Shown: piece by piece, positions 1 to 64,000 of the stretch
How positions within the stretch are numbered: position 1 is the first letter of the stretch
Layout: every line of letters starts with the position of its first letter
NCBI RefSeq assembly: GCF_027924665.1
Contig: NZ_AP027043.1
Span: 1,488,001-1,552,000, forward strand
Direction of reading: 5' to 3'
DNA: 64,000 nucleotides
DNA from: Flavobacterium sp. GSB-24
Lineage (GTDB): Bacteria; Bacteroidota; Bacteroidia; Flavobacteriales; Flavobacteriaceae
Position numbers and translations under genes: made by a program
Notes under the pieces: generated by a model
Database searches by the model: none
The model's input: the letters and a program-made list of their open reading frames with translations, nothing else
Told to the model about the DNA's origin: nothing

Positions 1-184
1 TTACAACATGAACTCGGTCTGGTAATGGTTTTGGAAAACTCTCAAAAGTTTTTCTTCCCATAATAATATGATGCCCTGTCGTAAGCGATTTAAAACGTTT
101 AAAATCATTTGGCAGATGCCATACTAATTCATTGTTTTTTCCAAGCGCATTGTTTTCGGCTGCTGCCGCTATCATTATAATCAT
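1..184 (-). CDS. folA: Dihydrofolate reductase, C-terminus cut by window start
   Basis: The minus-strand frame starting at 184 reads 61 codons and runs off the window. It shows the N-terminal DHFR pattern: a hydrophobic first strand ending IAAAAENNALG, then NNELVWHLPNDFKRFK (substrate and NADPH binding, with Asp in the WHLPNDF segment), then HHIIMGRKTFESF (the NADPH-contacting GRKT). DHFR reduces dihydrofolate to tetrahydrofolate in the cytoplasm, regenerating the folate oxidised by thymidylate synthase (thyA lies about 1 kb away). The start follows the 2TM gene by 12 nt on the same strand, so the two are probably co-transcribed. A second ATG three codons downstream is also possible. The identification is firm; the length cannot be judged. 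Confidence 0.93.
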   Translation of the reverse strand, partial: MIIMIAAAAENNALGKNNELVWHLPNDFKRFKSLTTGHHIIMGRKTFESFPKPLPDRVHVV

Positions 185-196
185 GGTATGCTGAAA

Positions 197-541
197 CTAA
201 ATTTTATTTTCATTCTCTTCATTAATAGAGGATTCAAGCTGCGTGATTCTTTTTTGTTGTAAAGCCACTAATCTGTCAATTTGCTCTCTTTCCCATTTTT
301 TATTCATAAAGCGGTCGGTAATGTAAACTTTTATAAAATGTAAAATAAAAATAAAAAGCCAGATCGTAATACCCCAAATACACCAGTTTTGAGTTGTCCC
401 TTCTCCAAAACCAAAAAATCTATTAGCAATAAATAAAAATAAACTTCCTAAAAGGAAAAGAACAAAATGAAAATATAGTATTTTTTTTTGTCTTAATCGT
501 CGTCTAGCGTATTCGTATTGTTCGTGCACTTCTTTTTCCAT
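197..541 (-). CDS. 2TM domain-containing small membrane protein
   Basis: This 114-residue protein has a charged N-terminus (EKEVHEQYEYARRRLRQKK), two hydrophobic segments at about residues 21-43 and 52-74 joined by a short loop, and a charged, probably coiled C-terminal tail. This is the layout of the 2TM domain family common in Flavobacteria, found alone or at the N-terminus of histidine kinases. No kinase part is present here. The role is unknown; it is presumably an inner-membrane protein. It lies 12 nt upstream of folA on the same strand, suggesting a shared transcript. Family assignment is by pattern only. Confidence 0.75.
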   Translation of the reverse strand: MEKEVHEQYEYARRRLRQKKILYFHFVLFLLGSLFLFIANRFFGFGEGTTQNWCIWGITIWLFIFILHFIKVYITDRFMNKKWEREQIDRLVALQQKRITQLESSINEENENKI

Positions 542-780
542 AAGATAAATATGAGATTATAAAGTTAAAATTTATTTTTGAAAGTCAATATTTTGGAGAT
601 ACAATATTTGTTTTAAATCGATATAAGAATTTGAAAAACAAAATTTTATGTCTTTAAAATTATAGATAAATCTAAAATGACATCCTGTTTTTAGCATTAT
701 CATAAATCGATTGCCGTAGTGGTGAGTGTTTGGTTGATTTTAATTAATTTTAGATGTATAAAACTAAAAACTAAATAGTT

Positions 781-1077
781 ATGTCTTTAAAAAAACAATT
801 TATCAAAACGAAGCCAGTTTGTAAAGTAACATTTTCTATAGATGCCAAAGACGCTGATTCGGCAGCGGTCGTAGGGGACTTTAACAACTGGAATGTTGAA
901 GAAGGAACTTTAAGTAAGTTGAAAAATGGAACTTTTAAAGCGACTTATGATTTGGTGAAAGATGCGATTTACGAATTTAAGTATGTTATCGACGGGATTT
1001 ATGTAAATGATCCAGAAGCAGATTTCTACAAATGGAATGATTATGCTGGAAGTGAGAATAGTGTTTTAGTTGTATAA
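781..1077 (+). CDS. Small CBM48/AMPK glycogen-binding-like domain protein
   Basis: This 98-residue protein is essentially one domain. It has the strand-loop signature VVGDFNNWN (about residues 30-38), followed by KLKNGTFKATYDL and YEFKYVIDGIYVNDPEAD. These match the CBM48/AMPK-beta early-set fold that binds alpha-glucans, where GDFNNW is the hallmark. There is no catalytic domain and no signal peptide, so it is a cytoplasmic stand-alone module. In Bacteroidetes such proteins are annotated as isoamylase early-set-domain proteins of unknown function. It is monocistronic and ends in a bidirectional terminator shared with convergent thyA. Confidence 0.8.
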   Translation: MSLKKQFIKTKPVCKVTFSIDAKDADSAAVVGDFNNWNVEEGTLSKLKNGTFKATYDLVKDAIYEFKYVIDGIYVNDPEADFYKWNDYAGSENSVLVV

Positions 1078-1080
1078 AAA

Positions 1081-1110
1081 AATCCGCTTAAAATTCAAGC
1101 GGATTTTTTT
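1081..1110. terminator. Bidirectional intrinsic terminator between CBM48 gene and thyA
   Basis: The 9-bp perfect stem AATCCGCTT/AAGCGGATT (1081-1089 with 1097-1105) is flanked by A-runs on the left and T-runs on the right. It can therefore terminate both convergent genes. Confidence 0.85.
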
Positions 1111-1115
1111 TATAA

Positions 1116-1967
1116 TTATACTGCAACACTTCCTTTTATAGCAGGATGCGGATCGTAATCTACTAGTGTAAAATCATTAAAATCAAAATCAAAAATGTTT
1201 TTAATCTCTGGATTTAAAATCATTTTTGGTAATGGTTTTGGTTCGCGAGTCAATTGTAATTCCAATTGCTCAAAATGATTGTTGTAAATATGTGCGTCAC
1301 CAAAAGTGTGAATAAAATCGCCTGGTTCTAAATCGCAAACCTGAGCAATCATCATGGTCAATAATGCGTAAGAAGCAATATTAAAAGGAACTCCCAGAAA
1401 TATATCTGCGCTTCTTTGGTATAACTGACAAGATAATTTTCCTTTAGTTTCTCCTTTTTCTAAATCTGGTGTTGCCACATAAAATTGAAAAAATGCATGA
1501 CATGGAGGCAAAGCCGCTTTATTGTTAGCTACATTTTCTTCAAATGATTTTTTAGTGTCTGGCAAAACCGAAGGATTCCAAGCAGAAACCAGCATTCTGC
1601 GACTGTTCGGATTTGTTTTTAATTCAGTAATTAATTCAGTAATCTGATCAATTTCTTCACTGTTCCAGTTTCTCCATTGATGTCCGTAAACAGGTCCTAA
1701 ATCACCATTAGAATCTGCCCATTCATCCCAGATTTTCACTCCGTTTTCCTGAAGATATTTTACGTTTGTATCGCCTTTTAAAAACCAGAGCAATTCGTAA
1801 ATGATCGATTTTAAATGTAATTTTTTGGTCGTAACCATTGGGAAACCTTCACTTAAATCAAAACGCATTTGGTAACCAAAAACACTTTTTGTTCCAGTTC
1901 CAGTTCGGTCTCCTTTTTGACAGCCGTTTTCTAAAACGTGTTTTACTAAATCTAAGTATTGCTTCAT
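1116..1967 (-). CDS. thyA: Thymidylate synthase
   Basis: At 283 residues this makes dTMP from dUMP and methylene-tetrahydrofolate. Visible family hallmarks are [13 protein letters not shown] near the N-terminus, [22 protein letters not shown], the catalytic Cys in [10 protein letters not shown] (about residue 156), the dUMP-binding RSAD segment with [18 protein letters not shown], and the HIYNNH motif near the C-terminus. It is about 20 residues longer than the 264-residue E. coli enzyme because of insertions before the catalytic Cys and after the FYVA strand. With folA 0.9 kb away on the same strand it completes the dTMP/folate cycle. The upstream spacer is a word-like repeat. Confidence 0.97.
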
Positions 1968-1972
1968 AGATG

Positions 1973-2082
1973 CTTTAAGCTTTATGCTATAGGCTTTAGG
2001 CTTTTTCCTAAAATCTTGTAGCTTGGATTTTTTTATGTTTTTAGCTTAAGCTTACAGCCTAAGGCCTATGGCTTACAGCCAT
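1973..2082. repeat. Word-like imperfect repeat upstream of thyA
   Basis: The 119-bp spacer upstream of thyA is built of variants of GCTTTAGGCTATA and its complement (for example GCTATAGGCTTTAGGC and AGCTTAAGCTTACAGCC). The same words fill the spacer at 41440-41585. It has no coding potential and lies in the 5' leader of thyA. Confidence 0.6.
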
Positions 2083-2086
2083 AAAA

Positions 2087-2710
2087 TTATCTTTTCGAGA
2101 TTTCGTCTCTAATTTTGGCTGCTTTTTCGTAATCTTCCTGAGAAACGGCTTGATCCAAAAGTTCATTCAGTTCTTGCAGGGTATGTTTTGCGTAAACTTC
2201 TCCCGATTGATTTGTTTCTTCCTCGTGTCCAAAAGTTTCTGGATTCGAAAGAACATCATCAATTTCCTGAGAACCTTGATCTGTATCTGCAGTATTTGAT
2301 TTTAAATAAATTCCTGCTTTATCTAAGATGTTTTTATAAGTAAAAATCGGTGCATTAAAGCGTAAAGCTAAAGCGATTGCATCAGAAGTTCTGGCATCGA
2401 TAATTTCTTCAATTTTATCTCTTTCGCAGATTAAACTAGAATAAAAAACGCCGTCAACCAGTTTGTGAATAATTACTTGTTTTACTACAATATCAAATCT
2501 TTCAGCGAAGTTTTTGAATAAATCGTGTGTTAACGGACGAGGTGGTTTTATTTCTTTTTCTAAGGCAATAGCTATCGACTGGGCTTCAAAAGCGCCAATA
2601 ACGATAGGTAATTTTCGTTCGCCATCAACTTCGTTCAAAATTAGGGCATAAGCTCCATTTTGAGTTTGACTGTATGAAATTCCTTTTATAGATAATTTTA
2701 CTAGACTCAT
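2087..2710 (-). CDS. Bifunctional nuclease family (DUF151) protein with C-terminal UVR motif
   Basis: The start was chosen at MSLVKLSIKGI (207 residues); a start seven codons upstream is possible but less family-like. Residues 1-135 form the DUF151/bifunctional nuclease (BFN) domain: YALILNEVDGERKLPIVIGAFEAQSIA, RPLTHDLFKN, then the DARTSDAIALALRFNAPIF signature. The C-terminus (TLQELNELLDQAVSQEDYEKAAKIRD) is a UVR motif, the short helical interaction module of UvrB and ClpC. Plant homologues have reported nuclease activity; bacterial roles are unclear. The UVR motif suggests a protein-protein contact. It is downstream of etfBA on the same strand but separated by a terminator, so probably its own unit. 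Confidence 0.85.
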   Translation of the reverse strand: MSLVKLSIKGISYSQTQNGAYALILNEVDGERKLPIVIGAFEAQSIAIALEKEIKPPRPLTHDLFKNFAERFDIVVKQVIIHKLVDGVFYSSLICERDKIEEIIDARTSDAIALALRFNAPIFTYKNILDKAGIYLKSNTADTDQGSQEIDDVLSNPETFGHEEETNQSGEVYAKHTLQELNELLDQAVSQEDYEKAAKIRDEISKR

Positions 2711-2801
2711 ATATGTTTGTAAAAAAGGCACTTAGAGCCTTGTTTTATTGCTTTTTTTGTTTGAAAAATAAAGCTGCAATTTTAATCAAAAAATATGGAA
2801 C

Positions 2802-2849
2802 AAAAAAGCTGCCTATAAACAAAGATACAATATCTTGTTTTTAGGCAGC
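2802..2849 (-). terminator. Terminator of the etfBA operon
   Basis: On the minus strand the stem GCTGCCTA/TAGGCAGC (2842-2849 with 2808-2815), with further imperfect pairing inside, is followed by TTTTTTG. It lies 25 nt after the etfA stop. Confidence 0.75.
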
Positions 2850-2874
2850 AAATATTTTGAAGAGAATTCTTGAA

Positions 2875-3843
2875 TTAAGAATGCTGAGCTTTAAAAGCTT
2901 TTAATTTCTCTGTTAATTGAGGTACAATTTCAAAAGCATCACCAACGATTCCGTAATCAGCAACTTTAAAGAAAGGAGCTTCAGGATCGTTATTGATAAC
3001 CACTTTTACTTTTGATGAGTTAATACCAGCAATATGCTGAATTGCTCCAGAAATACCTACCGCAATATATAAATTAGTTGCAACTGGTTTTCCTGTTTGT
3101 CCAACGTGCTCGCTGTGAGGTCTCCAGCCTAAATCTGAAACTGGTTTAGAACATGCAGTTGCAGCTCCCAAAACAGCAGCAAGATCTTCGATTAATCCCC
3201 AGTTTTCTGGACCTTTCAATCCGCGTCCGCCAGAAACTACGATATCAGCATCAGCAATAGAAACTTTTCCAGTAACTTTTTCAACAGATTCTACTTTCAC
3301 TCCAAAGTCATTTTCTCCAATTGATGGATTAAAATCTTCTTCAGATGCAGATCCTGCGCTTTCAAAAATTCCGTAAGAGTTTTTAGCTAAACCAAGAACT
3401 TTTACATCTGTATCGATTTGAGTAATGTTGAAAGCTTTGTTTGAGAACGCATTTCTTTTTACTTGGAAAGGAGAGGTGCTAACTGGCAATCCTACAACAT
3501 TTGATGCAAAACCAGCATTTAAAGCTACTGCAACCAATGATGAAAGATAAATACTATCTGTTGTAGAAGAAAGTAAAACTACTTTTGTTCCTTCTTTTTC
3601 AGCAGCTTGCTTAATTACATCGGCATAAGCTTTAGCAGTAAAACCAGCTAATTTATCGTTATTCACTTTTAAAACTTTATCAACTCCGTATTTGCCTAAT
3701 TCGCTTACGTCGTTAATATTTACAGTCAAAGCTGTAACAGTTGTTCCTAAACTTTCGGCTACTTTTTTTGCATAAGAAGCTAATTCGAATGCAACTTTCT
3801 TAAATTTTCCTTCTGCAGATTCTGCATATATTAATATTGACAT
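2875..3843 (-). CDS. etfA: Electron transfer flavoprotein subunit alpha
   Basis: At 322 residues this is the FAD-binding subunit of the cytoplasmic ETF heterodimer, which accepts electrons from acyl-CoA dehydrogenases. The C-terminal FAD domain is clear: VVSGGRGLKGPENWGLIEDLAAVLGA, then SDLGWRPHSEHVGQTGKPVATNLYIAVGISGAIQHIAGI and INNDPEAPFFKVADYGIVGDAFEIVPQL. The N-terminal half is the adenine-nucleotide alpha-hydrolase-like domain. It follows etfB by 88 nt on the same strand, and a terminator follows it. The order etfB-etfA is standard. Confidence 0.96.
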   Translation of the reverse strand: MSILIYAESAEGKFKKVAFELASYAKKVAESLGTTVTALTVNINDVSELGKYGVDKVLKVNNDKLAGFTAKAYADVIKQAAEKEGTKVVLLSSTTDSIYLSSLVAVALNAGFASNVVGLPVSTSPFQVKRNAFSNKAFNITQIDTDVKVLGLAKNSYGIFESAGSASEEDFNPSIGENDFGVKVESVEKVTGKVSIADADIVVSGGRGLKGPENWGLIEDLAAVLGAATACSKPVSDLGWRPHSEHVGQTGKPVATNLYIAVGISGAIQHIAGINSSKVKVVINNDPEAPFFKVADYGIVGDAFEIVPQLTEKLKAFKAQHS

Positions 3844-3857
3844 GATTTTTTTGTTTA

Positions 3858-3930
3858 GAGGTTATGAGTTTCAAGTTTCAAGTTTCAAGTTGATAAACTG
3901 AAAGCTGAAAACCGAGACTGAAAACTGATT
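3858..3930. repeat. Imperfect tandem repeat between etfB and etfA
   Basis: The spacer contains AGTTTCAAGTTTCAAGTTTC followed by variants of CTGAAAGCTGAAAAC and GACTGAAAACTG. This belongs to the same word family (GAAACTTGAAAC and variants) seen before cysD, cysN and metF. It is non-coding. Confidence 0.6.
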
Positions 3931-3931
3931 A

Positions 3932-4678
3932 CTAGATTACCTTCGCTTCGTTGTGTAATAAATTGATTAACTCATCTAAATTATCAGGAGAAATTAGTTT
4001 TACTGCTGATTTTGGAGCTGGTTTTTCAAATTTCACTGCTTTTGTATTTACTGGAGCATCAACTGGTTCTAAAATAGTTAAAGCTTTAGTTCTTGCTGTC
4101 ATAATTCCTCTCATGTTCGGAATACGCAAATCTTTTTCTTCAACAAGACCTTTTTGACCTCCAATAATTAAAGGTAGAGTAGTGCTTACTGTTTCTTTAC
4201 CACCATCGATTTCACGAACAGCTTTTACATTGTTTCCGTCAACTGTAAGAGCTGTACAAGAATTTAAAAAGTTAGAACCTAAAATTCCAGCGATCATTCC
4301 AGGAACCATTCCGCCATTATAATCAAGAGATTCTTTTCCTGCAATTACAAGATCGTAACCGCCGTTTTTAATTACTTCTGCTAATTGTTTAGCAACAAAA
4401 AAACCATCAGTAGGATTCGCGTTAACACGAATTGCTTCGTTTGCACCAATTGCCAAAGCTTTACGTAATGTTGGTTCAGTATCAGGACCTCCGACATTTA
4501 CTACAGTTACATTTGCACCTTGTTGTTCTTGAAACCAAATTGCACGTGTAAGCCCAAATTCGTCGTTAGGATTAATAACATATTGTACGCCGGCTGTATC
4601 AAATTCTGAATCGCCGTTAGTAAAGTTAATTTTTGAAGTAGTATCAGGCACATGGCTGATGCAAACTAGTATTTTCAT
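3932..4678 (-). CDS. etfB: Electron transfer flavoprotein subunit beta
   Basis: This 248-residue partner of EtfA binds AMP as a structural cofactor. Features of the family are MKILVCISHVPDTTSKI at the start, NPNDEFGLTRAIWF, and the beta-ETF signature VREIDGGKETVSTTLPLIIGGQKGLVEEKDLRIPNMRGIMTARTK. It is the first gene of the two-gene operon. The 500-bp upstream gap holds its promoter, with a possible -7 element TAAATTTG at 4719-4712 on the minus strand but no clear -33 TTG. Confidence 0.96.
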   Translation of the reverse strand: MKILVCISHVPDTTSKINFTNGDSEFDTAGVQYVINPNDEFGLTRAIWFQEQQGANVTVVNVGGPDTEPTLRKALAIGANEAIRVNANPTDGFFVAKQLAEVIKNGGYDLVIAGKESLDYNGGMVPGMIAGILGSNFLNSCTALTVDGNNVKAVREIDGGKETVSTTLPLIIGGQKGLVEEKDLRIPNMRGIMTARTKALTILEPVDAPVNTKAVKFEKPAPKSAVKLISPDNLDELINLLHNEAKVI

Positions 4679-5179
4679 AAGTATATATTTTGAATTTATA
4701 ATATGCTTTTACAAATTTAGAATTTAATTTGGAATAATTATACTATGCACGCATAATATTTTTTAAAACTATTACGATTTCGCAGATTCTATAGTTTGAG
4801 ATGATTTTTATCGGAATCTAAAAATAAAAAATCAATCATTTTACCTGATTATTAGTAATTTTATAATATCGTACAAATTTGCGCTGTAAAAAAAATTGTG
4901 TTAAAAATACTAAACTTCGAATATTTACGTTTTGATGAATGAATTTCAGAGAAACAAAGAATTAAACAAATAGATTAAAGTTTGTCTAAAAAATATTTCC
5001 AGTAAATTAAGTGTGAATTTTACGTTATTATATCGATTTCGTAAATATCACAATTAACTTTAAAAAGTTAAAAGCTAAAGAGAGAAAGAACTTCATGCGA
5101 TTTTAAATTCAATTTATGCTTTTAAGTTATTTAAAATATTTATTTTTGCTCTTCAGAAAATTCAACATACAATATAAAT
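4679..5179. other. AT-rich divergent intergenic region, etfB/pdhB
   Basis: I see no ORF, hairpin with T-tract, riboswitch core or repeat in these 501 bases. They separate divergent etfB and pdhB and presumably hold both promoters. A TATTTTTG at 5141-5148 fits the -7 element for pdhB, without a convincing TTG at the usual distance. Confidence 0.5.
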
Positions 5180-6157
5180 ATGAGAACAATACAATTTAGA
5201 GAGGCCATTTGCGAAGCGATGAGTGAAGAAATGCGTCACGATGAATCCATATATTTAATGGGCGAAGAAGTTGCAGAATACAACGGAGCATATAAAGCTT
5301 CAAAAGGAATGCTTGCGGAGTTTGGCGAAAAAAGAGTTATTGATACTCCAATTGCTGAGCTTGGTTTTACAGGAATTGCAGTAGGTTCTGCAATGAACGG
5401 AAATCGTCCTATTGTAGAATATATGACATTCAACTTCTGTTTAGTTGGTATTGATCAAATCATAAATAATGCTGCTAAAATGCGTCAAATGACTGGGGGA
5501 CAATTTAATGTGCCAATCGTTTTCCGCGGACCAACAGCTTCTGCTGGTCAATTAGGAGCTACACACTCGCAAGCTTTAGAAAACTGGTTTGCTAACACTC
5601 CAGGTCTTAAAGTTGTTGTTCCTTCAACTCCTTACGATGCGAAAGGACTTTTAAAATCTGCAATTCGCGATAATGATCCCGTAATTTTCATGGAATCTGA
5701 GCAAATGTATGGTGACAAAGGTGAAGTGCCAGACGGAGAATACACAATTCCATTAGGAGTTGCTGATATTAAGCGTGAAGGAACAGATGTAACTATTGTT
5801 TCTTTCGGAAAAATTATCAAAGAAGCTTTTATTGCTGCTGATGAATTAGCTAAAGAAGGAATCTCTTGTGAGATTATCGATTTAAGAACAGTTCGTCCTA
5901 TGGATAAAGATGCAATCCTTAAATCTGTTAAAAAAACAAATCGTTTAGTAATTCTTGAAGAAGCTTGGCCATTTGCAAGTATTTCTTCTGAAATTACATA
6001 TATCGTTCAAGAACAAGCATTCGACTTCCTTGATGCGCCAATTCAACGTATTACAACAGCAGACACTCCTGCACCTTACTCTCCAGTACTGTTAAAAGAC
6101 TGGTTGCCAAACGCAGGTGATGTAGTAAAAGCAGTTAAAAAAGTATTATACAAATAA
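5180..6157 (+). CDS. pdhB: Pyruvate dehydrogenase E1 component subunit beta
   Basis: At 325 residues this matches the heterotetrameric E1 beta subunit, which with E1 alpha decarboxylates pyruvate (or a branched 2-oxoacid) using thiamine diphosphate. Seen: REAICEAMSEEMRHDESIYLMGEEVAEYNGAYKASKG, PIAELGFTGIAVGSAM with the ThDP-contacting Glu, EYMTFNF, the GPTASAGQLGATHSQALE loop and the C-terminal transketolase domain (IIDLRTVRPMD, LEEAWPFASISSEI, DTPAPYSP). The E1 alpha and E2 genes are not adjacent, as is usual in Flavobacteria, so substrate preference rests on resemblance. It is monocistronic with its own terminator. Confidence 0.93.
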   Translation: MRTIQFREAICEAMSEEMRHDESIYLMGEEVAEYNGAYKASKGMLAEFGEKRVIDTPIAELGFTGIAVGSAMNGNRPIVEYMTFNFCLVGIDQIINNAAKMRQMTGGQFNVPIVFRGPTASAGQLGATHSQALENWFANTPGLKVVVPSTPYDAKGLLKSAIRDNDPVIFMESEQMYGDKGEVPDGEYTIPLGVADIKREGTDVTIVSFGKIIKEAFIAADELAKEGISCEIIDLRTVRPMDKDAILKSVKKTNRLVILEEAWPFASISSEITYIVQEQAFDFLDAPIQRITTADTPAPYSPVLLKDWLPNAGDVVKAVKKVLYK

Positions 6158-6180
6158 TACATATTTAAAATACTCACAAA

Positions 6181-6219
6181 ACTTCATCATTCATAGTTAA
6201 TTGATGAAGTTTTTTTTTG
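6181..6219 (+). terminator. pdhB terminator
   Basis: The stem ACTTCATCA/TGATGAAGT (6181-6189 with 6202-6210) is followed by eight T. It overlaps the upstream TTG and ATG of the next reading frame (6201-6206), which argues that the next gene starts further down at 6228. Confidence 0.85.
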
Positions 6220-6227
6220 CCCAGATT

Positions 6228-8729
6228 ATGAAAAGAATAATTTTACTCAGCCTATTTTTTGTAATCGCATTTGCGACTATTGCTACTGCACAAACGAAAG
6301 TGAGTGGAATTGTTTTGGACAAATCTAATCAGCCGATACCTTTTGCAAATGTTGTTTTTAAAGGTTCAAATACTGGAATCGTTTCTAATGAAGACGGTCG
6401 TTTTTATTTAGAATCTCCAAATACTTATACAGCTTTATTAGTTACCTCGGCAGGATTTTCAGATAAAGAAGTTCCACTAGAAAAAGCAGTTAATTATAAT
6501 TTTAAAATTGTTTTAGGCGAAGCCGAAGCACTTAATGAAGTTGTAATTTATACTGGTAAAACCTCCAAAAAGAATAATCCAGCGCTTGATATTTTGAGAA
6601 AAATATGGGAAAGAAAACGTAAAAACGGACTTTACCAATTTAATCAATATCAAATGCAGAAGTATGAAAAAGTAGAGTTTGATATGAATACTATTGATAG
6701 CGCATTCATGAAAAACAAACTTTTCAAGGGAATGGAGTTTATCTTTAATCATGTTGATACTTCGGATGTTACCGGAAAAACTTATCTGCCAATTTTTATC
6801 AACGAATCAGTTTATGATGTTTACGGAGATAATAAACTAAAGAAAGTAAAAGAAAACCTAACTGGAAATAAAATGTCTGGTTTTAATGGAAATCAGCAGA
6901 TTTTATCATTTGTAAAAGACCTTTATTCCGATTATAATATTTACGATAATCATCTTAAATTTTTTGATAAAAGCTTCACAAGTCCGCTTTCGCGAACAGG
7001 AATTGATGTTTACAATTATGTCTTAAAAGACAGTGCGTATATTGATAAAAAATGGTGTTACAACATTGTTTTCTATCCAAGACGTAAAAACGAATTGACT
7101 TTTAAAGGTGATTTCTGGGTAAACGATACGACTTTTGCGATCAAAAAAATTAATATGGGTGTAACAAAAAGCGCCAATATTAACTGGGTAAAAGATATTT
7201 ATATCGAGCAGGAGTTTGAAGTACAAAACGATTCTGTTTTTCTTCTAACCCGTGATTATATGATGTCTGATTTTGCTTTAAATAAAAAAGAAAAATCAAA
7301 AGGAGTTTATGGAAAACGAACGACATTGTATCGTAATCATAAATTTAATATTCAAAAACCAGAGAAATTCTATAAAGAAGAAGTCAATTTTATTGACAAT
7401 GCAGTCTATGAACGACCGCCTGAATTCTGGGAAGAAAATCGTTTTGAAAAATTAAATAAAGACGAAGCAGGCGTTTATAAAATGCTTGATACATTGCAGA
7501 CCGTTAAGCGATTTAAACAGTTGTATAATCTCGTCTCCATCTTGGGAAGCGGTTACGTCGAATTTAAGAATTTCGATTACGGACCTATTTATTCAACCTT
7601 TGGTTATAATGAAGTTGAAGGTTTAAGATTAAGGGTAGGAGGAAGAACTTATTTCGGACCAAATGACCCTTGGCGTATACAAGCTTACACAGCATACGGA
7701 TTTGATGATAATAAATTCAAATACGGACTTTCAGGAAAATGGATGGTTGATAAGAAAAACCGAGTTATTATTTCTGGAGGAAACAGGCGCGACATCGAGC
7801 AAATTGGAGCCAGCTTAACCACAACAAATGATGTCTTAGGGCGAAGTTTTGCGTCTTCTGCTTTATTTACAACAGGAAGTAACGGAAAGCTGACCAATAT
7901 AAACCTGAGCAATGTTTCTGTTGAAATGGAAGCCAAGAAGAACTTTATTGTTTCGGCTGGATTCTCATATCGAACATTAGAATCGGCTTCGAAAACTTTT
8001 AGTTTAGATTATTATACGACATTGCCAACTGCAGCAAATCCGATGGGAGTTGTTAAAAGTGACGTAAAACAATCCGAAGCCAATATTCAATTTGAATATA
8101 TGCCGAACCGAAAAACGATTGGTTACGGAGTAGAAAGAGATTTAGTAGACAGTCCTTTTAGTCATTTCTTTGTAAACTTTAGTTACGGTCTTAAAGGAGT
8201 TATGGATAGTGATTTTGCGTATGAAAAAATTCAGATTTTCTATAAACAGCCTATTATTATCGGACCATTAGGAAGATCAAATATTATAGTAGAAACGGGA
8301 AAAACCTTTGGAACAATTCCGTTAGGATTGATGAGCGTAATTCCAGGTAACCAAACTTATTTTACGATAGAAAATACGTTTAGTAATTTGAATTTCTACG
8401 AATTTGTTACAGATCAATACACAACCTTACAATGGAATCATGATTTTGGAGGAAGATTATTTGCTAGAATTCCATTCATGAGAAAATTAAATTGGAGAGA
8501 ATTTATAGGAGTTAGAGCCGTTCATGGAACTATTTCTGATGCTAATCGCGCCATTAATGCTTCTGGATTGCCTTATAATGCTCCTGAAAAAGTATACTGG
8601 GAATACAACGCCGGAATTGGAAATATCTTTAAAGTTTTCAGACTTGATTTTTCGTGGAGAGGAAATTATTTAGATATGCCAGATGCTCATAAATTTGCTA
8701 TAAAAGGATCTTTCGGATTCTATTTTTAA
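6228..8729 (+). CDS. DUF5686 outer-membrane protein with carboxypeptidase-like regulatory domain
   Basis: The start at 6228 (833 residues) puts the signal peptide MKRIILLSLFFVIAFATIA-TAQ at the N-terminus; upstream starts lie inside the pdhB terminator. After cleavage comes a CarboxypepD_reg-like beta-sandwich (VSGIVLDKSNQPIPFANVVF ... SNEDGRFYL), then a DUF5686 region (NPALDILRKIWERK, DFWVNDTTFAIKKI), then a C-terminal half rich in alternating aromatic strands ending in Phe (GSFGFYF), typical of an outer-membrane barrel. Function is unknown; these proteins are widespread in Bacteroidetes. It is not a TonB receptor, since no plug domain is visible. Confidence 0.85.
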   Translation: MKRIILLSLFFVIAFATIATAQTKVSGIVLDKSNQPIPFANVVFKGSNTGIVSNEDGRFYLESPNTYTALLVTSAGFSDKEVPLEKAVNYNFKIVLGEAEALNEVVIYTGKTSKKNNPALDILRKIWERKRKNGLYQFNQYQMQKYEKVEFDMNTIDSAFMKNKLFKGMEFIFNHVDTSDVTGKTYLPIFINESVYDVYGDNKLKKVKENLTGNKMSGFNGNQQILSFVKDLYSDYNIYDNHLKFFDKSFTSPLSRTGIDVYNYVLKDSAYIDKKWCYNIVFYPRRKNELTFKGDFWVNDTTFAIKKINMGVTKSANINWVKDIYIEQEFEVQNDSVFLLTRDYMMSDFALNKKEKSKGVYGKRTTLYRNHKFNIQKPEKFYKEEVNFIDNAVYERPPEFWEENRFEKLNKDEAGVYKMLDTLQTVKRFKQLYNLVSILGSGYVEFKNFDYGPIYSTFGYNEVEGLRLRVGGRTYFGPNDPWRIQAYTAYGFDDNKFKYGLSGKWMVDKKNRVIISGGNRRDIEQIGASLTTTNDVLGRSFASSALFTTGSNGKLTNINLSNVSVEMEAKKNFIVSAGFSYRTLESASKTFSLDYYTTLPTAANPMGVVKSDVKQSEANIQFEYMPNRKTIGYGVERDLVDSPFSHFFVNFSYGLKGVMDSDFAYEKIQIFYKQPIIIGPLGRSNIIVETGKTFGTIPLGLMSVIPGNQTYFTIENTFSNLNFYEFVTDQYTTLQWNHDFGGRLFARIPFMRKLNWREFIGVRAVHGTISDANRAINASGLPYNAPEKVYWEYNAGIGNIFKVFRLDFSWRGNYLDMPDAHKFAIKGSFGFYF

Positions 8730-8741
8730 GTTTTTAGATGA

Positions 8742-8890
8742 GGTTCACAGGTACAAAGTTACAAAGTCGCAAAGGTTTAAATCTTTGCGGCTTTTTTGTT
8801 TGACACTGATTTTGCAGATTTGTAATTTCTGCTAAATTTAAAAATCTGTTTAAATCTGCAAAATCTGCGTGAAAAAACTTTATACCTGCG
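8742..8890. repeat. Flavobacterial spacer repeats (AATCTGCAAA family)
   Basis: The spacer holds CACAGGTACAAAGTTACAAAG, cut here by a hairpin CGCAAAGGTTTAAATCTTTGCG with a following T-tract (a likely terminator for the DUF5686 gene). It then has inverted copies of TTTGCAGATTT and AAATCTGCAAAATCTGCG. It is non-coding and resembles the AATCTGTGGC family elsewhere in the window. Confidence 0.55.
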
Positions 8891-8933
8891 AAATTCTTTT
8901 TTCTTTAATTTTGAATAGACTTAAATCAAAACC

Positions 8934-9533
8934 ATGCAGGAAGCCATCGATTTTCTAATCAATAAAAATCCAATATTTCGAGAGATAATCGAGAAGTATG
9001 GACTTCCGGCAATTCCGAAACGACCTCAGGGATTTGAGACTTTGGTTTTATTAATCCTCGAACAGCAGGTTTCCATAGATTCGGCGAAAGCCACATTCTT
9101 AAAAATTAAAGCATATACTACTTGTAATCCAGAAACTATGGCTGTCCTTTCTGATGAAGAATATAGAAATCTTGGTGTCAGCCGTCAGAAAACAAAATAC
9201 ATTAAGATTTTAGCGGAAGCAATTTTAAATAAAGAATTAGATGTTGAAAGTTTGGCTTCAAAATCGGCAAAGCAAGTTCGCGAAGAGCTTATAAAACTAA
9301 AAGGCATCGGAAACTGGACAATAGATATTTATTTAATGTTCTGTCTTCAAGAGCCAGATTTGATTCCGTTAGGAGATATTGCAGTAGTAAATACCATTAA
9401 AGAATTGTTGAATATACACGATAAACAAGAAATGGAAATTCATGCCGAACAATGGAGTCCTTATCGATCGTATGCAACCTATTTGCTCTGGCATTACTAC
9501 CTAAATAAGCGAAACAGAAAAATTACCTATTAA
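8934..9533 (+). CDS. HhH-GPD DNA glycosylase (AlkA-like 3-methyladenine glycosylase)
   Basis: This 199-residue protein consists of the HhH-GPD base-excision fold. Seen: FETLVLLILEQQVSIDSAKATF (helix before the HhH), the hairpin LKGIGNWTIDIYLMF at about residues 122-136, and the catalytic Asp in PLGDIAVV (about residue 148). No Cys cluster for an Fe-S site is visible, which separates it from the EndoIII/MutY branch and supports the AlkA/3-methyladenine branch. It lacks the N-terminal AlkA domain, like many short bacterial family members. It probably removes alkylated purines from DNA in the cytoplasm. Confidence 0.88.
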   Translation: MQEAIDFLINKNPIFREIIEKYGLPAIPKRPQGFETLVLLILEQQVSIDSAKATFLKIKAYTTCNPETMAVLSDEEYRNLGVSRQKTKYIKILAEAILNKELDVESLASKSAKQVREELIKLKGIGNWTIDIYLMFCLQEPDLIPLGDIAVVNTIKELLNIHDKQEMEIHAEQWSPYRSYATYLLWHYYLNKRNRKITY

Positions 9534-9581
9534 ATGCTTGTTTTTTAAACTCTAATGAGGATAATTTAACCTTGTTTTTTA

Positions 9582-9611
9582 TTGTAAAACTGGATTCTTT
9601 AGTTATTTTTG
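9582..9611 (+). promoter_or_regulatory. Promoter of ppa
   Basis: TTG at 9582-9584, 19 nt, then TATTTTTG at 9604-9611 fits the Bacteroidetes consensus TTG-N17-23-TAnnTTTG. It lies 33 nt before the ppa ATG. Confidence 0.65.
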
Positions 9612-9644
9612 CAACCGAAATTATAGAAACAATAAAAAACGAAA

Positions 9645-10175
9645 ATGACCGCAGACAAATTAACGACTTTCGATGTATTAATCGAAATACCAAGAGGAAG
9701 CAGAAATAAATACGAGTACGATTTTGAAATTAAAAGAATGCGTTTCGACAGAATGTTATTCTCTTCAATGATGTATCCAGCAGATTACGGATTTATTCCG
9801 GAAACTTTAGCTTTAGACGGTGATCCTCTTGATGTATTAGTTTTGGTAAACGAACCAACTTTTCCTGGATGTGTTATGGAAGTTAAGCCAATTGGTGTTT
9901 TCCATATGGCAGATGATAAAGGACCAGATGAAAAAATTATTTGTGTACCAGTTTCAGATCCAATCTGGAATTCATTAACAGATTTATCAGACATCAACCC
10001 TCACTTAGTAAAAGAAATTGAGCATTTCTTCCAAGTTTACAAAGATCTTGAAAACAAGAAAGTAGATGTTGAAGGATGGGGAGACGTGAACGAAGCATTT
10101 GAAATTATTGCTGAGTGTACAAAACGTTTTAACGATATTGAAAATAAACCAGAGGGATTATTTAGTATTAAATAA
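9645..10175 (+). CDS. ppa: Inorganic pyrophosphatase (family I, soluble)
   Basis: At 176 residues this hydrolyses PPi in the cytoplasm. Family I residues are visible: EIPRGSRNKYEYD (EIPxGS..KYE), MMYPADYGFIPETLALDGDPLDVLVL with the Mg-binding Asp triad, then KDLENKKVDVEGWGDVNEAFEII. A terminator separates it from the membrane pyrophosphatase hppA, so the two PPi-consuming enzymes are neighbours but probably separate units. Confidence 0.97.
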   Translation: MTADKLTTFDVLIEIPRGSRNKYEYDFEIKRMRFDRMLFSSMMYPADYGFIPETLALDGDPLDVLVLVNEPTFPGCVMEVKPIGVFHMADDKGPDEKIICVPVSDPIWNSLTDLSDINPHLVKEIEHFFQVYKDLENKKVDVEGWGDVNEAFEIIAECTKRFNDIENKPEGLFSIK

Positions 10176-10200
10176 TTTAAGGTTGTATATTTTATAAAAA

Positions 10201-10232
10201 AAGCAATACTCCGTCAGGAGTATTGCTTTTTT
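10201..10232 (+). terminator. ppa terminator
   Basis: The 12-bp stem AAGCAATACTCC/GGAGTATTGCTT (10201-10212 with 10217-10228) has a GTCA loop and a T-run. Confidence 0.9.
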
Positions 10233-10286
10233 GTTTAAATTCGTTTCAGTTAGATTGTTGACTATTAACCAAAACCATTAAAAATT

Positions 10287-12812
10287 ATGAATGCATTTAT
10301 GATTTACCTGCCAATTATTATGGCAGTTTTAGGATTACTTTTCATGGGAATAAAAAGGACTTGGGTTTTAAAACAAGATGCTGGAGATGGCAAGATGAAA
10401 GAGATTTCAGATTACATCTACGAAGGAGCCTTAGCCTTCCTAAAAGCCGAATATAAACTATTAACCATATTTGTAATTATTGCCAGTTTAGCCTTGGCAG
10501 GAATTACTTTTATTCCGGGTGTAAAAACACATTTATTAATCGTAATTGCATTTATTTTTGGAGCATTATTTTCGGCTTATGCAGGAAATATTGGAATGAA
10601 AATAGCAACTAAAACAAATGTTAGAACTACTCAAGCTGCGCGTACAAGTCTTCCACAAGCCTTAAAGGTTTCTTTTGGAGGCGGAACCGTAATGGGTTTA
10701 GGCGTTGCAGGTTTAGCCGTTTTAGGTTTAACAGCTTTTTTTATCATTTTCTTTAATCTTTTTTCTGACGGAGTTTGGAAAGACACCGAAACAATGACAG
10801 TTGTTTTAGAAACATTAGCTGGATTTTCACTTGGTGCAGAATCAATCGCTTTGTTTGCCAGAGTTGGAGGCGGAATCTATACCAAAGCAGCAGATGTTGG
10901 TGCCGATTTAGTTGGTAAGGTTGAAGCGGGAATTCCAGAAGACGATCCACGTAATCCTGCAACAATTGCTGATAACGTGGGAGATAATGTTGGAGACGTT
11001 GCCGGAATGGGAGCCGATTTATTTGGGTCGTATGTAGCAACAGTTCTTGCCGCAATGGTACTAGGGAATTATGTGATCAAAGATATGGGCGGAAGTATCA
11101 ATGATGCTTTTGGGGGAATTGGTCCAATTTTGCTTCCAATGGCAATTGCTGGTTTCGGAATTATATTCTCAATTATTGGGACACTTTTAGTAAAAATTTC
11201 AGATGACAATGCAAAAGAAGCACAAGTGCAGAAAGCATTAAATATAGGAAACTGGGTTTCGATAGCTTTAACTGCTGTTGCGTGTTTCTTTTTAGTACAA
11301 TATATGCTTCCGGAAACGATGCAGATGAGTTTTTTTGGTGAAGGATCAAAAGCGATTTCATCATTGCGAGTTTTCTATGCTACTTTGGTAGGATTAGTTG
11401 TTGGCGGTGCTATTTCATCTGTAACAGAATATTATACAGGATTAGGAACAAAACCAGTTTTGGCTATTGTTCAAAAATCATCCACAGGGGCGGGAACAAA
11501 CGTAATTGCTGGTTTGGCAACTGGAATGATTTCGACTTTTCCAACCGTATTATTGTTCGCTGGAGCAATTTGGATTTCTTATGCTTTGGCAGGATTTTAT
11601 GGAGTGGCTTTGGCAGCATCAGCTATGATGGCAACTACAGCAATGCAATTAGCAATTGATGCTTTCGGGCCAATTTCTGATAATGCTGGAGGAATCGCAG
11701 AAATGAGCGAATTACCAAAAGAAGTTCGTACGAGAACTGATATTTTAGATTCTGTTGGAAATACAACAGCCGCAACTGGAAAAGGTTTTGCAATTGCTTC
11801 TGCAGCTTTAACTTCACTAGCATTATTCGCAGCTTATGTAACTTTTACAGGAATTGACGGAATTAATATTTTTAAAGCACCCGTTTTAGCGATGTTATTT
11901 GTCGGCGGAATGATTCCGGTGGTTTTCTCCGCTTTGGCGATGAATTCTGTTGGAAAAGCTGCGATGGATATGGTATACGAAGTGCGCCGCCAGTTCAAAG
12001 AAATTCCTGGAATTATGGAAGGAACTGGAAAACCAGAGTATGGGAAATGCGTTGAGATTTCTACAAAAGCAGCTTTACGCGAAATGATGCTTCCTGGGAT
12101 TTTGACAATTGGTTTTCCAATTCTAATTGTCTTGATTGGAAAATTAGTTTACGGAGATAACAACCAGCTAATTGCAGAAATGTTAGGTGGATATATGGCT
12201 GGAGTTACCGTTTCTGGAGTTCTTTGGGCAGTTTTTCAAAACAATGCTGGAGGAGCTTGGGATAATGCTAAAAAATCTTTTGAAGCAGGAGTTATGATTA
12301 ATGGCGAAATGACGTATAAAGGCTCTGATGCACATAAAGCAGCAGTTACTGGAGATACAGTTGGAGATCCATTTAAAGATACTTCTGGACCATCAATGAA
12401 TATTTTAATTAAGTTAACCTGTTTGATTGGATTGGTAATTGCACCAATTTTGGGAGAAGGACATTCTCCATCAGATATAGCAGCTTCAGCTTCTTGCTGT
12501 GCAAAAACTGAAATGCATGGAGGAGTTTCTAAATGTGGAGACATGTCTGGAATGACAAAAGAAGAATGTATTAAAATGTGCAAAGAAAAAGGCTGTTCTC
12601 CAGAAGAAACGGCTAAATGTTTAGCGCATTTTGATGCAAGCGGAAAATACTCTGATGCTGGTTATGAGAGAAAATCGGTTCGCGTTGAGGTTAAAAATAT
12701 AAATGGAAAAACGACTGGAACTGTTACTAAAAAAGAAAATGGTAAAACAACTACAGAAGTTTACGAAGGAACAGAAGAAGAAGTGCAGGCAAAAATTAAC
12801 GCTGCACAATAA
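10287..12812 (+). CDS. hppA: Membrane-bound ion-translocating pyrophosphatase with Cys-rich C-terminal extension
   Basis: This 841-residue, multi-spanning inner-membrane protein couples PPi hydrolysis to Na+ or H+ export. The PPi site is evident: VGADLVGKVEAGIPEDDPRNPATIADNVGDNVGDVAGMGADLFGS (cited in parts: the DDPRNPATIADNVGDNVGD stretch) and DNAGGIAEMSELP. The GNTTAATGKG motif has Ala where K+-independent enzymes have Lys, so it is predicted K+-dependent, a group including Na+ pumps. The core ends at about residue 726 (LIKLTCLIGLVIAPILGEGH). A soluble 115-residue tail follows with seven Cys within about 45 residues and then a Lys/Thr-rich stretch; this is not part of the usual family core. 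Confidence 0.95.
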   Translation: MNAFMIYLPIIMAVLGLLFMGIKRTWVLKQDAGDGKMKEISDYIYEGALAFLKAEYKLLTIFVIIASLALAGITFIPGVKTHLLIVIAFIFGALFSAYAGNIGMKIATKTNVRTTQAARTSLPQALKVSFGGGTVMGLGVAGLAVLGLTAFFIIFFNLFSDGVWKDTETMTVVLETLAGFSLGAESIALFARVGGGIYTKAADVGADLVGKVEAGIPEDDPRNPATIADNVGDNVGDVAGMGADLFGSYVATVLAAMVLGNYVIKDMGGSINDAFGGIGPILLPMAIAGFGIIFSIIGTLLVKISDDNAKEAQVQKALNIGNWVSIALTAVACFFLVQYMLPETMQMSFFGEGSKAISSLRVFYATLVGLVVGGAISSVTEYYTGLGTKPVLAIVQKSSTGAGTNVIAGLATGMISTFPTVLLFAGAIWISYALAGFYGVALAASAMMATTAMQLAIDAFGPISDNAGGIAEMSELPKEVRTRTDILDSVGNTTAATGKGFAIASAALTSLALFAAYVTFTGIDGINIFKAPVLAMLFVGGMIPVVFSALAMNSVGKAAMDMVYEVRRQFKEIPGIMEGTGKPEYGKCVEISTKAALREMMLPGILTIGFPILIVLIGKLVYGDNNQLIAEMLGGYMAGVTVSGVLWAVFQNNAGGAWDNAKKSFEAGVMINGEMTYKGSDAHKAAVTGDTVGDPFKDTSGPSMNILIKLTCLIGLVIAPILGEGHSPSDIAASASCCAKTEMHGGVSKCGDMSGMTKEECIKMCKEKGCSPEETAKCLAHFDASGKYSDAGYERKSVRVEVKNINGKTTGTVTKKENGKTTTEVYEGTEEEVQAKINAAQ

Positions 12813-12827
12813 AAAATGATACTCACT

Positions 12828-12919
12828 ATCCTAACAGGTTTCCAAAACCTGTTAGGTATCTATCTAGTTAAATGCTGAGAATAAAAAATACCTAACAGGT
12901 TTTGGAAACCTGTTAGGAT
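12828..12919. repeat. Nested-palindrome inverted repeat (CCTAACAGG family)
   Basis: Two arms, 12828-12859 and 12889-12919, are reverse complements over about 31 bases across a 29-nt interior. Each arm is itself nearly palindromic (CCTAACAGGT...ACCTGTTAGG) and carries TAT/ATA on its inner side. The design matches the pair at 48167-48193 and 49044-49073. It is non-coding and lies between hppA and the deoxynucleoside kinase. Confidence 0.8.
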
Positions 12920-12930
12920 CATAATTAACA

Positions 12931-12962
12931 GAAAAGCCTCTAAAAAATATTATTTAGAGGCT
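12931..12962 (-). terminator. Probable terminator of the deoxynucleoside kinase gene
   Basis: On the minus strand the stem AGCCTCTAAA/TTTAGAGGCT is followed by TTTTC. The T-tract is short. Confidence 0.55.
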
Positions 12963-12996
12963 CCTTTTATTTCGTGTAAATCTGTGTAATTCGTGT

Positions 12997-13611
12997 TTAA
13001 AACAACCCGTTCAATTCAGCATCAATTCTATTAATGATGTTTCCCAAATCTTCTGGATTATCAACAAAATTAATATTATCAACATCAATAATTAATAATT
13101 TTCCTTTGGTATAAGTCTGAATCCAGGCTTCATATCTTTCGTTCAAACGGCTTAAATAATCAATAGAAATTGAGTTTTCGTACTCACGTCCGCGTTTATG
13201 GATCTGCCCAACCAAATTCGGAATAGAACTTCTTAAATAAATCAACAAATCTGGAGCTTTAACCAAAGATTCCATTAATTCAAACAAAGAAGTGTAATTT
13301 TCAAAATCACGGCTTGTCATCAAACCCATTGCATATAAGTTCGGAGCAAAAATATGTGCATCTTCATAAATCGTTCTGTCTTGAATGATTTTTTTCCCGC
13401 TTTCGCGAATTTGCTGCACTTGACGAAAACGGCTGTTCAAGAAATAAATCTGAAGATTAAATGACCAGCGTTCCATCTGATGATAGAAATCATCTAAATA
13501 CGGATTATCAACTACATCTTCATAATGAGGTTCCCATTTAAAATGTTTCGCTAATAATTTGGTCAAAGTAGTTTTTCCTGCGCCTATGTTTCCTGCTATT
13601 GCTATGTGCAT
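12997..13611 (-). CDS. Deoxynucleoside kinase
   Basis: This 204-residue cytoplasmic salvage enzyme has the P-loop GNIGAGKTT at residues 7-15, the EDVVDNPYLDDFY segment, the DRT motif in IIQDRTIYEDAHIFA and the LID arginines in KRGREYENSI. This is the dNK/dAK-dGK family. Substrate (deoxyadenosine, deoxyguanosine or other) cannot be set from sequence alone. The start ATG overlaps the stop codon of the upstream secreted protein by one base (TAATG), suggesting translational coupling. The dNTP role is consistent with thyA and dgt elsewhere in the window. Confidence 0.9.
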   Translation of the reverse strand: MHIAIAGNIGAGKTTLTKLLAKHFKWEPHYEDVVDNPYLDDFYHQMERWSFNLQIYFLNSRFRQVQQIRESGKKIIQDRTIYEDAHIFAPNLYAMGLMTSRDFENYTSLFELMESLVKAPDLLIYLRSSIPNLVGQIHKRGREYENSISIDYLSRLNERYEAWIQTYTKGKLLIIDVDNINFVDNPEDLGNIINRIDAELNGLF

Positions 13612-14426
13612 TACGGTGTTACGATTTTATAATTTGATATATCTGTAGATGTAAAAATAGATAAAATTTGGTCTTTGTAATAAAAATTGGTAAAGGTTTT
13701 TTCTAAAATTTTAATCTCAGAAATTACATCAGGATTTGCTTTGTTAATCCCTTTAAAATAAAGTAAGCTATCTCTGCTGAAGATATATTGTGAAGGATTT
13801 ATTATTTCAATTTTATCAAAGTCTTGTATTTTGCCCAATGAAGTAATTTTTCCAAAAATGTCACAAGAAAACCAGTTGTTATTTTTATCGATCCAATAGA
13901 AAGTATTAAAATCAGTTTGATAATATTTGATTGGTTCAGTCAGCGGAATTGAAACTGTTTTATATTCATTTTTTAAATAATCAAAAAGACCAATCTGCTG
14001 ATTTAAAGTGTTGTAAATCCATAATTGATTTTGAGTAGACATCCCGATTCCGGCAACTACAATAGGCGTTGAATTTTGCGAAAAATTAATTTCTGTCATT
14101 TTATTCAATTGATTATCCAATAAAACGACGCTATTAAAGTCTTCATAAAACAAAACTATTTTCAGCGGATTTTGTAAATCGACTTTTGTAATTTTTCCCA
14201 GAGAAACATTTTTATATTCAAATATCTCTTTCCCTTTAATTTTACTAAAAACATTATTTGTTATCTGATAAGAATAACCAAAAGAATCGTATCCTAAAAA
14301 TTGTTCAGCTTCATTTTTATAATGAGAAATTAATTTCGGATTTATGCTGGCTTCCTGAGCAGTCAATGCATTAAAAGTGCAGAAAAGAAATAAAAAATAT
14401 ACAAGTTTTTGCACAGTTTCACGCAT
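13611..14426 (-). CDS. Secreted protein of unknown function, coupled to deoxynucleoside kinase
   Basis: This 271-residue protein begins with a signal peptide (LVYFLFLFCTFNALTAQ, cleavage near residue 24). The rest contains repeated strand-like blocks (IVLFYEDFNSVVLLDNQLNKM cited in parts; QLWIYNTLNQQIGLFDY; FYWIDKNNNWFSCDIFGKI) reminiscent of beta-propeller blades, an inference from pattern only. No catalytic motif is recognised. It is first in a two-gene unit with the kinase, with a one-base overlap, although one product is exported and the other cytoplasmic. Confidence 0.75.
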   Translation of the reverse strand: MRETVQKLVYFLFLFCTFNALTAQEASINPKLISHYKNEAEQFLGYDSFGYSYQITNNVFSKIKGKEIFEYKNVSLGKITKVDLQNPLKIVLFYEDFNSVVLLDNQLNKMTEINFSQNSTPIVVAGIGMSTQNQLWIYNTLNQQIGLFDYLKNEYKTVSIPLTEPIKYYQTDFNTFYWIDKNNNWFSCDIFGKITSLGKIQDFDKIEIINPSQYIFSRDSLLYFKGINKANPDVISEIKILEKTFTNFYYKDQILSIFTSTDISNYKIVTP

Positions 14427-14638
14427 TAGAAATAAATTTACAAGAGTGCAAATTACAAAAATCCCTCATTAGAAGTTCAATTTTAGCATTTAAACCTTTT
14501 TTAATTCTAATAGTCTAAAAAATAAGGGCTTCTGTCTATGCCGTGCGGCTATTAATATATTTAATTTTTAGTACTTTTAAATTAATAATACATTTGATTG
14601 TAAGTTTCTCGGATTTACTCACTTTTAAAGAAAATGAA

Positions 14639-15523
14639 ATGAAGAAAATATTTTTTTATATGACATTGATACTTGTTGGTACACAAATTCAAGCTCAAAA
14701 AGATTTTCAGGGAATGGCAGTTTATGAGTCAAAAACTCAAGCGCCAAAGTTTGAAGGAATGCGCGGAAACAGAGACATTACGCCAGAGATGCAAAAGAAT
14801 ATGGAAGAGCGTATGAAAAAAATGCTTGAGAAAACATTTATTCTAAACTTCGATAAATCGGCATCAATTTATAAAGAGGAGGAAAAATTAGAAGCTCCTG
14901 GACAGCAAGGCGGTATGCGTATTATGATGAACTCTTTCATGGGAGGCGGAGGCACTTTCTACAAAGACGTGAAAACAAAATCGTATACCGTTGATAAAGA
15001 ATTTATGGGAAAAGAATTTTTAGTTGTCGATTCGCTGCCGAAATTAAACTGGAAGCTAGAGCAGGAAACCAAACAAATTGGCGGTTACAATTGTTTTAAA
15101 GCAACAGCAGTAAAAGAAGCAAGTAAAACCGATTTTAGAAACTTCCGACCTAAAAATAATGATGATAAAAAAGAAGAACCAAAGAAGACTTCTGGAGACA
15201 CAAAAACCAATTTTGAGGATAACTTTGAGATGCCAAAAGAAATTGTTGTAACGGCTTGGTATACACCAGAGATTCCTGTAAACCAAGGACCAGAGAATTA
15301 TTGGGGACTTCCGGGTTTGATTTTGGAAGTAAATGATGGAAGAACAACTATTTTATGTTCTAAAATTGTTTTGAATGCAAAGGATAAAGTAGAAATAAAA
15401 CCTTCTAAAAAAGGGAAAGTAATTTCTCAAAAAGATTACGACGAAACAGTAATTAAAAAAATGGAAGAATTTAGAGAAATGAACCGTGGTCGCGCCGGCG
15501 GGCCACCTCCAATGGGAAGATAA
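14639..15523 (+). CDS. GLPGLI family secreted protein
   Basis: The start was set at 14639 (294 residues) because it gives a clean signal peptide, MKKIFFYMTLILVGTQIQAQ; the 32 codons upstream are hydrophobic but not family-like, and a nearby ATG at 14634 meets a stop at once. The family motif is present near the C-terminus as GPENYWGLPGLILEVNDGRT. The mature part has a Met-rich segment early on and an acidic/Lys-rich insert. GLPGLI proteins are Bacteroidetes-specific, have unknown function, and often sit beside the carboxypeptidase-regulatory outer-membrane protein found directly downstream here (38 nt). Confidence 0.9.
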   Translation: MKKIFFYMTLILVGTQIQAQKDFQGMAVYESKTQAPKFEGMRGNRDITPEMQKNMEERMKKMLEKTFILNFDKSASIYKEEEKLEAPGQQGGMRIMMNSFMGGGGTFYKDVKTKSYTVDKEFMGKEFLVVDSLPKLNWKLEQETKQIGGYNCFKATAVKEASKTDFRNFRPKNNDDKKEEPKKTSGDTKTNFEDNFEMPKEIVVTAWYTPEIPVNQGPENYWGLPGLILEVNDGRTTILCSKIVLNAKDKVEIKPSKKGKVISQKDYDETVIKKMEEFREMNRGRAGGPPPMGR

Positions 15524-15561
15524 ATTTCTGGCATTTATTATTTATTCTAAGTATTCTTTTA

Positions 15562-18246
15562 ATGAGCAAATTATATCTTTTCTTAGCTTTTTTAATTACT
15601 TCTGTTTCTTTTTCACAAAGTATTCGTTTTGATGGATTTATTCAAGACGAACAAAAAAATCCGTTGGAGATGGCCAATATTATGGCTGTAAATACAGCTA
15701 CAAAAGCAATGGACTCTTACGGAATTACCAATGATAAAGGAAAATTCCAGCTGACTTTAAAACCGAATACTGTTTATACAATCAAAGTTAGTTACCTCGG
15801 AATGAAATCGAAAGAAATCGCCGTAACAACTAAAGCTGAAAACATGAACCAGAATATTGTGTTGGATGGAGCAGGAATTGAATTGGAAGGTGTTGAAATT
15901 GTACGCGAAATGCCCGTTTCTATAAAAGGAGATACGATTGTTTATAACGCAGATTCTTTTAAATCAGGAACTGAAAAAAAATTGGAAGATGTCTTGAAAA
16001 AACTACCTGGCGTTGAGGTAAATGCCGACGGAGAAATTGAAGTGGAAGGAAAAAAAGTCAGTAAATTGATGGTTGAAGGAAAAGATTTTTTTGACGGAGA
16101 TACTAAATTAGGCGTAAAAAATATTCCCGCAGATGCCATTGATAAAATCCAAGTTCTTAGAAATTATAATGAAGTCAGTGCATTAAAAGGTCTGGAAAAC
16201 GATCAAGACAATGTGGCGATGAATATTAAACTAAAAGATGGAAAGAAGAACTTTTGGTTTGGAGATGTTACCGCAGGAATTGGCGTTGGAGAATTAGACA
16301 GCCGTTATATAATTAACCCAAAACTATTTTATTACAGTCCGAAATACAGCATCAATTTAATTACCAATTTTAATAATATTGGAGAATTACCTTTAACGGC
16401 ACAGGATTATTTTAAGTTCACCGGAGGATTCAAAAATCTAATGAAAAAAGGTGGAAGCAGTTTTAATGTTTCGTCAAACGATTTAGGAATTTCATTGCTT
16501 CGAAATAATCGCGCTAAAGAAATTGAAACAAAATTTGGCGCAACAAACTTTGCTTATTCAGTCAATAAAGCTTGGAATATCAGTGGTTTCGGAATTCTTT
16601 CTACTTCAAAAACAGAATTAGAAACCAAATCTCAGACTACATTTTTAAATTCTGGAAATCAGGAAAAAAGAGACGAAAATACAAGTCAAAAGAATAACTT
16701 GGGACTTTTCAAATTAAGTTCGACTTACAAACCAAACGATAAATTTCAGTTTGATTATGATATCTTAACCAAGTTGACCAAACAAGAAGAATTTTCAGAT
16801 TTATTTAGAGAACAGATTGTACAGAACCAATCTACTCCAGAAACTATTTTTACAACAAAAAAGCAAGATCCAACTTCGATTAATCAGAACTTGAGTTTGT
16901 ATTACACGCAAAGCGATAAAAATATTTTTGCTTTTGAAATGCAGCATTTGTACCAAGACGAGAATCCTTTTTACAATGCCAATCTGGAGACGCTTCCTTT
17001 TCGTTTGTCAGGATTTGTTAAACAAGATCGAAATGATTACAATCAAAATCGTTTTGTAAAAACCAATAAACTAGATGCTAAACTGGATTACTATTATATG
17101 GTAACGCCAAAAAGCAATATCAATATTACTTTAGGAAATACGTATTCGTATCAAAACTTCAATTCTCATATTTTCCAAATATTGGATAACGGAACACGAA
17201 ATGATTTGAATGATTCGGCGAATAACAATGATGTAGATTATAGATTTAATGATGCTTTTCTAGGCTTTCATTATAAAATCTTAGCGGGAAAATTTACTTT
17301 AACACCAGGAGTCAGCCTGCATTCTTACCAAATGACAAACGGACAATTAGGAAGCGATTATTCTCAAAGTTTTACCAAATTACTGCCGGATTTCTTTGCT
17401 TTATATCAAATTAAAAAATCAGAAACATTGACTTATAATTTCTCATTAACCAATGATTTTACAGATGTTAATCAGTTGGCAGCAGGTTATGTTTTGTCCA
17501 ATTACAGCAATTTGTTTCATGGAAATCGATTTTTAGAAAATGCCACTTCGCAAGTGCATTCGCTTCGTTATTTCAAGTATAATATGTTCAATTTTGAAAA
17601 TATTTTTGCCAATGCAACTTACACGAGAAAAGTAGATGCTATTAAAACGAAAGCAGATTTTGATGGAATTAACCAATCTTCAGTTCCATACAATTCAAAT
17701 TTAGCCGATGAAACTTTTTCTGGAATGGGATCTTATGGACGTTCGTTTTTAAAAAATTACAAAGCATCGGCAAGTGCGAGTATCAACTGGTCAAAGTTCA
17801 ATAATATTCAAGATAACGAATTGAGAACAACCGAAAGTTTTGTGCAGAGTTACACCGTAAAAGCATCAACAAATTATAAAAAACTCCCGAATATCGAATT
17901 TGGGTACAATCTTTTGGTGAATAAATACAGCGGTTCTACCTTTTATACCGATAAACCATTTGCTCGATTAGATTACTATTTCTTAGATAGTTTTTCGTTT
18001 GTTTCGGAGTATGAATTTTACCATTATTACAACGGAGATAAAACGGTCGATAATGAATATGATTTCTTAAGTGCCAGTTTAATTTATCAAAAGAAAAACA
18101 GTAAATGGGAGTATAAAATTTCGGCAACCAACTTGTTAAATACAAGATATTTGAACGATGATAATTTTACGCAATTCTCTACAAGAGTTTCTCAATATAC
18201 CGTACAGCCCCGATACATCATCTTTTCGATGAAATATAATTTATAG
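15562..18246 (+). CDS. Outer-membrane beta-barrel protein with carboxypeptidase-like regulatory domain
   Basis: This 894-residue protein has a signal peptide (MSKLYLFLAFLITSVSFSQ), then a CarboxypepD_reg-like domain (RFDGFIQDEQKNPLEMANIM ... GITNDKGKFQLTL). A TonB-receptor-like plug follows (IKGDTIVYNADSFKSGTEKKLEDVLKKLPGVEV, cited as two pieces around KSGTEKKL), then a long barrel region with alternating aromatic strands ending MKYNL. It resembles TonB receptors but lacks a recognisable TonB box, so the neutral family name is used. It is probably co-transcribed with the GLPGLI gene; the pairing is common, its purpose unknown. Confidence 0.85.
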   Translation: MSKLYLFLAFLITSVSFSQSIRFDGFIQDEQKNPLEMANIMAVNTATKAMDSYGITNDKGKFQLTLKPNTVYTIKVSYLGMKSKEIAVTTKAENMNQNIVLDGAGIELEGVEIVREMPVSIKGDTIVYNADSFKSGTEKKLEDVLKKLPGVEVNADGEIEVEGKKVSKLMVEGKDFFDGDTKLGVKNIPADAIDKIQVLRNYNEVSALKGLENDQDNVAMNIKLKDGKKNFWFGDVTAGIGVGELDSRYIINPKLFYYSPKYSINLITNFNNIGELPLTAQDYFKFTGGFKNLMKKGGSSFNVSSNDLGISLLRNNRAKEIETKFGATNFAYSVNKAWNISGFGILSTSKTELETKSQTTFLNSGNQEKRDENTSQKNNLGLFKLSSTYKPNDKFQFDYDILTKLTKQEEFSDLFREQIVQNQSTPETIFTTKKQDPTSINQNLSLYYTQSDKNIFAFEMQHLYQDENPFYNANLETLPFRLSGFVKQDRNDYNQNRFVKTNKLDAKLDYYYMVTPKSNINITLGNTYSYQNFNSHIFQILDNGTRNDLNDSANNNDVDYRFNDAFLGFHYKILAGKFTLTPGVSLHSYQMTNGQLGSDYSQSFTKLLPDFFALYQIKKSETLTYNFSLTNDFTDVNQLAAGYVLSNYSNLFHGNRFLENATSQVHSLRYFKYNMFNFENIFANATYTRKVDAIKTKADFDGINQSSVPYNSNLADETFSGMGSYGRSFLKNYKASASASINWSKFNNIQDNELRTTESFVQSYTVKASTNYKKLPNIEFGYNLLVNKYSGSTFYTDKPFARLDYYFLDSFSFVSEYEFYHYYNGDKTVDNEYDFLSASLIYQKKNSKWEYKISATNLLNTRYLNDDNFTQFSTRVSQYTVQPRYIIFSMKYNL

Positions 18247-18338
18247 TAATAGAATTGGTTTAATTTTATAAATAAGGTGTTTATTTAAATAAGAATGGAA
18301 TATCTTTACATGAATATTAACAGCCAAATTTTTATATT

Positions 18339-20585
18339 ATGCGCAATTTTATTTGGAGTTTATTGCTATTTACTTCGGCAATTTCTATGTCTTTTTCTCA
18401 AGAAAATAATGAAAAAGGAACCTATTTATCTACAAACAAAGGCCAGAAAATCAAATTAAATTTATTGGATGGTAATAAATATGAACTTGTATTTTATTCA
18501 GGTGACTATGAGGTAAAAGGAGATTCATTGCTGTTTGCTAAAAACACAGCTGCAGCAACTAATTTTGATCTTTCTTTTAAAGTAGATAAAAAAGCTAAAA
18601 GCATAAAAGTAAAATTCTTAGATCCTTCGTACTATTCCTTTTATATAGGAACTCAAAAAGGTAAAGAAGAAATTAAATACCAAAGAATTTCAGACATTAA
18701 AACGAAGATAGATCCAGAATGGAAGGAAACTGATCTTACTTTTGAAATTGAAAAAGCAGACTTTTTATATTTAGTATTTGAAGATAATTACAACCCAACG
18801 ACGGTTAATAAATATGCATTGCCAAAAGATGTTTCTGAAATAACAATTGGTTATGAATTGGCAGTTTTGGGAGATTTGAAAATTTCAGGATTTTTTGATA
18901 GAAAAACCAATCAATTGATAATCTCTGAAAAATCAGGATTAAATCCTTTAGTTTTTACTAATGAAAAAGATCCTCAGCCAGCAGCCAAAACTTCAAAAGT
19001 TACTCCTCTAGAAAGTTTGTCTATTGCAAATTGGACTTATCCAGGTAAAGAAAATGTTTTGGTGAACGAAGATTTTGGGACAGGACTTGTTGCAAAAGAT
19101 AGTGTTGTGGTTGCCGTTGAAGATGTAGCAACTCCAGCTTATACACAATATGATTTTAAATTAAAAATTGAAAATAATCTGAACAAAGCCATTTCGGCGA
19201 CTAAAGAATCAAACAATAATAAGTTTTTAGGAGTTTATGTCAATAGTAAAAAAGAAGCAAAAGAGAGTTTTGATTTATTTATAAAAGATCAAGAAACTCA
19301 AGCAGGATATAGTATGTACAATGCTTATAATCCTGTTTACGATGTTTTTAATTATTATTTGGCTGGAGCCGATGATAAAAAATGGCTCAAAAACAATAAA
19401 ATAACAAATGATCCAAGCGTATTGGTATTGAACGGTCAAGGCAATATACTAGCAGTTGCAAAATCTGATTTAGAAGCTCAGAAATATCAATTTAGTTATT
19501 ATGGTGATTTTTATCGCAAACTTCTGCGAACAGATGCTTTTTTAGCAATGAATACTGTTTTAAAGAATAAAAAAGCAGGTGATGCCGATATAATTAAGGC
19601 TTTTAATAAAGCAGCAATGCTCGAAGCTTCTTATGACTACGATTCAGAAGATGTAGTAACAGATCCTAATTCAACAGAATTTGTATTCACAAAAACACCT
19701 TTAGACAAAAAAGAAGTTGCCGCAAGTTGGAAAAAATTAATTGAAGCTCATCAAAAAGATACTAAATCAGATATGTATTTGGTTGAAACAATTGTAAAGG
19801 AAATCAAAAACCAAGGATTTACAAAACAGCTTTTTAATGAAGATAAAATTTTAAACGACACCGATTTCTTGGCGATAGACTATTTGCTTAAACATTCTGA
19901 TGATATAGAAAACAAACGTGCAGAGTTCAATAGTATAGTAGGACAACTTCATAATGTTGGAAGTCCAGTTACTGAAATTTCAAATGCGTTACAGTTAAAC
20001 CTTTATGCATCTCAAGATGGAGTTACAGGAAATATCAATAAAGAAAAAGTCAATTCTATTTATAAAAAGATAATTGCGTCTGGTAAAGGTAATTTTGATG
20101 CTTACCGCAATTATTTTGATTATTTAGGTCAGGTTGAAGACAAAGATGGTTCTAACACAACTTTCTTAAAAGAGTTCAATACCTATTTTGATAATACTTT
20201 GGCTGGAACAAGTCCAATTGAAAAATTAGACGCCATTTTTGCAGGATTAGATTCTAGTTCAAGTTATTCTTATGACGGATGGAATATGTTTAAAGAATAT
20301 CATTCTAACCTAGCAAATACTGCAGCGTGGACTGTAGTGTTGAAACCTCAGAATTCTAACTTTTTAAAAGATGCTATCAAATGGTCTGAATATAGTTTGG
20401 TTGTTACTAAAAACAATCCGTATTATTTAGATACTTTGGCGCAGTTGTATTATAAAGACGGGCAAAAGCAAAAAGCAATCGAAACTCAGACTTTAGCAGT
20501 GAAATATTTATCTGGTGTGACTGAAGAAGAAACTGCGACTGAAATTAAAGACACGTTAGCAAAAATGCAAAACGGAACATATTAA
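18339..20585 (+). CDS. Large secreted protein of unknown function
   Basis: This 748-residue protein has a signal peptide (MRNFIWSLLLFTSAISMSFSQ). I do not recognise a conserved domain in the body. A stretch near the middle (DPSVLVLNGQGNILAVAKSD) resembles a thioredoxin-fold strand-turn such as those in secreted thioredoxin-like proteins, but no CxxC is present. The C-terminal 100 residues (LKDAIKWSEYSLVVTKNNPYYLDTLAQLYYKDGQKQKAIETQ, cited in part: NPYYLDTLAQLYYKDGQKQK) look like a TPR pair. It is likely periplasmic or surface-attached. Monocistronic, ending in a bidirectional terminator with metK. Confidence 0.75.
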   Translation: MRNFIWSLLLFTSAISMSFSQENNEKGTYLSTNKGQKIKLNLLDGNKYELVFYSGDYEVKGDSLLFAKNTAAATNFDLSFKVDKKAKSIKVKFLDPSYYSFYIGTQKGKEEIKYQRISDIKTKIDPEWKETDLTFEIEKADFLYLVFEDNYNPTTVNKYALPKDVSEITIGYELAVLGDLKISGFFDRKTNQLIISEKSGLNPLVFTNEKDPQPAAKTSKVTPLESLSIANWTYPGKENVLVNEDFGTGLVAKDSVVVAVEDVATPAYTQYDFKLKIENNLNKAISATKESNNNKFLGVYVNSKKEAKESFDLFIKDQETQAGYSMYNAYNPVYDVFNYYLAGADDKKWLKNNKITNDPSVLVLNGQGNILAVAKSDLEAQKYQFSYYGDFYRKLLRTDAFLAMNTVLKNKKAGDADIIKAFNKAAMLEASYDYDSEDVVTDPNSTEFVFTKTPLDKKEVAASWKKLIEAHQKDTKSDMYLVETIVKEIKNQGFTKQLFNEDKILNDTDFLAIDYLLKHSDDIENKRAEFNSIVGQLHNVGSPVTEISNALQLNLYASQDGVTGNINKEKVNSIYKKIIASGKGNFDAYRNYFDYLGQVEDKDGSNTTFLKEFNTYFDNTLAGTSPIEKLDAIFAGLDSSSSYSYDGWNMFKEYHSNLANTAAWTVVLKPQNSNFLKDAIKWSEYSLVVTKNNPYYLDTLAQLYYKDGQKQKAIETQTLAVKYLSGVTEEETATEIKDTLAKMQNGTY

Positions 20586-20605
20586 TAAGACTAAGTTCTA
20601 AAAGC

Positions 20606-20643
20606 AAAAAGCCGATTTCTAATTTAAGAAATCGGCTTTTTTA
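20606..20643. terminator. Bidirectional terminator between the secreted-protein gene and metK
   Basis: The 15-bp stem AAAAAGCCGATTTCT/AGAAATCGGCTTTTT has a six-base loop, with A- and T-runs on both sides. Confidence 0.9.
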
Positions 20644-20695
20644 TGTTTAGCTAACTAAGATATCTAACAATCTAAGTTAGTCTATAAGTCTAGAT

Positions 20696-21946
20696 TTACA
20701 ATCCAAATGCAGCTTTTACTTGGTCAACAAAATCAAGTTTTTCCCATGTAAACAACTCAACAGTAACCGTTTTTTCGTTTCCGCCTGGAGCAGAGAAAGT
20801 TTTAGTTACAGTTTCTGGTTTACGTCCCATGTGTCCGTAAGCAGCAGTTTCGCTGTAGATAGGGTTTCTTAATTTTAAACGCTGCTCGATAAAGTAAGGA
20901 CGCATATCGAAGATAGCTTCTACTTTTTTAGCGATTTCACCGTTTGTTAAGTTTACTTTTGAAGTTCCGTAAGTTTCAATGAAAATTCCCATTGGCTCAG
21001 CAACTCCAATTGCATAAGAAACCTGAACTAAGATTTCATCAGCAACACCTGCAGCAACTAAGTTTTTAGCGATATGACGTGTAGCATAAGCAGCACTTCT
21101 ATCTACTTTACTTGGATCTTTTCCAGAGAATGCACCACCACCGTGAGCACCTTTTCCACCGTAAGTATCAACGATGATTTTTCTTCCTGTTAAACCAGTA
21201 TCTCCGTGAGGTCCTCCAATAACGAATTTTCCTGTTGGGTTAATATGGTAGTTGATTTTATCGTTGAATAAATGAGCGTGCTCTGGGTTTTTAGCGATAA
21301 TTCTTGGAATCAAGATTTCGATAATATCTTTTTTGATTTTAGCAAGCATTGCAGCTTCTTCATCAAAATCGTCATGTTGTGTTGAGATAACAATTGCATC
21401 AATACGAGTCGGTTTGTTATCGTCGCTGTATTCTAAAGTTACTTGAGATTTAGCATCTGGACGTAAATAAGTGATTTCTTTGTTTTCACGTCTTAAAATA
21501 GCTAACTCTTGTAATAATTTATGAGATAAATCAAGTGCCAAAGGCATGAAGTTTTCAGTTTCGTTTGTAGCGTAACCAAACATCATTCCTTGGTCTCCAG
21601 CACCTTGCTCTTCTGGCTTCGCTCTGTCAACCCCTTGATTAATGTCTGCAGACTGCTCGTGAATTGCAGAAAGAATTCCACAAGAATTCGCTTCAAACAT
21701 ATATTCACTTTTAGTATATCCAATTTTACGGATTACCTCACGTGCAATTTGTTGTACATCAAGATAAGTATTCGATTTTACTTCACCTGCTAAAATTACC
21801 TGACCTGTAGTAACTAATGTTTCACAAGCTACTTTTGAATCAGCATCAAATGCCAGAAAGTTATCAATTAAAGCATCCGAAATTTGATCTGCAACTTTGT
21901 CTGGATGCCCTTCACTAACAGATTCTGACGTAAATAAATAAGCCAT
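20696..21946 (-). CDS. metK: S-adenosylmethionine synthetase
   Basis: At 416 residues this makes SAM from methionine and ATP in the cytoplasm. Hallmarks: [21 protein letters not shown] (methionine and ATP binding), [10 protein letters not shown], the P-loop-like [21 protein letters not shown] (cited as [12 protein letters not shown]) and [19 protein letters not shown]. The length is slightly above the usual 380-400. It is transcribed alone, convergent with the preceding gene. Its leader carries a SAM-II-like RNA and a strong Bacteroidetes promoter, so feedback control by SAM is likely. Confidence 0.98.
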
Positions 21947-22010
21947 AATAATTTATTAAATTAACATTAAGCGAGGAAAAAGTAATTGCTGAAAGTGCTA
22001 AAGGAGAGTT

Positions 22011-22110
22011 CCTGCTTTAGCATTTTTTACTACTGAAATCTATCTTTCAGTATTCATAACGAACCATTTCATTATGAAGAGGTTGCAATCAGTTCAAATT
22101 TTTCCTCTGT
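22011..22110 (-). promoter_or_regulatory. SAM-II-like riboswitch upstream of metK
   Basis: Read on the minus strand from 22110: AGAGG, then AAAAATTTGAACTGATTGCAA, cited here only as TTTGAACTGATTGCAA, then CCTCT closing a first stem. Two small hairpins follow (CATAA/TTATG and ACTGAAA/TTTCAGT), then AAAAAATGCTAAAGCAGG. The order (P1, UUUGA-CYG-AUUGC loop, P1', A-rich strand, GCUAAAGCRG) matches my recollection of the SAM-II consensus, with CTG/CAG available for the pseudoknot. The insertion between P1' and GCTAAA is longer than in alpha-proteobacterial examples. Identified from memory of the consensus; a covariance search would decide. Confidence 0.55.
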
Positions 22111-22119
22111 ATTCGGGTG

Positions 22120-22148
22120 CAAAGGTATAAAACCATTTTGATTTGCAA
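22120..22148 (-). promoter_or_regulatory. Promoter of metK
   Basis: On the minus strand TTG (22148-22146), 18 nt, then TACCTTTG (22127-22120). This matches TTG-N18-TAnnTTTG and would start transcription at the 5' end of the SAM-II-like RNA. Confidence 0.65.
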
Positions 22149-22203
22149 ATTAAAGTTCAACTTTTTTTATTTTTTACAACAGAAATTTAACAAAAACATA
22201 CTA

Positions 22204-22220
22204 GATTGATAGGGTAATAG
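22204..22220. promoter_or_regulatory. Candidate operator, copy 1 (TTACCCTATC motif)
   Basis: Reverse complement reads CTATTACCCTATCAATC. It shares TTACCCTATC with the palindromic site before the TauE-cysH operon (37322-37342) and is close to TTACTCTATCGAATTAG before metY (25507-25523). It lies upstream of the leader of the TonB receptor. The binding factor is unknown; the Rrf2 regulator at 35795 is a candidate by association. Confidence 0.4.
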
Positions 22221-22293
22221 AAATTATTTTGGTTTTTGTTTGGTCGATTAAAAAATAGTTCGCACATTTGCTTCGTTAAAATAACAGAAAGAA

Positions 22294-22362
22294 ATGAAAT
22301 TTACAATTTGCAATATGATGTCTTGTAAGATGCCGGAGTTATCCGCAGAGACTCTATTGTAG
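22294..22362 (+). CDS. Met/Cys-rich leader peptide 1
   Basis: The 23-residue ORF reads MKFTICNMMSCKMPELSAETLL in order, with one further Leu split out here for length limits not needed; it ends TTG-TAG. Four Met and two Cys fall within the first 13 residues (M1, C6, M8, M9, C11, M13). An intrinsic terminator follows 24 nt after the stop and the TonB receptor gene 116 nt after. Its 3' part (22345-22357) can pair with the terminator's 5' side. Short length, clustered Met/Cys codons and position indicate an attenuator leader peptide rather than a functional protein. Translation is inferred. Confidence 0.65.
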   Translation: MKFTICNMMSCKMPELSAETLL

Positions 22363-22415
22363 TTTTTTTTCAACAACATATATAGAACCTCTGCAGACCG
22401 CAGAGGTTTTTTTTG
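22345..22415 (+). terminator. Attenuator 1: terminator with competing antiterminator
   Basis: The terminator stem AACCTCTGC/GCAGAGGTT (22386-22394 with 22400-22408) is followed by eight T. The leader segment GCAGAGACTCTAT (22345-22357) can instead pair with ATAGAACCTCTGC (22382-22394): six pairs, a 2x2 internal loop, then five pairs. The two folds are mutually exclusive. A ribosome paused at the Met/Cys codons (22309-22332) would leave 22345 onward free and favour read-through into the TonB receptor gene. Confidence 0.7.
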
Positions 22416-22478
22416 TTCAAAAAAGAAAGCTGTAAGATTTTTTTTAAGCCAAAAACAACTAATTAATCAGTTAAAAAA

Positions 22479-25325
22479 ATGAAAAAAAATGTACTAATCG
22501 TTTTAGGTCTTTTTACATTTTCAGGTATTTATGCTCAGGACAATAAAAAAGAGCAGGATACTTTAAAGAGTAATGAATTAACAGAAGTAACAGTTATTGG
22601 ATCTAGAAGTAAAAACAGAGTAAAAACAGATGTGCCGGTTCCGGTTGATGTTTTTAACGTGGGCGAAATAACAAAAGGTGCGCCGCAAACCAGCGTAACT
22701 CAAATATTAAACTATGTTGCGCCTTCGTTTACAAGTAACGCAACATCAACAGCAGATGCAACAGATCACGTTGATCCAGCGCAATTAAGAGGATTAGGAC
22801 CAGATCAGGTTTTAATTTTAGTAAACGGAAAAAGAAGACACACAAGTGCTTTAGTTAATATAAACGGATCGCCAGGAAGAGGTTCTGTTGGAACAGATTT
22901 AAATGCGATTCCGTCTTTTGCAATAGAAAGAATTGAAGTTTTAAGAGATGGAGCTGCGGCTCAATACGGTTCTGATGCAATTGCCGGAGTAATTAATATT
23001 GTATTAAAAAAGAACGCTGACTTTCTTACTGGAGGAATTCAATACGGAACTAATTTGTCATCTGGATCTAATAATTTCGAAGGAGGAGCAGACGGGCAAA
23101 CTGTTCAAGTCGATTTAAATTACGGAACTTCATTAGGAAAACCTGGAAGTTTCTTCAATATTACAGGAACTGCCGTTACAAGACAAGCAACAAGCAGAGC
23201 AGGAATTAGAAACAACGGTATTTTTAATGCCTATAATGCTGTTGAAAATAGAGCAGCACAAAATGGAGTTGAAATAAATTCATTATTCAGCAACATTAAT
23301 ACGACTGGAAACTCGGCACAAATTATTAGTTCATTACAACAATATGCGCCTCAAGTGAGCTATTTTACAGCAGCACAGCAAACTGCAATCGCATCTGCAA
23401 CAACAATTGCGCAAATGCAGACAGCTTTGAATTTTGATGTTACTAATAATGAATTAGCCTACAGAGGACAGCAAAGAAGTGACTATAATATGAGTGTTGG
23501 CCAGTCAGAACTTGCTTCTGGTCAGGCATTTTATAATGCAAAATATCCTTTATCTGAAAGTACTTCTTTGTACTCTTTTGGTGGAGTGTCGTATAGAAAT
23601 GGAAAATCGTATGCGTTTAACAGACTTCCAAATGGTTCTGGAACTTTTACGCAAGTGTATCAAAATGGATTTTTGCCAGAAATAGAATCAGATATATTAG
23701 ATGCTTCTGCAGCGGTTGGCGTAAACACAGAATTATTTGGTTTTGATACCGATTTAAGTACAAACCTTGGAACAAACTCATTTAAATATGATGTAAACAA
23801 TACTATTAATGCAACTCTTGGAACAAATTCTCCTTTTAGTTTCGATGCCGGTAAAGTTTCGTTTTTACAAAGTACAACCAATTTAGACTTTAGTAAAAAA
23901 TACGATGTTCTTTCAGGATTAAACGTTGCTTTTGGCGGGGAATTCAGATATGAAAATTACCAAATTAAACAAGGAGATGAAGCTTCTTACGGCTTATATG
24001 ATGTAAACGGAAATTTAGTAACGGGAATTTTACCAAGCACTTCTCCTTTAATAGTTACTGATTTCTTTGGAAACAAACGTGGAGCAGGAGCGCAGGGATT
24101 TTCAGGTTTCCAGCCTTCGGATGCTAAAGAAAGAGATAGAAAAAGTGGTGCAGGATATATTGATTTAGAATTGAATGCAACAGAAAAATGGCTCGTAAAT
24201 GGAGCTGCACGTTATGAAAATTATTCAGATTTTGGAAGTACAGTTACTTTTAAACTAGCCTCTCTTTTAAAATTGACAGATAATATTAATTGGAGAATTT
24301 CTGGACAAACAGGTTTTAGAGCGCCTTCATTACAGCAAAAGTATTTTGAAGCAAGTTCAACACAATTCATCAATGGTTCGCCATATCAAGTAGGTTATTT
24401 TACAAACGATTCGCAGGCAGCCAAAAGTATTGGTGTAGAAAACCTAAAGCCAGAGAAATCAAAAAGCATCAGTACAGGATTTACATTTAAAATTCCTGAA
24501 GCTAACATAACCATTGCTACTGATGCTTATTTTACAAGAATCAATGATCGCGTTGTATTGTCGGGACAATATGCAAGACCAACAGATGCGCAAATTGCTG
24601 CCGCTACATCTCCAACGCAGGCAGAAGCGTTGACATTGTTCCAACAGGCATTTGATTTGAAAGGTGTAGAAAGAGCTTCGTTCTGGACAAACGGAATCGA
24701 CTCTGAAACTAAAGGAATTGATTTGGTAATATCTCAAAAATATGATGTTATTCAGGATTTCGTAATCAGAAATGATTTTGCTTTGAGTTACAATGAAACC
24801 AAAAGAGTTGGAGATTTACACATTCCGCAATCAATAATTGATGCAGGAGGAGATCCATATATTTATTCTTTCTTTCCAGAATCAAGCCGAATTTATTTAG
24901 AAGAAGCCATTCCGAAATTAAAAGCAAACCTGATGACAACTTTTAGCATCAAAAAACTAGATATTTATTTAAGAAACAGCTACTTCGGAAAAGTTACAGA
25001 TCCAGGAGCAACAGATGTGAATCTTGACGGATCAGCTTCTGTATACGAGCATCCAGAATACAGTGCAAAATTAGTAACAGATTTATCTTTCGGATATCAG
25101 ATTAACGAACATTTTAGAGCGACTGTTGGATTTAATAATATAGGAGACGTTTATCCAGATAGAAACAATCCGGCAACTCCAGCTTTTACAAATACAACTC
25201 CAACTTTATCTCCAGCGCCAAGTACAGACTTGACCAATGCAAATCAGTTTGCTTATTCAAGAGCAGTTTCTCAATTTGGATTGAACGGAAGATTTGGTTT
25301 TGCACGTTTAAGCTTTAAATTTTAA
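22479..25325 (+). CDS. TonB-dependent receptor under a Met/Cys-type attenuator
   Basis: This 948-residue outer-membrane transporter has a signal peptide (MKKNVLIVLGLFTFSGIYAQ), a TonB-box-like segment (LTEVTVIGSRSKNR), and a plug domain (VPVPVDVFNVGEI, QLRGLGPDQVLILVNGKRRH, AIERIEVLRDGAAAQYGSDAIAGVINIVLK). A 22-strand-type barrel follows, ending in the aromatic FARLSFKF. It is not of the SusC type, since no N-terminal carboxypeptidase-like domain is present. The substrate is not shown by sequence. Its leader peptide, terminator and the sulfur-amino-acid genes on both sides suggest a sulfur- or methionine-related compound or cobalamin; this is inference. Confidence 0.93.
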   Translation: MKKNVLIVLGLFTFSGIYAQDNKKEQDTLKSNELTEVTVIGSRSKNRVKTDVPVPVDVFNVGEITKGAPQTSVTQILNYVAPSFTSNATSTADATDHVDPAQLRGLGPDQVLILVNGKRRHTSALVNINGSPGRGSVGTDLNAIPSFAIERIEVLRDGAAAQYGSDAIAGVINIVLKKNADFLTGGIQYGTNLSSGSNNFEGGADGQTVQVDLNYGTSLGKPGSFFNITGTAVTRQATSRAGIRNNGIFNAYNAVENRAAQNGVEINSLFSNINTTGNSAQIISSLQQYAPQVSYFTAAQQTAIASATTIAQMQTALNFDVTNNELAYRGQQRSDYNMSVGQSELASGQAFYNAKYPLSESTSLYSFGGVSYRNGKSYAFNRLPNGSGTFTQVYQNGFLPEIESDILDASAAVGVNTELFGFDTDLSTNLGTNSFKYDVNNTINATLGTNSPFSFDAGKVSFLQSTTNLDFSKKYDVLSGLNVAFGGEFRYENYQIKQGDEASYGLYDVNGNLVTGILPSTSPLIVTDFFGNKRGAGAQGFSGFQPSDAKERDRKSGAGYIDLELNATEKWLVNGAARYENYSDFGSTVTFKLASLLKLTDNINWRISGQTGFRAPSLQQKYFEASSTQFINGSPYQVGYFTNDSQAAKSIGVENLKPEKSKSISTGFTFKIPEANITIATDAYFTRINDRVVLSGQYARPTDAQIAAATSPTQAEALTLFQQAFDLKGVERASFWTNGIDSETKGIDLVISQKYDVIQDFVIRNDFALSYNETKRVGDLHIPQSIIDAGGDPYIYSFFPESSRIYLEEAIPKLKANLMTTFSIKKLDIYLRNSYFGKVTDPGATDVNLDGSASVYEHPEYSAKLVTDLSFGYQINEHFRATVGFNNIGDVYPDRNNPATPAFTNTTPTLSPAPSTDLTNANQFAYSRAVSQFGLNGRFGFARLSFKF

Positions 25326-25340
25326 GAATTCAGAATTTAT

Positions 25341-25399
25341 GCCGCAGATTAATCAAATTAAAAGGTTTGTTTAATCATTTTAATTCTCTAATCTGTGGC
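25341..25399. repeat. AATCTGTGGC-family inverted repeat after the TonB receptor
   Basis: GCCGCAGATTA (25341-25351) pairs with TAATCTGTGGC (25389-25399), with AT-rich sequence between. Related copies lie at 53728-53788 and 61679-61845. It may end the TonB receptor transcript. Confidence 0.6.
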
Positions 25400-25479
25400 T
25401 AAATTGGAGACATTTTCTAGAATAATTGTATATATAATAAGTGATTATAAAAATTTAATAATAAAAATCGAATTTTAAT

Positions 25480-25509
25480 TTGGTAGTTAAAAAAATATTA
25501 CTACATTTA
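25480..25509 (+). promoter_or_regulatory. Promoter of the metY leader
   Basis: TTG at 25480-25482, 19 nt, then TACATTTA at 25502-25509, one base from TAnnTTTG. It lies 45 nt before leader ORF 2 and overlaps a candidate operator on its downstream side. Confidence 0.5.
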
Positions 25510-25523
25510 CTCTATCGAATTAG
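25507..25523. promoter_or_regulatory. Candidate operator, copy 2
   Basis: TTACTCTATCGAATTAG matches 13 of 17 positions of TTACCCTATCGGGTTAA, the reverse complement of the site at 37322-37342. It overlaps the -7 element and probable start site of the metY leader, a position suited to repression. Confidence 0.45.
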
Positions 25524-25553
25524 TCGAATTAAAAAAACAAGCCAATTTAAAAA

Positions 25554-25634
25554 ATGAAAGCAATAGCAAGAAGAAATATGATGTGTTGTGGAATGATGCA
25601 AATGTGCATCCCGACTTGCTGTTGCCAAAAGTGA
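25554..25634 (+). CDS. Met/Cys-rich leader peptide 2 (metY)
   Basis: This 26-residue ORF begins MKAIARRNMMCCGMMQ and ends MCIPTCCCQK. Six of 26 residues are Met and six are Cys, including CC and CCC runs, an extreme composition for a 26-codon frame. Its last codons (25621-25631) can pair with the terminator's 5' arm. It precedes a small ORF and metY, whose products make homocysteine. The composition and placement match leader peptides that sense charged tRNA; mycobacterial polycysteine upstream ORFs are a known parallel. Product stability or function is not implied. Confidence 0.75.
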   Translation: MKAIARRNMMCCGMMQMCIPTCCCQK

Positions 25635-25701
25635 AAGATAAAATCTTTGTTATAGTTAGAACTATAAGCCCTTTTGGTAGCCATCCGAAAGGGCTTTTTT
25701 C
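25621..25701 (+). terminator. Attenuator 2: terminator with competing antiterminator
   Basis: Terminator AAGCCCTTTTGG/CCGAAAGGGCTT (25666-25677 with 25685-25696, one G-U) is followed by T. The leader end GTTGCCAAAAG (25621-25631) can pair over 11 contiguous positions, two of them G-U, with CTTTTGGTAGC (25671-25681), which contains the terminator's 5' arm. A ribosome stalled at the first Cys pair (25584-25589) leaves this segment free; one reaching the stop codon covers it. Confidence 0.75.
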
Positions 25702-25726
25702 ATTTCAACATTTTAAATTTTAAATC

Positions 25727-25921
25727 ATGAATACACTAGATATAAATACAATTGCATTTCAATACTTATTGAGAACAGATTCTCAAAAAAATAATAATAA
25801 AGTTGAAGAAACAACGAGTGATACTTTAAAGTATAACCCGGAACAATATTTAAAAACTCACAAATCAGTACTGTTTCACATGTACGCACTTGAAGAAGAA
25901 GGAGAAGATTTTTTTATTTAA
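25727..25921 (+). CDS. Small protein of unknown function, attenuator-linked family member A
   Basis: The 64-residue product begins MNTLDINTIAFQYLL, has a polar middle with KNNNK, and ends SVLFHMYALEEEGEDFFI. Its ends resemble those of the 67-residue product at 29232 (MSTLNYLAKTI..., SLLFLMYSKENETLFI): M-[NS]-T-L at the start and S-[VL]-L-F-x-M-Y plus an acidic stretch closing in F-I. No known domain, signal peptide or membrane span is seen. It lies 27 nt after an attenuator terminator and 61 nt before metY, so it is the first gene of that unit. A role in sulfur amino acid metabolism is inferred from position only. Confidence 0.65.
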   Translation: MNTLDINTIAFQYLLRTDSQKNNNKVEETTSDTLKYNPEQYLKTHKSVLFHMYALEEEGEDFFI

Positions 25922-25982
25922 GTCATTTCAAAACTTAATTACAATATAAACGTATAACAATACCTAAAAAAACTAAGAAATC

Positions 25983-27287
25983 ATGAGTACACAAAAATTT
26001 GCAACAAACGCATTACACGCAGGACACGATGTTACTAAAAACGGAAGCACAAGAGCAGTGCCAATTTACCAGACATCATCGTATGTATTTAACAATTCAG
26101 ATCACGCTGCCAATTTATTTGGTCTTGCCGAAGCTGGATTTATTTATACAAGATTAAATAATCCGACAAACGACGTTTTAGAACAGCGTCTGGCAGCACT
26201 TGAAGGCGGAATCGGAGCGGTAGTAACAGCATCTGGAGCATCGGCAATTTCTACAACATTATTGACTTTGCTAAAAGCTGGAGATCATATAGTAGCATCA
26301 AACAGTTTATATGGAGGAACTTATAATCTGCTGAAAGTTACATTACCAAGATTAGGAATTACAACAACATTTGTAGATCCTTCAAAACCAGAAAATTTTA
26401 CCAAAGCGGCAAAAGAAAATACAAGAGCTTTTTTTGTTGAATCTCTGGGAAATCCAAAATTAGATGTTTTAGATTTAAAAGGAATTTCGGCAGAAGCCAA
26501 AGCATTTAAAGTGCCATTTATAGTAGACAATACAGTTGCGACACCTTACTTATTGAACCCAATTAAATATGGTGCCGATATTGTAATTCACTCCTTAACT
26601 AAATATATCGCTGGAAACGGAACTTCTTTAGGAGGCGTTATCATTGATGCTGGAAATTTTGACTGGGCAAACGGAAAATTCCCTGAATTTACCGAACCGT
26701 CTGCAGGTTACCACGGATTAGTATATCACGAAGCTTTAGGAAATGCGGCTTTTATTGCAAAAGCGCGAATTGAAGGACTGCGTGATTTTGGTTCTGCTTT
26801 GAGTCCATTTAATGCTTTTCAGATTATTCAAGGATTAGAAACACTTCCAATCCGAATCAAGAAACATAGTGAGAATGCTTTGGCTTTGGCCGAATGGTTA
26901 GAGAAACAAGATGAGGTCGTGTGGGTAAATTATCCAGGTTTAAAATCGAATAAATATTACGATTTAGCCCAAGAATATTTGCCACAAGGCCAAAGCGGAA
27001 TCATTACTTTTGGATTAAAAGGTGGTTTTGATGCTGCTAAAAAAGTTGTAGATAATACAAAATTATTCTCTTTACTAGCCAATATTGGCGACACTAAATC
27101 GCTGATTATTCACCCGGCAAGTACCACACATCAGCAGTTAACAGATGAAGAACAAATCGAAACAGGAGTTTCAAAAGATTTGGTTCGTCTGTCTGTGGGA
27201 ATTGAAGATATTGAAGATTTAATTGCAGATCTGCAAACTGTTTTTGAGAGTGTTTCGCTATCACAATACAGTATTAATAAAAATTAG
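25983..27287 (+). CDS. metY: O-acetylhomoserine sulfhydrylase (aminocarboxypropyltransferase)
   Basis: This 434-residue PLP enzyme of the Cys/Met metabolism family forms homocysteine directly from O-acetylhomoserine and sulfide. Seen: TNALHAGHD, the YTRLNNPTNDVLEQRLAALEGG motif, ASGASAI, VDNTVATPYLLNP and the PLP lysine in HSLTKYIAGNGTSLGG (about residue 207). The IAGNGTSLGG form and the length above 420 residues separate MetY from MetB/MetZ. It sits behind an attenuator and a small ORF. The following spacer has a long inverted repeat. Confidence 0.93.
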   Translation: MSTQKFATNALHAGHDVTKNGSTRAVPIYQTSSYVFNNSDHAANLFGLAEAGFIYTRLNNPTNDVLEQRLAALEGGIGAVVTASGASAISTTLLTLLKAGDHIVASNSLYGGTYNLLKVTLPRLGITTTFVDPSKPENFTKAAKENTRAFFVESLGNPKLDVLDLKGISAEAKAFKVPFIVDNTVATPYLLNPIKYGADIVIHSLTKYIAGNGTSLGGVIIDAGNFDWANGKFPEFTEPSAGYHGLVYHEALGNAAFIAKARIEGLRDFGSALSPFNAFQIIQGLETLPIRIKKHSENALALAEWLEKQDEVVWVNYPGLKSNKYYDLAQEYLPQGQSGIITFGLKGGFDAAKKVVDNTKLFSLLANIGDTKSLIIHPASTTHQQLTDEEQIETGVSKDLVRLSVGIEDIEDLIADLQTVFESVSLSQYSINKN

Positions 27288-27378
27288 GTTTTTTTGTTTT
27301 TTGTTTGAAAGATTGCCTTTAGTGATTGGTTATTGCTAAAGGTAATTTTTTATGAAAAGCATCATTATAAAAATTCAA

Positions 27379-27475
27379 CCATATAAGTGATATAAGTTCA
27401 TTTAGTAAAATGCACCACAGTGCGTCTAGCAATTTAACGCAAAGAAAATTAAATGAACTTATATCACTTATATGG
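27379..27475. repeat. 26-bp perfect inverted repeat between metY and the homoserine dehydrogenase paralogue
   Basis: The arms 27379-27404 and 27450-27475 are exact reverse complements, starting CCATATAAGTGATATAAG, around a 45-nt interior. An over-long upstream reading frame through this repeat (from 27410) is rejected in favour of the start at 27500. It is a MITE-like Flavobacterium spacer repeat in the leader of the next gene. Confidence 0.8.
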
Positions 27476-27499
27476 CTAAAAAACAAAATAGTAGAAATT

Positions 27500-28588
27500 A
27501 TGTCAAAGCTTAAAATAAACATTATCCTTTTTGGAATTGGAAATATCGGAAGTACTTTGATTAATCAGATTATTGAAAGTCAGGACTTTTTTCTTGAAAG
27601 TAAAAACGTAGATTTTCATTTTCCTATTATAACCAATTCTACAGTGGCCTTTTTCGAGAAAGAAGGTGTTGGTTATGCTTGGGAAACCAATTTTAGACAA
27701 TTGGCTGTTCCTTTTAAAGTAGAAGATATTATTGAATTTGCTAAAGAAAATGAATTCGAAAACTTGATTGCTGTAGATGCAACAGCCAGTGATGAATTGG
27801 TGAAACATTATAATACGCTTATCAAAAACGGATTTAATATTGTGGCTGTCAATAAAAAAGCAAACACACTGCCGATAGACTTGTACAAAGAGCTGCGATC
27901 AAATCTTAAAAAGTATGACAAAGAGTTTTTGTATGAAACATCTGTCGATACAGGGATTCCGGTTTTGCAGACTTTAAGAGATTTGTATTATTCGGGAGAA
28001 AAAATCACCAAGATTCGAGGAGTATTTTCAGATAATTTGAGTTACGTGTTTAATAGATTTTCTTCTGAAGATGTTTCGTTTTCATCCGTTTTAAAAGATG
28101 CAAGTCTTTTGGGATTAATGAAATCAACATTCAAGGAAGATTTATCTGGAAACGACACGGCAAGAAAACTTCTAATATTGGCAAGAGAAGTGGGCAAAGA
28201 TTTCAATTTCTCAGATATTCAAATACATCCTTTTATTACAGAAAATCATCTGGAACAAAATGGAGTGCTGAATAAAGAAGCAGTTGACAAATCATTTAAA
28301 ATAGCAAAAATAACACAGTCTGATAACCATGTACTTCGTTATGTGGGCGAATTTGATTTTGAGAAAAATAAGCTGGAAGTCAAATTGATTTCAGAACCTG
28401 CACATTCTGCAATTGGACAATTAAAGGGCTCGGATACCATTTTTGAAATTTATACACAATCTTACGCACAGGTTCCAATTGTAATCCAAAGTGCATCGCC
28501 GTGCAAACAGGCAATTTCGAGAGGAATTATAACCGATATTTTGAAAGTAGCGGAAAGAATTAGAAATAAAGAGGCCGTTTGGTCTTAA
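27500..28588 (+). CDS. Homoserine dehydrogenase paralogue with degenerate active site
   Basis: This 362-residue protein aligns end to end with the C-terminal half of ThrA (30797-33211). It keeps the Rossmann start INIILFGIGNIGSTLINQI, the Lys of AVNKKANT (about residue 119), and D214, D219 and K223 of KEDLSGNDTARK. ThrA's TEPDP is replaced by MKSTF (residues 207-211), so the Glu equivalent to yeast E208, which contacts homoserine, is Lys; SGT is replaced by SDN in GVFSDNLSY. It has no aspartokinase or ACT domain. It may be a pseudoenzyme, a regulator, or act on another substrate. The frame is intact, so it is not a simple pseudogene. Confidence 0.85.
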   Translation: MSKLKINIILFGIGNIGSTLINQIIESQDFFLESKNVDFHFPIITNSTVAFFEKEGVGYAWETNFRQLAVPFKVEDIIEFAKENEFENLIAVDATASDELVKHYNTLIKNGFNIVAVNKKANTLPIDLYKELRSNLKKYDKEFLYETSVDTGIPVLQTLRDLYYSGEKITKIRGVFSDNLSYVFNRFSSEDVSFSSVLKDASLLGLMKSTFKEDLSGNDTARKLLILAREVGKDFNFSDIQIHPFITENHLEQNGVLNKEAVDKSFKIAKITQSDNHVLRYVGEFDFEKNKLEVKLISEPAHSAIGQLKGSDTIFEIYTQSYAQVPIVIQSASPCKQAISRGIITDILKVAERIRNKEAVWS

Positions 28589-28782
28589 AAACTTCGTAGA
28601 AAATAAAAAATATAACTAATGTTCTTTGATAAACTGATTCGTTAAGGAAGTTTAGAAAGCTTTAAAACTGCTTATTGATCAATTTTTTATAGTCTTTTTC
28701 TGTAAATTATTTTTGTAAGATGTTTTTCGACGTAAAAAAATCACTTTTTAACGTATTTTGTAATTAAATTCTTGAATTTTAT

Positions 28783-28813
28783 TTGTTTAATAAAAATAAT
28801 AGTTGCATATTTG
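28783..28813 (+). promoter_or_regulatory. Promoter of the tandem leader region
   Basis: TTG at 28783-28785, 20 nt, then CATATTTG at 28806-28813 (one mismatch to TAnnTTTG). It lies 26 nt before leader ORF 3. The 190 bases upstream, after the stop at 28588, show no other feature. Confidence 0.45.
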
Positions 28814-28839
28814 TTATACCCAAAAACTACTACAATCAA

Positions 28840-28911
28840 ATGAACTTAAAAGTCAACAAAATGTTTTGCGCCATTTCGGTTATAACCGAGGCTGGGTTGT
28901 CTATTGCTTAA
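28840..28911 (+). CDS. Leader peptide 3
   Basis: The 23-residue ORF reads MNLKVNKMFCAISVITEAGL then SIA. It has one internal Met and one Cys, adjacent to each other (M8-F9-C10). It shares NKMF with leader peptide 4 downstream (MNKMFA), suggesting duplication. A strong terminator begins 26 nt after its stop, and segments of the ORF are complementary to that terminator. A longer frame (28803-29000) overlapping it in another phase runs through the terminator and is rejected. Less Met/Cys-rich than leaders 1 and 2, so confidence is lower. Confidence 0.5.
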   Translation: MNLKVNKMFCAISVITEAGLSIA

Positions 28912-28970
28912 AAAATTGTAAGAATACAATATATAGTAAAGCCTCCCAAAACATATTGGGAGGCTTTTTA
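28861..28970 (+). terminator. Attenuator 3: terminator with competing pairings
   Basis: The 12-bp stem AAAGCCTCCCAA/TTGGGAGGCTTT (28938-28949 with 28957-28968) ends in T. Leader GAGGCT (28888-28893) is complementary to AGCCTC (28940-28945). Leader ATGTTTTG (28861-28868) is complementary to CAAAACAT (28947-28954). Both can form together, looping out a CGGTTATAACCG hairpin. Confidence 0.65.
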
Positions 28971-29019
28971 ATTTTACACAAAAATGCAGAATTTAAATAA
29001 AATACAATATAAATCACAG

Positions 29020-29085
29020 ATGAATAAATCCTTACAGATGAACAAGATGTTTGCTGTCGCGCTTATTTGCGTGAACGTCTGTTGA
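29020..29085 (+). CDS. Leader peptide 4
   Basis: The 21-residue ORF reads MNKSLQMNKMFAVALICVN then VC, with Met at 1, 7 and 10 and Cys at 17 and 21, the last residue. An internal ATG at 29038 is an alternative start. The stop codon overlaps an 11-nt segment complementary to the following terminator. It lies 50 nt after attenuator 3, giving two attenuators in series before the small ORF at 29232. Confidence 0.6.
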   Translation: MNKSLQMNKMFAVALICVNVC

Positions 29086-29154
29086 TACTAAAAGAATAAA
29101 TGAGTTTAAAAAACTTAACCCTTTTGGTATCTGAAATTCCAAAAGGGTTTTTTT
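29084..29154 (+). terminator. Attenuator 4: terminator with competing antiterminator
   Basis: The perfect stem AACCCTTTTGG/CCAAAAGGGTT (29117-29127 with 29139-29149) is followed by T. GATACTAAAAG (29084-29094), overlapping the leader stop codon, can pair over 11 positions (one G-U) with CTTTTGGTATC (29121-29131). A ribosome at the stop codon would cover it; one stalled earlier would leave it free. The terminator arm is nearly the same as in attenuator 2. Confidence 0.75.
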
Positions 29155-29231
29155 ATTCCTGAAAGCGATTTAACATAAACATAAAAAAGAAATAAAGATT
29201 ATAAAACGCAACTAAACTAAAACTTAATATC

Positions 29232-29435
29232 ATGAGCACATTGAACTACTTAGCAAAAACGATTTCTACTTTGAAAAACAAAAGAACGAAAAGAAATAAT
29301 CCGCCGCCGCCAGCAAACGAATTGGCTCACCCAAGGTTCGGAATTACTGAAACGGATAAAAATACCGAAAAAATAACACCAAATTCTTTGTTGTTTTTGA
29401 TGTATTCAAAAGAAAATGAAACGCTTTTTATCTAA
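29232..29435 (+). CDS. Small protein of unknown function, attenuator-linked family member B
   Basis: The 67-residue product begins MSTLNYLAKTISTLKNKRTK, has a PPPPANE stretch in the middle, and ends NSLLFLMYSKENETLFI. The start and end resemble the protein at 25727, which also follows an attenuator. It is basic at the N-terminus and acidic at the C-terminus; no known domain. It lies 77 nt after attenuator 4. A SAM-I riboswitch and metX follow about 190 nt later, so it is probably a separate short transcript or the first gene of a longer one. Confidence 0.6.
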   Translation: MSTLNYLAKTISTLKNKRTKRNNPPPPANELAHPRFGITETDKNTEKITPNSLLFLMYSKENETLFI

Positions 29436-29626
29436 ATTAAAAAGCATCGCAAAATAGGCTTCGGCCTGCTTAATTTTACTGGGCATTTCTGTTCGGTAAA
29501 TTTTTGCGTATAATAGTTTTTGCTGCAATATGTTTATGAAATTTAGCAAACAGTTTCGATAAAATTTGTTTGTTAAAGAAATTAGTAGTTAATTTGCACT
29601 CGTTAAGTTCAAAAAAGTATTGAAAT

Positions 29627-29730
29627 GTTATAAAGAAAGGACGAGGGATTAGACCCGATGAATCCTTAGCAACCCTTCGTTAATTCGAAGAAGGTGCTGC
29701 ATTCTACCACGCCCAACGTGGAAAGATAAC
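29627..29730 (+). promoter_or_regulatory. SAM-I riboswitch (S-box) upstream of metX
   Basis: The P1 stem GTTAT/ATAAC closes the element. Inside are the S-box conserved blocks in order: GAGGGATTAGACCCGATGAA, CTTAGCAACC, an extended P3 hairpin (CTTCG/CGAAG), AAGGTGCTGCATTCTACC and GAAAGATAAC. SAM binding would repress the metX-thrA unit. Directly after it, CTAGT/ACTAG followed by six T (29744-29763) is a weak but plausible terminator platform. Confidence 0.93.
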
Positions 29731-29805
29731 AACAAGAATTTTTCTAGTTTATACTAGTTTTTTCTTTCTAATATTTCCAGATACAAATCAGATAATACAA
29801 CAGAT

Positions 29806-30795
29806 TTGAAATTGGAAAATATACCAAACCCTATTAGCATACAAAATTTCACCACAGAAAATGGTGCGCTTTATCATACACTGCCTTTAAGTTTTACTAT
29901 TGCTGGTCAGCCTTTGCATAGTGCGCCTATTGTTTTGGTAAATCATGCCTTGACAGGAAACGCCCAAGTTACTGGCGAGAATGGCTGGTGGAATAACTTA
30001 ATTGGCGAAGGTAAAACCATTGATACTGCTGTCTATACCATTTTAGCTTTTGATATTCCAGGAAATGGAAGCAATTCTTTCCTAATCGAAAATTATCTAG
30101 ATTTTACTGCCAGAGACATTGCCCGAATTTTTATTGAAGGACTAAAAGATTTAAATATTGAAAAGCTTTATGCTATAATTGGAGGCTCAGTTGGAGGCGG
30201 AATTGCTTGGGAAATCTTAGCTTTAGAACCAAATATCACAGAACATCTTATCCCAATTGCAAGCGATTGGAAATCGACAGACTGGCTTATTGCCAATTGC
30301 TTCCTGCAAGAACAAATTCTCAATAATTCTTCAAAGCCAATCGAAGATGCGAGAATACACGCCATGTTGTGTTATCGTTCGCCAGAATCATTCAAAGAAA
30401 AATTTCAGCGTACCATCAATCAAGATCTTTTGATTTTTAATATCGAAAGCTGGCTGGCGCATCACGGAAAAAAATTGCAGCAAAGATTTCAGTTAGCTTC
30501 TTATAAATTAATGAATCAGCTGCTTAAAACAATTGATATTACTAGAAATAGTGAAAGTTTTGAAAACTTACTGTCACAATCAAATGCATCAATTCATATA
30601 GTAGGAATTAATTCGGATTTGTTTTTTACAGCAAAAGAAAACGTAGAAACCTACGAAGAATTGAAGAAATTTAAAGACAATGTTTTCTACAGCGAAATTG
30701 ATTCGGTTCACGGACATGACGCTTTTTTAATCGAGTACAAACAATTAGATCATTTACTTGCCGACATTTTTAAGGCAGAAACAATAAAAAAATAA
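29806..30795 (+). CDS. metX: Homoserine O-acetyltransferase (MetX-type alpha/beta hydrolase)
   Basis: At 329 residues this is in the MetX acyltransferase family. Seen: the oxyanion segment VLVNHALTGNAQV, the nucleophile in GGSVGGGIAWE (Ser about 128), and the catalytic His in SVHGHDAFL (about 304). The family typically has GGSMGGM and GHDAFL. It would acylate homoserine for MetY/MetZ. It is shorter than the usual 350-380 residues. The only start in frame near the family N-terminus is TTG (29806, or 29812), so the exact start is uncertain. It lies downstream of a SAM-I riboswitch and 1 nt before thrA. Confidence 0.85.
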   Translation: MKLENIPNPISIQNFTTENGALYHTLPLSFTIAGQPLHSAPIVLVNHALTGNAQVTGENGWWNNLIGEGKTIDTAVYTILAFDIPGNGSNSFLIENYLDFTARDIARIFIEGLKDLNIEKLYAIIGGSVGGGIAWEILALEPNITEHLIPIASDWKSTDWLIANCFLQEQILNNSSKPIEDARIHAMLCYRSPESFKEKFQRTINQDLLIFNIESWLAHHGKKLQQRFQLASYKLMNQLLKTIDITRNSESFENLLSQSNASIHIVGINSDLFFTAKENVETYEELKKFKDNVFYSEIDSVHGHDAFLIEYKQLDHLLADIFKAETIKK

Positions 30796-30796
30796 A

Positions 30797-33211
30797 ATGA
30801 AAGTATTAAAATTTGGAGGTAAATCATTAGCAAACGGAGAAGGACTTAACAAAGTTGTTTCAATCATTTCGGATAAAGTAAATCAAGGTGAAAAAATTAC
30901 AGTTGTAGTTTCTGCACGCGGAAACGCAACAGATGAATTAGAATTTATTTTAAGCATTGCTGCTAAAAATGGCAGTTATAAAGAATTATTAGAGAATTTT
31001 AAAAAATATCAAATATCAGATTATCCGCATGTAGATTTTTCGGAAGAATTTAATGTTTTAGATAAACTTTTTGAAGGAGTAAGTCTAATTGGCGATTACA
31101 GTAAAAAAATCAAAGATCAGATTCTATCAAAAGGAGAATTGCTTTCGGCTAAATTATTGACTGCTATTTTAGTGGAAAAAGGAATTCCGGCCAATTTTGT
31201 AGATTCAAGAGAACTGCTGAAAACCGATTCTAAATTTGGTGATGCACAGCCTCTAGAACAGCTTTCAAAGAAAAACGTAGTAAATTATTTTAAAGAACAT
31301 AACGGCGAAACGGTTAATATAGTTACAGGCTTCATTGGTTCCAACAACAACAACGACACAACTACTTTAGGTAGAAACGGCAGTAACTATACCGCTTCGT
31401 TAATCGCTAATTATTTAAATGCCGAAGAACTTCAAAACTTTACACACGTAGACGGAATCTACACGGCAAATCCAGATTTAGTTGCAGATGCTAAAAAAAT
31501 CGAATATTTGTCTTTTAACGAAGCAAATGAGCTGGCTAATTTTGGAGCAACAATTCTGCATGCCAAAACGATAATTCCGTTATTAGAAAAAAATATTCCG
31601 CTTCGTATTTTAAATACTTTCAATCACGAAAACCGCGGAACATTAATTACATCCGATTCTGCCAAAGAAGGAATTAAAACACTTTCTGTTTTAGAAAATG
31701 TTTCTCTTGTGAATTTGGAAGGACGCGGATTACTTGGAAAAGCTGGAGTAGATGCCCGTATTTTTAAGGTAATGGGCGATCATAATATCAGTGTTAGTAT
31801 TATTTCGCAAGGATCTTCAGAAAGAGGAATTGGCTTAGTTGTAGCAACAGATAAAGCGACAACTGCAGTTGTAGAATTAGAAAAAGAATTTGAAAATGAC
31901 TTTTATTCGAAAGACGTAAATCAAATTACAGTTACAGATAATGTATCAGTAATCTCGATTATCGGACAAGATTTAAGTACATTCCATAAACCATATACAG
32001 CCTTAATCAAAAATAAAATTGTTCCGATTTTGTTTAACAACACTGTTACAGGTAAAAACGTGAGTTTGGTTGTTAAAAAAGAAGAATTAAACAAAGCCTT
32101 AAACGTAATTCACGGAGAAATTTTTGGTGTTTCTAAGAAAATAAACATCGCGATTTTTGGCCACGGATTAGTAGGAGGGACTTTAATTAACCAAATCTTA
32201 GAATCGGCTGCAGCAATTGAAAAACGTAAAGATGTTAAGCTGAATGTTTTTGCTATTGCAAACTCAAAAAAGCTGCTTTTAAATAAATATGGTGTAACTG
32301 CAAACTGGAAAAATGAAATTGAAACCAAAGGCGAGGCATATACTATAAAAGATATTATTGCTTACGCAAATGAACATCATTTAGAAAACTTAATTGCGAT
32401 CGATAACACGGCAAGTGCGCCTTTCGTAGAAAACTATATTCCGCTTGTAGAAAGCAGTTTCGATTTGATTTCTTCGAATAAAGTAGCGAATACATTAAGC
32501 TATGGCTTTTATAAAGAATTGAGAAAAGCTTTAACTGAAAACCAAAAGAATTATTTGTATGAAACCAATGTTGGTGCAGGATTACCATTAATTGATACGA
32601 TTAAATTACTGCATCTTTCAGGGGAAAACATCACAAAAATTAAAGGTGTTTTCTCGGGAACATTGAGTTATTTATTCAATAATTTCTCTGCGAAAGATGC
32701 TCCGTTTAGTGAAATCCTGCAGGAAGCAATTGATAACGGATACACAGAGCCAGATCCGCGTGAGGATTTATGCGGCAATGACGTTGGAAGAAAATTATTG
32801 ATTTTGGCTAGAGAATTAGATTTACAAAACGAATTTGAAGAAATCTCTATTCAGAATCTTATTCCAGAGCATTTACGTGAAGGAAGTGCAGCTGATTTCT
32901 TGACGAAATTAAAAGAATTTGATCCGATTTACGCTAAAATAAAAGCAGACCAACAGCCAAATCATGTACTAAGATATATCGGCGAATTGTCTGGCGATTT
33001 ACAAAATGACAAAGGAAATCTAGAAGTTAAATTAGTTTCAGTACTTTCGGATACAGCCTTAGGCGGACTAAAAGGTTCTGATTCTTTCTTTGAAATTTAC
33101 ACAGAATCTTACGGAGATCGCCCAATCGTTATTCAGGGAGCTGGTGCAGGTTCTGCGGTAACGGCAAGAGGAGTATTTGGAGATATTTTGAGATTGTCAG
33201 ATAAAGGGTAA
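30797..33211 (+). CDS. thrA: Bifunctional aspartokinase/homoserine dehydrogenase
   Basis: At 804 residues this carries out the first and third steps from aspartate to homoserine. Domains: aspartokinase (about 1-290; VLKFGGKSLANGEG, where KFGGTS is more usual; TTTLGRNGSNYTA; VDGIYTANPDLV), paired ACT regulatory domains (about 300-445; VSLVNLEGRGLLGKAGVDARIF, cited in part), and homoserine dehydrogenase from about 448 (INIAIFGHGLVGGTL, SNKVANT, GYTEPDPREDLCGNDVGRK). All dehydrogenase catalytic residues are present, unlike the paralogue at 27500. It starts 1 nt after metX, so both are under SAM-I control. Confidence 0.96.
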   Translation: MKVLKFGGKSLANGEGLNKVVSIISDKVNQGEKITVVVSARGNATDELEFILSIAAKNGSYKELLENFKKYQISDYPHVDFSEEFNVLDKLFEGVSLIGDYSKKIKDQILSKGELLSAKLLTAILVEKGIPANFVDSRELLKTDSKFGDAQPLEQLSKKNVVNYFKEHNGETVNIVTGFIGSNNNNDTTTLGRNGSNYTASLIANYLNAEELQNFTHVDGIYTANPDLVADAKKIEYLSFNEANELANFGATILHAKTIIPLLEKNIPLRILNTFNHENRGTLITSDSAKEGIKTLSVLENVSLVNLEGRGLLGKAGVDARIFKVMGDHNISVSIISQGSSERGIGLVVATDKATTAVVELEKEFENDFYSKDVNQITVTDNVSVISIIGQDLSTFHKPYTALIKNKIVPILFNNTVTGKNVSLVVKKEELNKALNVIHGEIFGVSKKINIAIFGHGLVGGTLINQILESAAAIEKRKDVKLNVFAIANSKKLLLNKYGVTANWKNEIETKGEAYTIKDIIAYANEHHLENLIAIDNTASAPFVENYIPLVESSFDLISSNKVANTLSYGFYKELRKALTENQKNYLYETNVGAGLPLIDTIKLLHLSGENITKIKGVFSGTLSYLFNNFSAKDAPFSEILQEAIDNGYTEPDPREDLCGNDVGRKLLILARELDLQNEFEEISIQNLIPEHLREGSAADFLTKLKEFDPIYAKIKADQQPNHVLRYIGELSGDLQNDKGNLEVKLVSVLSDTALGGLKGSDSFFEIYTESYGDRPIVIQGAGAGSAVTARGVFGDILRLSDKG

Positions 33212-33212
33212 T

Positions 33213-33260
33213 ACGATTTTAGATTGAAGATTTTAGACTTGAGATTTTAGATTTACAAGG
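33213..33260. repeat. Word-like ATTTTAGA repeat
   Basis: Imperfect copies of GATTTTAGATTGAAGATTTTAG and ACTTGAGATTTTAGATTT occupy most of the spacer between thrA and the OsmC gene. The word is cited only in pieces: GATTTTAGA recurs three times. Related arrays precede the Rrf2 gene and dgt. Confidence 0.5.
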
Positions 33261-33290
33261 CTATAACAAAACAAAAAAAATAACAACACA

Positions 33291-33719
33291 ATGAAAGTAA
33301 CCTTAAACAGAGTAAATGACGCATTTCATTTTAAACTAAAAAATGAACGCGGACATATAGTTGACGTTGACAGCAGAGCCGAATTCGGCGGAAGCGATTT
33401 AGGAGCTAGTCCAATGGAGCTTGTATTAATGGGCGTTGCAGGATGCAGTGCAATTGATATGATTTCAATTTTAAAGAAGCAGCGTCAGGAAATCACTTCT
33501 TTTAATGCTGAGGTTGAAGGAACAAGAGTTCAAATCGAAGAAGCAAAACCTTTTAAAGAAATCGATGTGGTTTTTTATTTAGAAGGAGAAATCAATCCTG
33601 AAAAAGCAAAAAAGGCGGCACAGCTTTCTTTCGAGAAATACTGTTCGGTTGCCAAAACAGTTGAGCCAACAGCAGCTATTAAATATAAAGTCGTTTTAAA
33701 CAACGAAGAATTAAGTTAA
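33291..33719 (+). CDS. OsmC family protein
   Basis: This 142-residue cytoplasmic protein has the OsmC/Ohr fold. The two redox Cys positions are visible in GVAGCSAIDM (about residue 51) and FEKYCSVAKTV (about residue 116), with the Arg/Glu-bearing N-terminus. The GASPMELVLMGVAGCSAIDM block is typical of the YhfA-like OsmC branch rather than Ohr. It may reduce organic hydroperoxides or handle reactive sulfur; the substrate is unknown. It sits between thrA and metZ on the same strand, suggesting membership of the methionine operon. Confidence 0.88.
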   Translation: MKVTLNRVNDAFHFKLKNERGHIVDVDSRAEFGGSDLGASPMELVLMGVAGCSAIDMISILKKQRQEITSFNAEVEGTRVQIEEAKPFKEIDVVFYLEGEINPEKAKKAAQLSFEKYCSVAKTVEPTAAIKYKVVLNNEELS

Positions 33720-33847
33720 TTAAATTAGTCAATTTGAGAATTAGATAATTCTCAGTTAGCTGAAAAGGAAAAATATTTTGCGAAACTTAGTGTTCACTTT
33801 GTGAATCTTTGCGAAATAGTTTTTCAAAAAAAACAAAAAACAACACA

Positions 33848-35020
33848 ATGAATAAAGAAGAATTTGGTTTTGAAACACAAGCCATAAGAACACAATTAGA
33901 AAGATCACAGTATTTAGAGCATTCGGTGCCATTGTATTTATCGTCAAGTTTCGTATTTGAAGATGCAGAGGACATGCGCGCTTCTTTCACAGAAGAAAAA
34001 GAAAGAAATATTTATAGCCGTTTCAGTAATCCAAACACATCAGAATTTGTAGACAAGATCTGCAAAATGGAAGGTGCAGATTCTGGTTATGCTTTTGCAA
34101 CGGGAATGGCAGCAGTATATTCTACTTTTGCTGCATTATTAAACTCTGGAGATCATATTGTTTCTGCAAGCAGTGTTTTTGGTTCTACTCACGCTTTGTT
34201 TATGACTTATTTTCCAAAATGGAATATCGAAACTTCATATTTTGAGATCAATAAGCCAGAAACAATCGAGAGTTTTATTAAACCAAACACCAAAATATTA
34301 TACGCCGAATCACCAACAAATCCTGGTGTTGATGTTATTGATTTACAATTATTAGGAGATATTGCAAAAAAACACAACTTGATTTTAATTATAGACAACT
34401 GTTTTGCAACACCTTATTTACAGCAGCCAATTAAATTTGGAGCACATTTGGTTATCCATTCAGCAACAAAATTAATTGACGGACAAGGACGAGTTTTAGG
34501 CGGAGTAACTGTTGGAGATGCAGAATTAATCAGACAGATATATTTGTTCTCTAGAAATACAGGTCCAGCTTTATCGCCATTTAATGCTTGGGTTTTATCA
34601 AAAAGTTTAGAAACATTGGCAGTTCGTGTGGACAGACACTGCGAAAATGCTTTAAAAGTAGCTGAGTTTTTAGAAAGTCATCCAAATGTAAACAGCGTAA
34701 AATATCCGTTTTTGAAATCGCACCCGCAATATGAGATAGCAAAGAAACAGATGAAAGCTGGCGGTAACATCATCGCATTTGAAATTAAAGGTGGAATTGA
34801 AGCAGGAAGAAAATTCTTGAATTCGATACAACTTTGTTCATTGTCTGCAAATATTGGAGATACCAGAACAATTGTAACGCATCCAGCTTCTACAACACAC
34901 AGCAAATTATCTGAAGAAGATCAATTAGCAGTTGGAATTACGCAAGGTCTTGTTCGTGTTTCTGTAGGTTTAGAAACTGTAGAAGATGTAATTGCAGATT
35001 TAAAACAAGCATTAGCTTAA
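33848..35020 (+). CDS. metZ: O-succinylhomoserine sulfhydrylase-like trans-sulfuration enzyme
   Basis: The start was set at 33848 (390 residues, MNKEEFGFETQAIRTQLERS); codons upstream to 33809 are Lys/Asn-rich leader. This PLP enzyme of the Cys/Met family shows YSRFSNPNTSEFVDKI, ATGMAAVYSTF, IDNCFATPYLQQPI and the PLP Lys in HSATKLIDGQGRVLGG (about residue 208). The DGQGRVLGG form is typical of MetZ. With MetX nearby the physiological donor may be O-acetylhomoserine; sequence cannot settle this. It is the second homocysteine-forming enzyme in the window besides MetY. Confidence 0.88.
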   Translation: MNKEEFGFETQAIRTQLERSQYLEHSVPLYLSSSFVFEDAEDMRASFTEEKERNIYSRFSNPNTSEFVDKICKMEGADSGYAFATGMAAVYSTFAALLNSGDHIVSASSVFGSTHALFMTYFPKWNIETSYFEINKPETIESFIKPNTKILYAESPTNPGVDVIDLQLLGDIAKKHNLILIIDNCFATPYLQQPIKFGAHLVIHSATKLIDGQGRVLGGVTVGDAELIRQIYLFSRNTGPALSPFNAWVLSKSLETLAVRVDRHCENALKVAEFLESHPNVNSVKYPFLKSHPQYEIAKKQMKAGGNIIAFEIKGGIEAGRKFLNSIQLCSLSANIGDTRTIVTHPASTTHSKLSEEDQLAVGITQGLVRVSVGLETVEDVIADLKQALA

Positions 35021-35045
35021 TTATATATTTCAATTTTCAAATAGT

Positions 35046-35098
35046 AAAGACGATTTTTAGCTGTAAATTTAATACAGTTGAAAATCGTTTTCTTTTTT
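35046..35098 (+). terminator. Terminator of the metX-thrA-osmC-metZ unit
   Basis: GACGATTTT pairs with AAAATCGTTT, with an inner CTG/CAG pair, followed by TTCTTTTTTT. It lies 25 nt after the metZ stop. Confidence 0.65.
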
Positions 35099-35157
35099 TA
35101 AATTGTTGATAAAAAATATACTTTTGTTTTAGACGGCAATATTAATTTCAATTAGTT

Positions 35158-35661
35158 ATGAGCAATAGAATTTACATTCTTGATAAAAAATTACTTGCTT
35201 CGGATAGAAAACGTTTTGAAGGTGGTATTGTTGATTTTATCTTTGCAATTGTCTCAATTTTTGTATCTGGTTTTATAATTGTAATCATCGGAAATATTTT
35301 TAATTGGGATATATTCTCTATTTGGCAAAGATTTGTGACTGATTCCACTTACTTAGCAGTTTTTACTTTTTTACTCTTTAATTATCTGCTTATGGAATCT
35401 TTCTTTGGAGGGACTATGGGCAAATTTGCTACAGGTATAACAATTGTTACCGAAAATGGCGAGAAGCCAAAATTTGATAAAATTTTTATTCGAACTTTAT
35501 GTCGTTTAATTCCTTTCGATGTGTTTTCATTTTTAAATAAGTCTGGTAGATTTTGGCATGATTCCATATCAAAAACTTATGTGGTAAATAAAAATGATCT
35601 TGAACGAGACATGGAAATCTTTTATAAAGTTAATTTGATTGGAATTAACGAAGTAATTTGA
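35158..35661 (+). CDS. RDD family membrane protein
   Basis: This 167-residue protein has the RDD layout: a charged start with Arg/Asp near the first span (RKRFEGGIVDFIF), two or three hydrophobic segments (about 27-47 and 62-82), then GGTMGKFATGITIVTENGEKP and IRTLCRLIPFDVFSF, ending with WHDSISKTYVV. It is presumably in the inner membrane. Function is unknown; some RDD proteins have been linked to ion transport. A TACTTTTG at 35119-35126 may be its -7 element. It is not obviously part of either flanking operon. Confidence 0.82.
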   Translation: MSNRIYILDKKLLASDRKRFEGGIVDFIFAIVSIFVSGFIIVIIGNIFNWDIFSIWQRFVTDSTYLAVFTFLLFNYLLMESFFGGTMGKFATGITIVTENGEKPKFDKIFIRTLCRLIPFDVFSFLNKSGRFWHDSISKTYVVNKNDLERDMEIFYKVNLIGINEVI

Positions 35662-35690
35662 TAGAATTAGTAGAATTTAACTTTATTCTT

Positions 35691-35722
35691 TTGTGATAGT
35701 TCAAACAAAAAGCATATTTTTG
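35691..35722 (+). promoter_or_regulatory. Promoter of the Rrf2 regulator
   Basis: TTG at 35691-35693, 21 nt, then TATTTTTG at 35715-35722. It lies 72 nt before the regulator's GTG start. Confidence 0.55.
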
Positions 35723-35794
35723 TTGTTTAATAATTTGTAAGAGTTTGATCTGAATATCCCAAATCTAAATTCTACAATCTAAAATTATACATTA

Positions 35795-36205
35795 GTGCTT
35801 TCAAAGAAAACAAAATACGGAATTAAAGCTCTTACATATTTAGCCAGGAGAGAAAATAACGAACCTGTACAAATTGCTGAAATTGCGAAAAGTGAACATA
35901 TTTCGATTAAATTTTTAGAAAGTATTTTATTGCTTTTGAGAAACTCTGGTTTTCTTGGAGCTAAAAAAGGAAAAGGCGGCGGTTACTACCTGATCAAAGA
36001 TCCTAAGGATATTAGCATGGCAAAAGTGTATCGTATTCTAGAAGGGCCGATTGCATTATTACCGTGTGCCAGTCATAATTTCTACGAAAGATGTGATGAC
36101 TGTGATGATGAGTCTACCTGCGCCGCACGTCGTTTAATGACAGAAGTTAGAGATAATACACTTAAAATATTAGAAAGTAATTCTTTAGCAGATATTGCTT
36201 TTTAG
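35795..36205 (+). CDS. Rrf2 family transcriptional regulator
   Basis: This 136-residue regulator starts at GTG (35795); no ATG fits. The N-terminal winged helix is standard (KTKYGIKALTYLARRE, IAEIAKSEHISIKFLESILLLLRNSGFL, KKGKGGGYYL). A Cys cluster near the C-terminus (PCASHNFYERCDDCDDESTC; spacing C-x8-C-x2-C-x5-C) could bind an Fe-S cluster or act as a thiol sensor, as in IscR/NsrR or CymR relatives. It precedes the sulfate assimilation cluster, whose promoter region carries a palindrome. Control of that cluster in response to cysteine or Fe-S state is inferred. Confidence 0.93.
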   Translation: MLSKKTKYGIKALTYLARRENNEPVQIAEIAKSEHISIKFLESILLLLRNSGFLGAKKGKGGGYYLIKDPKDISMAKVYRILEGPIALLPCASHNFYERCDDCDDESTCAARRLMTEVRDNTLKILESNSLADIAF

Positions 36206-36223
36206 AATTTTCTTTTTAAAAAT

Positions 36224-36260
36224 AAAAATGACCATTTTAGATTCTAAAATAGTCATTTTT
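36224..36260. terminator. Terminator between Rrf2 gene and convergent TauE gene
   Basis: AAAAATGAC-C-ATTTTAGA pairs with TCTAAAAT-A-GTCATTTTT (one mismatch), giving A- and T-tracts on both sides. Confidence 0.75.
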
Positions 36261-36279
36261 TATGTTGAGTATTACAGTT

Positions 36280-37062
36280 CTAAAAAATCAATTTATATCC
36301 AGCCAGAAAAAGCATTACAGCAATAGCATTTCTCAAAAATAGATCAGGAACTTTTCCGCTTAAACTGCTTCCAATATAAATACCTGGAAGTGATCCCATT
36401 AATAATTGGCCTAAAAGCGTTAAATCTAAATTTCCCATAGAAGCATGTCCGATTCCAGCAACTAAAGTCAATGGAACAGCGTGAGCAATTTCAGTTCCTA
36501 CCAACCGAGGAGTTGGTAAAAGCGGATAAAGGAAAAACAAAGTTACAGTCCCTAAAGCACCGGCTCCAATAGAAGTTAAAGTTACAGTCGCTCCCAATAA
36601 TACTCCAATGCCAACAGTCAGCATATTTTGAGTATGGCTTTCGCTATGAAATTTATCTCCGGCATGTTTTTGCGAAAACTTTAAAATTCTGTTTTTAAAT
36701 ATAATAGCAACAGAAGTAAACAATAATGCCCAGCCTAAACTGTACTTAATAACGCGATTTATTGTCTCGATATCTGTTTTAATACTGTTGAGTATCCACA
36801 ACGTTACTAAAGCAGCGGGAACACTTCCTAATGTCAGCCATCCTGTAATTTTCCAATTTATATTTCCTTTTTTATTGTGTACAAATATTCCGCCAGCTTT
36901 GGTAAAGGCAGCATATAGCAGGTCTGTTCCTACAGCTGTTGTGGGAGGAATATTGAAATATAATAAAATTGGGGTCATTAAAGAGCCCCCTCCAACACCT
37001 GTTAATCCAACAATAAAACCAACTACTAAACCTGCGATTACAAGACCAATTTGAAAATCCAT
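36280..37062 (-). CDS. TauE/SafE family sulfite/sulfonate exporter (first copy)
   Basis: This 260-residue protein has about eight hydrophobic segments in two halves. The paired family motif appears as GLTGVGGGSLMTPILLYF near the N-terminus and TLTSIGAGALGTVTLFFLYP in the middle. TauE/SafE members export sulfite, sulfoacetate or related anions. Position between the Rrf2 regulator and the sulfate assimilation operon supports a sulfite link. It is divergent from the second TauE gene, and its C-terminus faces the Rrf2 gene. Confidence 0.88.
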   Translation of the reverse strand: MDFQIGLVIAGLVVGFIVGLTGVGGGSLMTPILLYFNIPPTTAVGTDLLYAAFTKAGGIFVHNKKGNINWKITGWLTLGSVPAALVTLWILNSIKTDIETINRVIKYSLGWALLFTSVAIIFKNRILKFSQKHAGDKFHSESHTQNMLTVGIGVLLGATVTLTSIGAGALGTVTLFFLYPLLPTPRLVGTEIAHAVPLTLVAGIGHASMGNLDLTLLGQLLMGSLPGIYIGSSLSGKVPDLFLRNAIAVMLFLAGYKLIF

Positions 37063-37282
37063 AGAAAAAATTTGGCGCTAAAATACGACATTTTTATAAT
37101 TATCCTATAGATATTGTAGAGATTGGAAAACGTATTTAATACACAAGTTTTTTTGATGCTTATATTGTTTGAATATCTTGGAAAATGGTATTATTTGTGA
37201 AATTATTCAAGCAAAGTTCTAAATACCTCTTTTAGAATGCAATGAATTAGTAATTAAGGCTTAAAAAAATAAAAATATTACT

Positions 37283-37311
37283 TTGTATTTTAGAAATAAG
37301 TATTATTTTTG
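37283..37311 (+). promoter_or_regulatory. Promoter of the sulfate assimilation operon
   Basis: TTG at 37283-37285, 18 nt, then TATTTTTG at 37304-37311, a full match to the Bacteroidetes consensus. It is followed at once by the palindromic operator candidate. The 200 bases further upstream show nothing else I can name. Confidence 0.7.
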
Positions 37312-37321
37312 CAAAGTAATC

Positions 37322-37342
37322 TATTAACCCGATAGGGTAATA
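37322..37342. promoter_or_regulatory. Candidate operator, copy 3 (palindrome)
   Basis: TATTAACCCGATAGGGTAATA is cited here as the halves TATTAACCC and GGGTAATA around GATA. It is near-palindromic, lies just downstream of the predicted start site, and shares TTACCCTATC (reverse strand) with sites before the TonB receptor leader and metY leader. The neighbouring Rrf2 protein is the likely binder. Confidence 0.5.
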
Positions 37343-37373
37343 GGTTTTGAAAACAAAAAGAATTATTTTTAAT

Positions 37374-38261
37374 ATGGAAAAAGAACTGAAAATAAATACG
37401 GCCGATTCTTTAAAAGAAAAGCTTTGGATTGGAATTCCTGTTGTTTTGTTAGTAGGTTTATTAACCGTGTTAATATACAATCATCATGCTGAGTTTTCGT
37501 GGAATGGATTTGTTGAAGGATTTAATGAAGAATTTTTAGTGTTTTTTGCCATTGGAGTTTTTGCTCAATTGGTAGACGGAACTTTAGGAATGGGATACGG
37601 AGCAACTTCAACATCATTTTTATTGGCTTATGGAGTTCCGCCAGTGGTGAGCAGTACTGCGGTACACGTTTCAGAAATGTTTACAACGGGAGCATCGGCA
37701 CTTTCACACCACCGATTTGGGAATATCAATAAAAAACTGGTAAAACATTTATTGATTCCAGGTGTTTTAGGTTCAATTACAGGAGCTTACTTATTGTCGG
37801 ACATAATTAACGGTGATATTATTAAGCCATTTATTGCAGTTTACATGATTGTTTTAGCGATTGTAATCATTAGAAAAGCATTGAAAAAAACAATTGTAAA
37901 GAAGAAAACTAAAAAATTAAGTGCTTTGGCCGCTTTTGGTGGTTTCATGGATTCAGTTGGAGGCGGAGGCTGGGGGCCAATCGTAACTTCAACATTATTA
38001 GGAAGAGGAAGAAATCCGAGATATACAATTGGTTCAGTAAATGCAGCTGAGTTTGCAATTTCATTTGCTAGCGGCATTACATTCATGCTTTTTGGCGGTA
38101 TTCATGGCTGGCAGGTAATCATTGGATTGATTTTAGGAGGAGTTATTGCAGCGCCGTTAGCAGCATATTTGGTAAACAAAATTAAAAGAAAACCAATGAT
38201 GATTGCGGTTGGAGTTCTAATTATATTATTGAGTTTAAAAACATTATCTAAATTATTATAA
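37374..38261 (+). CDS. TauE/SafE family sulfite exporter (second copy, operon leader)
   Basis: The start was set at ATG 37374 (295 residues); the frame opens nine codons earlier at TTG near the operator. The protein has an N-terminal span, then VDGTLGMGYGATSTSFLLAYGVPP and, in the second half, GGFMDSVGGGGWGPIVTSTLL, the paired TauE motifs. It heads the cysH-cysD-cysN-sulfite reductase cluster with 25 nt to cysH. It may export excess sulfite or take part in sulfate/sulfite movement; direction is not shown by sequence. Confidence 0.88.
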   Translation: MEKELKINTADSLKEKLWIGIPVVLLVGLLTVLIYNHHAEFSWNGFVEGFNEEFLVFFAIGVFAQLVDGTLGMGYGATSTSFLLAYGVPPVVSSTAVHVSEMFTTGASALSHHRFGNINKKLVKHLLIPGVLGSITGAYLLSDIINGDIIKPFIAVYMIVLAIVIIRKALKKTIVKKKTKKLSALAAFGGFMDSVGGGGWGPIVTSTLLGRGRNPRYTIGSVNAAEFAISFASGITFMLFGGIHGWQVIIGLILGGVIAAPLAAYLVNKIKRKPMMIAVGVLIILLSLKTLSKLL

Positions 38262-38286
38262 TTCTTTAGATAGGGAGAAAGAGATT

Positions 38287-38997
38287 ATGAGTGCGATTAT
38301 TGTACAAGAATTATTAGAAAAAACTAAAGATTTTTCGCTAAATGAAACGTTAGTTTTTTTAGCAGAAAAATTTCCAGGAAAAGTAATTTTCTCAACATCT
38401 TTTGGTCAGGAAGATCAGGTAATTACAGATTTTATTGCAAAAAGCAATACTGATATTGCTGTTTTTACTTTAGACACCGGAAGATTGTTTCAAGAAACTT
38501 ACGACGTTTTTCACAAAACTTTAAAAAAGTATAAAAGACCAATCGAAGTTTTTTTTCCAGAAGCTGCTTCAGTAGAAAATCTTCTGAAAACAAAAGGACC
38601 AAACAGCTTTTACGATTCAGTTGAAAACAGAAAAGAATGCTGTTTTATTCGAAAAGTGGTTCCGTTAAGAAAAGCTTTGGCAGGAAATTCAGTTTGGATT
38701 ACAGGTTTAAGAGCTGAGCAGTCAGAAAACAGACAAGATTTAAACTTGTTTGAGTACGATGGAAACTTCGAAATCATAAAATTCAATCCGCTTTTAAAAT
38801 GGACTTTAGAAGAAGTTGAAATTTATCTTCAGGAAAACAATGTACCTCAAAATGCTTTACACAAACAAGGTTTCGTAAGTATTGGATGTGCACCTTGTAC
38901 AAGAGCAATTTTCCCAGGTGAAGATATCAGAGCCGGAAGATGGTGGTGGGAATCTAGCCATAAGGAGTGCGGGCTTCATAGTGCTAAGAAAGAGTAG
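38287..38997 (+). CDS. cysH: Assimilatory adenylyl-sulfate (APS) reductase
   Basis: At 236 residues this reduces activated sulfate to sulfite. The PP-loop segment is FSTSFGQEDQVI. Two Cys pairs, KECCFIRKV and GCAPCTRAI, are the [4Fe-4S] ligands found in APS-type enzymes and absent from E. coli PAPS reductase, so APS is the likely substrate; the catalytic Cys is in the C-terminal KECGLH. No cysC (APS kinase) is present in the cluster, which agrees. It is 25 nt after the TauE gene. Confidence 0.94.
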   Translation: MSAIIVQELLEKTKDFSLNETLVFLAEKFPGKVIFSTSFGQEDQVITDFIAKSNTDIAVFTLDTGRLFQETYDVFHKTLKKYKRPIEVFFPEAASVENLLKTKGPNSFYDSVENRKECCFIRKVVPLRKALAGNSVWITGLRAEQSENRQDLNLFEYDGNFEIIKFNPLLKWTLEEVEIYLQENNVPQNALHKQGFVSIGCAPCTRAIFPGEDIRAGRWWWESSHKECGLHSAKKE

Positions 38998-39091
38998 AGT
39001 TTTAGAAGAAGCAAGAGGCAAGACTTTTTTTAGAGAATAGAAAATAGATTATAGAGTAAAGAGTGAAGATTTTAGATCAGGTTAAAAACTT

Positions 39092-39114
39092 GAAACTTTA
39101 AACCTGAAACAAAA
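39092..39114. repeat. GAAACTTTAAACCTG repeat before cysD
   Basis: A 23-nt segment starting GAAACTTTAAACCTGAAAC is identical to 40158-40180 before cysN. Both lie in the leader of the next gene, within 10-35 nt of the start codon. Variants occur before metF and between etfB and etfA. Confidence 0.65.
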
Positions 39115-39145
39115 TTTTCACAACAAAATATCAAACAAAAAAACA

Positions 39146-40045
39146 ATGAGTTCAGTATTAAAAACAAACGCTTTAGAGAGTGAAGCAATATACATTTTCA
39201 GAGAAGTAATTTCACAGTTTGACAAACCGGTTTTGCTTTTCTCAGGAGGAAAAGATTCTATCACATTGGTGCGTTTAGCGCAAAAAGCATTTTTTCCTGC
39301 AAAGATTCCGTTTCCTCTATTGCACGTAGATACGGGACACAATTTTCCTGAGACAATTGCTTTCAGAGATAAATTGGTTGAAGAATTAGGTTTAGAGTTG
39401 ATCGTTCGTAATGTTCAGGATGCTATTGATGAAGGAAAAGTGGTTGAGGAAACTGGGAAATATTCAAGCCGTAACAGCTTACAGACTACAACACTTTTAG
39501 ATGCAATTGAAGAATTTAAGTTTGATGCTTGTATTGGTGGAGCTCGCCGTGATGAAGAAAAAGCAAGAGCTAAAGAACGTATTTTTTCTGTTCGTGATGA
39601 TTTCGGACAATGGGACGAAAAAAATCAAAGACCTGAGTTGTTTGATATTTTAAATGGAAAAATCGAAAATGGACAAAATGTTCGTGTTTTCCCAATTTCA
39701 AACTGGACAGAATTAGATGTTTGGAGTTATATCGAAAAAGAACAAATCGAGATTCCATCAATCTATTTTTCACATAAAAGAAAAGTTTTTTTGAGAGACG
39801 GTTTAATCTGGTCGCATTCTCCTTTTGTGTATCAGGAAGAAGACGAACAAATCGAAGAACGAATTGTTCGTTTCAGAACCGTTGGAGATATGAGTTGTAC
39901 AGCTGCTGTTGAATCTTATGCAGCAACAATCGAAGAAGTTGTGGGAGAAATCAGATCATCAACGATTTCTGAAAGAGGAGCTAGAATCGATGATAAACGT
40001 TCTGAAGCTGCAATGGAAAAGAGAAAACAACAAGGATACTTTTAA
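39146..40045 (+). CDS. cysD: Sulfate adenylyltransferase subunit 2
   Basis: This 299-residue subunit forms APS from ATP and sulfate, together with the GTPase CysN. The PP-loop SGGKDS appears in LLFSGGKDSITLVRLA at about residues 30-45. Further family segments are LLHVDTGHNFPE, GGARRDEEKARAKER and NWTELDVWSYIEKEQIEIPSIYFSHKR (cited in parts). The C-terminus (SERGARIDDKRSEAAMEKRK) is typical. It lies between cysH and cysN on one strand. Confidence 0.97.
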   Translation: MSSVLKTNALESEAIYIFREVISQFDKPVLLFSGGKDSITLVRLAQKAFFPAKIPFPLLHVDTGHNFPETIAFRDKLVEELGLELIVRNVQDAIDEGKVVEETGKYSSRNSLQTTTLLDAIEEFKFDACIGGARRDEEKARAKERIFSVRDDFGQWDEKNQRPELFDILNGKIENGQNVRVFPISNWTELDVWSYIEKEQIEIPSIYFSHKRKVFLRDGLIWSHSPFVYQEEDEQIEERIVRFRTVGDMSCTAAVESYAATIEEVVGEIRSSTISERGARIDDKRSEAAMEKRKQQGYF

Positions 40046-40157
40046 TAATTGTTAATTATGAATTGTTAATTGTAAATGCAATTAGGAACGAAATTTAAAA
40101 GTAGAATCAAAAAAAACAAAAACATACAGATTTAAGTTTCGAGAGAACATGAAACCT

Positions 40158-40180
40158 GAAACTTTAAACCTGAAACAAAA
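40158..40180. repeat. GAAACTTTAAACCTG repeat before cysN
   Basis: This is the second copy of the 23-nt segment described before cysD, immediately preceded by GAAACCTGAAAC, ending 9 nt before the cysN ATG. Confidence 0.65.
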
Positions 40181-40188
40181 ATATTAGA

Positions 40189-41433
40189 ATGGACGTTTTA
40201 AAAATAGCAACAGCAGGAAGTGTAGATGACGGAAAAAGTACTTTGATCGGAAGATTATTGTACGATACAAAGTCATTGACAACTGATAAAATAGAAGCAA
40301 TCGAAAAAAGCAGCAGACAAAAAGGATACGATTACCTTGATTTTTCTTTGGCAACTGATGGCTTGGTAGCAGAGAGAGAACAAGGAATCACAATTGATGT
40401 TGCGCATATTTATTTTTCGACTGCAAAGAAAAGTTACATTATTGCCGATACTCCAGGTCACGTAGAATATACAAGAAACATGGTTACAGGAGCGTCGACT
40501 TCTCAGGTTTCGATCATTTTAATTGATGCCAGAAAAGGTGTTATTGAGCAAACATACCGCCACTTTTTTATCAATAATTTATTAAGAGTAAAAGAGGTAA
40601 TTGTTGCCATTAACAAAATGGATTTAGTTGATTATTCTGAAGAAGTTTTTAATAAAATCAAAGCTGATTTTCAGGCATTAAATGCAAAAAGTACTTTTAA
40701 GGAACAAAACGTAAGTTATATTCCCTTAAGCGCAATCAACGGTGGAAACGTGGTTGACAAATCAGAAAATATGCCTTGGTACGACGAACAAACTGTATTG
40801 GAACATTTAGAAGGATTACATGCTTCTGATGTTTTTGAAGCTGGAAAAGCGCGTTTTCCAGTTCAAACTGTTATTCGTCCAAAAACAGAAGAATACCACG
40901 ATTTTAGAGGTTATGCCGGAAAATTATACGGAAACTCAATTAAAGTTGGCGATGCTGTAACGGTTCTTCCTTCTTTAACAGAATCAAAAGTATCTAAAAT
41001 TCACTTTTTCGATAAAACATTCGATGAGGCCGTTGCAGGATCTTCGATTACAATCGAATTAGAAAATGATATCAATGTAACGAGAGGTGACATGATTGTA
41101 AAATCAGATGAGCTTCCAAAAATTGAAAAAGATATTACAACGACAGTTTGCTGGATGGATAGTAAAAAACTGGTTTCAGGAACAAAGTATTTAATACAGC
41201 ATAATACGAATAGAGTTTTGGCAAAAGTAGAAAGTATTAAAAATACTATTGCAACTGATTACTCAGGAACGACTGAAGCTTCACAATTAGCAATCAACGA
41301 AATTGGAGAAGTAAGCATTAAATTAAGCAAACCGTTATATTTTGATTCTTATAATGAAAACAAATCAAACGGAGCTTTTATCTTAATTGATACAGCAACG
41401 AATACAACAGCAGGAGTAGGATTTATCAGGTAA
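40189..41433 (+). CDS. cysN: Sulfate adenylyltransferase subunit 1 (GTPase)
   Basis: This 414-residue translational-GTPase relative drives APS synthesis. Motifs: the P-loop GSVDDGKSTLIGRLLYDT, switch I region GLVAEREQGITIDVAH, DTPGHVEYTRN and NKMDL. After the G domain come two EF-Tu-like beta-barrels (VIRPKTEEYHDFRGYAGKLY). The C-terminal APS kinase domain found in CysN-CysC fusions is absent, consistent with the APS-type CysH. Confidence 0.96.
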   Translation: MDVLKIATAGSVDDGKSTLIGRLLYDTKSLTTDKIEAIEKSSRQKGYDYLDFSLATDGLVAEREQGITIDVAHIYFSTAKKSYIIADTPGHVEYTRNMVTGASTSQVSIILIDARKGVIEQTYRHFFINNLLRVKEVIVAINKMDLVDYSEEVFNKIKADFQALNAKSTFKEQNVSYIPLSAINGGNVVDKSENMPWYDEQTVLEHLEGLHASDVFEAGKARFPVQTVIRPKTEEYHDFRGYAGKLYGNSIKVGDAVTVLPSLTESKVSKIHFFDKTFDEAVAGSSITIELENDINVTRGDMIVKSDELPKIEKDITTTVCWMDSKKLVSGTKYLIQHNTNRVLAKVESIKNTIATDYSGTTEASQLAINEIGEVSIKLSKPLYFDSYNENKSNGAFILIDTATNTTAGVGFIR

Positions 41434-41439
41434 CCTGCT

Positions 41440-41585
41440 GTAAGCTATAAGCTTTAGGCAATAAGCTCTTAGCAAAAGATGTATAAAAAGGTATGCAAGA
41501 GCCTAAAGCTTATTGCTTAATGCCTAAAGCAAAAAAAACACAAAGTTAATAAAGCTTAAAGCGTATAGCCTAAAGCCTAAAGCGT
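41440..41585. repeat. Word-like AAGCCTAAAGC repeat array
   Basis: The spacer between cysN and the sulfite reductase gene is made of variants of AAGCCTATAGC, TAAGCTATAAGC and AAAGCTTATTGC. The same words precede thyA. It has no reading frame and ends 8 nt before the sulfite reductase ATG. Confidence 0.65.
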
Positions 41586-41592
41586 AAAAGAA

Positions 41593-43683
41593 ATGGAAAG
41601 TTTTAGAACAGAAATAGAAAATCCGATAGTTCAAAGAGAGATTATCGAATTAGAAAAAAAGATTCATTTATTCCGTGGAGGAAAAATTGATGATGAGCGT
41701 TTTCGTAGTCTTCGTTTAGCGCGCGGAATCTACGGACAGCGTCAGGAAGGCGTTCAGATGATTCGTATCAAATTGCCGTACGGTAAAGTTACCAGCGAAC
41801 AATTAGTGCGTATTACTCAGGTTTCTGATGAATATTCTACTGGACGTTTACACATTACAACGCGTCAGGATATCCAAATTCACTACGTGAGTTTAGACAG
41901 AACACCAGAGCTTTGGGCAGATTTGGCTAAAGATGATATTACACTTCGTGAAGCTTGTGGAAACACCGTTAGAAATATTACAGGAAGTGAATTGGCTGGT
42001 GTAGATGTAAATGAACCATTTGATGTTTCGCCTTATGCACACGGACTTTTTCAATATCTGTTAAGAAACCCAATTTGTCAGGAAATGGGACGTAAATTCA
42101 AGATTTCGTTCTCTTCTTCAGACGAAGATACGGCTTTGAGTTATTTACACGATTTAGGATTTATTCCGAAAATTAAAGACGGACAAAAAGGTTTTAAAAT
42201 CATGTTTGGTGGAGGTTTAGGATCTCAGCCAGCGCATGCTGAATTGCTTTCGGAGTTTGTTCCAGTAAATGAAATCATTCCAACAGCAGAAGGAATCATT
42301 CGTATTTTCGACAGATACGGAGAACGTGCCAAAAGAATGAAAGCACGTATGAAATTTTTAATCAAAGAAATAGGAAAAGATGTTTTTCTTGATTTAGTTG
42401 AAAAAGAGAAAAAAGCGATCGCTTTTGAAACATACGAAATTGATACGACTGCTTTTGAAGGTCCAATTCCAGAACCATTATTAGAAGTTCCGCAAGTTAC
42501 AATCGAAGATACTGCAGCTTATGAAGCATGGAAAAAATCGAATGTAATTAAGCAGAAACAAGAAGGTTATTATGCCATCGGAATCAAAGTTCTATTAGGA
42601 GATTTTTATACGGATAAAGCCAGATTATTAGCCACTTTAATTAAAAATTACGCAGCAAATGAATTACGTTTTTCATTGCGTCAAAATATTGTAATACGTC
42701 ACGTAAAAGAAGAGAATCTTCCTTTCTTTTATCAGGAATTAGCCAAATTGGACTTTGTTCATTTAGGATATAATTCTACAGGAGATATTACGGCATGTCC
42801 GGGTACTGATACTTGCAACTTGGGGATTGCAAGTAGTACCGGTATTGCAGAAGAATTGGAAAGAGTTTTAACTGCCGAATATCCTCAGTATTTAAACAAC
42901 CGCGAAATCGAAATTAAAATTTCAGGTTGTATGAATGCCTGCGGACAACACAATATGTCTGCAATTGGGTTCCAAGGAATGTCAATCAATTCAGGAAAAT
43001 TAGTTGCTCCGGCTTTACAGGTTTTATTAGGCGGAGGAAGATTAGGAAACGGATCAGGACGTTTTGCTGATAAAGTAATTAAAATTCCAAGCCGTAGAGG
43101 ACCAGATGCATTACGTACCATCTTAAATGATTATGATGCCAATGCAAACGGAGAAAAATTCTTGAATTATTATGATGCAAAAGGAGAGAAATATTTCTAT
43201 GAAATTCTAAAACCTTTCGCAGATGTTACCAATTTAACAGAAGCTGATTTTGTAGACTGGGGTAACGCAGACAACTATGTAAAAGCAGTTGGAGTTGGGG
43301 AATGTGCGGGAGTAGTGATCGATTTAGTAGCAACTTTATTGTTTGAAGCTAAAGAGAAATTGATTTTGGCTCAAGAATCTTTCGACGAGAAAAAATGGTC
43401 AGATGCTATTTATCATGCTTATGCAGGATTTGTAAATGGAGCAAAAGCTTTGTTATTGTCTGAAAACGAAAAAACAAATAATCACGCAGGAATTGTAGAC
43501 TTGTTTGATACCGTTTTTATTGAAAAAAATAAAATAGAATTAAACTCAACTTTTAAAGATTTGGTTTACCAAATCAATAAAAATGAACCTTCTGAAGCTT
43601 TCGCTAAAGATTACATTGCCCAGGCAGTAGTTTTCTTTGATAAAATTGAAACTTTCAGAGCTCAAGAATTAGCAAATGCTTAA
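41593..43683 (+). CDS. Siroheme sulfite reductase (nitrite/sulfite reductase family) with C-terminal HEPN domain
   Basis: At 696 residues this should reduce sulfite to sulfide. The N-terminal part holds the two ferredoxin-like and siroheme-binding repeats (YGQRQEGVQMIRIKLPYGKV, TTRQDIQIHYV). The [4Fe-4S]-siroheme ligands are C402-x5-C408 in CPGTDTC and C446-x3-C450 in GCMNACGQHN. From about residue 580 an extra domain follows (EAKEKLILAQESFDEKKWSD, AIYHAYAGFVNGAKALLL), which matches the HEPN helical fold; the RNase-type R-x4-6-H motif is not seen. Operon context (cysDN, cobA) supports sulfite over nitrite. It overlaps cobA by 8 nt. Confidence 0.92.
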   Translation: MESFRTEIENPIVQREIIELEKKIHLFRGGKIDDERFRSLRLARGIYGQRQEGVQMIRIKLPYGKVTSEQLVRITQVSDEYSTGRLHITTRQDIQIHYVSLDRTPELWADLAKDDITLREACGNTVRNITGSELAGVDVNEPFDVSPYAHGLFQYLLRNPICQEMGRKFKISFSSSDEDTALSYLHDLGFIPKIKDGQKGFKIMFGGGLGSQPAHAELLSEFVPVNEIIPTAEGIIRIFDRYGERAKRMKARMKFLIKEIGKDVFLDLVEKEKKAIAFETYEIDTTAFEGPIPEPLLEVPQVTIEDTAAYEAWKKSNVIKQKQEGYYAIGIKVLLGDFYTDKARLLATLIKNYAANELRFSLRQNIVIRHVKEENLPFFYQELAKLDFVHLGYNSTGDITACPGTDTCNLGIASSTGIAEELERVLTAEYPQYLNNREIEIKISGCMNACGQHNMSAIGFQGMSINSGKLVAPALQVLLGGGRLGNGSGRFADKVIKIPSRRGPDALRTILNDYDANANGEKFLNYYDAKGEKYFYEILKPFADVTNLTEADFVDWGNADNYVKAVGVGECAGVVIDLVATLLFEAKEKLILAQESFDEKKWSDAIYHAYAGFVNGAKALLLSENEKTNNHAGIVDLFDTVFIEKNKIELNSTFKDLVYQINKNEPSEAFAKDYIAQAVVFFDKIETFRAQELANA

Positions 43684-44449
43684 TATAAAACCAAAAATAA
43701 CTTTAGTCGGTGCAGGTCCGGGCGATCCTGATCTACTTACGCTCAAAGCTGTAAAAGCATTGGCTGAAGCCAACGTGGTTTTATATGACGCTTTGGCCAA
43801 TGAAGAAATTCTGGATTACGCACCTAAAAATGCTATCCGAATTTTTGTTGGAAAAAGAATCGGAAATCATGCCTATACGCAAGATCAAATCAATCAATTA
43901 ATTGTTGATAATGCTTTGACATACGGAAACGTAGTTCGATTAAAAGGTGGAGATCCGTTTATTTTTGGAAGAGGTGGTGAAGAAGTGGAATTTGCAGAAA
44001 GTTTCGGAATTGAAACTATCGTAGTTCCTGGAATTTCATCTGTAGTGGCAGTTCCTGCAAGTCAGGGAATTTCAATTACAAAACGCGGCGTTTCAGAAAG
44101 CTTTTGGGCCATTACTGGAACAACTTCAGATAGAAAATTATCTGCAGATGTTGCTTTGGCAGCTCAATCTTCTGCAACAGTTGTAATCTTGATGGGAATG
44201 CACAAATTACCTCAAATTATCGATTTGTTTCAAAAAGAAAATAAAGGAAATTTACCAGTTGCAATCATCCAAAACGGAACAACAGCAGAAGAAAAAGTTG
44301 GCGTAGGAACAGTTGATTCGATTTTAGAAGTTGTAAAACAAAAAGAATTAGGTTCACCAGCAATTATTGTTCTTGGAGAAGTTGTCCGCGAAAGCAACAA
44401 ATTAAAAGGATTTTACGAAGAATTTCTATCAAAAGAAATCACAAGATAA
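43676..44449 (+). CDS. cobA: Uroporphyrinogen-III C-methyltransferase
   Basis: This 257-residue SAM-dependent methyltransferase makes precorrin-2, the first step toward siroheme. Family motifs: VGAGPGDPDLLTLKAVKAL at the N-terminus, VRLKGGDPFIFGRGGEE, VPGISSVVAVPASQGI and TVVILMGMHKL. It is the single-domain form, without the CysG dehydrogenase part, which is a separate gene downstream. Its start overlaps the sulfite reductase gene by 8 nt, suggesting coupled translation; the product provides the reductase's cofactor. Confidence 0.96.
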   Translation: MLNIKPKITLVGAGPGDPDLLTLKAVKALAEANVVLYDALANEEILDYAPKNAIRIFVGKRIGNHAYTQDQINQLIVDNALTYGNVVRLKGGDPFIFGRGGEEVEFAESFGIETIVVPGISSVVAVPASQGISITKRGVSESFWAITGTTSDRKLSADVALAAQSSATVVILMGMHKLPQIIDLFQKENKGNLPVAIIQNGTTAEEKVGVGTVDSILEVVKQKELGSPAIIVLGEVVRESNKLKGFYEEFLSKEITR

Positions 44450-44507
44450 AATTTCGCAGGAATCAACATTGGAGCATCCGTTTTTAACCGAATGTACGTG
44501 AAGAGAT

Positions 44508-44590
44508 TGTTCCGTTAGGAACATTTCATCGGTAGAATAAAAAATGTTCCCAATAAAATGTTCTATTAGGAACATCTGATTGGTAAATCA
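44508..44590. repeat. Tandem TGTTCC-GGAACA repeat units
   Basis: Two units 51 nt apart each start with a 16-nt palindrome (TGTTCCGTTAGGAACA at 44508, TGTTCTATTAGGAACA at 44559), followed by a related tail containing ATCGGTAGAA or ATTGGTAAA. The spacer between cobA and the next gene holds nothing else. Confidence 0.7.
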
Positions 44591-44612
44591 TCTAATTTTG
44601 AATAGATGAAAA

Positions 44613-45203
44613 ATGATTAACATGGAACAAAACGAATTATATCCAATATTTCTAAAACTTCACAATCTGAATGTTTTAATTGTGGGCGGCGGAAATGTAG
44701 GTCTGGAAAAACTTTCTTTTTTGTTAAAATCGAGTCCAAATGCAAATGTTGAGGTTGTAGCGCCCGATTTTCATTTAGAAATTAAAATTTTAGCAGAAAA
44801 GCATCCATCAATTAAATTGACGGAAGCAAAGTTCAAAAAGAGAATGCTCAAAAAACGCCATATGGTAATCGCCTGTACAGATGATTTAAAGGTCAATAAA
44901 AGAGTGTACGATTTGTCTAGAAAGCGTTATTTAATTTGCAATATCGCCGATACGCCGGATTTATGTGATTATTATTTAGGAGGCATCGTTACGAAAGGAA
45001 ATGTGAAAATCGCCATTTCGACCAATGGAAAATCGCCGACAACTGCCAAAAGGCTAAGAGAATTTTTCGAAGAAGTAATTCCCGACGATATTAATCAAAT
45101 GGTAGAAAACCTAAATGAATACAGGAGAACCTTAAAAGGCAATTTTGAAGAAAAAGTGAAGAAGATGAATGAAATCACCGCTTCACTCAAAAATAGAGAG
45201 TAA
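44613..45203 (+). CDS. Precorrin-2 dehydrogenase / sirohydrochlorin ferrochelatase (siroheme synthase, Met8/CysG N-terminal type)
   Basis: At 196 residues this completes siroheme synthesis: NAD-dependent oxidation of precorrin-2, then possibly iron insertion. Seen: the Rossmann start LNVLIVGGGNVGLEKLSFLL, VIACTDDLKVNKRVYD, and CNIADTPDLCDYYLGGIVTKGNVKIAISTNGKSPTTAKRLREFFEE, of which ISTNGKSPTTAKRLRE is characteristic of the family. The C-terminal helical part is short. ATG 44613 or 44622 could be the start. It works with CobA to supply siroheme to the reductase. Confidence 0.92.
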   Translation: MINMEQNELYPIFLKLHNLNVLIVGGGNVGLEKLSFLLKSSPNANVEVVAPDFHLEIKILAEKHPSIKLTEAKFKKRMLKKRHMVIACTDDLKVNKRVYDLSRKRYLICNIADTPDLCDYYLGGIVTKGNVKIAISTNGKSPTTAKRLREFFEEVIPDDINQMVENLNEYRRTLKGNFEEKVKKMNEITASLKNRE

Positions 45204-45298
45204 AAATATCGCTTAGAAATGAATGATAAAAATCATTGTCAGTAGAATAAATTATTCGTTTCTTTGCACTATTAAGAATGATTATAAACAACAACATA

Positions 45299-46351
45299 AT
45301 GATTAAAACAGATATACTTATAATTGGAGCAGGCCCAACAGGTTTATTTGCCGTATTCGAGGCAGGATTATTAAAATTAAAATGCCATATATTAGATGCT
45401 CTGCCTCAACCAGGAGGACAGCTTTCAGAATTATATCCAAAGAAACCAATTTATGATATCCCAGGATTTCCAGAAGTTTTAGCTGGAGATTTAGTGGATG
45501 GATTAATGGAGCAGATTAAACAGTTTGAGCCAGGTTTTACATTAGGTGAGCGTGCAGAAACAATCGAAAAACAAGAAGACGGAAGTTTCATTGTAACGTC
45601 AAACAAAGGAACTAAATTTCACGCGCCAGTTATAGCAATCGCAGGAGGTTTAGGAAGTTTTGAGCCTCGTAAACCACTTATTGAAGATATCGAGTTTTAT
45701 GAAGATAAAGGAGTTAAATACTTCATCAAAAATCCAGAGAAATTCAGAGATAAAAGAGTAGTAATTGCAGGAGGAGGAGATTCAGCACTAGACTGGAGTA
45801 TTTTCTTGGCAAATGTAGCTTCAGAAGTAACTTTAATTCACAGAAGAAACGAATTTAGAGGAGCTTTAGATTCTGTAGAAAAAGTACAGGAATTAAAATC
45901 AGCTGGGAAAATTAAATTAATCACTCCTGCAGAAGTTATCGGAATCAACGGTGCTGAGCATGTTGAGTCATTAGATATCGAAGAAAACGGAGCACACCGT
46001 AAAATCGAGTGTGATTATTTCATTCCACTTTTCGGATTAACTCCAAAATTAGGTCCAATTGGAGACTGGGGATTAGAAATCGAAAAAAATGCAATCAAAG
46101 TAAACAATGCACTAGATTACCAAACGAATATCCCGGGAATCTTCGCCATTGGAGACGTAAATACATACCCAGGAAAACTAAAACTAATCCTTTGCGGATT
46201 CCACGAAGCAACTTTAATGTGTCAAGCTGCTTACGGAATCATCAATCCAGGTAAAAAGTATGTATTAAAATATACAACAGTTTCTGGTGTAGACGGTTTC
46301 GACGGAACTCGTAAAGAAGCTCCAAAAGCAGTTGTTAAGGCAATAGTTTAA
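45299..46351 (+). CDS. Ferredoxin-NADP reductase, thioredoxin-reductase-like type
   Basis: The start was set at 45299 (350 residues, MIKTDILIIGAGPTGLFAVF); an in-frame ATG seven codons earlier is less likely. Two Rossmann motifs are present: GAGPTG for FAD and IAGGGDSALDWS for NADP. The CxxC redox centre of thioredoxin reductase is absent, and IPGIFAIGDVNTYPGKLKLI near the C-terminus is the FAD-binding end. This pattern fits the YumC-type ferredoxin/flavodoxin-NADP reductase. Its place at the end of the sulfate cluster suggests it supplies electrons to sulfite reductase. A TGATaaaaATCA palindrome lies upstream (about 45224). Confidence 0.9.
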   Translation: MIKTDILIIGAGPTGLFAVFEAGLLKLKCHILDALPQPGGQLSELYPKKPIYDIPGFPEVLAGDLVDGLMEQIKQFEPGFTLGERAETIEKQEDGSFIVTSNKGTKFHAPVIAIAGGLGSFEPRKPLIEDIEFYEDKGVKYFIKNPEKFRDKRVVIAGGGDSALDWSIFLANVASEVTLIHRRNEFRGALDSVEKVQELKSAGKIKLITPAEVIGINGAEHVESLDIEENGAHRKIECDYFIPLFGLTPKLGPIGDWGLEIEKNAIKVNNALDYQTNIPGIFAIGDVNTYPGKLKLILCGFHEATLMCQAAYGIINPGKKYVLKYTTVSGVDGFDGTRKEAPKAVVKAIV

Positions 46352-46361
46352 TCGAAAGTGC

Positions 46362-46389
46362 TGATCCCGTCCCGAAATTTCGGGATCGG
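46362..46389. repeat. CCCGAAATTTCGGG palindrome
   Basis: TCCCGAAATTTCGGGA is embedded in a repeat of GATCCCG/CGGGATC. A sister palindrome, CCCGATAGCTATCGGG, lies at 56764-56779. Both are short REP-like units in spacers after a stop codon. Confidence 0.55.
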
Positions 46390-46424
46390 GACTAAGGGAC
46401 TAAGGCGCTAAGGTTTTTATATAC

Positions 46425-46455
46425 AAAGCTCAAACTTTTAGTTTGAGCTTTTTTA
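46425..46455 (+). terminator. Terminator of the ferredoxin-NADP reductase gene
   Basis: The 11-bp stem AAAGCTCAAAC/GTTTGAGCTTT has a TTTTA loop and a T-tract. Confidence 0.88.
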
Positions 46456-46456
46456 A

Positions 46457-46605
46457 TTAATCCCAGAGGGATGAAATATTTATAGAAAAGAATTATTCGT
46501 TTGCAAAAGAGCTCCAGCGGAGCGAAATATATGTCGCTTCTCTGGAGCTTTTGTTGAGTTGGTAAATTGTTTTCTATAAATATTGCGCTCCTCTGGAGCT
46601 CGATT
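46457..46605. repeat. Palindrome cluster of the CCAGCGGAGC / CCAGAGGG type
   Basis: Four short palindromes (ATCCCAGAGGGAT, GAGCTCCAGCGGAGC, CGCTTCTCTGGAGC, GCGCTCCTCTGGAGCTC) are separated by inverted copies of ATATTTATAGAAAA and TTTTCTATAAATAT. No reading frame. Similar clusters are common in Bacteroidetes spacers. Confidence 0.65.
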
Positions 46606-46680
46606 GTTTAAATTAAAAATCCTAAAAGAAAAACTTAGAACCTTAGCGACTTAGCCTCTCAGAACCTTAGAAAAAAACAT

Positions 46681-46711
46681 TTGCAAATCGAAAGCCTATT
46701 TCATACCTTTG
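46681..46711 (+). promoter_or_regulatory. Promoter of the metH operon
   Basis: TTG at 46681-46683, 20 nt, then TACCTTTG at 46704-46711, a full consensus match, 24 nt before the SAM-I riboswitch. Confidence 0.75.
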
Positions 46712-46734
46712 CACTGTTCTTAAAATTACTGTTA

Positions 46735-46847
46735 GTTATCACGAAAGGCGGAGGGATAGACCCAATGAAACCTTAGCAACCCTTTATCATAAAGAAGGTG
46801 CTAAATTCTACTTTATACGACATTTTCCAGTATTAAAGATAGATAAC
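46735..46847 (+). promoter_or_regulatory. SAM-I riboswitch (S-box) upstream of split metH
   Basis: The P1 stem GTTATC/GATAAC closes the element. Conserved blocks are GGAGGGATAGACCCAATGAA, CCTTAGCAACCC, AAGAAGGTGCTAAATTCTAC and AAAGATAGATAAC. The 5' part aligns with the copy before metX. The expression platform is not obvious; the 300-nt leader that follows contains a repeat element. Confidence 0.93.
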
Positions 46848-46954
46848 ACAAATACATAACTCGTATTTCTCAAACTTTTCCTGACAACTTACAATAATTA
46901 CTGAAACAGATTCTGTATCAGGAGCGAATCATTGGTGCATTTTTGCAGTCAATA

Positions 46955-47027
46955 GTTCCCGCTGTACACAAATATCTTTTATTCTGAACTCCAGAATAAA
47001 AGGATATTTGCTTCCATCGGGGCTAAT
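46955..47027. repeat. Structured Bacteroidetes repeat element, copy 1 (inverted relative to copy 3)
   Basis: The core is TTCCCGCTGTAC, then a 16-bp hairpin AAATATCTTTTATTCT/AGAATAAAAGGATATTT (one bulged G), then GCTTCCATCGGGGCTAA. The reverse complement of 58521-58594 has the same order: TCCCGCT, ATATCTTTTAT hairpin ATAAAAGGATA, CGCTTCTATCGGGGCTAA. The flanks are conserved while the hairpin tip varies. It lies in the metH leader between the SAM-I riboswitch and the start codon. Confidence 0.65.
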
Positions 47028-47152
47028 TAGCATGCAATATTGCACTTTTGGAATTAGTGTGAAAAAAATATCGAAGGTTAAACTTCACAATCATAATAAA
47101 AAAACTTAGCATCTTAGAACCTCAGTATCTTAGAAGCTAAAGAAAAAAAGAT

Positions 47153-48157
47153 ATGGCAATTACGATACAAGAAGCAATAAAGAAAAATATCCTAATCCTT
47201 GACGGAGCAATGGGAACAATGTTGCAGCGCTATAATTTCTCCGAAGAAGATTTTAGAGGAGAGCGTTTCAAAGATTTTCCACATCCATTAAAAGGAAACA
47301 ACGATTTATTATCCTTAACACAACCACAGGCGATCCGCGATGTGCACGCCGCTTATTTTGAAGCTGGTGCAGATATCGTAGAAACCAATACCTTTTCAGG
47401 AACGACAATCGGTATGGCCGATTATCATATGGAAGATTTGGTTTACGAGCTAAACTACGAATCGGCAAAAATCGCAAGACAAGTAGCCGATGAGTTTACC
47501 GCAAAAAATCCAGAGAAACCACGTTTTGTAGCTGGTTCAATCGGACCAACAAACCGTACGGCAAGTATGTCACCAGACGTAAACGATCCAGGTTACAGAG
47601 CCGTAACGTTCGACGATTTGCGAATTGCTTACAAACAACAAGTTGAAGCTTTAATGGATGGGGGATGCGATTTACTTTTAGTAGAAACGATTTTTGATAC
47701 CTTAAATGCTAAAGCAGCACTTTTTGCAATCGAAGAAGTAAAAGAAGAACGTAATCTAGATATTCCAATCATGGTTTCAGGAACAATTACGGATGCTTCA
47801 GGAAGGACACTTTCTGGACAGACAGTTGAAGCGTTTTTGATTTCAGTTTCGCATATTCCGTTATTGAGTGTAGGATTCAATTGCGCTTTAGGAGCCGATT
47901 TGTTGAAACCGTATTTGAAAACATTAGCACATAATACAAGTTTTAATGTTTCGGCACATCCAAATGCAGGATTGCCAAACGCATTCGGACAATACGATGA
48001 AACGCCAGAACAAACGCAAGCTTTTATAAAAGAATATTTAGAGGACAATTTGATTAATATCATTGGAGGTTGCTGTGGAACAACTCCAGATCATATTAGA
48101 TTAATGGCTGAGGTTGCGAAGGATTATAAGCCAAGAGTGGCGCCGGTTATTGCCTAA
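47153..48157 (+). CDS. metH: Methionine synthase, homocysteine-binding module (split MetH, N-terminal part)
   Basis: This 334-residue protein equals the first module of cobalamin-dependent methionine synthase. Seen: [52 protein letters not shown], and the zinc ligands Cys in VGFNCALGA and the Cys pair in [11 protein letters not shown]. The frame ends cleanly after the module, and the rest of MetH is encoded at 49140, so this is a gene split at a domain border rather than a frameshift. A SAM-I riboswitch and long leader precede it. Confidence 0.94.
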
Positions 48158-48242
48158 AGTTTCGCTCCTGCAAGGTTTTTAAAACCTTGTAGGTATTGAT
48201 TGCAATAACTACTTTCAATTACTACGAGAAAATAATTAATTT

Positions 48243-48905
48243 ATGAATGAAGGAAAATTTGAAATTGAAAGTGCTGAATGTGAGCTTTTTGTGTGTAGTT
48301 TTCAATGTATAAATGATTTTAGAATTTCGTTTAGGGAAAAGTTTGAATACATAGTTGCATTTCATGCGACTAATCTGAGTAATCAAGAATTTAAATATAT
48401 TCAAAAAGAGGGACTCAAGGTAGCTTCAAAAGAATTGCTAGAAAAAAAAGCTAAACACAGATTTATAATAAATGAGACTGAAGAATTATCTAATGAGATT
48501 GAGAAAAGTATAAGTGAATGGTTTTCTACGGATAACCCACATGAAAATAAATTTTATACAAAAAATGAAATAAATTTTGGATTGCTAAAAGAAGATTTAT
48601 TTGAACATTATCATTATTTGTTGTTCGGAGCAGAATCACTTTTACCAGTTGCCGATTATTTAAGGAAAAAATATCGTAAATCATTTAGACGAATATTAGT
48701 TGATTCAGGATTACACTATATTATAAAAGTTTTAATTCCTGTTGAAAAAACGAATGACGAATGGATTGATTGTATTTACGATTTCTTTAATGATCAAAAT
48801 TCGGAAGTTCCTTTAGTTTATAATTACGATTTGCCAAGGGAAAATATTTTGAATATAGAAAAAGTAAATAGACCAATTGACAGACAAAATTTGATTTTAA
48901 TATAA
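48243..48905 (+). CDS. Protein of unknown function, cargo between metH halves
   Basis: The 220-residue product is soluble, with no signal peptide. YIVAFHATNLSNQEFKYIQKEGLKVAS (cited in part: FHATNLSNQEFKYIQKEGL) resembles the first strand and helix of ADP-ribosyltransferase-like folds (Y-x-F-H-x-T ... I-x-x-x-G-L), a resemblance by eye only. Later segments include LLFGAESLLPVADYLRKKY and SGLHYIIKVLIPV. It has no relation to methionine synthesis. It is bounded by inverted repeats and lies in the same direction as the operon, so metF and the metH C-part must be read past it. Confidence 0.6.
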   Translation: MNEGKFEIESAECELFVCSFQCINDFRISFREKFEYIVAFHATNLSNQEFKYIQKEGLKVASKELLEKKAKHRFIINETEELSNEIEKSISEWFSTDNPHENKFYTKNEINFGLLKEDLFEHYHYLLFGAESLLPVADYLRKKYRKSFRRILVDSGLHYIIKVLIPVEKTNDEWIDCIYDFFNDQNSEVPLVYNYDLPRENILNIEKVNRPIDRQNLILI

Positions 48906-48935
48906 TTTTAAAGAAAAATCGTCTTACGAAACCGA

Positions 48936-49027
48936 GTTTGCGTGAGGGATAGTAGTGAAAAGCCCACAGCCTGACGAAGGAAGAGCGAGGACTTGTAACA
49001 AATAGCCCGGCCCAGAGGGACACGCCC
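48936..49027. repeat. Structured Bacteroidetes repeat element, copy 2 (divergent)
   Basis: CGTGAGGGATAGTAGTGAAA at the left and TTGTAACAAATAGCCCGGCC at the right, ending GGGACACGCC, with CGTG/CACG pairing the outer ends. GATAG-x-AG-x-G and ATAGC-C/G are shared with copy 3 (GATAGAAGCGG, CGGATAGCGGG). The interior is different. It follows the stop of the cargo ORF by about 30 nt and may end its transcript. Confidence 0.5.
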
Positions 49028-49139
49028 AAATTAATAAACATAAATACCTACTAAGTTTTTAAAACCTTGCAGGAAACAAAAGAGAATAAAAAAAACTCAG
49101 AATCTAAGCATCTTAGAATCTTAGTAACTTAAAAAGAAA

Positions 49140-51815
49140 ATGGCAGAAAAAAGAAGAGACCTTGTATTATCAGGATTAGAACCATTGATTATTACACCCG
49201 AAAGTGTTTTTGTAAACGTTGGGGAACGTACAAATGTAACTGGTTCAAGAAAATTCCTAAGATTAATCAAGGAAGAGAAATATGACGAGGCACTTGATAT
49301 TGCAAGACAGCAGGTAGAAGGAGGAGCACAAATCATCGATATTAATATGGATGAGGGAATGCTTGATGGCGTTACTGCAATGACTAAATTTTTGAATTTA
49401 ATTGCTGCAGAACCAGATATTTCGCGAGTGCCGATTATGATCGACAGTTCGAAATGGGAAATCATCGAAGCAGGTCTTAAAGTAGTACAAGGAAAAAGCG
49501 TTGTAAACTCGATTTCGTTAAAAGAAGGAGAAGAAGCTTTTATTCACCACGCGAGATTAATCAAACGTTACGGAGCGGCGGCGATTATCATGGCTTTTGA
49601 CGAAGTAGGTCAGGCGGATAATTACGATCGTAGAGTAGAGATTTGCCAGCGTTCGTATGATATTTTGGTGAACAAAGTAGGGTTTCCTCCGCAGGACATT
49701 ATTTTCGATTTGAATATTTTCCCAGTTGCAACGGGAATGGAAGAACATCGCTTAAATGCTTTGGATTTCTTTAGAGGAACAAAATGGGTTCGCGAGAATC
49801 TGCCTCATGCACATATTAGTGGTGGGGTGAGTAACGTTTCGTTTTCTTTTAGAGGAAATGATACCGTTCGTGAAGCGATGCACTCAGTGTTTTTATACCA
49901 CGCCATTAAAAATGGAATGACGATGGGAATCGTAAATCCCGAAATGTTGACGATTTATGATGATATTCCGAAAGACTTATTAGAACACGTTGAAGACGTA
50001 ATTTTAGATAGACGTGACGACGCTACAGAACGACTTTTAGATTTTGCAGAAAATGTAAAAGGTGAAGCAAAAAGCGATGAAAAAGTAGTTCAGGAATGGC
50101 GTTTTGGAACGGTTCAGGAACGTATTACACATTCATTGGTAAAAGGAATTGATGCTTTTATTGAGGAAGACGTTGAAGAAGCCCGTTTGGCAGCAGCAAA
50201 ACCAATCGAAGTAATCGAGATCAATTTGATGACGGGAATGAACGTGGTTGGAGATTTATTTGGAAGCGGAAAAATGTTTCTCCCTCAGGTGGTAAAATCG
50301 GCTCGTGTAATGAAAAAAGCGGTTGCTTATTTATTGCCATTTATTGAAGCAAGCAAACAAGCTGGAGATAAACAAGGAAACGGAAAAATCCTAATGGCAA
50401 CTGTAAAAGGTGACGTTCACGATATTGGGAAAAACATCGTTTCGGTAGTTTTGGCTTGTAACAATTACGAGATTGTAGATCTTGGTGTTATGGTGCCTCC
50501 GGAAAAAATTATTGCAGCGGCGATTGAGCATAATGTAGACATTATCGGCTTAAGCGGACTGATTACACCTTCGCTTGACGAAATGGTGTATCTAGCCAAA
50601 GAATTAGACAAACAAGATATTAAAATCCCGATTATGATTGGCGGGGCAACAACTTCGCGAGCGCATACTGCCGTGAAAATTGCGCCTCAGTACAGAGAAA
50701 CGGTAATTCACGTAAACGATGCTTCGCGTGCTGTTACGGTTGCAGGAAACCTGTTAGATCATAACCGAAAAATATATGCGGCAGATATTCGTGCAGAGTA
50801 CGATTCTTTTAGAGAAACATTTTTAAATCGTTCAAGAGATAAAAATTTCCTCACGATTGAAGATGCCCGTAAAAACAAATTACAATTGGATTGGTCTGAA
50901 TACACACCGACTAAACCAAAAGTAATTGGAGCACAAACCATTGAAATAGAACTTGATGTTTTGGTTCCGTATATCGACTGGACACCATTTTTTCAAACTT
51001 GGGAATTGTACGGAAAATATCCTGCGATTTTAACCGATGAGGTTGTGGGCGAACAAGCAACATCTGTGTTTAACGATGCTCAGGCGATGTTGAAGGTGAT
51101 TTTAGAAGAGAAAAAACTAAAAGCAAAAGGTATCTACGGAATTTTTCCTGCGAATCAGGTGGATGATGACGATATCGAATTACGTGACGAAAACGGAAAA
51201 GTTTTAGATAAATTCTTAACGCTTCGCCAGCAGTCACAAAAAACAAAAGGCGCTCCAAACATCGCTTTAGCCGATTTTATTTTGCCAAAAGAAAGCGGAA
51301 TTGAAGATTATATGGGAGCTTTCTGTGTAACCACTGGTTTTGGCGTTGACGAATGGGCTGCGGAATATGAAAAGAATTTAGACGATTATAACTCGATTAT
51401 GGTAAAAGCACTTGCCGATCGTTTTGCTGAGGCTTTCGCCGAATATCTTCACGAAAGAGTACGTAAAGATTTTTGGGGTTATGATAAAGAAGAATCTTTA
51501 ACCAACGAAGAATTAATTAAAGAAAATTATAAAGGAATTCGTCCTGCGCCAGGTTATCCGGCTTGTCCCGATCACTTGGAAAAACCAACGATTTGGAAGC
51601 TTTTAAATGTAGCTGAAGAAATTGGAGTGACGCTTACAGAAAGCATGGCGATGTGGCCGGCTTCATCGGTTTCGGGATATTATTTCGGAAACCCAAAAAG
51701 CCGATATTTCGGACTAGGGAAAATAAAAGAAGATCAGGTAGTAGATTACGCCAAACGACGAAACGTTCCAACAGATTATGCCATGAAATGGTTAAATCCT
51801 AATATTGCAGATTAA
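49140..51815 (+). CDS. metH: Methionine synthase, folate, cobalamin and reactivation modules (split MetH, C-terminal part)
   Basis: At 891 residues this carries the remaining MetH modules. Methyltetrahydrofolate module (about 1-310): [48 protein letters not shown]. Cobalamin module: a four-helix cap, then [20 protein letters not shown] with the Co-ligating His, [24 protein letters not shown]. Reactivation module: [50 protein letters not shown]. Together with the homocysteine module at 47153 it forms the B12 enzyme. The intervening cargo ORF separates the two by 980 nt. Confidence 0.96.
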
Positions 51816-51831
51816 CGAAAGTTATTTTTGT

Positions 51832-51890
51832 TTCAGGTTTCAAGTTCTCTATAGCAACTTGAAACCTGAAACTTGAAACTTTGAAACAAC
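51832..51890. repeat. CTTGAAACCTGAAAC word repeat before metF
   Basis: An inverted pair (GTTTCAGGTTTCAAGTT and AACTTGAAACCTGAAAC) is followed by further copies of TTGAAACTTTGAAAC. It belongs to the same family as the cysD/cysN leader repeats and could also act as a hairpin after metH. Confidence 0.6.
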
Positions 51891-51977
51891 AAATAAAATG
51901 ATTTAAGTTTTTGATTTCAGATTTTTTACACGAACTAAAAACTCAAAACACTTAACTCATAACCCATAACTTAAAAA

Positions 51978-52934
51978 ATGAAAGTAACAGAGCATATAGA
52001 AAACGCCAAAGGAAAAACATTATTCTCATTTGAAATTATTCCACCTCAAAAGGGGAAAAGCATTCAGGAATTGTATGATAATATCGATCCTTTAATGGAG
52101 TTTAAACCGCCGTTTATTGATGTAACAACTTCTCGCGAAGAGTATATTTACATTGATCGCGGTAACGGACTTTTGGATAAAAAACTAACTCGTATGCGTC
52201 CAGGTACGCTTGGAATTTGCGCTTCTATTAAACATAAATACAATGTAGATACGGTTCCACATTTGCTTTGCGGCGGATTTACGCAGGAAGAAACCGAGTA
52301 TATGCTGGTTGATTGTCATTATTTGGGAATCAACAATGTAATGGCGCTTCGCGGAGATGCCATGAAAGATGAGCAGTCTTTTACGCCAAAAGCGGGAGGA
52401 AATCATTATGCAATCGATTTGGTTCGACAAATTAATGATTTGAATTGCGGAAAATATCTTCATGAAGTAATGGATGTTGATAATAAAGCCGATTTTTGTA
52501 TTGGAGTTGCAGGTTATCCTGAAAAGCATTTAGAATCACCATCATTACAATCAGATTTAAAAAGATTAAAAGAAAAAGTAGATGCAGGAGCAGATTATGT
52601 GGTAACGCAAATGTTTTTTGACAACTCGAAATATTTTGCCTTTGTAGAAAAAGCAAGAGAAATGGGCATCACAATTCCGATTATTCCTGGAATTAAGCCT
52701 ATTGCTGTTCAAAGACATTTACAGGTTTTACCGCAGATTTTCAGAATTGATCTTCCAGAAGATTTGATCGATGCTGTAGATAAATGCAAGAATAATGCTG
52801 AAATCAAACAAGTCGGAATCGAGTGGGCAATTCAGCAGTCATTAGAATTAAAAGCAGCGGGAGTTCCGTTTTTGCATTATTATTCAATGGGAAAATCTGA
52901 GAATATCCGCCAGATAGCGAGTCAGGTTTTTTAA
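51978..52934 (+). CDS. metF: Methylenetetrahydrofolate reductase
   Basis: At 318 residues this FAD enzyme makes 5-methyl-tetrahydrofolate, the methyl donor of MetH and MetE. Seen: FSFEIIPPQKGKSIQELYDN with the catalytic Glu, DVTTSREEYIYIDRGNGL, NNVMALRGDAMKD and the TQMFFDNSKYFAFVEKARE segment. Slightly longer than the 296-residue E. coli enzyme. It is third in the metH operon order and ends 5 nt before an inverted repeat. Confidence 0.96.
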   Translation: MKVTEHIENAKGKTLFSFEIIPPQKGKSIQELYDNIDPLMEFKPPFIDVTTSREEYIYIDRGNGLLDKKLTRMRPGTLGICASIKHKYNVDTVPHLLCGGFTQEETEYMLVDCHYLGINNVMALRGDAMKDEQSFTPKAGGNHYAIDLVRQINDLNCGKYLHEVMDVDNKADFCIGVAGYPEKHLESPSLQSDLKRLKEKVDAGADYVVTQMFFDNSKYFAFVEKAREMGITIPIIPGIKPIAVQRHLQVLPQIFRIDLPEDLIDAVDKCKNNAEIKQVGIEWAIQQSLELKAAGVPFLHYYSMGKSENIRQIASQVF

Positions 52935-52939
52935 GGTTT

Positions 52940-53012
52940 TTGCGAGGAACGAAGCAATCTCAAGTTGTTTAGCTTTTGTGCTTTTTTAATACGGTTGCTT
53001 CGTTCCTCGCAA
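52940..53012. repeat. TTGCGAGGAACGAAGCAA inverted repeat
   Basis: TTGCGAGGAACGAAGCAA (52940-52957) and its exact reverse complement (52995-53012) flank 37 nt. This unit is widely scattered in Bacteroidetes and other genomes as a REP-like element. Here it follows metF directly and may shape the transcript end. Confidence 0.75.
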
Positions 53013-53068
53013 TGACAAACAAGGCTTGGAATTTGGATTTTTTTTATTGGAATTTAACTTTAAAGATC

Positions 53069-53722
53069 ATGAAACAAGAAGAATTACAAGCGATAGCCTC
53101 TCAACTAAAAAATCCATCGGGAGAAAAAGGAATCGAAATGGCAAATATGATGAACGAAACAAACATCAATATGACGCGCCATTCGATTCAAAATTTAAAT
53201 ATATCCAAAGAAAATAAAATTCTGGAATTAGGCCACGGAAACGCTGGTCATGTTGAATTTTTGTTTGAACAGGCGGAAAAACTAAAATATTATGGATTAG
53301 AAATGTCCGAGCTGATGTTTCAGGAAGCGCGCCAGATTAACAGAAATTTTGTGTCTCAAAAACAAGCTTTCTTTTCACTTTATGACGGAAATATAATTCC
53401 GTTTGAAGAAGAATCTTTCGATAAAATATTTACGGTAAATACCATTTATTTTTGGCAGGAGCCAGAGAAATTACTTTTAGAAATTTACAGGGTTTTAAAA
53501 TCAAATGGAAATTTCTGCTTAACATTTGCAGAGGAAGATTTTATGAAGAAACTTCCGTTTACTCAATTTGAATTTGAACTTTACAGTACAGAAAAAGCGC
53601 AGAAACTAATTGAAAAATCACCTTTTAAGATTGTGTATACAGAAACACAGACAGAAAAAGTAAAAAGCAAAACAGGAGAATTGGTTGACAGAGCTTTTAC
53701 GACTATTGTTCTAGAGAAATAA
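53069..53722 (+). CDS. Class I SAM-dependent methyltransferase
   Basis: The start was set at 53069 (217 residues, MKQEELQAIASQLKNPSGEK), because upstream codons run into the inverted repeat. Motif I appears as ILELGHGNAGHVEFLF, the acidic strand as YYGLEMSELM, then DGNIIPFEEESFDKIFTVNTIYFW and LLLEIYRVLKSNGNFCLTFA, the standard methyltransferase_11 order. Substrate unknown. It follows metF on the same strand but is separated by a repeat, so a metabolic link is uncertain. Confidence 0.88.
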   Translation: MKQEELQAIASQLKNPSGEKGIEMANMMNETNINMTRHSIQNLNISKENKILELGHGNAGHVEFLFEQAEKLKYYGLEMSELMFQEARQINRNFVSQKQAFFSLYDGNIIPFEEESFDKIFTVNTIYFWQEPEKLLLEIYRVLKSNGNFCLTFAEEDFMKKLPFTQFEFELYSTEKAQKLIEKSPFKIVYTETQTEKVKSKTGELVDRAFTTIVLEK

Positions 53723-53727
53723 TTTCT

Positions 53728-53788
53728 TGCCAGATTAATAAAGATTTACAGAGATTAAAAAATCATTTTAATCCTACTAATCTGTGGC
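53728..53788. repeat. AATCTGTGGC-family inverted repeat
   Basis: TTGCCAGATTA at the left and TAATCTGTGGCAA at the right with internal AATCATTTTAATC; followed by an A-run. Same family as 25341-25399. Confidence 0.6.
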
Positions 53789-53875
53789 AAAAAAAATGAC
53801 TAATCAATTTTCGCAATCTTTTTTTAAGTACTTTCATTCTTTATTAATCATTCTGAATTATAATCGTTTAAAATT

Positions 53876-55099
53876 ATGGAAGTTAAGAGAATCAATTTTT
53901 TACAGAGTTACAGCAGTATTTTAATGCTTCTTGGAGGTATTATAATAGGAAGTATTTTTGGATTGGTTTTCGGAGAAAAAGTTTTGATCATAAAACCGAT
54001 TGGGGATATATTTCTGAACTTACTTTTCACGGCCATTATCCCGCTTATCTTTTTTACAATTGGTTCGTCGATTGCTAATTTGGAGAGAACAGAAAAGCTC
54101 GGAAAACTTTTCTTTATTATGGTTTTGGTCTTTCTGGCGACAATTCTTATTTCGGCAATTGTAATGATTTGCGCCGTTTATCTTTTTCCCATTCATGAGG
54201 ATATCGCTATTGCCAAAGTTCCGTTTGAGGAAATTCAATCAGGATCTGCAGGAGATCAAATTGCAAAACTGCTTACGGCAAATGATTTCTTCGAATTATT
54301 GTCGCGAAAAAGTATGCTGGCATTGATTATTTTTTCTTTTCTAATTGGTTTTGCAACATTGCAGTCCGGCGAAAAAGGAAATGCTTTCAAGAGCTTTCTC
54401 GATTCTGGAAACGAGGTGATGAAACAACTTTTAAACATCATCATGAAATTGGCGCCAATTGGTTTGGGAGCTTATTTTGCCTATCAGGTTGGTGTTTTCG
54501 GGCCGCAATTGTTGGGAGTTTATGCAAAACCTATGGCAGTTTATTATGCGGCCTGTGTCTTTTACTTTTTTGTGTTTTTTAGTTTATACGCACTTGTGTC
54601 AGGCGGAAAAAGAGCTTTTAAAGTTTTTTGGAGTAATAACATAACGCCATCTTTAACCGCAGTAGGAACTTGCAGCAGTATTGCCACAATTCCTGCCAAT
54701 CTTGAAGCAGCAGAAAAAATGAGAATTCCGGCACATGTTCGTAATTTGGTGATTCCGCTAGGAGCGCCTTTGCATAAAGACGGTTCTAGTATGTCTTCTA
54801 TTTTAAAAATCACTTTTTTGTTTGCCATGTTTGGGAAGGATTTTACAGATCCGATGACGATTCTTTTAGCACTTGGAATTACTGTAATTGTTTCTATTGT
54901 TGAGGGAGGAATTCCAAACGGAGGTTATATTGGCGAAATCTTAGCCATAACCGTTTATGGTTTTCCGATGGAACAAGCGCTTCCAGTTGCTATGATTTTA
55001 GGAACTTTGGTTGACCCGATTGCTACTTTGTTAAATGCAAATGGTGATGTAATTTGTTCGATGATGGTTTCGAGATTCTCTGAAAAAACGAAATGGTAA
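53876..55099 (+). CDS. Dicarboxylate/amino acid:cation symporter (SDF/DAACS family)
   Basis: This 407-residue inner-membrane protein has about eight hydrophobic spans and the family's re-entrant and substrate regions: IKPIGDIFLNLLFTAIIPLIFF, TPSLTAVGTCSSIATIPANLEAA (serine-rich loop region, cited in part), LVIPLGAPLHKDGSSMSSIL and IVEGGIPNGGYIGEI followed by LVDPIATLLNANGDV with the Asp of the binding site. It should import glutamate, aspartate or C4-dicarboxylates with Na+ or H+. The downstream PLP decarboxylase might share its substrate, an inference from position. Confidence 0.92.
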   Translation: MEVKRINFLQSYSSILMLLGGIIIGSIFGLVFGEKVLIIKPIGDIFLNLLFTAIIPLIFFTIGSSIANLERTEKLGKLFFIMVLVFLATILISAIVMICAVYLFPIHEDIAIAKVPFEEIQSGSAGDQIAKLLTANDFFELLSRKSMLALIIFSFLIGFATLQSGEKGNAFKSFLDSGNEVMKQLLNIIMKLAPIGLGAYFAYQVGVFGPQLLGVYAKPMAVYYAACVFYFFVFFSLYALVSGGKRAFKVFWSNNITPSLTAVGTCSSIATIPANLEAAEKMRIPAHVRNLVIPLGAPLHKDGSSMSSILKITFLFAMFGKDFTDPMTILLALGITVIVSIVEGGIPNGGYIGEILAITVYGFPMEQALPVAMILGTLVDPIATLLNANGDVICSMMVSRFSEKTKW

Positions 55100-55203
55100 C
55101 GTTATTATAAGTTCCACATTTTTACCGTAAATATATTATTTCAACTAAAGGCTTAGGCTTCGCTCAGCCTGTCAATTAGTTTGAGATCAAAAATTATATA
55201 AAT

Positions 55204-56607
55204 ATGAATTCAATACTACAACACGATCTAAATGATTTTGAAAATATCTTAGAAAAAGCCAAACAACAAGGCGTTGATTTCTTGAATAATTTGGAGAATA
55301 TTCCAACTTCAAATAAAAACAGAATCGATCCCAAACGAGACTTAAACGAATTAGGTTTAGGTTCTTCAGAAGCTTTAAAAGAGTTTAATGAAAGATTAGC
55401 ACCTTTATTGGTTTCGTCTCCAGGGCCTCGTTATTGGGGATTTGTAACCGGCGGATCCACACCTGCTTCTATTGTTGGTGATTGGCTGGCATCGGTTTAC
55501 GATCAAAATACACAATCGATAACATCTCAAGGCGGAAATTCGGCATTGATAGAATTTGAAACTATTAATTTGCTGCTTCAATTATTAGAACTTCCAGATT
55601 CTTTTTTAGGAGGATTTGTAACCGGCGCAACCATGTCAAACTTTACTTGTTTAGGTGTTGCCAGACAATGGTTTGGAAAACAGTTTGGAAAGGATTTTGC
55701 TAAAAACGGAATTTCAGAACCCATTAATATTTTAACTGCAACTCCTCATTCTTCTTCTATAAAATCATTATCGATGTTGGGAATTGGAAGTCAAAATTAC
55801 ACAGTTGTGAAAACAATTGAAGGGAATCGTGAGGCAATAGACATTATCAATTTAGAAGAAAAAATAAAAGAATTAAACGGAAAACCTTTTATTCTAATTT
55901 CAAGTGCTGCAACGGTAAACACCGCTGATTTTGATGATTTTGAAGCTATTTCAGATCTAAAGAAAAAATACAATTTTTGGTGGCATATTGATGCTGCATT
56001 TGGGGGTTTTGCTGCAGTTTCAGATAAATACAAACATCTGGTTGAAGGCTGGGAAGGAGCAGACAGTATTACAATTGATTGTCATAAATGGCTGAATGTG
56101 CCTTATGAAAGCGCTTTTTATTTAGTAAAAAAAGAACACTTAAACCTGCAGATTGAAACATTTCAGAACTCAAATGCTCCTTATTTAGGTAATGCTTTGG
56201 AGAACTTTAATTATTTAAATGTTCTTCCAGAAAATTCACGTCGTTTAAGAGCTTTGCCAGTCTGGTTTTCATTGGTTGCTTATGGAAAAGAAGGCTTTTG
56301 TGATATTGTTGAAAAAAGTACTTTGCTGGCACTTCATTTTGGAAATGCTATTATAGAAATTGACGATTTTGAACTTATGGCTCCAATTCGATTAAATAAT
56401 GTTTGTTTTACTTTGAAAGGAGATGAAAATCAGGATAAAGTTGGTGAGTTTTTAACAAGGCTAAATGATACAGGCACAGTTTTTATGACGCCGACAGTTT
56501 ATGAAAATAGAAATGGAATTAGAGCTTCGTTTGTAAATTGGCGAACAACTGAAAATGATATTAAAATTGTAATGAAAGAAATGGTCGAAATAGTTTCACA
56601 AATATAA
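55204..56607 (+). CDS. Pyridoxal-dependent decarboxylase (group II, glutamate/aromatic type)
   Basis: This 467-residue cytoplasmic PLP enzyme shows GSSEALKEFNERLAPLLVSSPGPRYWGFVTGG near the N-terminus (cited in parts), SQGGNSALIEFETINLLLQLL, the Asp of WWHIDAAFGGFA and the PLP Lys in TIDCHKWLNVPYES (about residue 295). These fit group II amino acid decarboxylases (DDC, GAD, HDC relatives). The substrate cannot be named from motifs. It follows an amino acid/dicarboxylate symporter by 104 nt. Confidence 0.88.
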   Translation: MNSILQHDLNDFENILEKAKQQGVDFLNNLENIPTSNKNRIDPKRDLNELGLGSSEALKEFNERLAPLLVSSPGPRYWGFVTGGSTPASIVGDWLASVYDQNTQSITSQGGNSALIEFETINLLLQLLELPDSFLGGFVTGATMSNFTCLGVARQWFGKQFGKDFAKNGISEPINILTATPHSSSIKSLSMLGIGSQNYTVVKTIEGNREAIDIINLEEKIKELNGKPFILISSAATVNTADFDDFEAISDLKKKYNFWWHIDAAFGGFAAVSDKYKHLVEGWEGADSITIDCHKWLNVPYESAFYLVKKEHLNLQIETFQNSNAPYLGNALENFNYLNVLPENSRRLRALPVWFSLVAYGKEGFCDIVEKSTLLALHFGNAIIEIDDFELMAPIRLNNVCFTLKGDENQDKVGEFLTRLNDTGTVFMTPTVYENRNGIRASFVNWRTTENDIKIVMKEMVEIVSQI

Positions 56608-56715
56608 CCGTCAATATAAATGCAGAAGAGCCTGTTTTAAGGAAATGGGTTATTACCTAAAATTAATTTGAGTTTTAAAATGTAATATGTTGATTTTAAG
56701 ATTTAAGTAAATTAA

Positions 56716-56751
56716 AAAAGCGGATAGTTTTTATTAAACTATCCGCTTTTC
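56716..56751. terminator. Bidirectional terminator between decarboxylase and gldA
   Basis: The 15-bp stem AAAAGCGGATAGTTT/AAACTATCCGCTTTT has A- and T-runs at its ends. Confidence 0.88.
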
Positions 56752-56763
56752 TCCGAAAAACTG

Positions 56764-56779
56764 TCCCGATAGCTATCGG
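56764..56779. repeat. CCCGATAGCTATCGGG palindrome
   Basis: A perfect 16-bp palindrome, just after the gldA stop on the minus strand. It is related in design to the CCCGAAATTTCGGG unit at 46362. Confidence 0.6.
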
Positions 56780-56794
56780 GGAGAGACTGAAAAC

Positions 56795-57691
56795 TTACTT
56801 CGTAATCTCTCTAAAAACAGCTTCTAGGTTTTTATTTTTTTGATTCAATTGTAGAGTTTTTAAACCATTTTCGTTGGCGAAATCAAAAATAGCGGGACGC
56901 ATATCTTTATCAGTAACAAAAGTCAGTTCCCATGTCATGTCATGGGTATTAACGTAAGAACTTATGTTAGGCAGTTTAGCTAAAAGCTGTTCTTCTACTT
57001 TATAATCAAACTCTACTTCAATTACTTGCTCTTTATTTGCAGTAACTAAATGGTCTAATTTATTATCTGCCACAATTTGCCCTTTGTCAATAATTATGAC
57101 ACGATCGCAAATCGCTTCTACTTCCTGCATAATGTGTGTCGATAAAAAAACAGTTTTATTTTTTCCTGCATTTTTGATGACATTACGAATTTCCATTAAC
57201 TGGTTAGGATCCAGTCCAGTAGTTGGTTCATCTAAAATTAAAACATCTGGATTATGGAGTAAAGCATTTGCAAGTCCAACACGCTGGCGGTATCCTTTAG
57301 AGAGCTGACCAATTTTTTTATGGCTTTCTGGTGTCAGTCCTGTCAGTTCGATTACTTCTTCAATTCTAGATTTTGGCACGTTATAGACATCGGCATTAAA
57401 AGCCAAATACTCACGAACATACAAATCCAAATATAACGGATTATGCTCTGGAAGATACCCAATAGAACGCTGCACTGCTTTAGTGTCTGACATGACATCA
57501 TGACCATTTACAAGGGCTGAGCCACTATCGGCAAGTAAATACGTGGTCAAAATTTTCATTAAAGTAGATTTTCCAGCTCCGTTGGGTCCAAGAAATCCTA
57601 CGATTTCTCCCTTCTCAATTTTAAAAGAAATTCCATTTAAAGCTTTTTGCTCTCCGTAACTTTTTGATATGCTGTTTACTTCTATCGACAT
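56795..57691 (-). CDS. gldA: Gliding-motility ABC transporter ATP-binding protein GldA
   Basis: The start was set at MSIEVNSISKSYGEQKALNG (298 residues), seven codons inside the longest frame. ABC motifs: Walker A GPNGAGKST, Q-loop YLPEHNPLY, signature LSKGYRQRVGLA, Walker B VLILDEPTTGLDP, and switch His in FLSTHIMQ. Length and sequence around these motifs match GldA of Flavobacterium johnsoniae, the ATPase partner of GldF and GldG. The membrane partners are not next to it. TACTTTTG at 57717-57710 on the minus strand is a likely -7 element. Confidence 0.88.
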   Translation of the reverse strand: MSIEVNSISKSYGEQKALNGISFKIEKGEIVGFLGPNGAGKSTLMKILTTYLLADSGSALVNGHDVMSDTKAVQRSIGYLPEHNPLYLDLYVREYLAFNADVYNVPKSRIEEVIELTGLTPESHKKIGQLSKGYRQRVGLANALLHNPDVLILDEPTTGLDPNQLMEIRNVIKNAGKNKTVFLSTHIMQEVEAICDRVIIIDKGQIVADNKLDHLVTANKEQVIEVEFDYKVEEQLLAKLPNISSYVNTHDMTWELTFVTDKDMRPAIFDFANENGLKTLQLNQKNKNLEAVFREITK

Positions 57692-57840
57692 AGACTTTTT
57701 TATTTGTTGCAAAAGTAAACAGAAATAGTTTCGATTGCTACATTTTATCTTTTAAAGTAAATATAAAAAAATCGAACAGCCCTTTATTCACGGCATCGTT
57801 ATTGTTAAGGGAATGCTAAAATAAATTTAAACCCAAAAAC

Positions 57841-58422
57841 ATGAAAAAAATTCTAGTGATGGCTGCGTTGGCTATCTGTAGTTTTGCAAATGCGCAAAAA
57901 GGAACAATCTTAGTAGGTGGTAACATTGGATACACTTCTGAAAAAACTGAATTTGCAAACAGCGAAAGAACAGTAAACGAATTTAGCTTTTCTCCAAAAG
58001 TTGGTTACCAATTTCACGAAAACTGGACAGTTGGAGGTGAATTTACTGTAAGTTCTTCTAATGATGATGATGGTGTAACTGAAGAAAAAAATAACGGATT
58101 CAAATTAGGTGCATTTGTTCGTTATACAATGCCATTAAGCCAAACTTTCTCTGTTTTTGCAGATATGGGAGCAGGTTTCCAAAATGCAAAATATAAAGAA
58201 TATGGTCCAGGAAATGCTTTTGCAAAATCTAAAGCAGATGGAATGTATGTTGGTGTAACTCCAGCTCTTTTCATTAACATGCAAAAAGGTTTCGGTTTAA
58301 ACTTCAGCATTGGTGGTTTAGGATACGAGACATTAAGTTATGATAATAACGGTCCAGATGTTAACAAATTCTACTTTAACTTCGGTCAAACATTCAACAT
58401 CGGAATCTCTAAAAACTTCTAA
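57841..58422 (+). CDS. Outer-membrane beta-barrel porin-like protein
   Basis: This 193-residue protein has a signal peptide (MKKILVMAALAICSFANAQ) and then about eight amphipathic strands with aromatic borders (TILVGGNIGYTSE, FSFSPKVGYQFHENWTVGGEF, GLNFSIGGLGYETL, cited in parts), ending in the outer-membrane-type C-terminus FNIGISKNF. This is the small 8-strand OmpX/OmpW-like barrel class. No function can be assigned. Monocistronic with a strong terminator. Confidence 0.87.
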   Translation: MKKILVMAALAICSFANAQKGTILVGGNIGYTSEKTEFANSERTVNEFSFSPKVGYQFHENWTVGGEFTVSSSNDDDGVTEEKNNGFKLGAFVRYTMPLSQTFSVFADMGAGFQNAKYKEYGPGNAFAKSKADGMYVGVTPALFINMQKGFGLNFSIGGLGYETLSYDNNGPDVNKFYFNFGQTFNIGISKNF

Positions 58423-58450
58423 TCTAAGTTTTATATATTCAATTTCAGAA

Positions 58451-58481
58451 AGCATCCGCCATCGCGGATGCTTTTTTTTTG
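58451..58481 (+). terminator. Terminator of the beta-barrel gene
   Basis: The stem AGCATCCGC/GCGGATGCT (58451-58459 with 58464-58472) has a four-base loop followed by nine T. Confidence 0.92.
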
Positions 58482-58520
58482 TTTGAGATTTTTAAACTTT
58501 TGAAAATAAAAAGTTCTGGT

Positions 58521-58594
58521 TTAGCCCCGATAGAAGCGGTATCCTTTTATGGCGGGGTTCGCCATAAAAGATATAGCGGATAGCGGGACTAAAG
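58521..58594. repeat. Structured Bacteroidetes repeat element, copy 3
   Basis: Outer stem TTTAGCCCCG/CGGGACTAAA (near-perfect), then GATAGAAGCGGTAT opposite ATATAGCGGATAGC as an internal region, then an 11-bp hairpin CTTTTATGGCG/CGCCATAAAAG. It has the same order as the reverse complement of 46955-47027. Such clear nested structure with conserved flanks suggests a folded RNA or a mobile repeat. Confidence 0.7.
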
Positions 58595-58631
58595 GTGTTA
58601 TGGAAACAAAAATCTTCTGCTTCTAAAAAAC

Positions 58632-58698
58632 AATGCCAGTAAAAGTGAAGTCGAAACAAATCATAACTACAAGATTTTCGACTTCGCTTACTGGCATT
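58632..58698. terminator. Inverted repeat downstream of metE
   Basis: AATGCCAGTAAAAGTGAAG with TCGAAA at the left pairs with TTTCGACTTCGCTTACTGGCATT at the right (quoted in parts), with one 2-nt bulge and a 19-nt loop. On the minus strand it is followed by G then TTTTTTAG. It is the likely metE terminator. Confidence 0.65.
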
Positions 58699-58728
58699 GA
58701 AACAAAAATATAATCTAAATAAAAAGTA

Positions 58729-61050
58729 TTAACTCACAGGGTTTTCAACTGTTGCTCTCATTTCCTGAGCCGCCGCAACCATTTCGATTAAAGCTTTTTT
58801 GGTTTCGTCCCAATGGCGTGTTTTTAAACCACAATCGGGATTTACCCAAAGCTGATCTACAGGAATTACGGCAGAAGCTTTTTCTAGTAATTTCACCATT
58901 TCTGTACTCGAAGGCACACGCGGAGAGTGAATATCGTAAACTCCAGGTCCAATTTCGTTTGGATATTTAAAGTTGGCAAATGCGTCTAAAAGTTCCATTT
59001 GCGAACGTGAACATTCGATTGTAATAACATCGGCATCCATGTCGGCAATGTTTTGAATGATGTCGTTGAACTCGCTGTAGCACATGTGCGTGTGAATCTG
59101 CGTATCGTCGTTAACTCCAGATGCAGAAATTCTAAACGCTTTTACAGCCCAGTCTAAATAGTTTGCCCATTCTTCTTTTCTTAAAGGCAAACCTTCTCGA
59201 ATGGCTGGCTCATCAATTTGAATGATTTTAATTTCGGCTTTTTCTAAGTCTACAACTTCATCACGAATGGCCAAAGCGATTTGCGTACAAGTTTCAGAAC
59301 GTGGCTGATCGTTACGAACAAACGACCATTGCAAAATAGTTACAGGACCTGTAAGCATTCCTTTTACCCATTTTGGAGTCAAAGACTGTGCATATTTTGA
59401 CCATTTTACCGTCATTGGGTTTGGTCTTGAAACATCACCGTAAATAACTGGAGGTTTCACACAGCGGCTTCCGTAACTCTGAACCCAGCCGTTTTTGGTA
59501 AACGTAAAACCAGATAATTGTTCTCCGAAATATTCCACCATATCGTTACGCTCGAATTCGCCATGAACCAAAACATCGATTCCGGTTTCTTCCTGAAAAC
59601 GAATCGTAGCTTCGGTTTCTTTTTCGATTAAATCGTTGTATTGTTCCGTTGTTAATTCTCCTTTTTTGAATTTCGCTCTCCAGCTTCTCACTTCAGCTGT
59701 CTGCGGAAAAGATCCAATAGTTGTAGTTGGGAACAAAGGTAAATTCAAAGCTTCGATTTGGCTTTTTCTTCTGGTGGCAAAAGTGCTTTTACGTTGGTCA
59801 TCAGAAGCTGTAATTCCGGCAACACGCGCTTTAACTTCATTATTATGAATTAATTTTGAAGTTTTACGGTTTTCGTTTGCAATTACATTTCGCTCATAAT
59901 CAACAGAGTTTTTAACGTCAACTTCGTTTGAAGCGAATTGTTTTAAAAGTACAATTTCGTTGATTTTTTGCTTCGCGAAAGCCAGCCATTGTTTGATTTC
60001 TGGAGTTAAAGTTGCGTCATTAGTTTCTAAATCCAAATCGCACGGACTGTGTATTAAAGAACAAGATGGAGCAACCAGAATTCTGTTTTCGCCTAAAGCA
60101 TCAGTCGCTTTTTTGATTAATTCTAATGATTTTTTGAAATCGTTTTTCCAGATATTTCTTCCGTCAACAACTCCCAAAGAAAGATTTACGTTTGAAGCCA
60201 ATTTCCCAGATTCTAAAATATCATCTAATTGAAGCGGGCATCGAACTAAATCTAAATGAAAAGTATCAACTGGTAAAGCCAAAGCTGTTTCCAGATTCTC
60301 GCCGAAGCAGTCAAAATAATTCGCTAAAATGATTTTAATATTCGGGAAACGTTTGTTGATTTCGTTGTACACTTTTGTGAAAGTGTTTCTTTCTTTGTCC
60401 GTTAAATTCAAAGCCAAGAAAGGTTCATCAAGCTGAATATATTCAGCATTTTCTGCTTGTAATTTTTCAAATATTTCGAAATAAACAGGAAGTAAAGCGT
60501 CAATAAGATCAATTCGGCTGAAGCCTTCTTCTTTTTCTTTTCCTAAAAGCAAATATGAAATAGGTCCAATTAAAACGGGTTTTGTCGCAATTCCTAAGTC
60601 TTTAGCTTCTTTAAATTCATTGATTATTTTTTCTGAAAACAATTCAAACTTTTGGTTTTTTGTGAATTCAGGAACAATGTAATGATAGTTGGTGTCGAAC
60701 CATTTTGTCATTTCCATAGCTACAACATCTTGTCCGTCTTTTTGCGCGCCTCTTGCCATTGCAAAATACAAGTCAAGTGATGAATTTGTTTTAGCCAGTT
60801 CGTGATAACGCTGTGGAATTGCGCCAACTGTCAAAGTCAAATCTAAAACCTGATCGTAAAAAGAAAAATCGTTAGATGGAATTAAATCTACTCCGGCTTC
60901 TGACTGTAAATGCCAGTTTCTAATACGAATTTCTTTTCCCGCATCAATAAGTTCATCTGCAGAAATTTTTCCCGCCCAGTACAATTCAGATGCTTTTTTG
61001 AGTTCTCTGTTGCTGCCAATTCTTGGGTAACCTAAGTTGTTTGTTTTCAT
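58729..61050 (-). CDS. metE: Cobalamin-independent methionine synthase
   Basis: At 773 residues this methylates homocysteine from methyl-tetrahydrofolate-polyglutamate without B12. The N-terminal half begins TNNLGYPRIGSNRELKKASE. The catalytic C-terminal half shows TTTIGSFPQTAEVR, the zinc ligands in QIHTHMCYSEFNDI (His and Cys) and in NPDCGLKTR (Cys), and GPVTILQWSFVRND. The organism thus has both B12-dependent and B12-independent enzymes in this window. No cobalamin riboswitch is visible upstream; a divergent Lrp-type regulator is next door. TACATTTG at 61084-61077 (minus) is a likely -7 element. Confidence 0.97.
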   Translation of the reverse strand: MKTNNLGYPRIGSNRELKKASELYWAGKISADELIDAGKEIRIRNWHLQSEAGVDLIPSNDFSFYDQVLDLTLTVGAIPQRYHELAKTNSSLDLYFAMARGAQKDGQDVVAMEMTKWFDTNYHYIVPEFTKNQKFELFSEKIINEFKEAKDLGIATKPVLIGPISYLLLGKEKEEGFSRIDLIDALLPVYFEIFEKLQAENAEYIQLDEPFLALNLTDKERNTFTKVYNEINKRFPNIKIILANYFDCFGENLETALALPVDTFHLDLVRCPLQLDDILESGKLASNVNLSLGVVDGRNIWKNDFKKSLELIKKATDALGENRILVAPSCSLIHSPCDLDLETNDATLTPEIKQWLAFAKQKINEIVLLKQFASNEVDVKNSVDYERNVIANENRKTSKLIHNNEVKARVAGITASDDQRKSTFATRRKSQIEALNLPLFPTTTIGSFPQTAEVRSWRAKFKKGELTTEQYNDLIEKETEATIRFQEETGIDVLVHGEFERNDMVEYFGEQLSGFTFTKNGWVQSYGSRCVKPPVIYGDVSRPNPMTVKWSKYAQSLTPKWVKGMLTGPVTILQWSFVRNDQPRSETCTQIALAIRDEVVDLEKAEIKIIQIDEPAIREGLPLRKEEWANYLDWAVKAFRISASGVNDDTQIHTHMCYSEFNDIIQNIADMDADVITIECSRSQMELLDAFANFKYPNEIGPGVYDIHSPRVPSSTEMVKLLEKASAVIPVDQLWVNPDCGLKTRHWDETKKALIEMVAAAQEMRATVENPVS

Positions 61051-61208
61051 TTTTTGATTCAGTATTTTTTACTGTACAAATGTATTTCATTGGGTTTTAA
61101 TACTTAAATTTGAGCTTATTTTAAGTAAAATGTATTTTTTAATTTATATTTTGAAGATTATTTTACTGTGAAATTGTCTTTAATGAACCTTTAGCCGTAA
61201 AAAAAACT

Positions 61209-61670
61209 ATGGAAAACCTTGATAAAACCGATTTACTGATACTCAAACACCTTCAGGAAAACTCCAATATCAATACAAAAGACCTTGCGAGTAAACTATT
61301 TCTGACGGTTACTCCAGTTTACGAACGAATAAAAAGACTGGAAAGAGACGGATATATTACTAAATATGTAGCACTTTTAGACAAGAAAAAAATGAATAGA
61401 GGTATGACAGTGTTTTGTAATGTACGCTTAAAAGAACATGCCAAAAATGTGGGAAGTAATTTTGTAAAAGATATTGTAGCACTTCCAGAAATTATAGAAT
61501 GTTACAATATTGCCGGCGATTACGATTTTATGCTTAAAATTTTGGTACAAGATATGGCTAGTTATCAGGATTTTGTGATGAATAAATTATCGACAATCGA
61601 AAACATCGGGAACACGAACAGTATTTTTGTTATGGGAGAAATTAAACACAGTACGGCTTTAGAGTTTTGA
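61209..61670 (+). CDS. Lrp/AsnC family transcriptional regulator
   Basis: At 153 residues this has the N-terminal helix-turn-helix (KTDLLILKHLQENSNINTKD, then LASKLFLTVTPVYERIKRLE) and the C-terminal RAM/AsnC ligand-binding domain (VALPEIIECYNIAGDYDFML). It is divergently transcribed from metE with 158 bp between, the usual setting for a local regulator. Methionine or another amino acid as effector is plausible but not shown. Confidence 0.94.
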   Translation: MENLDKTDLLILKHLQENSNINTKDLASKLFLTVTPVYERIKRLERDGYITKYVALLDKKKMNRGMTVFCNVRLKEHAKNVGSNFVKDIVALPEIIECYNIAGDYDFMLKILVQDMASYQDFVMNKLSTIENIGNTNSIFVMGEIKHSTALEF

Positions 61671-61678
61671 TTTTTTTT

Positions 61679-61918
61679 TGCCACAGATTGTACAGATTAA
61701 AATGATTTTATAAATTCTACTTGAATTTTTTTGCCACGAATTTCACGAATTAATTTATGCACAATGATTTGTGGAAATTAGCGAAATTGGTGGCAGACAA
61801 AAACAATTAATCTTTTAAACCAATTTAATCCGTGGTTTATTTTTATCCTAAAATAAAACGTATTTTTGACGTTTAGATTCTCAATCTAAAATCTAAAATC
61901 AGCAATCTAAAATTATAA
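61679..61918. repeat. Spacer repeats between the Lrp gene and dgt
   Basis: Contains GCCACAGATTGTACAGATTAA, split in family units (GCCACAGATT, ACAGATTAAAATGATTTT), then TTGCCACGAATTTCACGAATTA with a distant inverted copy (AATTGGTGGCA), and at the end an ATCTAAAATCTAAAATC array like those before the Rrf2 gene. TATTTTTG at 61861-61868 may be the dgt -7 element. Confidence 0.5.
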
Positions 61919-61919
61919 A

Positions 61920-63266
61920 ATGAACTGGGAACAACTTTTATCATTAAAACGTCAAGGAGACACAAGCAAAAGATTACGTGTAGAACAAGATGATACTCGT
62001 TTAGGTTTTGAGGTAGATTATGACCGAATTATATTTTCTGCTGCTTTTAGAAGTTTACAAGATAAAACACAAGTTATTCCGCTTTCTAAAACCGACTTTG
62101 TACACACTCGTTTAACACACAGTTTAGAAGTTTCGGTTGTCGGACGTTCGCTTGGGCGTTTGGTTGGAAAAAAGATCATCGAAAAATATCCTTATTTAAA
62201 AGAAATTCACGGTTATCATATGAATGATTTTGGAGCTATTGTGGCTGCAGCTTCATTAGCGCATGATATTGGGAATCCGCCTTTTGGACATTCTGGAGAA
62301 AAAGCGATTGGAGAATATTTTTCTATTGGAAACGGACAGAAATTCAGAAATCAGCTTACAGATAAACAATGGCAGGACTTAATTGATTTTGAAGGAAATG
62401 CAAATGGCTTTTCGGTTCTTACGGCAAGCCGTCCTGGAATTGAAGGCGGACTTCGTATTTCGTATGCAACTTTGGGGGCTTTTATGAAATATCCAAAAGA
62501 AAGTCTTCCAAAGAAACCAACCAACAATATCGCCGATAAAAAGTATGGTTTCTTTCAAACAGATAAATTATTTTTTGAAGAAGTTGCCAAAGATATGGGA
62601 ATGATTGCCAATAAATCTGGAGAAGATATTGGTTTTGAAAGACATCCGCTGGCGTATTTAGTCGAAGCTGCAGATGATATTTGTTACACTATTATTGACT
62701 TCGAAGACGGAATAAATCTTGGTTTGGTTTCAGAAGATTTTGCCTTAGAATATTTAATTAAACTCGTGAAAGATAATATTGGAGTTTCTAAATACAAGTC
62801 ATTAACCACAAAAGAAGATCGTATAAGTTATTTAAGAGCCTTGGCAATTGGAACTTTGATAAACGACGCGGTTGATGTTTTTATCGAAAATGAAGAAGCA
62901 ATTCTACAAGGAAAATTCCCTTATGCTTTAACAGACAAAAGCAAGTACAAAGCGCAAATGAATGATATTATCAAACTAAGCGTTGATAAAATCTACCAAA
63001 GCCGCGAAGTGATCGAAAAAGAAATTGTAGGATATCAGATTATCCAGACCTTATTGGATAAATTTATTACAGCTTTCAATAATAAATTTGAAGGAAATGC
63101 TTCAAATTACGATAAATTACTTTTAAAGATGCTGCCCGAAAAACATGATTTAGACAAAGGTAATTTGTACGAACGTCTGCTTCATATTTGTCATTATGTT
63201 TCTCTATTGACAGACGGAAATGCATTAGAATTATTTGAAACTATTAACGGAAGAAAAAATAATTAA
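61920..63266 (+). CDS. dgt: Deoxyguanosinetriphosphate triphosphohydrolase (dGTPase)
   Basis: This 448-residue HD-domain enzyme converts dGTP to deoxyguanosine and triphosphate. Seen: DYDRIIFSAAFRSLQDKTQV, the His of THSLEVSVVGRSLGR, the HD pair in SLAHDIGNPPFGHSGEKAI and the later metal Asp in EAADDICYTIIDFEDGI. These are standard dGTPase landmarks and length. With the deoxynucleoside kinase (12997) it belongs to dNTP pool control. It is monocistronic between a repeat-rich spacer and a bidirectional terminator. Confidence 0.95.
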   Translation: MNWEQLLSLKRQGDTSKRLRVEQDDTRLGFEVDYDRIIFSAAFRSLQDKTQVIPLSKTDFVHTRLTHSLEVSVVGRSLGRLVGKKIIEKYPYLKEIHGYHMNDFGAIVAAASLAHDIGNPPFGHSGEKAIGEYFSIGNGQKFRNQLTDKQWQDLIDFEGNANGFSVLTASRPGIEGGLRISYATLGAFMKYPKESLPKKPTNNIADKKYGFFQTDKLFFEEVAKDMGMIANKSGEDIGFERHPLAYLVEAADDICYTIIDFEDGINLGLVSEDFALEYLIKLVKDNIGVSKYKSLTTKEDRISYLRALAIGTLINDAVDVFIENEEAILQGKFPYALTDKSKYKAQMNDIIKLSVDKIYQSREVIEKEIVGYQIIQTLLDKFITAFNNKFEGNASNYDKLLLKMLPEKHDLDKGNLYERLLHICHYVSLLTDGNALELFETINGRKNN

Positions 63267-63277
63267 TGTTTTAAAAA

Positions 63278-63315
63278 AAATATCCTCTAAATGATTTTAG
63301 AGGATATTTTTTTGC
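63278..63315. terminator. Bidirectional terminator between dgt and DUF3078 gene
   Basis: The 14-bp stem AAATATCCTCTAAA/TTTAGAGGATATTT has a TGAT loop, with A- and T-tracts at the ends. Confidence 0.9.
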
Positions 63316-63329
63316 TTTAGGACTATTTA

Positions 63330-64000
63330 TTATTTAAAAGCATAAACAAGTCCTACACCAAGAACCTGTCTTAACTGCATCTTCGGACCTTCGTTTACTT
63401 GGCTTTTTGTTCCTGTAGCTGGGTCAACAACGTCTTTTTTCGTTTTAATATCATCATCATATATTAAATGAACACCGATATTTGCTTTCACATATGCATT
63501 AACGACAAGGTCTAAACGAGTGTCGTAATCTATATCGACGTTACCAAATTTATTCAAATAATCGGTATATAAACTTAATCTGTTTTCATAAAAAACGTTT
63601 TTATAAATTTCACTTTTCATGTATGCCGTAAAAAGTATACCAAATTCTGCTTTTACTTTTTGTCCTTCCTCGATTAATATCTGATTTTCGGGATCCAGCG
63701 GGTCTGTTGCATAAACTGCTTTTTTAACCCCGAAGGAACCTTGATTGGCAAGATATTGATCAAGTACTAAAGTAGTTTTTAACGTAATAGGAGAGAAGTA
63801 AAAAACTCTATTTTTTTCCTTGTTTGAATTCTCAGCTCCAGCTCCCAAAAAGATATAAGCTGGTGCAAAAGGCTTAGAGATTGCAATATCTCTGTTGGGA
63901 TAGTTATAACCGTTTGTAAATTGCGTATTGAAGTTTAATTTAGAAGAATAATACCAGTTTGAGGCAGTGTCCTTTCTAAAACCATAAGTAGAGTTAAATT
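63330..64000 (-). CDS. DUF3078 family protein, N-terminus cut by window end
   Basis: The frame is open to the window edge and covers at least 223 residues; the start lies outside. Upstream of the apparent TTG at 63848 the frame continues with STYGFRKDTASNWYYSSKLN, then FNTQFTNGYNYPNRDIAISK, PFAPAYIFLGAGAE, which is typical of DUF3078. The C-terminal part has alternating strands (LVVNAYVKANIGVHLIYDDD, RQVLGVGLVYAFK), consistent with an outer-membrane barrel. Function is unknown. It is convergent with dgt. Confidence 0.82.
   Translation of the reverse strand, partial: FNSTYGFRKDTASNWYYSSKLNFNTQFTNGYNYPNRDIAISKPFAPAYIFLGAGAENSNKEKNRVFYFSPITLKTTLVLDQYLANQGSFGVKKAVYATDPLDPENQILIEEGQKVKAEFGILFTAYMKSEIYKNVFYENRLSLYTDYLNKFGNVDIDYDTRLDLVVNAYVKANIGVHLIYDDDIKTKKDVVDPATGTKSQVNEGPKMQLRQVLGVGLVYAFK

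Follow-up and report, generated by a model that had tools for sequence, protein, structure and literature searches.

Leader-peptide attenuation is already known as a class of mechanism. In its E. coli examples trpL, thrL, pheL and hisL, a short ORF containing codons for the operon's product amino acid is overlapped by an antiterminator and followed by an intrinsic terminator ahead of the operon. In mycobacteria and other Actinobacteria, cys operons are preceded by short polycysteine ORFs (PMC1262725; reportedly also Canestrari 2020, as cited in PMC13236596). For actinobacterial leaders of this kind, the excerpt available to us of PMC1262725 describes runs of Cys codons near the stop codon ahead of cysteine genes, a lack of conserved terminators at cys operons, and no conserved RNA structure at methionine operons. 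A survey of leader-peptide attenuation with terminators lists, in the portion available, His, Leu, Thr, Trp, Ile/Val and Phe as the amino acids sensed (PMC3766115). The Salmonella mgtCBR leader also holds two short ORFs, with a gene and signals that are unrelated as far as the excerpt goes (PMC3641672). In F. psychrophilum, leader-peptide attenuation was suggested for amino acid operons preceded by short peptides and structured 5' regions, with pheA, hisG and others named (PMC9723704, main text). The sequence-only reading of the DNA studied here had known of no described Bacteroidetes family; in view of the F. psychrophilum suggestion the idea of such a family has some precedent, but Met/Cys is not named there. 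Met/Cys specificity, tandem use and riboswitch exchange were found nowhere in the literature searched, including that main text, whose Table S7 or appendix may list some cases.

We analyzed a window of 64,000 nucleotides from Flavobacterium sp. GSB-24, in which four short ORFs (L1 to L4; all features given here are on the forward strand) lie just 5' of intrinsic terminators, each with a mutually exclusive antiterminator overlapping the end of the ORF. We consider it probable (about 0.85) that these elements and their relatives are trp-type attenuators that sense charged methionyl- and cysteinyl-tRNA, with two classes, A and B, acting in series and, at the O-acetylhomoserine sulfhydrylase (OAHS) gene, taking the position of the SAM-I riboswitch. 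The ORFs starting at 22294, 25554, 28840 and 29020 comprise, as had been claimed, 22, 26, 23 and 21 codons without the stop, and each is followed by a hairpin (22384-22410, 25666-25696, 28938-28967 and 29117-29149) after a gap of 21, 31, 26 and 31 nt, respectively. Leader and terminator together fold better than 200/200 dinucleotide shuffles at every element (z = -4.3, -5.7, -3.9 and -5.4).

L1 (MKFTICNMMSCKMPELSAETLL, 22294-22362) is a class A leader recognized from its relatives and from a match to model R2, whose E-value of 6.3e-17 reflects a training sequence of that model. Sequence and motif score place a promoter-like element at 22239-22270, with TTTG at 22239-22242 and CACATTTG at 22263-22270, which we take to be the Bacteroidetes -33/-7 type promoter motif. 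The antiterminator segment (22341-22356) is the RNAduplex partner of the 5' arm of the terminator, which ends in a T run (22384-22417). A TonB-dependent receptor gene (22479-25325; PF00593/PF07715) separates L1 from the class B leader L2 (MKAIARRNMMCCGMMQMCIPTCCCQK, 25554-25634), which matches model R1 at 1.4e-13, again as one of the sequences from which the model was built. L2 has a promoter-like element at 25479-25509 (TTTG 25479-25482, TACATTTA 25502-25509; sequence and motif score), an antiterminator segment GTTGCCAAAAG (25621-25631, duplex pairing) and a terminator extending through its T run to 25702 (25666-25702). A 64-aa small ORF without a family match (25727-25921; tblastn matches in 21/61 genus regions) precedes the OAHS gene (25983-27287; TIGR01326, 648 bits, cutoff 495), and family matches identify a homoserine dehydrogenase-like protein at 27500-28588.

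The second class A leader, L3 (MNLKVNKMFCAISVITEAGLSIA, 28840-28911; R2 match 1.1e-4), has a two-segment antiterminator (28862-28893; segments 28862-28869 and 28888-28893, duplex pairing) and a terminator at 28938-28969. Its promoter-like element (28782-28813; TTTG 28782-28785, CATATTTG 28806-28813) was chosen by eye, and motif scoring preferred a different site. The class B leader L4 follows (MNKSLQMNKMFAVALICVNVC, 29020-29085; R1 match 1.2e-12; in-frame upstream ATG at 28984), with antiterminator segment GATACTAAAAG at 29084-29094 (duplex pairing and ribosome masking) and a terminator at 29117-29156 whose stem has one mismatch; unlike the hairpins of L1-L3, that of L4 was absent from the initial terminator listing of the window. 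Downstream are a 67-aa small ORF (29232-29435; tblastn matches in 43/61 genus regions), a SAM-I riboswitch (29625-29732; RF00162, 75.7 bits), a gene for a MetX-like homoserine acyltransferase scoring below the MetX model cutoffs (29806-30795), and one for a ThrA-type bifunctional aspartate kinase/homoserine dehydrogenase (30797-33211; NF006959, 744.7 bits, cutoff 726).

The pairings proposed between ORF ends and terminator arms were all recovered: 2+6+3 around a 2x2 loop in L1, 11 contiguous in L2, 6 plus about 8 in L3, and 11 contiguous in L4. The accompanying statement that the Met/Cys codons lie upstream of the pairing segment needs amending, as L2 has its Cys codons 23-24 inside that segment and L4 has its last Cys codon immediately beside it. 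The four elements are real, but they are not one element repeated four times; they form two A/B pairs, the tandem L3-L4, probably on one transcript, and the pair L1/L2 split by the TonB receptor gene. The "uptake genes" said to be controlled amount to this one receptor gene.

Terminator-like hairpins are common, with 55 in the window on both strands, and one could assume that those described here simply terminate upstream transcription or insulate transcript ends, and that the ORFs in front of them are due to chance. However, among the 15 hairpins with an ORF of 12-45 codons located 12-48 nt upstream, only L1, L2 and L4 (long form) have at least three internal Met/Cys codons, with two in L3; the arrangement is not due to chance. 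ORFs with at least four Met/Cys codons occur at 134/168 elements versus 3/62 control terminators, and the conserved antiterminator partner, the conserved position upstream of OAHS (60/61 regions), and the mutual exclusion with SAM-I described below make plain terminators hardly credible.

The alignment across genomes proposed by the sequence-only reading finds short ORFs and pairing retained ahead of OAHS in 60/61 Flavobacterium regions, 59 of them having the element no more than 800 nt away; in the remaining genome (G113) the leader is absent at OAHS. Leaders are likewise present at OAHS in 8/8 further genomes of the genus and at 79/80 OAHS loci from named records, a set that overlaps the other genus sets. 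Of the two classes, A comes first and B second, and the two frequently share a single transcript as a tandem. A1 and B are adjacent in 21 genus regions and far apart in 19, many of the latter holding between them a long ORF the size of the TonB receptor gene. The promoter motif score is high at first and separated elements and not at adjacent ones. Start contexts are A-rich, matching the initiation determinants reported for F. johnsoniae in the portion of PMC6847099 available to us.

Met and Cys together make up 24.3% of in-frame leader codons compared with 3.6% at the 62 control terminators handled alike, and Met codons are about as frequent as Cys codons; A2 leaders are poorer, averaging about 1.1 Met and 1.4 Cys. 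This Met frequency and the conserved terminators and antiterminators rule out assignment to the actinobacterial polycysteine class, which has a Cys run near the stop and no conserved terminator in the excerpt cited above (PMC1262725). Cys-Cys runs, a comparison picked after inspecting data on related leaders, are found in 14/14 leaders of cys operons versus 5/26 at met operons, and in 53/103 on the OAHS side. The Cys share is higher at the cys operon in 5/5 genomes having both operon types, and per operon the cys versus met difference is not significant (p = 0.11). Some leaders on the metH side are Cys-rich.

Codons for the operon's own amino acid are thus clustered in the leaders. Alternatively, the peptides themselves could be real products, for example metal- or copper-binding or redox-sensing, with metal or redox state acting through peptide folding or ribosome arrest in place of amino acid supply. 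MMCCxMM and CCC are typical metal ligands, and peptides such as MKxIAxxNMMCCxMMQMCIPxCCCQK are recognizable across species. However, leader pN/pS values of 0.65-1.02 point to weak constraint on the peptide sequence itself, which also weighs against the attenuator reading, and in some A2 leaders there is just a single internal Met and a single Cys. The concentration of Cys runs at cysteine operons also speaks against a metal or redox input, as do the identified downstream genes (OAHS, metX-thrA, metH, a cystathionine lyase type and cysH-cysD-cysN-cysE-cysK), which all serve sulfur amino acid synthesis; the remainder consists of small ORFs, the TonB receptor gene and a gene of 150-157 aa without an assigned family. 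We regard this alternative as very unlikely.

The antiterminator pairing is stronger than in shuffled leaders, with duplex energies for real and shuffled sequences of -11.8 and -7.0 in A1, -11.6 and -8.1 in A2, and -11.9 and -7.3 in B. The real energy is reached by at most 5/100 shuffles in 35/47 A1, 16/36 A2 and 47/85 B elements; pairing of single elements is not always exceptional, and is weakest for A2. In the B alignment, paired cells and covariation score exceed 500/500 shuffles and every slid version, with no excess of double-change pairs (3 versus 3.8 in column shuffles). The A1 core has 84/84 cells paired on 14 sequences, values reached in 76/500 shuffles because the arms hardly vary. 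Across genera, where the sequence-only reading proposed to look for compensatory changes, arm and antiterminator do vary together: GCCGCTGC occurs with GCAGCG, GCCTTTGC with GCGAAGGC, and GGTAATACC with GGTATTACC, and arm and ORF partner are also swapped together between A1 and A2. The terminator arm of class B varies remarkably little (TTTGG is invariant in 36 aligned sequences), as might be expected if a trans-acting RNA-binding protein or sRNA read conserved hairpins such as CCCTTTTGG and the leader ORF were incidental. The joint replacement of arm and ORF partner makes such a factor very improbable, together with a Met/Cys enrichment that is frame-specific against control terminators and a masking that depends on ribosome position.

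This masking was predicted by folding in 163/168 elements: with a ribosome at the Met/Cys codons the antiterminator is exposed (probability 0.73 in A1, 0.59 in A2, 0.63 in B), and with one at the stop codon it is masked (0.05, 0.07 and 0.14). E. coli trpL, thrL and pheL give a similar profile, whereas the method failed on hisL (0.64 stalled, 0.63 at the stop). Conserved leaders, co-varying arms, masking and Cys-Cys runs at cysteine operons support the trp-type logic proposed earlier, and we infer leader translation, stalling, termination with read-through, and a starvation response from them. With Met and Cys plentiful, the ribosome would reach the stop codon and cover the antiterminator segment, and the terminator would form. 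With either short, it would stall on Met/Cys codons, leaving the antiterminator to pair with the 5' arm of the terminator, and transcription would continue into sulfur amino acid genes. Elements A and B, as in L3-L4, would act in series, so that antitermination would have to occur twice to give a full-length transcript. The TonB receptor gene and OAHS would be controlled by the split pair L1/L2.

The leaders differ from the E. coli attenuators in using Met and Cys codons, in placing two different attenuators in series, and in having no strong predicted protector hairpin. Even with no ribosome present, the predicted antiterminator probability remains 0.53-0.69 (mean 0.63), compared with 0.06 in trpL, 0.16 in pheL and 0.32 in thrL; it falls below half in only 21/167 elements, as it does in these three E. 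coli leaders. This is unlike textbook superattenuation, and the little termination that folding predicts without translation would be appropriate where the amino acid sensed is also the one that starts translation.

The SAM-I riboswitch (S box, RF00162) senses SAM directly through its aptamer. Among 70 OAHS loci of other Flavobacteriaceae, 62 have only SAM-I at the same upstream position, seven only a leader, none both, and one, at a contig edge, neither; a looser leader filter gives the same exclusivity. No SAM-I was found upstream of OAHS in 68 genus regions or at 20 genus loci. L1-L4 match no SAM-I or SAM-II aptamer covariance model, the Rfam matches in the window lying elsewhere, and no T-box reaches the gathering threshold anywhere in the window. 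In several lineages, then, leaders sit where relatives have a SAM riboswitch, which suggests that the sensed signal changes from SAM to tRNA charging. More tentatively, and taken as a whole a little short of an even chance, a large part of Bacteroidota may control its sulfur amino acid genes through a two-slot module, with a Met/Cys leader attenuator in the first slot, a second leader or SAM-I in the second, and sensors exchanged repeatedly at the same gene. Here the protector arm would have been lost because Met starvation also removes initiator tRNA; the default without translation would be read-through, and only a ribosome finishing the leader would trigger termination and turn the genes off.

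The best reading is that Met/Cys attenuation replaces or complements SAM sensing. The same gene is found with either a riboswitch, reading a metabolite, or a leader that would read tRNA charge, so the two signals could be compared directly. A methionine leader is clearly puzzling, because starvation would halt initiation as well as elongation at AUG; the lack of a protector hairpin in the folding predictions may offer a testable solution. Flavobacterium translation initiates without Shine-Dalgarno sequences (PMC6847099, in the portion available), and tandem attenuators in such a genus provide an additional test bed. If the attenuator reading is true, methionine, with cysteine, would join the amino acids sensed by terminator-type leader-peptide attenuation.

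The finding of short ORFs followed by intrinsic terminators stands, and its extent is larger than the sequence-only reading first stated: the sequences argue for a conserved family of putative Met/Cys leader attenuators, often in tandem, that precede genes for methionine and cysteine synthesis and are interchanged with the SAM-I riboswitch (RF00162). Four such units occur within 7 kb of the window, all on the forward strand and each with its terminator after the ORF. L1 (22294-22362) is located upstream of a TonB receptor gene, L2 (25554-25634) upstream of a 64-aa ORF and then O-acetylhomoserine sulfhydrylase (OAHS), and L3 (28840-28911) and L4 (29020-29085) are the first and second member of a pair ahead of a 67-aa ORF, SAM-I and metX-thrA. 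The antiterminator pairings proposed earlier for all four were found in the window, and the folding of every leader beats 200 of 200 shuffles. In the window's own genome, the class B model matched L2 and L4 only (E up to 0.001), and the top two matches of the class A model were L1 and L3; L1-L4 therefore look like the complete set by these two models. By OAHS identity the closest named record is Flavobacterium sp. Root935, whose L1 and L2 blocks differ from those of the window.

OAHS is present in 69 of the 121 sampled genus genomes. The regions around OAHS were taken from 60 genus genomes and the window's own, 61 in total, and the leader-terminator units were classed by terminator arm (A1, CCTCTGC; A2, GCCTCCC; B, CCCTTTTGG). 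Units of these classes were found in 60 of the 61 regions, and an element lies upstream of OAHS in 60/61, at a distance of at most 800 nt in 59/61; in the sole exception, genome G113, a leader at OAHS was looked for and none was found. Keeping one ORF per terminator gave 171 elements, 168 of them distinct. Met-rich leaders were also found in all eight remaining OAHS-bearing genus genomes, and a class A or B leader lies upstream of OAHS in 79 of 80 named-record loci, F. psychrophilum included, a set that overlaps the genus sample. The class A1 model (E up to 1e-5) matched 83 of the 121 genus genomes.

Met and Cys codons are enriched in the leaders: they make up 24.3% of codons in the 168 elements vs 3.6% at 62 other terminators of the same regions, and at least four Met/Cys occur in 134/168 elements vs 3/62 control terminators. 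The ORF with the most Met/Cys was chosen for each terminator, which favours a Met/Cys reading, and the identical rule was used on the controls. In 61 thinned elements, Met and Cys account for 319 of 1419 in-frame codons (22.5%), vs 8.2% and 4.6% in the two remaining frames. Apart from this, constraint on the peptides is weak (pN/pS 0.65-1.02), as would fit putative leader peptides. Adenines are frequent in their start contexts at -3, -6, -12 and -13, which are reported as initiation-promoting positions in F. johnsoniae (PMC6847099). That the peptides bind metal, that a factor acts in trans, or that the hairpins are plain terminators were considered as readings and set aside.

Leader-arm duplexes beat shuffled-leader duplexes in every class (A1, A2 and B). 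When arms were swapped between classes, most combinations were weaker, but leader A2 paired with arm B no less well than with its own. The class B alignment (36 sequences) has 85.5% of antiterminator cells paired vs at most 64% when slid, and its covariation score lies above 500/500 shuffles; double-change pairs were not more numerous than in the shuffles. In the class A1 alignment (14 sequences) 84/84 cells are paired vs at most 52.5% when slid, and the observed values were matched by 76 of 500 shuffles, because the A1 arms hardly vary. In other genera both arms are altered jointly (CCGCTGC/GCAGCG, GCCTTTGC/GCGAAGGC, GGTAATACC/GGTATTACC and GGTAATAGC/GCTATTGCC).

The effect of ribosome position was modelled by restricting folding to the RNA ahead of the ribosome, up to the terminator loop. 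With the ribosome at the Met/Cys codons, the predicted antiterminator probability averages 0.73 (A1), 0.59 (A2) and 0.63 (B), and with the ribosome at the stop codon 0.05, 0.07 and 0.14, respectively. In 163 of the 168 elements the best value is at least 0.5 and is cut to less than half once the ribosome is at the stop. The E. coli leaders trpL, thrL and pheL have the same position-dependent pattern in this folding test; hisL does not.

Where one element follows another at a distance below 250 nt, the order is A then B in 54 of 54 cases (33 A2-B, 21 A1-B), and A1 and B are adjacent 21 times and far apart 19 times. In the window, L3-L4 form an A-B tandem, and L1 and L2 an A/B pair with the TonB receptor gene in between. 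Promoter-like scores are high at first elements (7.55, n=60) and far-separated elements (7.39, n=57), but not at adjacent downstream elements (5.81, n=54, vs 5.89 in random controls). Tandem elements are therefore probably on one transcript. At two sampled loci (L286 and L293) there are three leaders, in the order class B leader, a protein of unknown family (about 150-157 aa), and an A-B pair before metX.

The window has several other features. The small ORFs at 25727-25921 (64 aa) and 29232-29435 (67 aa), which follow an attenuator and precede the gene after it, have similar C-terminal ends. Neither has a Pfam or NCBIfam match; tblastn (E 0.01) matched the former in 21/61 and the latter in 43/61 genus regions, with mutual cross-hits possible. 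A SAM-II riboswitch (RF01726, 47.7 bits) on the reverse strand at 22007-22113 is located ahead of metK and points away from L1; SAM-II is also close to OAHS in 11 of 20 genus loci. The window holds a second SAM-I at 46733-46849 (forward strand, 75.2 bits) and two matches to the Flavo-1 RNA (RF01705), a motif of unknown function, at 58519-58594 (forward) and 46951-47028 (reverse). An Rrf2-family regulator (35795-36205; Pfam PF02082), which matched the model for the cysteine regulator CymR below threshold, is found near the sulfur genes and is a possible second control layer.

Away from OAHS, the class A model placed leaders of genus genomes ahead of metX-thrA, metH and a gene of the cystathionine lyase/synthase type, and also before the cysH-cysD-cysN-cysE-cysK sulfate assimilation operon. 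Leaders were found in 2 of 30 MetH loci (L333, directly upstream; L355, at the edge of the locus and about 1.5 kb upstream) and in 7 of 30 CysH loci (L303-L309); one weak row at CysH locus L312 was judged spurious. Cys-Cys runs occur in 14/14 cysteine-operon leaders vs 5/26 methionine-operon leaders, and the Cys share is greater at the cysteine operon in all five genomes with both operon kinds. Cys per leader is 3.36 in cysteine operons vs 2.19 in methionine operons (p = 0.0017), and the Cys share over all operons (8 cysteine, 16 methionine) did not differ significantly (p = 0.11); both p-values are indicative, as the comparison was picked after the data had been seen and the leaders are related. 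Two more leaders, both with Cys-Cys, before a gene of unknown family were left unclassed. The OAHS-side leaders fall between the two groups, with Cys-Cys in 53/103, and OAHS-type enzymes, by model name, can make cysteine too. At locus L295 (G062:C107) a strong class A match (5.6e-13) precedes an 835-aa protein, judged by eye to resemble the large subunit of a nitrite or sulfite reductase; the leader filter reported no leader at this site.

In other Flavobacteriaceae, the leader scan and an Rfam search divided 70 OAHS loci into 62 with SAM-I immediately before the gene, seven with a Met/Cys leader there, one with neither (at a contig edge) and none with both. A looser leader filter (two internal Met/Cys, within 700 nt) left this unchanged (7/7 and 0/63). 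At L189, which has SAM-I as well, a leader match 1144 nt upstream was excluded as spurious on account of its position. Within the genus, SAM-I was found upstream of OAHS in 0/20 loci (Rfam) and 0/68 regions (a model built from 19 SAM-I sequences), and downstream in 50 of those 68. The class B model matched 93 of 249 family genomes, of which 30 loci were followed (28 genomes besides G000 and G060); matches counted as elements only if accompanied by a Met/Cys ORF, and the many weak ones (E 1e-5 to 1e-3), often in both orientations of a single hairpin, were taken for ordinary terminators. This search gave leaders in further genera (L093-L095, L097-L099, L103, L115 and L118), three of whose genomes are also in the 70-locus set, and none has SAM-I upstream of OAHS. 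On an OAHS tree (quick method, 53 rows) at least eight leader/SAM-I changes are needed, three of them forced by starred branches for non-genus leader rows. The number of exchanges is rough, because the tree is of one gene and its branches are long, six leader rows come from a model search, and L175, which has a leader and then SAM-I, was coded as SAM-I.

In other families of the phylum, the leader filter found a Met/Cys leader with terminator in 19 of 40 OAHS loci, and SAM-I was present in 36 of the 40 (within the 1.5 kb fetched). In 16 of the 19, several of them close relatives with near-identical leaders, a single leader (e.g., MKLTNQYIAREMMCMCCYMRTLH) starts 150-205 nt before a same-strand SAM-I (L363-L375 and related loci); the other three (L225, L226 and L231) have two tandem leaders and no SAM-I. 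The rest have SAM-I only (20) or neither (1). L175, which belongs to a different set, likewise has a leader ahead of SAM-I. This suggests a two-slot module, in which a leader would come first, followed by a second leader or SAM-I. Of six loci in families of that taxonomic class other than Flavobacteriaceae, SAM-I was found in five and a leader, by the same filter, in none.

Searches of an openly licensed library turned up no paper that describes leader-peptide attenuators for methionine in Bacteroidota. Among the closest reports, leader-peptide attenuation is suggested at amino acid operons of F. psychrophilum, with pheA and hisG among the conserved 5' elements (PMC9723704); sORFs resembling leader peptides are reported in B. 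thetaiotaomicron (PMC7366714); Cys leaders without terminators, and no methionine elements, are described for Actinobacteria (PMC1262725); and premature terminators and T-box/leader-peptide switches (PMC2965389) and attenuator specificities (PMC3766115) are treated. The mechanism class is already known; within the library searched, the Met/Cys specificity, the tandem use and the exchange with SAM-I appear new.

We infer from sequence that the Met/Cys leaders would function as attenuators, read-through included. With no ribosome, their predicted antiterminator probability averages 0.63 over 167 elements, just 21 of which drop to less than 50% of the value with a stalled ribosome, in contrast to E. 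coli trpL (0.06), pheL (0.16) and thrL (0.32). On folding energies, the Met/Cys leaders may therefore be without superattenuation. If real, this absence would suit a methionine sensor, because methionine starvation lowers initiation too.
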